Shown one piece after another: positions 1 through 64,000 of a stretch of 64,000 bases of DNA. The number at the start of each line of letters is the position of its first letter. The first letter of the stretch is position 1. Made by a program: the position numbers and the translations under genes. Under the pieces are notes generated by a model. The model was given only the letters and a program-made list of their open reading frames with translations, did no database searches and was not told where the DNA came from. This DNA comes from Larus michahellis (lineage: Eukaryota; Chordata; Aves; Charadriiformes; Laridae), in the NCBI RefSeq assembly GCF_964199755.1, contig NC_133917.1:5027967-5091966 (forward strand), in the 5' to 3' direction.

Positions 1-6395
<6,395 letters not shown>

Positions 6396-6541
6396 GAGCC
6401 GGGCTGCTGCTTGGTGGGAAGGGACGTGCTGGGGAGGTGGCGGGGGGGGGGAGCCCAGGCCCCAGCGCCAGCCGGGCTCCGGGTCCCCCGGTGCGGGGGT
6501 GGGGGGGGGTGCACGCTCTCGGGGTGCAGCGCTCGGGGGGA

Positions 6542-6544
<3 letters not shown>

Positions 6545-6581
<37 letters not shown>
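6545..6581. repeat. (TG)n microsatellite
   Basis: About 18 uninterrupted TG units followed by GCGCACACGCG, an alternating purine-pyrimidine run. Confidence 0.95.
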
Positions 6582-6584
<3 letters not shown>

Positions 6585-6760
6585 ACACGCGTCTGCGACG
6601 GCTCCCCACAGCGCCTCCCGGGGCACGCGGCTGCTGCTGCCCCGGCGGCGGCTCCTTCCCGTGCGCGGCGGGGAGCAGAGACACCCCGAGGCACCGGGCA
6701 CCGGGCACCGAGCGCCGGACACAGGCCTTGGGCCCCGGCGGTGCGCGGTGCCAGAAGCCG

Positions 6761-6774
6761 CCACCAGGTGGCGC
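6761..6774 (+). promoter_or_regulatory. Candidate CTCF binding site
   Basis: CCACCAGGTGGCGC fits the 14-base CTCF core CCASYAGRKGGCRS at every position. It lies 0.4 kb downstream of the LRP1 poly(A) signal in a CpG-rich stretch. Occupancy is inferred, not shown. Confidence 0.6.
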
Positions 6775-8839
6775 CGCCGCCCTCGAGAACGGAGCGGGGG
6801 GGGCCGCAAGCGCCGCCCGTGTGTGTGTGCCCCGCGTGTCCTCCGTGTGTCCCCCCCGTCTGCACCCCCCGCTCCGTGCCCCCCCATGGCGCAGGGCCCG
6901 GTCCCGCAGAGCCTCCCGCGGGGGGGTGGGGGGGTGCTGGGGCTGAGCTGAGCGAGGGCTGGGGTCGCCTGCCCGGCGTCCGTCCCTCCCCAGTGATCGC
7001 TCGTGTGCCGCGGCCACGCTCCCCCCGCGCAGCCCTGGGCACTGCGCCGCGGCCGGCAGGGACGGCCGGGGGGGCACTAGGCGTTGAGGGTGCGGGGCTC
7101 GGGATGGACCCCCCGGGAAGGACCCTCCCTCTCTCCTCGGACGGCAGCGGGGGCCGGAGGGCAGGGCCGGCCGGCCCGGGGTCTCGCGTCCGCCCCGGCG
7201 GGCTCGGGCTGAGCGGGACGGGGGTCGGGGCCGGCACGAGCTCGGGGCGTGAGGCCTTTGGGCCGGCAGCCGCCCGCGGCCCCGCTCGGCCGCGCCGTGT
7301 GCCCGGGCCGCAGCAGCAGAGCCGGGTGCGGGGTGCGAGGGGAGCCCGCGGCCGTGGCGGTGCCCCCGGTGGCACCCCCGGCCTGTGGCTCGGCAGCGCG
7401 GGACGACCCTCGGCACCCTCCTTGCCAGCACCCGCCCCCCGCGGATGCCTCCGGCCCCCCCGGTCCCCTGCGGATGCCGAGCCGAGGACGCGGCTGCTGC
7501 CTTTGAAAACCCCCAAACCCCTCTGCAAAGGGATCCGGCGCGGCCCGAGCGCAGCGCGGCCCTCAGATCTATTTCAATACCGGCTCTTTGTTCACTTATC
7601 GGTTTCTTATATCTTCTCTAGAGGTTTTTTTCTCCCTTTCCTCTCTCTCCCCCCCCCCCTTTTCTCTTCTTTTTCCTTCAATCTTTTTTTATTTTTTTAA
7701 GCCTTCACTTGTTTCCCCTCGCCATGCTTCTGCCCTCCCAGATCCAAGGCCAGTGGGCTGTTAATTGGGTGGGAGGGGTCTTCCCAGAGCCCCCCGGACC
7801 CCTGCAGACCCTGGTGTCCCTTTGCTGCCTGGCGAGACTGTCAGGGACACCGGGACCCCCCCGGGGGTTGGCTCTGGCGATGTGGGGCGAGGCCCCCCGG
7901 CCGTGCGGGGTAGCGGGTCTGGAGGGGTTGGCCCCCCGCAGCCCCTGGCCCGGGTTCGGCGTCCCCCATCCCTTCCCCCCCCCGGGTCAACGGGGAAACT
8001 GCAGCACTGGGGGGAGCCGGCGCTTGGGTCCCTGGGGGGATTGTTGGGGGTCCTGGCTGGGCAGGGACACTGCCCAGGGGCACTGTCCCCAGCGACACTG
8101 CCCGGGGCTGCCGTGGGGACCGTGTGGGGCTGCTGTGGGGCTGGCTGGGACCCTGCAGCCCCACGGTGCCAGGACTCCTCGATCCCCTCGCTCCGCACCG
8201 GCACTGCCCTCTCCTTTCCTTTTCCTTTCTCTCCCGTTTCCCTTCATTTCTCTCCTTCTCCCTTTCCGTTGCTTATTTCTCCTTTACCTTTTATTCATTC
8301 TGTCTCCACACGTCCGCGCGGTTCTGCAATGCTCCCCCCATCCTGTGCTTGCCCCCAGCCCTGCTGATACCAAAGCCCCTGCTGGCAGCTTCCCGGGAAA
8401 GGCGAGTAGATAATAATAGTAATAACAGCAACAATAATAGCAATACCAATAAAGTGATAGTGCTGGGGCGGGATCCCCGCTGAGCTGGGGGGGGATGAGA
8501 ACACCTGGCAGACCCCTCTGAGGGGGCCGGCACCGGGCTGGAAGGACGAGCACACGCGTGTGCGCACACGTGTGTACATGCAGGCGACGCAGGTTGCATG
8601 TCCAGCCTGAGCGCAGTGCATGTGCTGCGGGTGTTTGCACGCTCCAGGGTGTGCAAGGCAGCGGTGCCCATGTGCGGGCGCCCGTGGTGTGTGCGCAGGG
8701 CCTGGGGGGCCACCCTGCTGTCCCCCTTCTCTGCTGGAGTATTTGGGGGGGCAGCATCACGGGACCCTCTCCCCTCTCCAGGGCAGGATGGAGGTGGGCA
8801 GGACTGTTCCCCCCTCGGTGCAAGCACATCCCCTCGGAC

Positions 8840-9010
8840 AGGAGCAGGACTGGGGGGATCCCGGGGTGCGGGGGTCTGCCGGGAGAGGGGGACAGGACCG
8901 GTGGCGCCCCGGGGGGCTGGGGTAACCGGGGAGAGGGGGGCCAGGACCAGGGGCATCCCGGGGTGTGGGGCTCTGCCGGGAGAGGGGGACAGGACCGGCG
9001 GCCTCCCGGC
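8840..9010. repeat. GC-rich minisatellite, ~50-base degenerate units
   Basis: At least three degenerate copies of a unit containing GGGAGAGGGGGACAGGACCGG-like sequence (near 8879, 8925, 8979), separated by CCCCGGGGTGYGGGG-like spacers. G-rich on the plus strand, just upstream of the NXPH4 CpG island. Confidence 0.6.
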
Positions 9011-9040
9011 AGAAGGGGGTCGGCCCCCGCTCCCGCCCCT

Positions 9041-9323
9041 CCCCAGGCCCTGGGCCGGCCCGGGGGGGCGCCCCGGGGCGCGGGCAGGCGCTGGGTGCGA
9101 AGTCCCCGGGGCGCCCCCCGGAGCCGCCCCCGCCGCCGCCGCCCGGTGCCCGCCGCCCGGTGCCCCCCCCCGCGGGGGCGGCGGGCCGGGATTGGCGGGG
9201 CGCCGCGGAGGCGCCGCCCGGCCCCAGCAAGTCTCCAACTTTCTTCCTGCCTCCCCTGGCCGCCGCCTCCCGCGCCCGCCCCGCCGCGCTCCCGCCAGCC
9301 CGGGAGCCCCGCGGAGCCCCGCG
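9041..9323 (+). promoter_or_regulatory. NXPH4: NXPH4 CpG-island promoter and 5' UTR
   Basis: Extremely CpG-rich, no TATA box. An inverted CCAAT box (ATTGG at 9191-9195) sits next to GC boxes about 130 bases upstream of the NXPH4 start codon, so transcription probably begins around 9200-9260. The exact start site cannot be seen. Confidence 0.55.
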
Positions 9324-22531
<13,208 letters not shown>

Positions 22532-23425
22532 CGGCCGCAGGAAGGGGCGGCGGGCGCCGGAGCTGGGGGCAGATGGGGGCCGGGGGCTCCCGCACCCCGT
22601 CCCGGCTGCACAGTGCCCCACATCACCCCCGTACCACCCCCCCCCCCATCGCTGCAGCACCTCCCCGGGGCGTGGGAGTAGGGCCAGGGCCACCCCACCT
22701 GGGGCGCGGCTGGCGTGGGGGGGTCCCGTGCCCACCGCATGGCCACGCTCAGTCCCTGCGGCTGGGTGGGGGCCGCAGGCTGGGCCGGGGTCCCCGGGAG
22801 CGTGTGGGTGAGTCGGGGGGGACAGCCCCATGCGACGGCACCGGCTGGGCGCCTGGCACCTGCGGGGTGGGCACGGGGGGGGACTTTGCCACGCTCCGGC
22901 GGGTCCCGGTGCCGGGGGGAGCTCAGGCGTCACCCCAAGCAGTGGGGGGGGGCGCTGTGTTGGGGGGGGGCTGTGTTCCACAGCCGTGGGAGATGTGCAC
23001 GCCTCTGCGTGCGGACACGTGTGTGCCCGCACCAGCCTGTGCGTGTCCGAGGGCACCCGCCCGCGGATTTTGGAGCCCCCCCATCGGCCCCTCCCAGGCT
23101 GCGGCAGCACTGGGGCATCAAACCAAGTCCCGGGTGCCCCATGGAGCCCACTCTCCCCTCGGGAGAAGCCTGCCCAGCCTCGCCGCCCCTCACCCAGACT
23201 TGCGCCCCCCCGCCCCCCCCCTCGGTGCTGCCCCCCCTCACCCACCCCCCCCCCGCCATGCCGTGAAGAAGTGCCACGCCAGGGGCAGGGACCTGGGGGT
23301 CCCTGTCCCCGAGCCGGCAGGGCCCTTGCTGTGGGGGCTTGACCTCACCCTGTCTCTGGGCAGGGGCTTCTTCATATTTTTTTAAGAAAATTAAAATAGA
23401 AAAAAAAAGTGGAAAATAAAGAAAA
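22532..23425 (+). other. NXPH4: NXPH4 3' untranslated region
   Basis: About 0.9 kb of C/G-rich sequence after the TGA at 22529-22531, ending in an A-rich stretch (23375-23440) that carries the poly(A) signal. The last part is the only AT-rich sequence before the SHMT2 CpG island. Confidence 0.7.
23415..23420 (+). terminator. NXPH4: NXPH4 poly(A) signal AATAAA
   Basis: AATAAA inside the A-rich block that closes the NXPH4 3' UTR, about 300 bases before the SHMT2 start codon. Confidence 0.65.
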
Positions 23426-23569
23426 AACATTGAAAAAGAAGAGCGGTGGAGTGTGCTGACCACGTACCCACCGCCCGCTGCCCCCGGGATGGGAGGGGGG
23501 GGGGGCAGGGATGGGGGGTGCGTACGGCGCCGGGACCGGGGTGCCCCCGGTTGAGGAGGGGGCGGGGGG

Positions 23570-23720
23570 TGCTGGACCGCCAGTTTCCCGTCGGCCCCCG
23601 CGGTGCCGGCAGCCCCCGTGGCCCCGCCCCACCCGGCGGCGCGCGCGGCGGCGGGGGGCGTGGCCGGGACGGGACCAGGAGCGGGACGGGGACCGGGAGC
23701 GTCCTGCAGCGCCCGGTGCG
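23570..23720 (+). promoter_or_regulatory. SHMT2: SHMT2 CpG-island promoter
   Basis: TATA-less, CpG-dense stretch directly before the SHMT2 ATG with a consensus GC box CCCCGCCC (about 23622-23629) and GGGGGCGTGGCC near 23655. Typical of a housekeeping mitochondrial gene. Confidence 0.6.
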
Positions 23721-27954
<4,234 letters not shown>

Positions 27955-28240
27955 GCGGGGGCTCTCGCCCCTCCTGCCAGGCTGGGACAACCTGGGGGCA
28001 AGGGGAGGCTTAACACCACCCTCTGCATTCCCCACTCCCCTTCGCCCCCCCCAGCCAGCACCTTTGGGATTGGGCGCTTCCCCCCCGGGGTGGGGGGCAG
28101 CCCACCCCATCCTGCGCTCAGTGTTAGGGTACAGAGACCCCCCCGAGACCCTGATGGGGGGGAGGGACCAGTCCTTGCTGCAGCCTCGTCCCCTCTGTCC
28201 AAGAAAGTCTTGCACTTTTCTAGGGGGAGGGGGGGTCGCT

Positions 28241-28246
28241 AATAAA
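28241..28246 (+). terminator. SHMT2: SHMT2 poly(A) signal AATAAA
   Basis: Canonical signal 287 bases after the SHMT2 stop codon; the 3' UTR is therefore about 0.3 kb (27955 to about 28265). Followed by a GT-rich stretch suitable as downstream element. Confidence 0.85.
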
Positions 28247-28269
28247 AGCAGGGGCCCAGCCTGCCTGCC

Positions 28270-29175
28270 TGGAGGTGTCTGGGTGCTGAGCTGGGGCGGG
28301 AGAGGTCTCGGCACCACGCCAGCGCGTTGTGGGTGGATGTGGGGGCTGGACCCCCCCGTCCCCCTGCCCACGGTCCTGCTGCAGTGTTCCCCACGCTGCG
28401 CTTCACCCTGCGGGCTCTGAGGGTTGCGGGGGGGGGGTTACACTGAGCCCCAGAGCCAGCCGGGAGTGGCGGGGGGCAGTAGCCCAGGCTGCCCCCTCGC
28501 CCCCCATCCTGTCCTGCTGCTGCGGGTGCAGAGCCGCCAGTGAGCCCCTTTGTCCCCTTGCTCCCCCCGGCCCAGCCCTGGCGGGGGCGGCCGCCTGCTC
28601 CCCAGCACGTCCCGCTTTCCCGGTGCTCTCCTCCCTGTCTCCTGGCCGTGAATCCTCCGCCGTGGCCTCGGCCAAACCAAACAGCGCCGGGCAGGACTCC
28701 CCGCCGCTGGTAAAGGCCAGGCCGTGCCCCATGGCATGTAGCCCGGGGGGGGGGGCCGGGCTGCCCACGCGTGCAGGACACACACGTGCGTCCACATGCC
28801 CACATGTGTGCGTGTGACCCCCTCCGCCCCCCCTGGCTCTTTCCCTCTCCAGAGGGGCTGGGATGGGACCGGGGGGTCCCTGGGCAGCCCCTGGAGCGTG
28901 GGAGAGCGGAAACGCGGCACCCAGGGGCCATGAACTGCCGCTTCCAGCGGGACGTGAGCCCCCACCCCAGCCTTCCCTGGCGGGCGGGGGGGGGAGTTGA
29001 ATGTCTCCTGTGTTTATGGGCCTGGGAAACAGCATGCATAATCCATTTTGCTGCCCCTTCCCCCCCCCCCCCCCCAGTAATTTATTACTGTCCTATGAGT
29101 TCAATGCAGGCGAGACGTGATGGTGAGCAGCCGTCTGTGCCGGGGGGGCAGCGGTCACATCGCTCCCGCAGTGAT
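28270..29175. other. Intergenic interval between convergent SHMT2 and NDUFA4L2
   Basis: No gene seen. It contains a short CA/CG alternating run (28777-28815), several G and C runs, and an AT-richer patch at 29005-29110 that also has a minus-strand TTTATT. The two neighbouring genes are tail to tail, so no promoter is expected. Confidence 0.55.
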
Positions 29176-29179
29176 GTAG

Positions 29180-29185
29180 TTTATT
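29180..29185 (-). terminator. NDUFA4L2: NDUFA4L2 poly(A) signal (minus-strand AATAAA)
   Basis: TTTATT on the plus strand, about 180 bases downstream of the NDUFA4L2 stop codon. A second copy near 29084 may be an alternative. Confidence 0.65.
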
Positions 29186-29361
29186 GCAGTGTGGGGGGGG
29201 TGCTGAGGAAGCAGTCAGTCCTCCGTGTGCGGTGACCTGTTGCAGAGCTGTGGGGCAGGTGGGAGCCGGGGGGGGGGGGTGAGGGGGGGTTGTGGCGACA
29301 CTGCTGGGGGGGCAGCCACGTTCTCTCCCACCCCAGCACGGCAGCACATCCTCAGGGCATC

Positions 29362-32300
29362 TCAGAAACTGGGACGGTCCTTCTTAAGGCTCTTGTAGTC
29401 AGTGGAAACTGCCAGAAACTGGGGAAGGGAGGGAGGTGAGAGGGGGTCAGGGGGGGTCGTGTCCCCCGCAGCCGTCACTTGGCTCGGGGTGGGGGGGCAG
29501 CGCTGCCCTCCCCGGGTCCGAGCATGAGGAACTGGAGGGCTTGTGCACCTCTGCCCCGGGGCTAATGCTACCTCTCCCCCTTCCCCGAGGAAACGCGATG
29601 TCTTGCCCCAAAGGCGGCCGTTCCCCCGCCCCAGAGCGTCCCAGTTCACCCAGTGCTCACTTTATACTGGTCCGTGGGGCTCAGCTTATTCCAGGGTTCG
29701 GGATTATTTTTTCGATCCCAGCTGCAAGGGGTGGTGGGGCCATCAGCGCCTGTAAGGAGGGTGGGGGAGACAACACGCCCCCCCTCCCCCCATCCCACAG
29801 CCTCCCCCCCGCCATTTTACCCCCACTAGTGCCCCCAGCCCCAGCTCTCTGCAGAAATAATCCCCGATGCCAGCACGCTCCCCAGTTCTGCTGTTGCTGG
29901 GGGGCTCTGGCCAGGCCCCTCCAGCCCCCCGGGGTTAGGAACTGTGGCAGGGGCTGGGGGGGCTCCCTGCGGGGCTGCTCCCAGACCCCCCCTGCCCTGC
30001 CCAGGCTTGTGCCAGGGCCATGGACTGACTCACCCAAACCGCAGCCTGGCTGCCGCCCCAGCACGGGGCTGGCCCACAAGCTGCTGCCCCGGCTGTACGT
30101 GCAGGGGTGCACGTCTGCCGGCCCCCCCCCAGCCAGCAGGCACTGCCCCGTTGCACCCCTACCTGGGGGGGGGGGGGGGGGCGCCTCCCTTCTGGCCTTG
30201 GCTGCCCTGCCCCCTCCCCTTTCCCAAAAGTCTCCCCCCACCCCACCATGAGCCCCCCACAGCCTTCACTCCCTGTTTTGGGGGGGGGGGGGGGCGGTGA
30301 GCGGAGAGGCTGCTGCCCGCCCTGGTGTCCCTGCCCACCGTGGGCAAACGGGGACGCAGCAGCCACGTGCCGCACTCGTGAGCGTGACACGGTTGTGAGC
30401 GTGCAAGCCAAGCGCACGGGGTGGGTGGTGGTGGGCAGATGAAGTCTTCCCAAAGAGGACGCGTCCCATCCTGCCTCCGGAGGGTGCGGGAGGCCAGCGA
30501 AGCCGTGGGATGGGTCCCTGGAGAGAGCAGCTCCCGTCCCCCCTCTCCCGTCCCCCTGCAATCCGCTGGCGCTGGCCAAGAGCAGAATTTTCCATCTGGG
30601 AAGATGCGTGTGTGTGTGTGTGTGTGCGCGTGTGTGTGTGTGTGTGTGCGCGCGAGCGCGCCTCTTGGAGGATGGAGGGGGGGCCGTGCTGCAAACGCAG
30701 ACCCCTGGAGCGGTTTAACAGCATTAATGTGCTGTGGGGGTGCTGCTGTTGTTTTAGCCCCCCCTCACACGCATACGCATACCCCTGTGCTTCCACCATC
30801 AAAGACAAGGTGCCTGGATCTGCTAATTGCTGAGCTAAGTACCCTGGGCAGCTGGCGTCAAATTAAATCAATGAGCGTTTTACCGGGAGCAAACAAATAT
30901 TAGATAGGCATTAGACAGTGTGGGGCTGCAGGGACTGCGGGCCACTGAGCTACAAGGGGAAAAAAACCCAGCCTCATGTGCCACAGCGTGTCTGGCTGTC
31001 CTGTGCCAATCCATCCACCCGCTACTCCTCATCAATCCATCCTCACGCCGTGCCTCCCTCTCCCCTCTCTCTCTCTCTCTCTCCCCGTTCATCCTTGCAC
31101 AGCTTTTTATGTTTGTCCACTCCTCCCTCTTCCCAATCCTTCTCCAACCATCCATCCCACTGGTTTCCCATTCCTCTCTGAATCCATCCGTCCCTACAGT
31201 CTTTCCCCCTCTCCATCAGTCACATACTGCTTTTATCTGCCTCGTCATCCATCCTCCCATCCATCCCGCTCCCTCCCGCTCCATCCTGCTCCCTCCGCCG
31301 TCCCCGTAACCTCGCTGCGTCTCTCTCCCGCCTGCCCCCGGTTTGCAGCAGCTGCTGCAGCGCCCGCAGCAGCACGGGGAAGGGGCCCTTGTCCCCCTCA
31401 CCCCCGAGCAAGGAGCAGGTCGATGGTGCCCCTGTTTCCCTTCCCCGCACCGGGCACCTCTGCGCCGGGTTTGGCTGTCACAACCCCCCGCCACCGCTCG
31501 CCGTGACGGTGTCCGTGCATCCAGGCGCCTCGTGCACCCCAGCGCCCGCCATAGCCGGGCATCAGCCCCTCAGCTCCCGGGGCACCCGAGGGCCGGGGGG
31601 GGCCAGGGGCACCCCGACCCGTACCTGACGTCCGGGCTGTACAGGGCCAGCCTCAGCAGGTACAGCACAGCGCTGCCCAGGCCCACACTGATGAAGCCAA
31701 TGAGGGGAATGAGCTGCAGAGAGAGAGAGAAAGAGAGAGAGAGAAAAATGAAAAATACCCCAATAAAATGAATATTTATCAGGCCGACTGGAGAGTGAAA
31801 GGGAGAGCTGACACACCGGGAGATTTACAGGGGAAATATGGCAGAGCAATCCTGTAGCTGGGCTGCGGTACACAGTGTAGCTGTCAGCTTGAGTGACTGA
31901 ATTAAAAGAGGGAGAGAAAAATCGGCTCATGTTGGAGAGGAATTGGATTTGGAATGAGGAATCACTTCGCCTCCGCCTGCTGCTGCCCAGCGCGGTGCTG
32001 GCTGGTGCGGCCGCAGGTGAGGGCCCCGGTCCCGGTGCGCGCGGTGCCCCCGCTCAGGGCAGCCCTGGCCAACGATTCCTCCCCGAGGGACCCGGGCCCT
32101 GCCCGGCTCAGGGCTGCAGCCCCCCGGTCCTCCCTGGACTCTGCGCCCCTCCCGCACCATCTCCCGACAGAGCACGAGGTGAGGAGGGTTCGGTTCATCT
32201 TCCCCAGCGCCTACGGCAGGGAGGGACTGGGACACGCTGGGGCCAGGCGTCCCGCTGGTGGCCGAGCAGCTGGGTGCAGAGCAGGTCTCGGGTGGCAGCA

Positions 32301-35300
32301 CAGCATGTGGGGGGGGCACTTGGCCACCTCTCAGCAGGCATTCCTCCGCGCGCACAGGGGCTTTCATCACGCCTTTGCAGGGCGACCAGCTCCATCTTCT
32401 TGCCTCCACTCCCCCCTCCACCCGCGCTGCCAATCCCCTGGTGCCCGGGGGGACGCGGCCTCAATCGGAGCTGAGACGAGGCTGCTTTGACCTCCCCCAA
32501 ATTGCTGCGGCCCCCGCGCCGGGGAAGACGGTCTGAGCGTAATGAACCTCCCGCCAACCCGCGCCCCTGGGAAGGCGAACGCGGCCGGCGCCTCGCAGTG
32601 CCCATTAGCGCGGAGCGGGGAGCGGGGGCCGGCGGCGCCACCAGAGACGCACACGCCGCGCCGGCCGCATTGCCAGCACCTGAGCACCTGGGTTATATTT
32701 GCAGTTCTGCTTGGCTCTTAGCAAGAGTCCCTGAACCCCCCCCACCCACCGCACAGTGACTCAGTTTCCCCGCTCGGATAAGACTGAGCGGGGATAACTC
32801 TAACACGTGCAGAAAAGGGGCTGTGCAAACCCTTCTGTTCTCCGCCAAGCAGCCCGATGCCCTGCATGGGGAGGGGGTCTCGCAGAAGACATGTGGGCAG
32901 TCAGATGTGTGTCTCCCCTCCTCCCCAAACGCTCCGGGCCCAGCCTTCGGTCCCCGGCTGGACCCTCCCATCCCCTCCCGGTGCCCCCAGCGCTGCTCAG
33001 CAGCGCCCATGCCCAAGCCAAGCCGTGCTCACATCGGCTGATGGAGCGCCTGGCAGATGCCAGCGCCGATTCGGGAGGTGAGAGGCATCAGCAGATAATG
33101 ATCTTTTGCGCCGTGTGCGGCCGGGTGCCAGGAGGATCTGGCAGTAGCCGCTACCCAACTGCGCCGGCTAATCAAGACGAACTCCACAGCGCCGGGAATT
33201 GCGGTGTCTGTTGGAGGAGATTCGGGGCGATGGGTTCGTCTCACCATCTGCTGCTGACACCTTCTGGGTAATTAATGCCTGGGAAGAATTAAGGGTACGG
33301 GGAGCTGGGGGAACCGCTCACGCAGCCGGCGAGGGGCTGCGGAGCTGCAGGTGCAGGCAGTGGGGCCTGTTTTCCCCCAAGACGCACAAAAATAAACAAG
33401 ATGTATCGAGAGCTTGACCTTAAGCGTACGGAGAGTCAAAATGCTGCTTGTGTGCGTGCAGCGTTTGCCCTTTAACCCCGACAGTGGGGACCTGTTGGGA
33501 GCGAGGCAGGCGCTGCCCTGCTCCCCGGCACCCCCGTCTCTGCCGGCAGCGGGGCCGAGCCCCCCCGGCATGGCACAGCCGGTCCCTGCCGCTGCCCGGC
33601 TGCTGCCCCCGCCACCACCCAGCGCTTCCAAGTGAGCCGGCAGTGAGCCGGCTCTGCCGGAGTCGGGCTCTGGCCCTCTTCCCGCTGCTCGGGCTACAAA
33701 AAACGCAGGAAGAAGAAAACAAAGGCGTGAAGGTGCTGGGTGAGGGGGGGCCCCTGTGCCTGGCTGGGGTGGGACGAGCGTCCCCTCCCACAGCAGGTGC
33801 GTGGAGGGTGGGCTGCGGTGCTGGGCTCTGCTCGGTGCCCCCCGAGCCGTGCAGCCCCCAGACCACCGTGCCGGGCAGGTCTTGTCCTGCCAAAGCTCCT
33901 GCGCTCCGCTGCCACGGGGCTCCTCTGGCAAGGCTGGGACATTAATCACTGCCAGGCGCGCGGCAGCCGGGCTGCTGCGGGGGGGAGAGTCTATTGCCAG
34001 GTGAAAGTGCTGGTGTACCTGCCCGGCACGAGCTGCAGCTTGATCACGTGTAGTGGACGACATGTCAACAATTGCCCCAGCAACCTCTGCCGGCAATAAT
34101 CCTGCCTAACGGTGCCGGGCACATGCCAGGCACGTCACGTACAGGCACCCAGGACCACCCCCCCTCCCTTACATGTACTGTTTGGGGGCCTCTCTGCGTC
34201 CCCCAAGGCACACACAGTCCTCTGCTTGGCAGCTGGGGAAACCATGGCAGGCACAAACAGAAAAAGCCCCAAATCTCCCCATTCCGCACACAGAAACAGG
34301 CAGCAGTGCTGTGCAGCTGGCGCAGGAGCCGTGGCCCGTGCTGCTCCCACCGAGGACGTGAAGAGCACCTGGGCGTCCCGGCTGCCCGTGCCCCCGCTGC
34401 TGGCACCCGCCTTCCCCTGGCAGAGCCTGGTCCCAGGTGCCTCCGGCTCCATCCCTGGGCTCTCCAGCCCTGCCGGTGCCCGCCGGCATGCTCAGCCATG
34501 GCTCCTCGTCCTCTCCAGCCTGGCTGCTCTGCCTCCCCCAAACCCAACTGCCAACAGCTGACGTGACTCTCAGCCCGGCGCCTGCAGCTCGTTAACCCTC
34601 CCCAGGCCACCAGCCCCTGCCAGGTCCCCACTGGGAGGGGACGGGTGAGACGGGCGCTGAGGACCCTGCTTCGGGAGGGGACCCAGCCCGGCAGCAGAAG
34701 AGGACGGTCCTGGCAGGGTGGGGACACTCGCGCAGCTGCCGCTGTCTCGGAGGGTCTGTGGGTTTTGAGGGTTTAAACACCTTTGTACGCAAACCCCTCT
34801 GCTTGGAATTGGGATGGCAAGGCACAGGGACAGATCTGAGCTGAAAGGGTGGGAGTTCGCACTTTAAACCTGGGGCTGCTGGGGTGAGTGGGGAGGGGGC
34901 TTGATTCCCATTCCCACCCCCCAGAGATGCCCCCCCAGCCGGGGGAGGACACGGAGCAGCACCCTGCACCCAAGCCGCTGCTGGCAGTCGTGCCTGTCGG
35001 GGTAAATAGGAGCGTGGGCAAGAGTCGCCCGAAGCCCAGCCCGGTCAGCAGAGGAGCCCCAGTGGCGCTGGGTGCAGGGAGCGGGTCTGGCAGCACAGGG
35101 TGGTCTCAGCTCTCCCCAGCAAAGGGGGGCTGGGGGGCGCTGGGACCTCCCGGCTCACCTGGAGGATGCTTCGAGAGCCAGGAGGAGAGTGTGAAGGGGA
35201 AGGTGGCGAGCAGGGACAGCCTGGGAAGGCACAGGGAGGGCAGAGGAGCTGGACGGGGAGGCGGAGACGGGGCTTGGGGAGTGGGAGGAAGAGGGGGCTG

Positions 35301-35592
35301 GTGAAGGGTGCAAGGGGCGGCAGAGGGCAGGAGGAATGGGGGGTGGGAAGGAGGGAGAAGTGTATGGGGAAGCGCAGGGTCCCCAAGGCACATGGTGAGA
35401 GAAGGGCAAGGATGAGCCCGGGGGACAGGGGCTGCGGGGGGGGTCCCTGTGAGGAGGAGAGGGGCAGAGAGATGCAGAGGGATGGGGGGAGACGGGGTGG
35501 GGGTCCATGGAGGGAGAGGGTGTGGGGTGACTCACTCCGGGGTGACGCTTGACATGCCGGGAGAACATGGTTCCGAGGAGGGGGCCCTTCAT
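29362..35592 (-). CDS. NDUFA4L2: NDUFA4-like 2, mitochondrial complex-associated protein
   Basis: Small inner-membrane mitochondrial protein, paralogue of the complex IV subunit NDUFA4 and, in mammals, induced by HIF-1 to restrain respiration. Four coding exons on the minus strand: 35592-35536, 31713-31625, 29721-29661, 29418-29362. Phases fit and the product is 87 aa, the same length as human. Exon 1 gives [19 protein letters not shown]; exon 2 gives [14 protein letters not shown] followed by a hydrophobic helix ([15 protein letters not shown]); exon 3 gives [20 protein letters not shown], the family signature; exon 4 gives [18 protein letters not shown]. The wording FLAVSTDY and LSPxDQYK fits NDUFA4L2 better than NDUFA4. 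Tail to tail with SHMT2 as in mammals. Gene span of 6.2 kb is mostly introns. Confidence 0.95.
30606..30662. repeat. (TG)n/(CG)n microsatellite
   Basis: TG units interrupted by two CG segments, all strictly alternating purine-pyrimidine for over 40 bases; Z-DNA-prone. Confidence 0.9.
31000..31320. repeat. Pyrimidine-rich / ATCC-type low-complexity tract
   Basis: Includes (CT)9-10 at about 31065-31083 and many degenerate CATCC words such as CATCCATCC at 31249-31265. Confidence 0.6.
31714..35535 (-). other. NDUFA4L2: NDUFA4L2 intron 1
   Basis: 3.8 kb without a recognised exon. Starts (from exon 2) with a GA microsatellite at 31717-31744 and an AT-rich island to about 31960. Further AT-richer blocks lie at 33090-33110, 33260-33300 and 33380-33420. 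The stretch 35160-35530 is strongly purine-rich on the plus strand, that is pyrimidine-rich in the NDUFA4L2 transcript next to the exon 1 donor. Confidence 0.55.
31745..31960. promoter_or_regulatory. AT-rich island beside NDUFA4L2 exon 2
   Basis: About 215 bases of complex, AT-rich sequence adjoining the GA repeat in intron 1, with AATGAATATTTATC and TGAATTAAAAGAG words. Candidate conserved element by composition only. Confidence 0.3.
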
Positions 35593-35960
35593 GGCGAGGG
35601 TGTGGGGACGGTCCAGCTGCGATGGCAGGTTCCCGAGTGGCGTCGGAGGATGGAGGGTGGGCAGGAGACGTGAGGGAGGCGTCTGCGGCCGGGCTGGGAG
35701 GGACGGGGCGGGACGGGACGGGATGGGGATCCCGGCCCAGGGACATGGCGAGCTGGAAGGGGAGAGGGAGGCTGAGGCTCCGGCCCTGAGCTCTGGCTGC
35801 TCCCTGCGCCTCCCCCACGGCGAGCCCCAGTGACCGGGTTAACGACGAGCCTTGGGTCCGGACCCCCTGAGGTCCCTGCACCCCCCTGCACCCCCAGACT
35901 GCATTTGTGCCTCAGTTTCCCTCGCTGTACAGGGTGCCAGCCCCTTCCCTCCACGTGCGA
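35593..35960 (-). promoter_or_regulatory. NDUFA4L2: NDUFA4L2 promoter region with Sp1 and HIF-type motifs
   Basis: Upstream of the minus-strand start codon. A cluster of GGGACGGG units with a GC box GGGGCGGG (35705-35712) is about 115 bases upstream. HIF-type RCGTG cores occur at 35668-35672 (ACGTG) and within the palindrome CACGTG at 35952-35957. The start site is not determined; no TATA box is obvious. Confidence 0.4.
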
Positions 35961-36059
35961 ATCCTTCACAGGTTGTTCCGCACCTTCCTGCCCGGGCGAA
36001 CGATGAGTCGTGTGATTTGTTATGACAACTTCGCCGGTGTTTGCTGCCTCCCCTCAGCG

Positions 36060-36200
36060 TCCGTCCCCCCCCCTCCCATTTATGATAAATGACATAACAC
36101 CCAATTTACATTTAGCAATGCAAATCTCCCTGGCAGTAACAGATGCTGCTGTGCATATGGAAACCAGCTATTTGTATCCACTGGCTTTTAACAAAAGACT
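36060..36200. promoter_or_regulatory. AT-rich island with POU octamer
   Basis: Complex AT-rich block with TTATGATAAATGACATAAC, a perfect ATGCAAAT octamer at 36118-36125 and TGCATATG nearby. About 0.5 kb upstream of the NDUFA4L2 start codon. Confidence 0.35.
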
Positions 36201-36794
36201 GGGGAGACGGACGGAGTAGGCAGCCAAAAGCAGCAGCCTGGAACTGAGCAGGGACTGGGCCCCCCCAACCTTTATCTGGGGGGGGGCTGGTCACGCTCTG
36301 GCAGTGGCAAGAGCCAGCGCAGCCTGTGTTTTGGGGGGTGGCTGGGGGCAGAGCATGGCGAGTTGGTGTGTCACACACTTGATGGGCACAGGGGGGTCCT
36401 TGTCACACACCCCTTCCCCTGGGGGCTCCTGGCCAACGCCAGTGCCCCCCCACCGGCCAGTCTTTGCTCATGCAGACACATACACGCACACACATGCACA
36501 GACGGACAGCATACACGCTGGCACGGCGGCATCGCTTGCGCGTGAACACCCCTACACATACAGGCACACACACGCACACAAAGGCTCTGGGAATTCTTTT
36601 AGGCGCTGATTTGTGAGCCCCCCCCCCCCCGACTTTGAAATTTTGGCTTGGAGCACCCCAGGGGGCCTCTGCGCTCCCAACACAGCCCGGAGCCCCACTG
36701 CTGCCCCCCCAGCCCAGCCTCCCTCCTCACCTCAGCACCCTCCGCCTGGCACAGCCCAGCCCCGTCCGCGCCGCCCCGTCCCCACCTCATTTCT

Positions 36795-36945
36795 TTCAGC
36801 AAAGTGTAAAAGGACAAAGGGGAGAAACTTCACTGGAGTGTGTGGAAATAAATAAACAAGACCTGAACTGCAGCCAGCAGCGCCATGTTGAGGCCTTTGT
36901 TGATACAATTAGAGTTTTGAAACAGGATTGATTAAGTGCCACTCC
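36795..36945. promoter_or_regulatory. AT-rich island, candidate conserved element
   Basis: About 150 bases of complex sequence including GGAAATAAATAAAC and GTTGATACAATTAG, without simple repeat structure, bounded by C-rich DNA. Confidence 0.3.
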
Positions 36946-37729
36946 CCAAGACGGAGTGCATCCTGCCCTCGGCACGGGCACACGCGTGTCCTTCGCTGCC
37001 TTCCTCTGACAGCGCCTGCGGCACAGGGGCTGTGGGGTGGCGTATGGGGCGGGGGGGTGTCAGGTCGCAGCAGAGGTGTGCGGGGGGAGCTCACGGGGCA
37101 TGTGCGTATGGTGGGACTCGCGGGCAGAGCCATCACCCCTTTGGAGCACTGAACCCAAGCGCGGAGAAGGGTCCCAAGAGGGTGTCCGGCAGCATCAGGA
37201 GCCCTGGACATCGGGGGGATCTCGGTCCCATCACAGCCAGGGCTGCTCTGGCAGCAACCTGCAGCTCTGCACCCTCCCAGCCCGCGCTCCCAGCTCCCTG
37301 CGGACAAGCCCAGGACTTCCAGGGATGCAGCGGGATTCCCAGCCCACAAAGCCCAGCTGCCTCCAATGCTCATTGATGATTGTAATTAAGAGACAGTTTA
37401 ATTCTGTGCTGTGCTTCCCTCTCCTGTGGTGATTGCAGCATGTGCCCTGTTGCTCAGGAGCCCTCCTGGGTCGCTGCCCGCAGCCCCCTGGCAACGGCCG
37501 TCGAGGGGCTCGGCCCTGGGGGGGGCTCCAGTGCTTCCCCCCCCCCCGGCACTGAGGGAGACACGATGGACGCCAGAGAATAGACACTGATGGAGCTTCT
37601 GCTCTTTCATGGCTGCCCCTGCCCGGCACCGTGCAGATCTGACAGGTCAGCACTTTTGGGGGAAGAACGGGACAGCCCACAGACGCGTCCTAGAGAGAGA
37701 GAAGGAATTGCAGCGGCTGAGGTGGGGAA

Positions 37730-37975
37730 GCGTGCACACGCGCGGACACACGCCTGCAAAGGCAGAGCCACGCGTACGCGCCAGTCAAGGCAGCTCTGCA
37801 CTGACGCACACGCGTGTGCATGGAGACACGCCCCTGCCTGCACACACACGTGCACGGACACCTGCGCACACACACGCTCCAGCAGATGTGCACGGACACA
37901 CGGACACATCCCCCGTTACAAGCAGGCATACGCTTGCACACGTGTGCACACACACACACGCCACCTGTGCGGTCC
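37730..37975. repeat. CA/CG alternating minisatellite-like tract
   Basis: Dense CACACGYG, ACGCGTGTGC and GGACACA words over 245 bases, alternating purine-pyrimidine for much of its length; imperfect, variable spacing. Confidence 0.6.
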
Positions 37976-38589
37976 CTGGCCCCACACAAGGGCTATGGGG
38001 AGCTGCCCCCGCGTCGTGGGGAGCGGAAAATACAAACTGGGGGGGGTGGGGGGGCCGGAGAGAGCCGCTGGGTCTTGGTGCCTCCGCTCGCAGCTGCTGT
38101 GGAGGGTTATTTTACAACCACTCCAAAAATATTATTCAAGATGAAGGAGAATCACGGCTGCTGCGAGCAAGCGCAGGGCCGTCGCGGGGAATTTATCATC
38201 CCGAATTGGGTGCCCCCCCCTCTCTCCCCCCCCCACCCCCCCGCTCCCCGCAACGCCGTGGTGATGAAGTGCTTCATTAATGGGAGATGCTGCAGCTCGG
38301 GGCTGAACGTGCTTGCACCTGAGCGCGCCGGTTCCTCTGGCTCCCAGCCTTGGCTCTCAGCCCCCACCCTGCATCCACCCCCCCCCCCGAGACACCCACC
38401 CAGTCCCCCGGCTCCACACAGCCCCCCCACCGCACTGCCCCACAGCTCACAGCCTCCCCACGGCTCCCTGGCCCCACAGCTGGCACCCACTGGCTGCACC
38501 CCCCCAAACCCTGCGAGGAGCCGCCCAAACCCTCTTCTGCTGGTGCCACGGCGTCATCCCGCGCTGCTAACGGGGACCTTCCCCTCGTT

Positions 38590-38740
38590 AAGGCTCTGCT
38601 CATGCCGAAGCTGTAAATCTCGCTGGCTTTTGGCGGGGCGCAATGGAAACCGTCATAAAAAATTCATACCAACTAAAGCAAACAAACAATAAACAAACAG
38701 CCAATAATTAAATGGTGAATTAGCGGGATATATTTCATAG
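38590..38740. promoter_or_regulatory. AT-rich island, candidate conserved element
   Basis: AT-rich block with repeated AACAAACAATAAACAAAC (38677-38700) and CCAATAATTAAATGG. Part is low complexity; the rest is unique sequence. Confidence 0.25.
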
Positions 38741-39744
38741 CCGCACCGAGCTGCGCTGCGGGACGAGCCCCAGCACGGGGAGAAGGGGATGGATCCCGGG
38801 GGGCCGCGGCTCCTCCTGCGGGGGGAGGGAATGGCGTTCCTGGCCCTGTGGCGCAGCTGCCCTGGACCTGGCAGCGCTGCACCGGGGGCACGAGTGGCCC
38901 CGCAGGGGCTGGCGAGGCTGGGCAGCAGCTCCATGCAGGGCATCACATGCCAGCACTATCGTGACATGTCGTGATGACTTGCACAGCCAGACAATGGTGG
39001 CGTAACCGGGGCCCTTCCTCCCTGCCCCACTGCCATGCGCACACAGCGCTGGGACCGTCCCACGTCCCATCACCTTGAGCTAGCGCGTGGTGTCATGCCC
39101 ATCCCGCAGGATCATGCCTATCGCGTGATGTCACTGATCTCTATGACATCACAATCCCTTCCTTGCACCTGCCCTGCCCGTAACGCGCCGCTGAGCGTGG
39201 CTGCCTCCCAACACCCGGGGCTGGCCCTGGCACCATCCATCACACGGGACGGGCACAAACCATTTGTAACTGGCACCTTCATTTAAAGCGCTATTATCAT
39301 CCTAATTCCCCCCATTAATCACGGGGCGCTGTGTGATGAGCACCAGGAGAGCCTATCTCTGACCCACAACCGCTGCAGGATTGGGGGGGGGGGCCAGGCA
39401 CACCAGCCTCACACCTCCGAGGCTCTGACACTCCCCCCCCCCGCCCCAGTGATGCTGCAAAAGGCGGCCGAGATGACGCCCTTCCCCGTCCCCAGCGGCC
39501 CAGGGAGCCCAGGGCAAGGAAGGTGCCGCTCTCCCTTGGCCCTTTCCAGTGCCGGACCGCAGGCGGCGAGTGGGGTCCCCAGGAGGGAGGGGTACGCGCC
39601 CCCCCCCTCCCCCGCCCCCGCAGTAGGCAGGGGCTGCGGGACCCGAGCCCTGGCTGGGGGGTGGGTGCAGTGGGGGGGGTGCCAGCTCTTCGGGGCTGCT
39701 GCCGCACCGTGAGGCGTTTCCTGGAACCAACCCCACAATTAACC

Positions 39745-39935
39745 ACTGACTTGGCCCCGTCCCACAATATTGATTTTTTCTTTTTTTTTTTTTTTTCCAT
39801 AATTCTCTGAAGAAAAGCCCAGGCCCGGAGCTGTGGTTTCCAACGCCTGGTTTATAAATAACCGGGGTCACCAGCTGCCAATTGCTGTAACGCTGCCTTG
39901 ATACAATTTAATAAACATAATAGCCTCTGCCTTCA
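39745..39935. promoter_or_regulatory. AT-rich island before the 40 kb minisatellite
   Basis: Complex AT-rich sequence around a T-run (39780-39797), with TTTATAAATAACC, CCAATTGC and TGATACAATTTAATAAAC. It resembles the 36.9 kb island in sharing TTGATACAATT. Confidence 0.3.
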
Positions 39936-39999
39936 TTGTGACAAAGACACTGGCGGGGACCGAGCCGCGCCGAGCAGAGAACACACGGCAGAGACACGC

Positions 40000-40385
40000 G
40001 CACACGGCTGAGACATGCGTGCACGTGGCTGACGCGCACGTCTGAGACACGCAAGCACACGCCTGATACACATGTGTACAGGCTGAGACGTGCACGCACC
40101 TGGCTGACACGCGTGCACACGCGTCTGAGATGTGCCCACGCGCCCGAGACACGCCAGCGGGTGGCTAAGACACGCGTGTGCGCGCACCTGCGACATGCCA
40201 GCACGTATCGCGTACGCGCGGCCGCAGGCTGAGACGTGCAGACACAGGCGACGCGCGTGTGCGCACCTGCGACATGCCAGCCCGCATCGGCCACACGCGT
40301 GCCCAGGCTGAGACACGCGCACACAGGTGACGCGCGTGCACGCCCCCGAGACACGCAGGCACGTGTGAGACGCGCGCGCACGGCT
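40000..40385. repeat. CpG-rich minisatellite with ~79-base higher-order period
   Basis: Short CTGAGACACGCGYRCAC-like units, many carrying ACGCG. A longer period is visible: CACCTGCGACATGCCAG recurs at 40185 and 40264, 79 bases apart, each followed by a diverged copy ending GCAGGCTGAGACGTGC / CCAGGCTGAGACACGC. Confidence 0.75.
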
Positions 40386-40399
40386 GCGGAGTCGGGCGG

Positions 40400-41160
40400 G
40401 GGGGCGCAGGACGCGTCCCCGGGGGGGGAGACACACGGAGCCCGGTCCCGCCGCCCCCCCACGGGACACGCGCCGTCCCCGCGCGTCTTGGGCACCGGCG
40501 GCTCCCCGCCCCCGCCCCCGCCGGGCACACGTGCGCGCGCACGCGGTCCCGCGTGGGGCCGCCCCGGGTCCCGGAGCGCTGTGGCGCCCCCTCGTGGCCG
40601 CGGCGCGGGCCGGGGGGATCGGGAGCGGGAGCGGAAGCGGGACTGGAATCGGGACCGGGAGCGGGACTGGCCCCGGCCCCGGCCCCGGCAGCCGCCGCGT
40701 GCCGCGGAGCAGCCCGGAGCCCCCGGCCCGCTGCCATCACCCGCCGCGCGGGCCCGGGCACAGGGACCCTCCCGCAGCCGCAGCCCCCGTGGGAGCACTC
40801 GGCGGGCTCCGGGGAGCGGCCCGTACCCGGGCCCGGGACCCCCGCCCCGAAAGGACCCTGACCGCCCGCGGAGGCCCTGGAGAGCTCGGGTGCCCCACGG
40901 CTCCCGACACGGCGCGGGGGCGGCTTCTGGGCCGGGGGGCACCCTCTGCGCCGCGCAGGCCGGGGGCCTGTCTCCCACGTCCCGGCAGCCGCCCCCTCCC
41001 CAGCTCCCGCCCCCAGCCCCGCTGACTGATGCCAGAGACTCCAAAATCAATTCCCATCCCCGCCAGGACACGGCGAGAAGGCGACAAATCACGGCTGCGG
41101 CTCCGCAGCCCCAGCGCCTCATTTTTCTTGCTGAACTCCATAATAAGAAATCAATGGCAG
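40400..41160. promoter_or_regulatory. CpG island, unassigned
   Basis: Dense CpG with a (GGGAGC/GGGACC)n-like stretch at 40615-40690 and a CTCF-type motif. It passes into AT-richer, unique sequence at 41030-41160 that contains ATGGCAGACGCCGC at 41154. No known gene starts here in the syntenic mammalian region. Confidence 0.4.
40584..40597 (-). promoter_or_regulatory. Candidate CTCF binding site
   Basis: Minus-strand CCACGAGGGGGCGC: one mismatch to CCASYAGRKGGCRS (G at the Y position), a variant commonly seen in strong CTCF sites. Opposite orientation to the motif at 6761. Confidence 0.5.
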
Positions 41161-43064
41161 ACGCCGCACTCCTGATGCATCTCCCCCGGGACAGGCGGCG
41201 GCGGGTCCTCATGCCACCCCCACCCACCCCCCCCAACGCTTGGGTCCCCTCGCCAGGCCCCGGCTCTGGCGGGGCCCACGGCACAGGGCAGCTCCTGCCT
41301 CACCTGCAGACCCCGGCCCTCCCCTGGCCCCCCAAAGGCTCCCCACGTCGTGCCCCCCCCCCTCCCCATAAGCTCAGCCCCACACCGCCGCATGGGGCCA
41401 GGTTGATTCCCACCGCGGCACAGAGCCCTGAGTGCCCTGGCCGGTGGCACCGGCGTGTCCACCCCATCCTGCTGCAGCCTCCGAGGGGACTGTGGGGACC
41501 GGGGACCCCAAACAGGTCCCCACAGGGTCAGCGTGGGGGGGGGGGCCCAAACCCACCCTGGCGCGGAGCACAGCAGGGAGGCACCGGGCGGGCTCTTTGC
41601 TCAGATCTGCTGCACCAAAAGGCTGGGGGGGGGAGGCTGGGGGGGAAGGACCCAGGCGTCCTGCGGGCGCAGATTTGGGGGGGCACAGAGCCGCTGTCAC
41701 GCGGCAGCTCCAGCAGCTGCAGAAGGGCCTGGGCTGGGGAGAACCGCTCCAATTAGCTGTAATCGCGCTTCCCCGCGGTGCCTGACACCGAAAAACCTAC
41801 ATAATTACCAGCAGCGACAGGGAAGGCAGGACCAGGCGCTCGTGCTTAATTGAGTGTTTACAGCCCTGTGAGGGGGGGGCAATAACAGCTCTACAGAAAA
41901 GCAACCCCCCCCCCTCCTCAGCCCAGGCAGCGAAGACACGGGGAAGGGGGGGGGTGCGGGGAGAACAGCCCCATCCCTTTGCAGCAGGGTTCGTGCTGTC
42001 CTCGCACCCCTCCCCGGTCCCTTTCCCCAGGTAGACAGGACAAGTGGCCCCCGCCGCCGCCCCCACCAGCGGCCCTTCAGCTCCTGGTTGACTTGCAAAT
42101 GCAGCCGCAGGAGCTGGAGGTCTCGCTCCTGTCAGCTGGGCTGAAATCCCCGAGGCCAGCTGTGGGGGGGGGGGTCACCCTGTCCAGACGTGCCCCAGAG
42201 GCGGTGATGGGGCAGGGGGACACACCTGCCCAAGGTCTGGGTACTCCTGCCGGGGGCTACACACGATCCCCGAGGGACGGCCAGGTTTTGGGGCTGGCAG
42301 GGTCACACCGAGGAGGGGTGACCTCTGAAGAAGTGACAGGCGCCAGACCCCATCCCGCGGCCGACACCAACCTGCCCCCGCTGTGCCACCCCCAGCCCTG
42401 GTGGACAAGGCTCCTGCCCAGCTGTTTTCCTCTCGTTAATTTTTCATGAGCGTGATGATAATTCTGCTCACCGCGTTGCTGCGGACCCCATAACAATGAG
42501 CCGCGGCGCTACCCCCGGGCCAGGCAGCACCAGTGTCGGGGGACGGCGGGGGCCAGAGGTCTCCAAAGGGGGCACAGCCAGGGCTCTCCCCGCTGTGCCC
42601 CCACCTCCAGAATGAGAATGTGCTCCTGCATGTGCTCCTGCACGGCGTGCGGGGGGGCCACACGCACGGGGCAGCACACGCGTGCCGACACGCATGGGAG
42701 GACGCACAGGGACATACAGAGACATGTGTAGAAACACGGGCACAGTGATACGCGCTGGGATGGGGCAACCGGGTCAGAAAAATGCTGTTTTCTGTATCCT
42801 GTACGTAGGGGCACCTGGGAGGTGGGGTGGGGGGAGCGGGGCACGCCGACGTCCCCCTGCCAGCCAGGAAGGGCGCTCGGGCAGCACCCAGGGGTCTGAG
42901 CCCAGTCCTGGCAGACGCTCGCCAGCAGCCCCACGGCTGCATGGCACTGCCACCCCACGGCACGCTGGGGACGGGGCTGAGCCCCCCCAGCAGGGCTTGG
43001 GAGGGAGCGGGGGTGGGGGCAGACAGCTTTCTGCCGTACCAAGTCCTGCCCGCCCGGATGTCTG

Positions 43065-43200
43065 CCGCTTTCTGATGTGCCCAACTAGAATCACTAATTC
43101 CAATAAACCCAGGCTAGATTAATTTTCATTTCCCCATGCAAATCAGTGCTAATTAGGATGGATTTAGTTCACATCACAGGGGCTGTGGGGACAGACGCTG
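43065..43200. promoter_or_regulatory. AT-rich island with POU octamer and homeodomain core
   Basis: Complex AT-rich block containing ATGCAAAT at 43136-43143, TAATTA at 43150-43155, TAGATTAATTTTCATTT and CACTAATTCC. The densest cluster of homeodomain/POU-like words in the window. Confidence 0.4.
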
Positions 43201-45604
43201 CACACGGCCGTCACTCCCCAGCCAGGCTTTGGGGTGTTTCATCCTCGGTTAATGATGTGGGAGGGCGGCCCCCCCCCAGCCTGGAGGTCAGGAGCCAGCG
43301 TGGGGGCAGCAGGTAAAGCAGGGATTGCTGCGAGACGCCGGGTGCCTCTGACCACGCTCAGGCCCCGCACAGCGTCCCTGCGAGCACTCCCCCGCCCCGG
43401 ACAGCCCCCATGCTGGAGCCAAATCTGCCCCTCCCAGGCCTCCCCCCAAGAGCTTATCGCTGCCCCTGATTAATGCCCATGTGGGATGTTACTGGACCAC
43501 AGCGGTAACGAGCGCCGCTGATGGGGCAAACGCGGGTGCCAGGGGGAGGAGGGGATCTCGCCACCCAGGGACTCGGGCCCGTCGGGCGCCGGGGCTGGAG
43601 CGAGGAGGGTTTGCACGGCTCAGAGCGAGGAGGCAGCGACAGGCAGTGACAGGGGTCCCTGGGGGCCCCTCTTCACCAGCAGCCTTTTAAATGCAGATGG
43701 GGGGTCTGATGGGGAGCCTGGGCTGCCTTGCGCTGGGGAGCAGGCGGCGTCCCGGCACTGCCCCGGCTGCGAGCGGCCAGCAGCATCCAGCAGGACGCCA
43801 CCATCCATCCCCGGGCACCCGGGGCCTGCCCTGCTCCGCAGAGGGGCAGGTGGCAGCGCAGCACACACCCCCCCCCCCCAGCTCTTTCAGATTCTGCCTG
43901 TGCCTCCTGCCTTGCCAAATATTTAACTAATTAACGCTGCCCGCAGGCTCCTGTTTACGCAGCTTGTTGTTGAGCCAAGGAGGACTCCCGGCTGCCTCAG
44001 AGCAGGGATGGTGCAAGCTGCAAACGGGACGCCCCCGGCACAAAGCTCAGCCCCCCGAGAAGGGATGGGGTCCCCAGGCTGTCCCCGCTGCTGCCCACAG
44101 GACACAGCTGAGCCCCCACCGGGACCTGGCACCCTGTGCACAGCCCCGCACCCCCAATGCCATGTGTCCCCCAGCACCACGCAACCCCCGGCACATGTCT
44201 TGCCCCAGGGAGAGCCCCCCCTGCACCTGCACTGTGTGTGGGACAGTCACCAGCACCGTCCCCTCACGCCACGTGCCCGCACCGTGGCTGCAGTCCCCTT
44301 TGCCCCTTGCTCTGCCGCTCCCTGAAATCCGGCTTTCCGGGTGCCTCGCGCTCCCACCCCGCAGCCAAAGGTCCCCCAAACTCCTCTGCACCCCCAAGCA
44401 TCCCTGAGCAACGCTACCCCTCCTCTGCAGCACCAGAGAGGCTGGGGCAGGCTGGAGCTGGGGCGGGAGGGGGGCATTGCCCAGCTGCACAGCACCCCCC
44501 CCCTTTGCTCCCTTAGCCGGGCGAGTGGGGCATTCACAGCGCCGGAAGGTCAGGAGCCTTTACGCCCATCCTCGGGCAGGGGAAGGCAATGCCAACGGCC
44601 CCCGAGCGGTTCCCGATCCCCGAGCGGTGCAGCCTGGCTGTGGGGACAGCCCCAGAGGCAGGGGTCTGGTGCCATCGGCTCTCCCGCGGCAGGCCGGGGT
44701 GCCCCAGCCAGCGCTGGCACTGCCAGCCCCCCCAGCTGTGCCCGGGGACAGAGATCGGCAGGGGGCTGGGGCGGGGGCTGCGGGGGGCACCGCGCTGTGC
44801 CGTGGGGAGCAGGCAGCACGGCTCGGGGGCCAGGCAGGCTGCGCGGCCAGGGACAGCGTGACAAACAGCTAGAGGCAGTGCCTGCCTCCTGCCCTCATTA
44901 AATCCCCCCTAACGAGCTCAGCACTGAGCCCTGGGGCCCAGCTGGACTCAGAGCTGGTCATTACTGCTGACAAGGACCTGTCAAAGCAGGAGATGTGTGT
45001 GACACCCCCCCCATGCACAGCACAGCCAGTGGGGCCACACTGTGGGGGGGGACCACAGAGATGGAGACACCCACCCCCCAACCTTGCCAGCTCCCCTCGG
45101 GCCCTTCTGTCCGAGCGAGCGGGAAGATAATTGTACCCCCCCCCCAGGTCCTGGTGCAGGATGGGCCCCCCCCGCCTTGCCCACGCTGCTGCTCGGGGAT
45201 GGGGCGAGACTCACGCCACAGGGGGCTGTGTGGGGACTCTGGGGCTCCCCCAGCAGCAGCGCTGGGGCCAAAGGGAGACGGGGGCAGGGAGGGAAGGGGC
45301 AGAAGGAGGGAGCCCAGGCAGCCCTGAGGAGAGAGGCCTTGGGCCGGGTGGGAGACGGCGATGGTGGGGCGCTGGCCCAGGGAGCAGGGGAGTCCTGGAG
45401 CCAGGGCCGTGGGACAGGACTGCTGCCCAGCCCTGCATTTCCCCCACCAAGCTCCTCTCCCAGGACCTGCCTGGAGCAGGAGAGCTGGAGAAGGATGACG
45501 AGCGCGGATGACGAGCGCAGCCCCCCCCGCCGCTCGAATCCCCCAGCAGCGCTGCTCCTTCCCGGGAGCACCCTGGCACAGATAAGGAGCCCTGGTGATC
45601 CCCA

Positions 45605-45760
45605 GGGCACGTTTAATCTGGGACAGGACAGTTATTGGATAAATACCATGAATATGTAAATTGCATTTATGCTGATTTATGGCTGGGGGGGGCAGGTGAA
45701 GAGGGGAGATGGTTTAGTTTAGTTTAATGCATTTATTTCCCTGCCTCGAGATGGAGAACA
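45605..45760. promoter_or_regulatory. AT-rich island, candidate conserved element
   Basis: Includes TTATTGGATAAATACC, GAATATGTAAATTGC and (TTTAG)2TTTAATG; unique apart from the short TTTAG repeat at 45715-45725. Confidence 0.3.
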
Positions 45761-46476
45761 ATCTCTGAGCGCTGCATCTGCCAAGCCAGAGGAGACGATT
45801 CAGGCAGAGCCGCGCAGACGGGAGCACCCCGGGGCCAGGCTGGACGTGAGGGACCCCACCTGTGGGGACAAGAGGTGGGCAGGACGGGGGGTGCAGCACC
45901 CGGACACCTCCACCTCCCACCCCACTCCCTGGGGCTCACTGTCCTCACATGCCCCACAAAAGGGGTGCACAGGAGGCAGGTGCCCCCATCCCCTCCACGC
46001 CAGTGCTGCTCTCCTGGGATGACGTATGGATCCGGCACAAGACCAGCGGTATTTCAGTTGATTTCTGGGCCTTGCAAAGACTCCTGACCTTTCATGAGAT
46101 GCAGAGAGAAAGGGAGGTGATTAATCTGGCAGGTCAGGGTGGCTCCTCTGCTCTGATGTGTTACGTGGGGTCGGTGGCAGACCCCTTGCAAACACCAGCT
46201 GCAGAGGCTGTAGCAGTGAGATGCTGAGTGTCCCCATGCCAGAAGAGTCACTGCCCCTCTCTGGGTCACAACCGGGCCGTGGGCACCAGGAATGGGAAAA
46301 ACATGAGCCAGGCCAAAGCCTAAACTTCTGCTGCGCAGCCATGCTGGGGTGTGTGTGTGTGTACACACAGTGCCTGTGGGGCACACGCTCCCCTGACCAC
46401 ACCAGGCCACCCTGCGCCACCTTTCCCCCCCATGGAGGAGGCCATGGCACTCTCAGCCTCTTGCCCATCAGGTTCA

Positions 46477-47114
46477 AATCATAGAATGGTTCAGATTAGA
46501 AGGGACCTTAAAGCCCATCCAGTGTCCCCCCCCTGCCCTGGGCAGGGACACCTCCCACCAGCCCAGGTTGCTCCAAGCCCCGTCCAACCTGGCCTTGAGC
46601 CCCTCCAGGGATGGGGCAGCCACAGCTTCTCTGGGCAACCTGGGCCAGGGGCTCACCCCCCTCACAGCAAACAATTTCTCGTGTCTCAGATTTCATCTAA
46701 ATCTCCCTCTTCCAGTGTAAAACCCTTCCTCCTCGTCCCATGGCTCCCCTCCCTGCTCCAGAGTCCCTCCCCGGCTTTCCTGGAGCCCCTTGAGGGACTG
46801 GAAGGGGCTGGAAGGTCTCCCCGGAGCCTTCTCTTCTCCAGGCTGAACCCCCCCAGCTCTCTCAGCCTGTCCCCACAGCAGAGGGGCTCCAGCCCTCTGG
46901 TCATCTCTGTGGCCTCCGCTGGACCTATTCGAACAGGTCCATGTCCTTCTTACGTTGGGGACTCCAAAGCTGGACGCAGTACTCCAGGTGGGGTGTCACC
47001 AGAGCAGAGCAGAGGGGCAGAATCCCCTCCCTCGCCCTGCTGGCCACGCTTCTTGTGATGCAGCCCAGGATGGGGGTGGTCTCTGGGCTGCCAGCGCACA
47101 TTGCTGGCTCATGT
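46477..47114 (-). mobile_element. CR1 LINE, 5'-truncated 3' fragment
   Basis: Plus-strand text begins AATCATAGAATGGTT (46477-46491) and continues through stretches such as GGGACCTTAAAG, GGGCAGGGACACCTCCCAC, CTTCTCTTCTCCAGGCTGAA and GCTGGACGCAGTACTCCAGG, which I recognise as the reverse complement of the conserved 3' end of chicken-type CR1. The element is therefore on the minus strand, with its ATTCTATGATT-type terminus at 46477 and the 5' truncation near 47114. About 640 bases, moderately diverged with small indels. It has no coding capacity. It is the only clear interspersed transposon in the window and supports an avian (or at least sauropsid) source. Confidence 0.93.
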
Positions 47115-47274
47115 GACTCTCCCCACCTCTGCTTGCCCCCCGCATCTCACTTGCCATAAAGTTGTCCACCCCGGGGAAGGCGGAGGGCAGCAGGGGACTG
47201 GGCTGCAGCGGCCGGAGAGGCTGTGAGGAGCACCTGGGCACATGGCGGAGCTGTGAGGGGGGGGGAAGGAATTC

Positions 47275-47720
47275 ACCTCTTAATCTCCTATTAACTGCTG
47301 ATCAATCCAATTAGATCTTGCATGTAATGAAGGCCATCTGCTTGGTAGGGCTGGGCCCCAGCACTCCCTCCCCATCCCAACGCATGTGCCATCCTGCACA
47401 GCCGACGGAGAAGCCCGTGTGCGCTGGCAGGGAAGGGGTCTGGGGACGGGAGGCTGATGAAAGGGGTTTTACCCGATTTTCCAGATGACTCTAATTAAGT
47501 TGTTCTCTTCAGCTGTTAAATTAGCTGGAGCCTTCCCCCCTTCCCTGGGTGGTTCCCCCCCCTTCCCCTCCCTATTTCTCAGATGCAGCAAATCAGCTTC
47601 CAGCCCCCCCCGCAGGGCTCTTCAAATAAATAAATAGACAGTCCCAGTAAAATTAACCATATGAGGAGCTGCAAATGAGGTGGAAAATTTTAATGGTTCG
47701 GCATTTAAAAGCTGTCTGAC
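47275..47720. promoter_or_regulatory. AT-richer stretch with candidate conserved blocks
   Basis: Three AT-rich patches (47277-47340, 47470-47530, 47620-47720) separated by C-rich sequence. Words include TCCTATTAACTGCTGATCAATCC, CTAATTAAGTTG and AATTTTAATGG. Lies between the CR1 copy and the CpG island. Confidence 0.3.
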
Positions 47721-48379
47721 AGGAGGTAAGGACGTGAGTGAGCAAGGAGGAAGCAATCCTGGGAGATGTGTTGTCCCCCCCCACCCCCCATATTTCCATC
47801 ATTCTGTGCTGCCCCGGAGCGGCGTCTCCCAGCTGGGGCTGGGGAGGGACCCCCAGTGCGGAGACCCGGCAGCTGCCCCCGTGCCCCCCGCCCGGCGGCA
47901 GCCTCAGGGACCGCTGCGGGCCGGGGGACCCCGCAGGCCCCGGCCCTTCGTGGCGCCAGGGGGATCCGGCAGCGCTGACCCTGGGCCGGGCGGGCCCGGG
48001 CTGGCAGGGAGCCGGGGCCGTGGGCCACGCACTCCCGCGGGAGCTGGCAGCGGGCCACTGGGTGAACGGATCCGGCCACGGATGGTGCCTCCTTCCCGGC
48101 TCCATCACCGGGAGCGGCTCCCGGGTGCCAGCAGCCCCGGCACGGCCCGCCCGGCCAGAGGCGGAAGGTGGAGCCCCCCCCGCCCCGCGGAAGCCGAGCC
48201 CCTCCAGCGCAGCCCCTGCTGCAGGCGGGGCGGGATGAGAAAGGGGCGGCCGGGCCGGCACTGGGGGGGCGGCGGGACGGGGGGAGCACGGGGACCCCCC
48301 CCCGGCCCGGCCGGCGGCCTCCGCGGGGCAGCCCCGGTAGCGGGACGGGGCTGCGGGACCGGCAGCGCCGGGCTCGGGG

Positions 48380-48990
48380 GACCGGCTCGCCCTCGGGTCC
48401 CGCCGCCCCCTCCCCGGGGACGCCGCGATGGCGGCGGGTGAGCGGGACGGGGCTCGCGCCGCCTGCAGGGCTCGCCGTCCGCCAGGGGGCGCCGCGTCCG
48501 CCGCCGCCTCGTCTGCAGAGCTGTGCACACGGCGGTGCCGCGCGGCGCGTCAACAGCGCCCCCTCCCGGCGAGGCCCGTACCGGGAGCCCGCAGCGCCGG
48601 CGGCCCCGCCGAGGCCTCCGCCCGCCCCGGCCCGGCGGGTTCCACGGCGATCGCGGCCTCGCTGCGGCCCCTCCGGGCCGGGCCGTCCCAGCGCTGCTTG
48701 TCGCCGGGGCGACGGGCGGCGCGCGCTACCGGTCCCCGTCGCCATGGATACCGCCCTGCCCACCCCCGCGGCCCCGCTTCCGGCCCGTCACCGTAGCTAC
48801 CGCCGACGTCACGCTTCCGGGACGTCACGGGCGGCTCGCGCAGCCGCCACCGCCTCCGCCGGGCCCTCACCCCCCCCCCCCCGGCGCAGGCAGCGGGGTC
48901 GGCGGCGTGTCGGCCCCGGGGCGGGCGCTCCCTCCCGCGCCGCCCGCCCGGCCACCTGTTCCTGGCTCGGTGCTCGCCCCCCGCCTTCCA
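48380..48990. promoter_or_regulatory. CpG-island promoter without an identified gene
   Basis: CpG-dense DNA with an ordered set of housekeeping-promoter motifs: ETS CTTCCGG at 48777-48783 and 48814-48820; CRE-like GACGTCAC at 48805-48812 and 48821-48828; YY1-like GATGGCGGC at 48427-48435, directly followed by a good donor context GGTGAGCG; and a CTCF-type motif at 48479. No recognised gene begins here; STAC3 ends about 0.4 kb away on the minus strand. Direction of transcription is not determined. Confidence 0.5.
48479..48492 (+). promoter_or_regulatory. Candidate CTCF binding site
   Basis: CCGCCAGGGGGCGC, one mismatch from CCASYAGRKGGCRS (G for A at position 3), within the orphan CpG island. 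Confidence 0.5.
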
Positions 48991-49351
48991 AGGACTCGTC
49001 CTGTCCCCGCGCCCCGTCACCTGTCGCCCGCGGCCCCTATTCGGGCCCCGCCGGGCCCCGCGCCAGCGCCCGGCCCCGGCTCTCCCGGGGATGCGGAACG
49101 GGGCCGGGGGGGGTGGTCCTGCCCCCTTCCCCTCGCACCGCCCGGGGCTGCGCGGATCCCAAGGGGGGTCGCGGGTGCCGCGTTGGGGTGGAGGGTCGGG
49201 GAAGGGGCCTGTACGGAGCAGGAAAGCGCCGGCGCAGCCCCCCCCCCCCGGCCCGGTCCGCAGCAGCTGGGGCCACCGGCAGCCCCGCCGTGACCCCCGT
49301 CCGCCCCCCCAGGAAATCCAAAGCGGGGCGAGCGCGGCGCTGGAGCAGACG

Positions 49352-49357
49352 TGTATT
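49352..49357 (-). terminator. STAC3: Possible STAC3 variant poly(A) signal AATACA
   Basis: Minus-strand AATACA about 340 bases downstream of the STAC3 stop. No canonical AATAAA or ATTAAA is seen on this strand between the stop and about 47.7 kb, so this variant hexamer is the best nearby candidate. Confidence 0.35.
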
Positions 49358-49696
49358 GCCGAAACCCGGGATCGCACAGCCCGGAGCAGCGGGGCAGGAC
49401 CGCGCTCACCCCCCCGAGGCACCCGCCACCTCGGGCGGGGGGGCTGGGCGGCCTCCAGAAGGAGCCTGGGGATGCCCCCTCCCTGCCCCCCGTGTCTCTG
49501 AAGGCACCAAAAACCCCACGGGGGAAACAGCCCACGAGGTGCCTCCCCCACCCCCGGCCCGGTGGAGACGGTCCCCACCGGAGACCCCACCGCCGCAGGC
49601 ATCGGGGAGAGGGGGGGCTGCTGTCCCCTCCCCATCCCCATCCCAGCCGGGGTCCGTCCCTTCCCCGGCTGGGGGGCCCTGGGACGCTGCCCCCGC

Positions 49697-52600
49697 TCAG
49701 ATCTCCTGCAGGAAGTCCACGGGGAAGAGCCCCACTTTGCGGCCGGTGGAGACTTTCACGTAACCGTTCACCTCCTCGCCCTTCTGCACCACGATCTGGG
49801 GGCGAGAGGGGCGCAGGTGAGACCCCCGGGGCCCCACAGAGCCGGGGGAAAGGCGGCAGCCCCCGGGCTGGGCAGAGGGGGTCCCGTCCCGGGGGGTGGG
49901 CGGTGTGGGGACGCTGTCACAGGCCGGGCAGAGCGTGGCCGGGGGGTGCCAGGGGGTGGCCGTGGGGTGGGGGGCTGCAGGTGGGGGCGGGAGGACCACG
50001 GGCTGTGACGGCGTGGTCCCGTCTCACCTGATCTTTCTTCAGCGTGATCTGCCCGATCTCCCGGTTGCCCACGAAGGAGCGGGTCACCTTGTGCACCCGC
50101 TCACCTGCCCGCACCCGGATGATGAAGTTTGGAGGGAAGTAGCCGACTTTTTCACCGATCTTCCCCTGAAAGAAGTCAGTGGATGGGTGTGAGGTGGGGG
50201 TTGGAGCCAACCTGTATGGCCTCCAGATTCCCCCATGACAAACAGCCTCTGCAGGTGGTGGCTTGGCCCGAGGACGCAGCAGATTTCGGGGGCTGTGTGC
50301 CCCGCAGAGTGCGATTTGCGCTCCCAGCTGACGTCTCCCTCTGCTTTAAGCTCTGCATCTTTCCCCTCTGTGCTTGTAGGACGCCAGCCTTACCCGCCAC
50401 CACTCCTCGTTGGAGTCATCCACCACGGTGATCTTCTCCCCTGGCCTGCAAAGGGAAGGCAGGGCTCAGTGTGAGGGGGGGGCGTGCGCTGCCCCGCCAT
50501 GGGAGACCCTGAGGTTGTCAAGGAAAATTGCCCTTCCCACAGCACTGGCTCCTAGAGCCCCGTGTCGGGGGAGGCTGAGGAACACGCACAGCCTGCGGGC
50601 TCAGGGACAGCCAGGTCCCGTGCGGGAACAGCTCTGCGTCAAGTCCGGGGGGCAAGAAATGAGTGGAACCGCATCAGGAGAAAGACCCGCAGCCTCGGGA
50701 CTGAGGCTGGTGCCCAGAGCCCGGGGGCTGGGAGAGCTGCCGCAGCCAGAGCCAGGGCCCCCGCTCCAGAAAAGCCACAAAACCCAAACCACAGCCAGCG
50801 TGGCTCTAATTTCTGCCCTCATTCATTCATTCGCAGACCTCTCCTGGCCGCAAGAGCCTCATAGTTGAGGCGAAGATTTCTCCCCCTCCCCACTGGACAC
50901 GCCACGTCCTTCCCCTCGTCACCCCTGTGCCCCCTACATGGCTGGGAACTTACGGGAAATCAAGGTCATCTTTCTCCAGGGCTTTGAAGCGATAAAGTGC
51001 CACAAAATAGTGAGACTGCAGGTAGCCACCGCGGATCCCTGGCTGTGGCTTCTTGTTCTAGGGGAGGAGGAAAGAGGGGTTGGGAACCCCAGAGAGGGTG
51101 AGGACAGCCCCGGGGAGCCCAGCAGGGAGATCCCTGCGGCCTCTGCCCAGGCTGCCGGGGGCCTTTTGGGCATAGGGTGAGGGCGACAGCCACCTTGTCA
51201 TCTGTTGGGCTCTTCTCAGTCTTCTTGTCCCCTTCAGAGGTGCCTGGAAATGGGAGGAGGGCGGTTACATCCCTCCTGGTGCTGCTCCCTGCGCTGGGAC
51301 CAGCTTCCTCCCGAGGGTCACCTGTGCCCACGTCAGTGAGGGAAGCAGAGTGCCCCAGGGTGGAGACCTGAACTGAAGACCCCCTTTTGCAGGGTCAAAC
51401 CCACCCCAGTGGGCCCCCCAAGTACAGTCTCCCCATCAGGCTCCCTCCCGGCCCCATGCTTGTGGCTGGAGCGCGTTCCCCCCCCAGCTCCTTGGCCCTT
51501 GTGTGCAGCCGGCCCCGCCGCCCTCGCAGCACTCACCGCCCTCGGCTTTGCCCCCTTCTGTCTTCGTGGCCTCTGGTTCCTCATCCATCATAGCAGCCAG
51601 AGGCTGCAAGGCACAGAGCTGTCAGGGGGTGCAGGGCGGGCAGGGAGGTGGGGGTGGCAATGGGGCGCAGGCTGTGCTGCTGGGACCCTGGGGCGTTCGG
51701 AGCGCCAGGCCAACCCCGCACTCACGTTTTTCTTGTCGTCCTGCCCTTTCTTGCGCTCCTTGTTGGCCATAATGACGCCCGTCCGCAGGGTCTCGAACAC
51801 AGGGTCGCTCCTGTTGGCTGCTGCTGGGGCATAGGGATGGCGAGAGGGGCTCAGCCCCAGGACGCGAGGAGATGGGGCACCCGGCGTGGGGGCGGCACTT
51901 ACAGAGCAGATCCTTGGCGCAGGCATATTGCTGGTCGCTGTAGAGGGGTGAGCTGTACGCCCGGCGGAACCCTGGGGGCTGGAAGGAAAGAGGAGGTCAG
52001 AGCGTTGACCGCCACCCCGACCCGTGGGCCCTCCCGCGGGGGCTGAGGGCAGAGCGGGTGGACCCCCCCGGCAGAGGGTGAAGCCGGGGTTCATCCCTCG
52101 GACCCAGGACGGGAGGTGGGGCATGGCGCCCCGGTGCTGCCCACGGGGACCGAGCCGGCCGCTCCCCGCCGCGGTGCTTCGGCCTCCCCCGCGAGGTCGT
52201 GCCCCCAACCCCGGGGCCGCTGGAACACTCACGATTTTGCCGAAGCAGCGCTGCATCTCCACGTAGGACTGGCAGTGGTGGTGGATGTTAGTTTTGCAGT
52301 TCTTGCACCTCAGGCCAAATTTGTTGTTGACTGGCGGTGGGGGGGCAGGGGGGTGGAAAGGAGAGGCAATGTGACACTGCAGCTGCGGGGACGGCTGGGC
52401 TGGAGCCCTTGCCAGCCTTGGCCCCCAGCCCTCGCCCTGAGCGTGGCCCCCAGCCCCAGCCCCCTCAGGACTCACGGACAATCATGCGGGCACAAACATC
52501 ACAGAACTTGGGCTTTTTGAAGTAATGATCTTTGAACTTGTGGGGTTTGTCATTGACAAGTTTCTGGGGCTCGGGAGGGGGCTCAGGCTCTTCCTCCTCT

Positions 52601-53199
52601 TCCTCCTCTTCCTCCTCCTCATAGATGTAGTAGATGGGTCCCCCTGAGGGGCTCACCAGCTCCCCGTTGGGCTGCGGCTCTGGCGCCGTCTCCTCCTTGG
52701 GCTTTCGCTGGAAAAGTTGCTTCAGCTTCTGTAGCTGCCGGGGCAGGAGAGGATGCATTGCACATGGCAGACACGTGGGGTGAGGCAGGCGGGCAGAGAA
52801 GCCGGTGCCTGGCTCCTGCCCCTTTGCTCTGACCTAGAGACTCCTTCTTCCCCAAGTGGGAGGACACCACAGACGTCCCGGGGCAGAAACGCTGCGAGGA
52901 CAGGGACTCTCCTGGCCCCGTGAGGTCCCCACAGAAGGAGAAACTGTGACTCCTGAGCACCACGTGGATGTGGGCACCCCAGGGAAAAGCCAAGCTGGGA
53001 AATGGCCACCCAGTGCCCTGCCGGATCAGGAGCCCACGGGGCATCGCCGGCCCCACAAAGACTCCTGGGGCTGACGATGGCAGGAAGGTGGCTTCCCCTA
53101 GCCACCCAAGCTGCCCTGTGGGCACCCACTTACCCGGCTCTTGGGTTTCCCACCTGAAGCAGGTGAAGCCGGTGGCTCTGGCACTTCCTTCTCTGTCAT
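49697..53199 (-). CDS. STAC3: SH3 and cysteine-rich domain protein 3 (muscle E-C coupling adaptor)
   Basis: Cytosolic adaptor that links the L-type calcium channel CaV1.1 to the ryanodine receptor in skeletal muscle. Eleven coding exons on the minus strand: 53199-53134, 52734-52476, 52330-52233, 51978-51903, 51823-51726, 51603-51537, 51243-51194, 51057-50954, 50445-50394, 50165-50028, 49795-49697. All GT-AG and in phase; 368 aa (human 364). Order of parts: start [18 protein letters not shown] followed by an 11-glutamate run (61-71); C1-type zinc finger at about 87-141 ([17 protein letters not shown] ... [21 protein letters not shown]); a linker with [18 protein letters not shown]3-1 at about 254-308; SH3-2 at about 313-368. 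The tryptophan pair EEWW is intact; W288 should correspond to human W284, altered in Native American myopathy. The first, non-coding exon is upstream. Confidence 0.96.
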
Positions 53200-55199
53200 G
53201 CTGTGAGGGGAAAAGAGAGATGTCGCGTTGGCCGGGGCTGTTCCCACTGTGGGTGCCCGGGGGGAGGCAGGAGAGCCAGACCTTGCTGGATGGGAAGCAT
53301 CTCCTGCCCCAGCAGCATCCCCCCACTGCCCTGCCTGCGGCTCCTGCCCCAGCAAGGGCCACTCCTGCTGCGGGCGAGTCCTGGGGACGCGGGGGACCCG
53401 CTGGGCCCTGCGGCGCAGGCTCCCAGCCCGGCGTGCGCAGCACTGCTGCTTGCTTGGTGGAGGTGGTGCCAAGCGCTGTGAGCCAGACCCCGGGCTACCT
53501 GCACGTGTCCGTCTCTGTCTAGACATCTCCATCTCACTATTAAACTGCAAATGGTGCCATTCTTGGCCCCCTAGAACAAGCACACCTGTGACGCTTGTCT
53601 GGCGTCCCCGCACAGTCCTGCTTTCTTCTCCATAGAAGCCCCATGCTACCGTCGGGGCAGGATCTGCTCCTGCATCCCCCAAAACGTGCCCGATTCCACC
53701 TTTGACTGTTAACCATCCCCATGGTCCTTCTACCCAGACATCACTATTTTTGGTGATACCTAACACGAGGCCTCCCCATGCCCCCACGGAAACCAACCAG
53801 GACCACCATCAGGGAAACAGCGATGGGGGCTGGGGGGTCCTGGGGCAAGGGGTGCTGCAGCAGCAAAGAGCCCTGGGGTCTTGCAGCGACGTGGGTGGAG
53901 CAGGGGCCCACGGGGGTTGGTGACCACGATGAGAGGGAGCCGCACGCGGAGACACACTTACCCTGTGTTTGCAGCTCTTGTCCTGCGATGAAAAACCCCG
54001 CAGAGGGTGGCCGACGTTGGGTCCCCGTTGGCTGCAGAGCCCCCAGCCCTCCGTGCCGGGTGCGCAGGGAGGGGGGCAGCCGCCCCAGTGCCGTGGAGAG
54101 CGGGAGTGACAGGCCAGAGGGGAACCGACAGCTGAGCGCTGGCGGAGGCTGACGCCGAGAAATTGGAGCCCATGCATGAGCCGGGAGGGGAGCGGGGTGG
54201 AGAGGAGCCACTGGCTATTTGCGTTAGTGGGTTGCTGGGTGTCACAGGGGCCCACCCACCCCCTGGCACGAGGCCGCCGCGGAGCCGGGGCACACCGAGT
54301 GCTCCAGCCTTGATGTCTCGTTTGCTCTCGCATTTGAGGCCCCTGCAGCTGGGAGGGGAGAAGGGGAGAGAGGCAGCGGTGTGGTCTCTCATGGCGCAGC
54401 TCTCGTGGCCGCCCCGTAGCCTCTGGCAGCAAATCCTGCTGGTCCGCTCTCCACTGAGACAGAGACCTGCCACGGAGCAGGGAACTGGGGACCCCGTTGC
54501 TATCATGCTGCCCTGCAGCGGGTGCCGGGTCCCTGCAGCTGGACAGGCACCCAGTGCCAGCGTCCCCGCACCCGTGCCCCTGCCAGGTGGCCGGTGGCAG
54601 TGGAGCAGGACTTTGCACCAAGGCGGGGGCTGAAGCCCCCCCCTGGCCTTCCAGGCAGCTCTTACCTCTCCACGGGCACCTGCTCCTGAAGGTGCATCCA
54701 GATGCTGCAAGAGGCTCCAGCTGCCACGATGAGGGTGGTAGGGTGGTGCCAGCCCAACTCCTGCACCCGCGGGGCAGGAGGACACACTGACACCCGCACC
54801 CATCAGCTCAAGGGCTGCTCCCCTGTAATCAGGAGGAGCATGTCGCTGCATCAGGGAATGCAGCCGGGGACACCCCACGCCCCCATTCTTGCCATTGCAC
54901 AGCTGCATGGGGCCAGCGGCTGGGAAAAAAGGCTACCAATATCTGAAGGCGGGGGGAGGGGGGCAGGACCAGCCCCAGGTCAAAGTGCTCGGCGCTCTTC
55001 TCCCAGTCTCGGCTCCCAGCCTTGGCAAGCCCTGAGCTCGCGGCCCTTGTAGGTGCCAAGCACGGGGGCAGGACCGGGGCAGGAACACATCACCCTGCAA
55101 GCGCCCCTGCGGCTCCCTGGTCGTCACCTCCCCCTGCAGAGGCAGCACAGACAGCCCCTAGCACTGGTACTGGCGGAAAACGGGAAAGCAGCGTTAAAG
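53200..55199. other. STAC3-R3HDM2 interval
   Basis: About 2 kb holding the STAC3 5' flank and otherwise ordinary GC-rich unique sequence. No further exon or repeat recognised. Both neighbours are on the minus strand, so this separates the R3HDM2 3' end from the STAC3 promoter. Confidence 0.5.
53962..54200 (-). promoter_or_regulatory. STAC3: Probable STAC3 non-coding first exon and promoter
   Basis: A strong minus-strand splice donor (ACAGG then GTAAGTGTG) at 53962/53961 would splice to the acceptor before the coding exon that ends at 53134. E-boxes CAGCTG at 54129-54134 and 54346-54351 suit a muscle-specific gene controlled by MyoD-type factors. The upstream exon limit is a guess. A second possible donor lies at about 54665. 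Confidence 0.4.
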
Positions 55200-55560
55200 T
55201 GATGGACAAGTTTTCTTTTTATATTTAAAAACAACCCCCCAAATAAAACAAAACCAAAAATACCCCCCAAATAATAATCAGATTAAATAAAATGTGCAGT
55301 GAACATACCAATCAACACCTGTATGTGCGGTTCAACACAGTGCTTAACAAAACAATATACACAGGGTAAGGTGGGCGGGCACGGGCATCACTCCAAAAAT
55401 AATAATAATAAAAAAAAAAAAAAATCAATTTCTCGTCTCTTAATTATGTCCATATAAATATATCCAGGAAGGAGGGTGAGAGGAAGGGAGGGCAGAAAGG
55501 AAGAGAGAAGGCAGAGGGAAGTGCCCGCAGTCCAGTGTGCTCTGTGCCCATGCGTGAGCC
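55200..55560 (-). other. R3HDM2: R3HDM2 3' untranslated region
   Basis: AT-rich sequence downstream of the R3HDM2 stop on the minus strand, including a 15-base A-run (plus strand, 55411-55425). No canonical AATAAA on the minus strand; the variant AATATA at 55225-55220 (with an overlapping TATAAA) is the likely signal, ending the transcript near 55200. Confidence 0.55.
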
Positions 55561-58500
55561 CTACTGTGAGCTGGCACGCTCCAGCACCCGCAAGTCGTAG
55601 TTCTTTTTGGCCACACGCAGCTTGAAGCGGCTGAGGGAGTTGTTGAGGCGGAGGGAGGCATTCTGGGCGGCCAGCGGGCTGGGGAACACGGCCACGATGG
55701 TGTATAAGGCAGCGAGGTCACTGTGCCTGCCGTTCTCTGGAGTCCCGTTGTTGTCCCCGCCGCCCCCATCTCCATGGCGCCCCTGAGTCTCTTTGAGCCA
55801 CTGGATTTTGGCACCAGCCATGGCGAGCTGGGTGAAGAGCTTGTCAGCCTCTGTCCGCGTGATGCCCTCGGGCAGGTCTGTCACCTCCAGCACTCGGCCC
55901 AGCACTGCAGTGGAAAGACAGCACGTGTCAGACCCTTGGGTAGCACCAGCACAGCAAGAGCTGCTGAGCGCGCTCCTCACCAGCCAAGCCCTGGGCTCGC
56001 AGAAGTCACCTCTACTTTGCCCATGAAAGCAGCACTTCGCTAAGCTGCCCCCTCGTCAGGAATGTACCTTTTTACGCCCGTCACTTCTTTCCCCTCAAAC
56101 TGCCCCTGCCATTCTGCTCCCTACAGTGCCCCATCCCGATCCTTTCTGATGCCCGCATCCCGGTCCCCGCACGGCCTGCTTCGAGAGGAGACTGGTCTTT
56201 CCCATTTGCCCAGGGCTCCAGCAACACCAGCTCCTCCTCGCTTCCTTTGGCTGGGCTTGGCTTTTCAGTTAGGGCTTTCCCGGGTGCTCTGCCCCCTCTT
56301 CCTCCCCTCATCCTTGGGTACCAGGATCAGGAGCTAACCCAACTCTCCTGGCCTCCGTTCCTGGAAGGGAGAAAGACAGGCGGCAGCCATGGAGGCAGCT
56401 GACATGGGCGGATCCTGAGTGTGACACTGCCCTGCGTGCTTCCCCATGGGGAGGATCCCCGTGTGCGCCCAGGACCGCGTCATGCCAACCTCTTTGCCTC
56501 TGCTCTCTGGTACCCAAACGCTTCTGCTGCCTCCTGGCTCCAGCCCTGGCTTTTGGGCTTAGCGAGGGCCGGCTGAATGGATTCTTTGCTAATATTAACG
56601 TGGCATGTAATGAACGTGCCAGCCGCCGGGACGGGGGCAGCTCTCCGGCAAGCAACTCTTAAAGGGCCCCCTGCAACCAGCTGCTGGTGGTGGCGGTGAC
56701 GTGGGGGACAAGGCTGAAGCCTCCGGAGAGCCAGCGAAGACCACCTCCCTTCCAGGCCGTCTGGCTCATGCCCTACGATACAGGTCTTGTACTGCTGCGC
56801 AGAGAGGCCAGACGTGTGCCTCTCCTTCCCTCCCTGATGACCAAGCGGAGACCCCCGGGTTGAGGAACAGGGTGTCCCTTCCCCTTTTGGGGGAAACGAT
56901 CCACTGGGGATTTCAGCCCGCACAGCCAGCCCTGGAAGACCCCGAAGTCCTTTATAAAGATGAGGGCTCTGCAGCCCCTGGTCCCGCTGGGAAATGGAAG
57001 CATGAGAGCGAAGGGTCACTTGGGAAGGCAACAGTGGGAAAAAGATGTCAGGGGTCTGGACACTCACTTTCTGCTGACAGAGAGGAATAAAATCCCGGGA
57101 GTTCTGCCAGCTCCACCTGCCCCATCATTTCAACCTTCACAGAGGCAGGAATAGGGCCCAGGTGTCCTGGTGCTCATCACCGGCTCCCCAACAATTTCTC
57201 CCCACTCTTCCTCAAAAGCTTTGCTCAGTGCAGGCAGCGTTTACTGGGCTCCTGAGCAAGCCCCGTCCTCCCGCATCCCCATGGGAACGGCCGCCCGGGA
57301 CCGGCTGTGCTCCCCCCGGCCAGTCCTCACGGGGCTGGGGGTGTGGGGTGTTTGTGTGGGGGAGGTGGTGGCAGGTAGGAACCGCTCTCCACAACCACCC
57401 CAGCAACGGGTTCTGTGGGATGCTGGCGTGGGCAGAGATGGCATCTGGAGATGGCCAATGCTGGCTACGCCCACGCAGTGGGGACTAGTCAGAGGGCAAA
57501 GGAGGAACTGCTTGAGGAGGGTCACTTGCCTACATCACTTGTCCCAAGGTCAGTGGATGCTGACTTGAGGGCCTGTCTCTTGCTCCGGTTTCCATGTTTC
57601 ATTCCAGTCTGCCCCTTAAAGAATAAAAACAATAGCGTGTCACCCGAGGAGACACTGTGGCCTCACGGTGCCTACAGAGCATCCCGGGAGCCGGAGGGGA
57701 GACCGAACTTGCCTAGGCCATGTCTGTGAAGGGAAATGAGGACACTTGGATGAACCTTGCACCCCCTGGCACCTTTGGGGTGACCCCACGCTTGGGCAAA
57801 TTAGATGAGATCAAGGCACGGCCACGGTTCCAGGACACTCAAAGGACTTGGGGCTGACGCTGCTTCTGGGCAAAGCTGGGGGCAGGATGAAATTTTAGCC
57901 CAGTGCCAGGCTCTAGGGAAATCCGTTTCCAACGGCAGCTCTGCCGGACGGATGGCGAGAGCGTGGGGTAGGCGGATGCTGCCTCATCGAGGGGTGTCAA
58001 GCACAGGGCAGGGTGTGAGACCCGCTTCTTAACCACCCCCAGGACCTGCCCAGAAAGGGGTTGCCCGGGGGGGAAGGGGGTGGTCTCGCTCTGCTCCCAG
58101 GACAGTGAAAGCGTGGGTGGGCGGGGGTTTGGGCCAATTTTACCTGGTGTGCATTGTAGTTGGGCTGGTTGTGGAGCAGCGGTGGGGGACAGATAGACAG
58201 ATTATACTGCAGCGGCTGGCCCAGCAATGAGTAGCGCCCATCACCTGTGAAAGGAAGCAAATGTTTGTAGGGCTCTGAAGAAATCCCGGAAAAGACCCAC
58301 CGCTGTGCTGTCCCCACTCCTTTCCCTTACCTTGTGCCGGGCCCATGGGCCGGGGGAACTGTGTGAGGACAGGGAGGGGGCTCAGCCCCGTGCAGACACT
58401 GTTGAGGTTGGTGACAGGAGACGGTGTCGGGGACTGGGTGGGGGACGTGATGGGGCTGTTCAGCTGGGTGCTGGCCTGGGGGAGGGAGAGCGTTAGACAG

Positions 58501-61500
58501 CCCCAGTGCTTGTGACCGCATCTGTCTCACCGCCATGAGCCCACCCCGTCTCCCAGCCCATCCAGACAGCCTGGATGCTGGGGTCCTTTCTCTCCCACCA
58601 GGCTGCTCCCAAAAGATGAGCTGCCTTCTTCCCAGTCCTCTCAATACCTGAGCACTGGTGTCTGGGTTGTACAGGTCTCCTGGCTTCTGCCCCCGCTGGT
58701 CCAGGCTGTAGTACTTACAGTGGCTCCACTGCACCACGGGGGGATTCTGGGGGGTCTGGGGGCCATTGGGTACATTCAGCTGCATCACAACCACGCCAGG
58801 GCCTGACGGAGACACCCCTGGGGAGAGACAACTGCAGCAGTATTGCCCAGGCTCTGCGCACTGCTGCTGCTGCCGCTTGCTGTGGGACAAGAGGCAGCCT
58901 GTCTGTGCAACTTCGCCCTCTTCCCTACACCACCATGTTCTCTCCTCCGCCACTGCTGCCTGGCCAGGTGGGCTGAAAAAAGGCCCCACCAAGACCCAGT
59001 TGGGATCCCTCTCTGATATCACAGCTCACATCAGAGTGATGACTTTTAATACAGGAGAAATGCGAGCAGAGGGGACAAGTTGAAGGCAACTTGGGTGACC
59101 TCTCTGAGCATCACAGCAAACCCTCCAGCAAAGGGTCTAACCACAGAGCTGGGTGCAGTGCTCGAGTATCCTGGTTCCAGCTCTTGCACCAGTTCCCCAG
59201 GTCCCAGCCCACCTCCCTGCAGCTGGGACAGGATGCAGGAATCCCGACGCTCCTCTCATCCACATCCCTGGTCCCAGGAGCTGCCCCGGTGACACTAAGG
59301 TGCGTTGCCAGCAGAGGGAGTCCACAGCCCACAGCAGCTCCCTCTGCCCACTCCCGCCCTGCCCTGCCTGCCCACCACGGCGGGAAAATGCCAGGCACAG
59401 GCCAGCAACGGCCTGGAGCAAAGTCACTGTGCCACGTCCTGATAATTCCCAGTGGGCTGGGGGATGGGTAAGGCTAAGGAATCCCATCGCACAGAAGCTG
59501 CCAGACTTGGCTCTGAATTGGCAGCTCTACAGCCCCTACAAAACCTGACCCAAGCTGTGCACAGTCGCTGCCAACCCTGACCAGGGGCCCCTCTTACCTG
59601 AATACTGCTGCTGCATCTGCGGCGGGCTGCAGGGTGACGGGGACTGTGGCATCTGGTACTGTTCAGAGCCAGGTGGCTGAAGGAACCCCACCGAAGGGCT
59701 GTGAAGCAGAGAGTGCTCTGGTGAGGGGATGGGGAGAAACCCAGCCGCCTCTGGAGCAGCACAGAAGCACCGCGCGCTGCAGGACAGCTGTGTCCAGGAG
59801 GTGCTGACCATGGGGACTAGGATTGGGCAAGCCGAAGCGATGACCAGCATCTACGGTGCCCAGCCACCTCCTCTAGCTGCAGGAGGAGGATGCTAACACC
59901 CTTTCAGTAGGCGTAGCCTACTTCCTCCCTTTCTCCCCAAGGCAGACCAGAGACAGAGAAGCTTTTACCTGGTGCCGTTCTGCTGGGCAGTTGGGATGAC
60001 GCTGTAGTAGATGGGAACCCCTCCAGCCTGAAGCCCGCCCTGAACAGACTGGCTGGCTGGTACAAGCACTGGCTGCTGGAAGGGCTGCTGGACCACACTC
60101 TGGGACTCATTGGCCACAGGAACCTGTGCGGGGAGGAAAGAAGCAGCCCTAAGGAATGACAGGTAACAGAGCAGGAACAGGGAGAACTGGCTCCAAAGAG
60201 ACACCAGCGAGGTCCATACACGGTAGAAGAGGTGCCAGATGTCTACTGCAGCCCAGAGCAATCTTGCCCAGGCAAGGGCAGCCCCTCCAAGCTCTTCTGT
60301 GAACACAACGGCGAAGAGCCCAACTGCACTCTGTCCTCCATCTCAAGACATGTCCTACACAGATTCAAATGTGGACATGCCCTCCCCAAGCTGGCAAGCA
60401 GGCAGTATCTTCTCACGGCGAGTGAGTCTCTGCCTTTGGCTCCATCACTCTGGCACAGGAACAGGGCACTTCCCGCAAGGCCTGCGCAGCTGAGGCTCCC
60501 TCCCCAGCAGCCCCTCACCGGAGATCAACTGATGCCTACCTGGTATGAAGGCAGTGGACTGTACTGGACCATCAGGCCTTGCATCTGGCTCCCCATACCG
60601 CTCCTCTGGCTGCTGAGAAGGCCAGGGGGCTGCGCCTGCTGCACTCCCATCATACTCTGCAGCTGGCCCCCCATGCTGTTCCTCTGGCTGTTGAGGAGCC
60701 CGGGGGGCTGTGCTTGCTGCACTCCCATTACACCTTGGTATGTTTGCTGCTGGTTGGACATCATTGGCTGTAAACCTGTCAGAACAGCATTTATATGGAG
60801 CAGCTTTCCAGCTGGCCACAGGAAACAGCCTAAGACTTGGCACATGAGGGCTTAAATTCTGCTTTGCCGCCATCTCTTGCTAAAGAGTGAGAAAAGGGCT
60901 TCCCTTACGGCAGATGTAAAAAGACCTGAAGGAAGCTCCTGGCTTTAAATCCACCTTAGAGCACCTCAGTGCATGCCACATGCCGAGAGGGAGGGAAAAG
61001 ACTAAAGCAGCCTTCGCAGCCCGGCCACATTGCGACTCTCCCTTGCACAATCAAGAGGCACTCTACAGTCAGCAAGTCCAGCAAAGAGTGGGAGACAGGG
61101 AAGAGCAGCCTGGCCCCAGGCAGCGCATGGGAGATCCTTAAGAGCCACCAAGAGTGTCAGGAAAGGGAAACATGACCCTCCCCCCTTCTGTGCCCCCTTA
61201 CCCGGCTGCTGGGACTGCTGGGGGAGCTGCTGAGTGCGCTGGGAGCTGTAGGCCACTGGGTGACTGAGAGATCGGTATTGCTGGCTGGAGTTCGGGTACT
61301 GCCCAGGAGGGTAGTAAGAAACCTGAATCTATCAGAATCAAGAAAACATGGTGATGAGAACACAAGAGGGAGTGGGACCAAGAAAGCTGGTCCCCCAGGA
61401 CCAGTTTTCTCTCTCACCTGGCCTGGCTTCTGCCGAAGGAAACCACCCAGGGCTTTGGCTCTGGCCAGATGATATCTCCTCAGGGAACCGCAGCCCCTTC

Positions 61501-62894
61501 CCGCTCCTCCCAGCCTCCACATCCAAGCATTTCCCAGCACAGTAGTGCAAGAGCACAGTAGGCACAATTCTCATCACAGCAAAGGGGAACAATCCCAGAG
61601 GTCATAATGCCCTGCAGGACCCCAAAGAGAGCTTAGAGGTGTCAGCCCTGAATCTGGTTGCTGTCCCTCCCCCAACGCTACGAGCCAGGAATGGCCAGAG
61701 GGGTCCCCAGAGAGGTGCCTTGTGAGCTCAGAGGAGCAAGGGGGCAGAGATCATCCTGTGCCGAGCGAGGGTGCGTGCCAACCCACAGCTTGGGCCCCTG
61801 TGTATCGATCCATCACAAACACGCAGCAGAAAAAGAGGGGCCCCACTCTCAAGGAACTGTTCTCTGGGCTCCCCGGCAGCCCCTCGCCCGACGGCTCTGG
61901 GCTGAGGGGCGCAGCCCCTCCAGGCTTGCGCATGTCCTTACTTGCTGGGGAGGCTGAATGTAGCCCTGGGGCTGCAGCACCTGCTGTGTGGGGGCCGTGT
62001 GCCCTGAGGCGGAGTAGTTGGAGGTGGAAATGGGCTGCCCAGGGGTTGCCATGATGAATCCTGTTTGCTGAGGATGCTGGGAGATGAGGGATGACTGGAA
62101 CATAGCCGAGGAAGGATCCGGTGCTTCTGTAGAGCCCTGTCGGCTGAGGCTGATCTGCCCAAAGGGGTTGCTGAGTTCGTCGGCCTGCATCGGGGATAAG
62201 CGGGAAGGATGGAGGAGGACAGCATGTAGGACAACAGCATGTAGGACATAGCTCTGCTGAGTAGACTGCAGACCCCATCTCCCTACACTGTGGAGGAGCT
62301 CGCCCAAGAAACGTCCCCCAAAAGGAGCCACAGAGCAAGAGCATTCTGCAGGACAGGGGCTAGGGGCATGCGAGCTGCTGGGGGGGCCCAAATGCTCAGC
62401 GGACACTGGTGACATGCAGGGCCCCACACAGGCAGGGGTGGCCCCAGCACAGAGGCCATGTCCTATGGAGCGCGCTGTTCCCAAAAGACAACAGAGGGCT
62501 GGCTGAGACCACAGGGCAGCCATGGCCCCTGCCCCCCAGTGCTGGGCACAAACATTCACTTCCTGGTGGAGCTCTGGGCTTGGCACTTGCTCTTCCCCAG
62601 GCTCTTTCCAGGATTAGCCATTCCAGCAGTGCCCGGCCCCGGTGGGTCCCACAGCCTCAGGCATGCCACTGCCTTGACCCCACCGCAGCGCAGAGCCTCC
62701 ATGAATCCCAAACCCACTGGGTGCAATGTCCGCGACATACCTGATTAGCAAAAGCTCATACAACACAAACACAACACAGGAGTACAATAGAAACAGCGCA
62801 GAAGAGGAAACGGGGTTTATACCAGGTTGTACTGCTGGGGTGGAGAGACTGGCAAGAGGACTTGGGGGCAGGAGCTTGGAGAATACTGAACAGG
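55561..62894 (-). CDS. R3HDM2: R3H domain-containing protein 2, C-terminal 11 exons (partial)
   Basis: Predicted nucleic-acid-binding protein; its R3H and SUZ domains are encoded beyond the window. Visible exons (minus strand): 62894-62823, 62184-61942, 61322-61202, 60775-60540, 60123-59969, 59698-59598, 58817-58648, 58475-58331, 58244-58144, 57608-57530, 55904-55561; 588 residues to the TAG at 55563-55561, all in phase. The sequence is the long Gln/Pro/Ser-rich, low-complexity region (ADELSNPFGQISLSRQGS, VPIYYSVIPTAQQNG, GDGRYSLLGQPLQYN) followed by the conserved C-terminal globular segment (VVLGRVLEVTDLPEGITRTE to NYDLRVLERASSQ). Two oddities: the intron after exon 57608-57530 has a GC donor, and exon 60775-60540 carries a 26-residue tandem duplication. 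Close similarity to mammalian R3HDM2 rather than R3HDM1 in the C-terminal part, plus synteny next to STAC3, supports the name. Confidence 0.93.
57524..57530 (-). other. R3HDM2: GC-type 5' splice site in R3HDM2
   Basis: Exon ends GATGTAG and the intron begins GCAAGTGAC, the classical AG|GCAAGT context of GC-AG introns. Using it gives the family sequence DVVLGR across the junction with a normal AG acceptor at 55905; no GT nearby keeps frame and conserved residues. Confidence 0.85.
60573..60728 (-). repeat. R3HDM2: 78-base tandem duplication inside an R3HDM2 exon
   Basis: Copy 1 at 60728-60651 and copy 2 at 60650-60573, in frame, no indels, differing at about 15 of 78 positions by eye, mostly transitions. 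Protein copies begin MGVQQAQPPGLLNSQRNSMG and MGVQQAQPPGLLSSQRSGMG, 26 residues each. Confidence 0.85.
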
Positions 62895-64000
62895 CTGCAG
62901 CGCTGGGACCGGCTAAGACCAGCAGAGAAGGGAGTGGGAGGAGAGAGATTTGGGTGGGAAAAGAGGAGGGGGGAAGGAAGGATATAGGAGGAAGGAGAGA
63001 AAGAAGGAACAACAAGGTTAGTCAACTGAGCCAATTGCAAACACACGGAGGGGGCCGTTGCAGAGGGTTGGAAAGCATGGAGACCAGAACGGGGGAGCGT
63101 TCGTCTCTGTGAAGACATACAGCCTGGCCAGTTGCTTTGTGGAAGCTGGGAAGGCCAACCATGTCCACAAAGCAGCTCTCGCCTGGCATGCACGGTGACA
63201 CAAGCTCACAAAGGCCAGCTACGGCCAACAGCAGCAGGAGAGCCACTTGCCCCCAGCACAACCTTCGTGCCTGTCCCACTCCACTGCCCACTCGTGTGTG
63301 GCGCTGACGCCCGCCGCTCTCTGCAGCGCTCCTGAACCTTTCCTGCGGGTAATGTCTTTTCTTCACTCCTGCTTTCTGCAGGGGCCCCTCTCACTTTGTC
63401 ACTGGGAGGACCTGCTGATGCCTGTTTATGACAACACCCAATTCAAGCACCGAACATGTACCGGTCAGCACTGGATTGTTTTTTTGATTATTTGATTTGA
63501 CCTCTAGTGAAACAGAAGGTGCACGCGTATGGGGGCCAGTGCATCCTCAGACCTTTCACCAACAGTCAAACACACGAAAAAAAAATTTCCAGGACCTAAA
63601 TGATTAGAACAGCCAAACAGTGGAAGATACGAAACAAAACCCCTGCAAGACACAGTGATCCTGCACAAGCTCCAGGAGCCTTCTCCGTGTTCAAACCTCC
63701 CACTCAGGGCACTGTGCTCTGTCCCATGCCATGCTACCGCTCCAGACAGACACTCCCGTTAGCCTCAGCGCCGGACTCTGGCTCGCTCAGGGAAACCCCT
63801 CACCTCCCTTGAGTGTCAGTGTCCTCTGCAAACAGATCCCCAACGCTGGAGCCAGTCCAGGGCCCAAGAACTGCAAGTTCCCCCTATCCTTATACAGACA
63901 GCAACAGACAGCAAGGAGCCGTTCATGTTATCTGCAGCAAAAGCTGTTCAAGGCTTGTTTCCTTCTCCCATCCCATCCCACTGAAAACACTTAGAATTGT
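62895..64000 (-). other. R3HDM2: R3HDM2 intron, no exon recognised
   Basis: Sequence upstream of the first visible R3HDM2 exon (acceptor at 62895). I see no further family sequence, no transposon and no strong repeat; an A/G-rich patch lies at 62935-63012. The gene continues past the window edge. Confidence 0.5.

Follow-up and report, generated by a model that had tools for sequence, protein, structure and literature searches.

Here we describe a CpG island in a gull genome that lies immediately beyond the STAC3 coding sequence and holds a closely packed array of alternating ETS and CRE words. Judged from its letters, this stretch is fairly probably an orphan CpG-island promoter, one that would probably be transcribed leftward, giving either a noncoding RNA or a distal 5′ exon of NDUFA4L2. 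Promoter function of some kind at the island appears likely. The island, the clustering of ETS and CRE words within it and the rarity of this arrangement in the genome are direct observations. Counted in favor of the promoter reading are a packing of words that simulated sequences did not reproduce (0 of 4000), a gene-start locus, that of EIF3I, as the other genomic match to the ETS-CRE-ETS order, and blank searches with Pfam, Rfam and a tRNA finder.

Genomic setting of the island

The window, that is the whole stretch of 64,000 nucleotides analyzed here, corresponds to C26:5027967-5091966 of the 1.4-Gb genome. Neighboring genes were placed in it by tblastn with four human probes, giving the order SHMT2 (+ strand, 24.8-28.0 kb), NDUFA4L2 (- strand, coding exons between 35592 and 29365, the first at 35533..35592) and STAC3 (- strand, last coding exon at 49700..49795). 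NDUFA4L2 and STAC3, named as the flanking genes in an earlier sequence-only reading, are confirmed by this order. The CpG island spans 48091..49470 (about 1.4 kb) and has a GC content of 0.81 and a CpG o/e of 0.90, a base composition that qualifies it as a CpG island. Together with its array it follows closely on the STAC3 coding sequence; relative to NDUFA4L2, it lies about 13 kb upstream of the start codon.

The island was considered as the promoter of STAC3 itself and rejected in that role because STAC3 is transcribed leftward and it is the last of its coding exons that adjoins the island. Past the STAC3 coding end the minus strand carries two poly(A)-like words, AATACA at 49357 and ATTAAA at 47694, and AATAAA is absent from that strand in 47.0-49.8 kb. 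Either word could mark the 3′ end of STAC3, and use of the far one (47694) would place the island inside the STAC3 3′ UTR.

No gene start was recognized at the island by tblastn with the four probes or by Pfam in six frames of 35.6-49.4 kb, and these searches revealed no divergent gene starts on either side, STAC3 ending rather than starting on the right. The island stands apart by its words: among the 15 CpG-rich stretches of the window, CTTCCGG, TGACGTC or exact X-box words occur in 48091-49470 only, and a looser CRE-like variant is found in one other stretch (37711-38070). NRF1 words (up to 1 mismatch), CCAAT and TATAWA are absent from 47900-49700.

Packing of ETS and CRE words

The array occupies 48777..48828 and consists, in order, of CTTCCGG (48777-48783), GACGTCAC (48805-48812), CTTCCGG (48814-48820) and GACGTCAC (48821-48828), with spacings of only 1 and 0 bases within its CRE-ETS-CRE part. 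We take CCGGAAGT, TGACGTCA and AANATGGCGGC to be the consensus words of ETS, CRE and YY1 sites, respectively; measured against these words, each ETS site and each CRE of the array has 1 mismatch. On the plus strand, about 350 bases from the array, a YY1-like GATGGCGGC (48427-48435) is followed by a donor-like GGTGAGCG (48437-48444), from which an intron would start at 48438. The YY1-like site differs from AANATGGCGGC at two positions and contains an ATG with G at -3 and +4. Both the alternation of ETS and CRE motifs within 52 bases and the YY1-like and donor-like pair had been noticed from the sequence alone, and all these words were found where they had been reported.

Taken singly, the words are not enriched over the window: CTTCCGG occurs 3 times against 13.4 expected, GACGTCAC twice (at least 2 copies in 18 of 100 shuffles) and GATGGCGGC twice (at least 2 copies in 22 of 100 shuffles). 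Their packing was compared with 1.5-kb sequences simulated under four Markov models, for which the training sequence was either 48001-49500 or the 611-base core and the order either 1 or 2. A pair of ETS words together with a pair of CRE words, all starting within 52 bases, was obtained in 0 of 4000 sequences under each model, a number of runs that resolves no probability below about 1 in 4000. Even two copies of GACGTCAC anywhere in 1.5 kb were rare, appearing in 2, 3, 4 and 8 of 4000 simulations under the four models. The single words are thus ordinary and their close packing exceeds chance, for a pattern that was picked post hoc, after being seen.

Comparable arrays in the genome

Across the 1.4-Gb genome, CTTCCGG-GACGTCAC-CTTCCGG (gaps 0-30), in this word order, matches at two places, the array site and a second locus (L002), and the reversed-pattern control gives 0 matches. 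The order GACGTCAC-CTTCCGG-GACGTCAC matches once, at the array site, with 1 match for its reversed control. On one side of L002 lies the start of EIF3I, where 29 residues match eIF3 subunit I of PDB (best E 4.5e-15); on the opposite strand is TMEM234 (Pfam PF10639, E 6.5e-13), the first matched piece of which begins about 0.7 kb away. We infer that the ATGGCG next to the L002 array is the TMEM234 start codon. With that start codon, EIF3I and TMEM234 appear to start head to head within about 85 bases (L002 1501-1610). This locus (L002, L012) resembles the array site in its ETS-CRE-ETS order, its CpG-rich DNA and an ATGGCG followed by a donor word; it differs in having one CRE, wider spacing and identified genes on both sides. 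Exact X-box words are absent from positions 1300-1800 of L002. That the only other ETS-CRE-ETS match in this order falls at EIF3I/TMEM234 supports the earlier suggestion of a constitutive-promoter grammar within a CpG island.

The simpler ETS-CRE pair has 25 genome matches, 2 of them at the array site. CpG-island-like DNA (GC >0.60, o/e >0.65) surrounds 15 of the 25, including both array-site matches, and these were counted in favor of the promoter reading; the 10 that lie outside such DNA were counted against it. Four of these 10 are copies of one repeat on C38: L032-L035 (C38:21.14-21.28 Mb) share identical letters of the pair, lie in low-GC DNA and seem to represent a local family of repeats. 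Another of the 10, L022, has the start codon of INTS2 about 25 bases away (Pfam 4.1e-10; PDB 3.9e-30). L017 and L029 look like the starts of PPP1R21 and PEX11G; their short first exons gave nothing by Pfam, and both were for this reason left out of the gene-start tally. L016 and L039 share the same matched letters and so may be one place counted twice. A backwards control for the 25-match pair search returned 118 and 105 matches, more than the count itself, and was set aside as an unfair baseline because the reversed words hold no CpG.

Direction of transcription and predicted product

Splice signals were scored with generic frequencies, and the score is not specific, since a decoy in a STAC3 coding exon that is not a donor reaches 11.2. 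On the same scale four real STAC3 donors score 6.0, 6.1, 9.1 and 10.9 and the NDUFA4L2 exon 1 donor 5.8. The best donor in the island on either strand is that at 48438 (+), which scores 8.9 and could possibly mark a rightward start. On the minus strand, donors to the right of the array score 7.9 (48870) and 7.2 (49020); the one to its left (48581) scores 5.9, at the low end of the five real donors (5.8-10.9).

An ATGGCG at 48740..48745 (- strand), similar to a YY1 core or a start codon, lies about 30-90 bases left of the array. Leftward transcription, on the minus strand, is weakly favored as the productive direction because the array would then sit in the usual place of promoter words, at most about 80 bases upstream of a putative start near 48750-48775, with ATGGCG 5-35 bases downstream of it, a placement typical of YY1-type words. 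The proximal promoter in which ETS and CRE words gather is given in PMC3464117 as the 120 bases before the start.

In the mechanism that we propose, the CpG-rich DNA of the island would be kept open, and factors of the ETS (GABP-type) and CREB/ATF families would bind the array at 48777-48828. RNA polymerase II would start near the array, possibly in both directions, the leftward start falling near 48750-48775 as above. The leftward RNA would enter the 36-48 kb interval and either be noncoding or supply NDUFA4L2, by splicing, with a distal 5′ exon. The excerpted text of PMC3464117 notes that proximal promoters often combine ETS with CRE words and cites reports of cooperative binding of GABP alpha and CREB to sites up to 15 bp apart. 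The overlapping ETS-CRE composite C/GCGGAAGTGACGTCAC treated there is like the array in that ETS and CRE are packed as in proximal promoters; unlike the array, in which the words do not overlap, it has the form CGGA-N4-ACGT. The exact GABP/CREB overlap CGGAAGTGACGTCA (CGGA-N4-ACGT) is accordingly missing from the array, the closest arrangement being the CGGA-N6-ACGT read on the minus strand of 48804-48828.

What the island might produce was approached by elimination. A protein-coding gene in 35600-49401 was rejected on a Pfam scan of six frames, which returned no family at E values up to 0.1. Applied to the control locus, such a scan picked up the TMEM234 pieces, so exon-sized pieces are detectable and small or fast-changing exons would escape. 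An RNA gene was likewise rejected, Rfam giving no match at gathering score over the whole 64 kb and ARAGORN no tRNA in the window. A duplicated gene at 36000-45990 was rejected as well: against the genome this interval gave at least 12 matches, and those listed were short and weak (best E 7.3e-9 among them). Literature searches on NDUFA4L2 (with STAC3/R3HDM2, promoter/CpG island and start site/hypoxia) revealed no bird transcript here in the titles and abstract openings of the matches listed. By this elimination the RNA would probably be either noncoding or a distal first exon of NDUFA4L2. A new bird gene at the island is possible and unsupported.

Alternative explanations

The distal-exon outcome can be sharpened into an alternative of its own, namely that the island is a distal promoter of NDUFA4L2 with a noncoding first exon spliced over about 13 kb to an acceptor at 35752. 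This is a special case that overlaps with the preferred reading and was rated separately, as rather unlikely. NDUFA4L2 is the next minus-strand gene found, no gene was recognized by Pfam between it and the island, and the acceptor-like site at 35752 (-) scores 10.5 and lies 160 bases before the NDUFA4L2 ATG. In addition, the excerpt of PMC4312439 lists under NDUFA4L2 a human array probe that lies in a CpG island. However, minus-strand acceptors of at least 10 occur at 0.44 per kb, the donor to the left of the array, at 5.9, is weak, and NDUFA4L2 may own a near promoter, for which the ACGTG at 35953 is a candidate. NDUFA4L2 is under HIF control. The ACGTG word, upstream of the gene, could be a hypoxia response element.

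That the island acts mainly as an enhancer or boundary element, a CpG-island enhancer with CTCF-like sites and AT-rich neighbors that yields unstable RNA only, we consider unlikely. A CTCF-like site, CCGCCAGGGGGCGCC (1 mismatch to the consensus), is present at 48479..48493 (+), a weaker one (2 mismatches) at 48555-48569 (-), and 11 AT-rich blocks lie in the neighboring 36-47.8 kb; the short form of the CTCF-like word has 2 matches in 64 kb, at 6761 and 48479. Against this account, the ETS, CRE and ATGGCG words are of promoter type and their nearest genome match is at a gene start.

It is quite improbable, in our estimate, that the island serves as promoter to an RNA or small gene so far undescribed, controlled by RFX and CREB/ETS factors, present between STAC3 and NDUFA4L2 in birds and their kin and lost or unrecognized in mammals. 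The sites that raise this idea are three degenerate X-box (RFX)-like sites at 48700-48713, 48738-48751 (1 mismatch) and 48787-48800, the middle one containing the ATGGCG described above; a fourth (1 mismatch) lies apart from them at 49263. The consensus used was GTNRCCNNRGYNAC, and the cluster was spotted after the fact. Exact GTNRCCNNRGYNAC matches number two in 64 kb (48700 and 48787), and simulations under each model gave two exact sites within 90 bases in 0 of 4000 runs and a trio of near-matches within 101 bases in 0 of 1000. Judged by eye, the site at 48700 is the only one of the three to fit the published RYYNYYN1-3RRNRAC (PMC2375033), and in the fly, according to the same source, an X-box by itself does not predict RFX control. 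Ciliated cells are named as a candidate tissue solely because human RFX2-motif gene modules are enriched for cilium terms in the excerpt of PMC5514134. A transcript under RFX and CREB/ETS control would be sought first in ciliated or sperm-forming cells.

A chance cluster of motifs in a silent GC-rich stretch would agree with the lack of enrichment of single words in the window, with a GC of 0.81 and with a pattern picked after being seen, but is very unlikely given a packing that none of 4000 sequences reproduced under any of the four models and an order that is rare in the genome, its only other ETS-CRE-ETS match being a gene start. Highly improbable, finally, is an undescribed rightward gene running antisense across STAC3 from a first exon ATGGCGGCGG that would be spliced from the donor at 48438: an ATG in GATGGCGGC context with the 8.9 donor directly after it and an acceptor of 7.7 at 49313 would suit it, but plus-strand donors of at least 8 occur at 0.77 per kb, the array would fall about 350-400 bases downstream of such a start, and plus-strand frames up to 49.4 kb hold no Pfam match.

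Relation to known CpG-island promoters

As an orphan CpG-island promoter, the island fits a common and already described class, that of CpG-island promoters without a named gene. Orphan islands make up about half of mammalian CpG islands according to the excerpt of PMC2944787 (Illingworth et al. 2010), which reports evidence of promoter activity for 42 % of human orphan islands, or 60 % counting H3K4me3. In chicken, the excerpt of PMC5600399 gives 12,644 robust CAGE TSS (40 %) without a gene model and about 70,000 predicted islands, 48 % of them tied to a gene. Because orphan islands and start sites without gene models are so numerous, chicken included (PMC2944787, PMC5600399), the gull island can be regarded as a well-marked member of this class. 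It shares with the orphan islands of PMC2944787 a position away from any recognized gene start and promoter-like features; unlike those mammalian islands, it is known from sequence alone.

A positional counterpart exists in human, where PMC13025873 describes a region of constitutively low methylation that spans clustered CpG islands at the 3′ end of STAC3. Its authors propose that methylation in myoblasts may dampen "promiscuous transcription initiation" at these 3′ islands, and the excerpted discussion places the methylated STAC3 stretch among "intragenic or promoter-upstream" ones, a grouping by which that stretch may be located within the human gene and not beyond it. The human cluster and the gull island, both of CpG-island type and both at the 3′ end of STAC3, are matched by position only; they differ in that the human one may be intragenic, and the excerpt of PMC13025873 describes no ETS/CRE array there. 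The sequence-only interpretation thus stands in part. Its promoter words in a CpG island hold, with the other ETS-CRE-ETS match at EIF3I/TMEM234, and its expectation that nothing would start between NDUFA4L2 and STAC3 is weakened by these human STAC3 3′ islands (PMC13025873) and by the chicken CAGE start sites in the excerpt of PMC5600399.

An active island would mean an unassigned start site on a gene-dense bird contig, near a muscle gene and a gene for a mitochondrial protein. Occurrence of an island at this end of STAC3 in human as well as in bird would point to an old regulatory element; more likely is the ordinary reading, membership in the class of promoters without a named gene.

Further features of the interval

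The interval left of the island, about 65 % GC, is interrupted between 36061 and 47770 by 11 AT-rich blocks of 100-250 bases (GC <0.48 per 100), in which homeobox-like words were seen by eye. In their letters these blocks resemble conserved noncoding elements, for which they are candidates. The interval also contains another CpG-rich stretch without a recognized gene, at 39941-41250 (GC 0.74, o/e 0.98), with 10 GGGCGG words and no ETS, CRE or X-box words; its left part is CA/CG-rich and repeat-like. A block at about 46480-47150 is presumably a CR1-like retroposon, as recognized from its letters.
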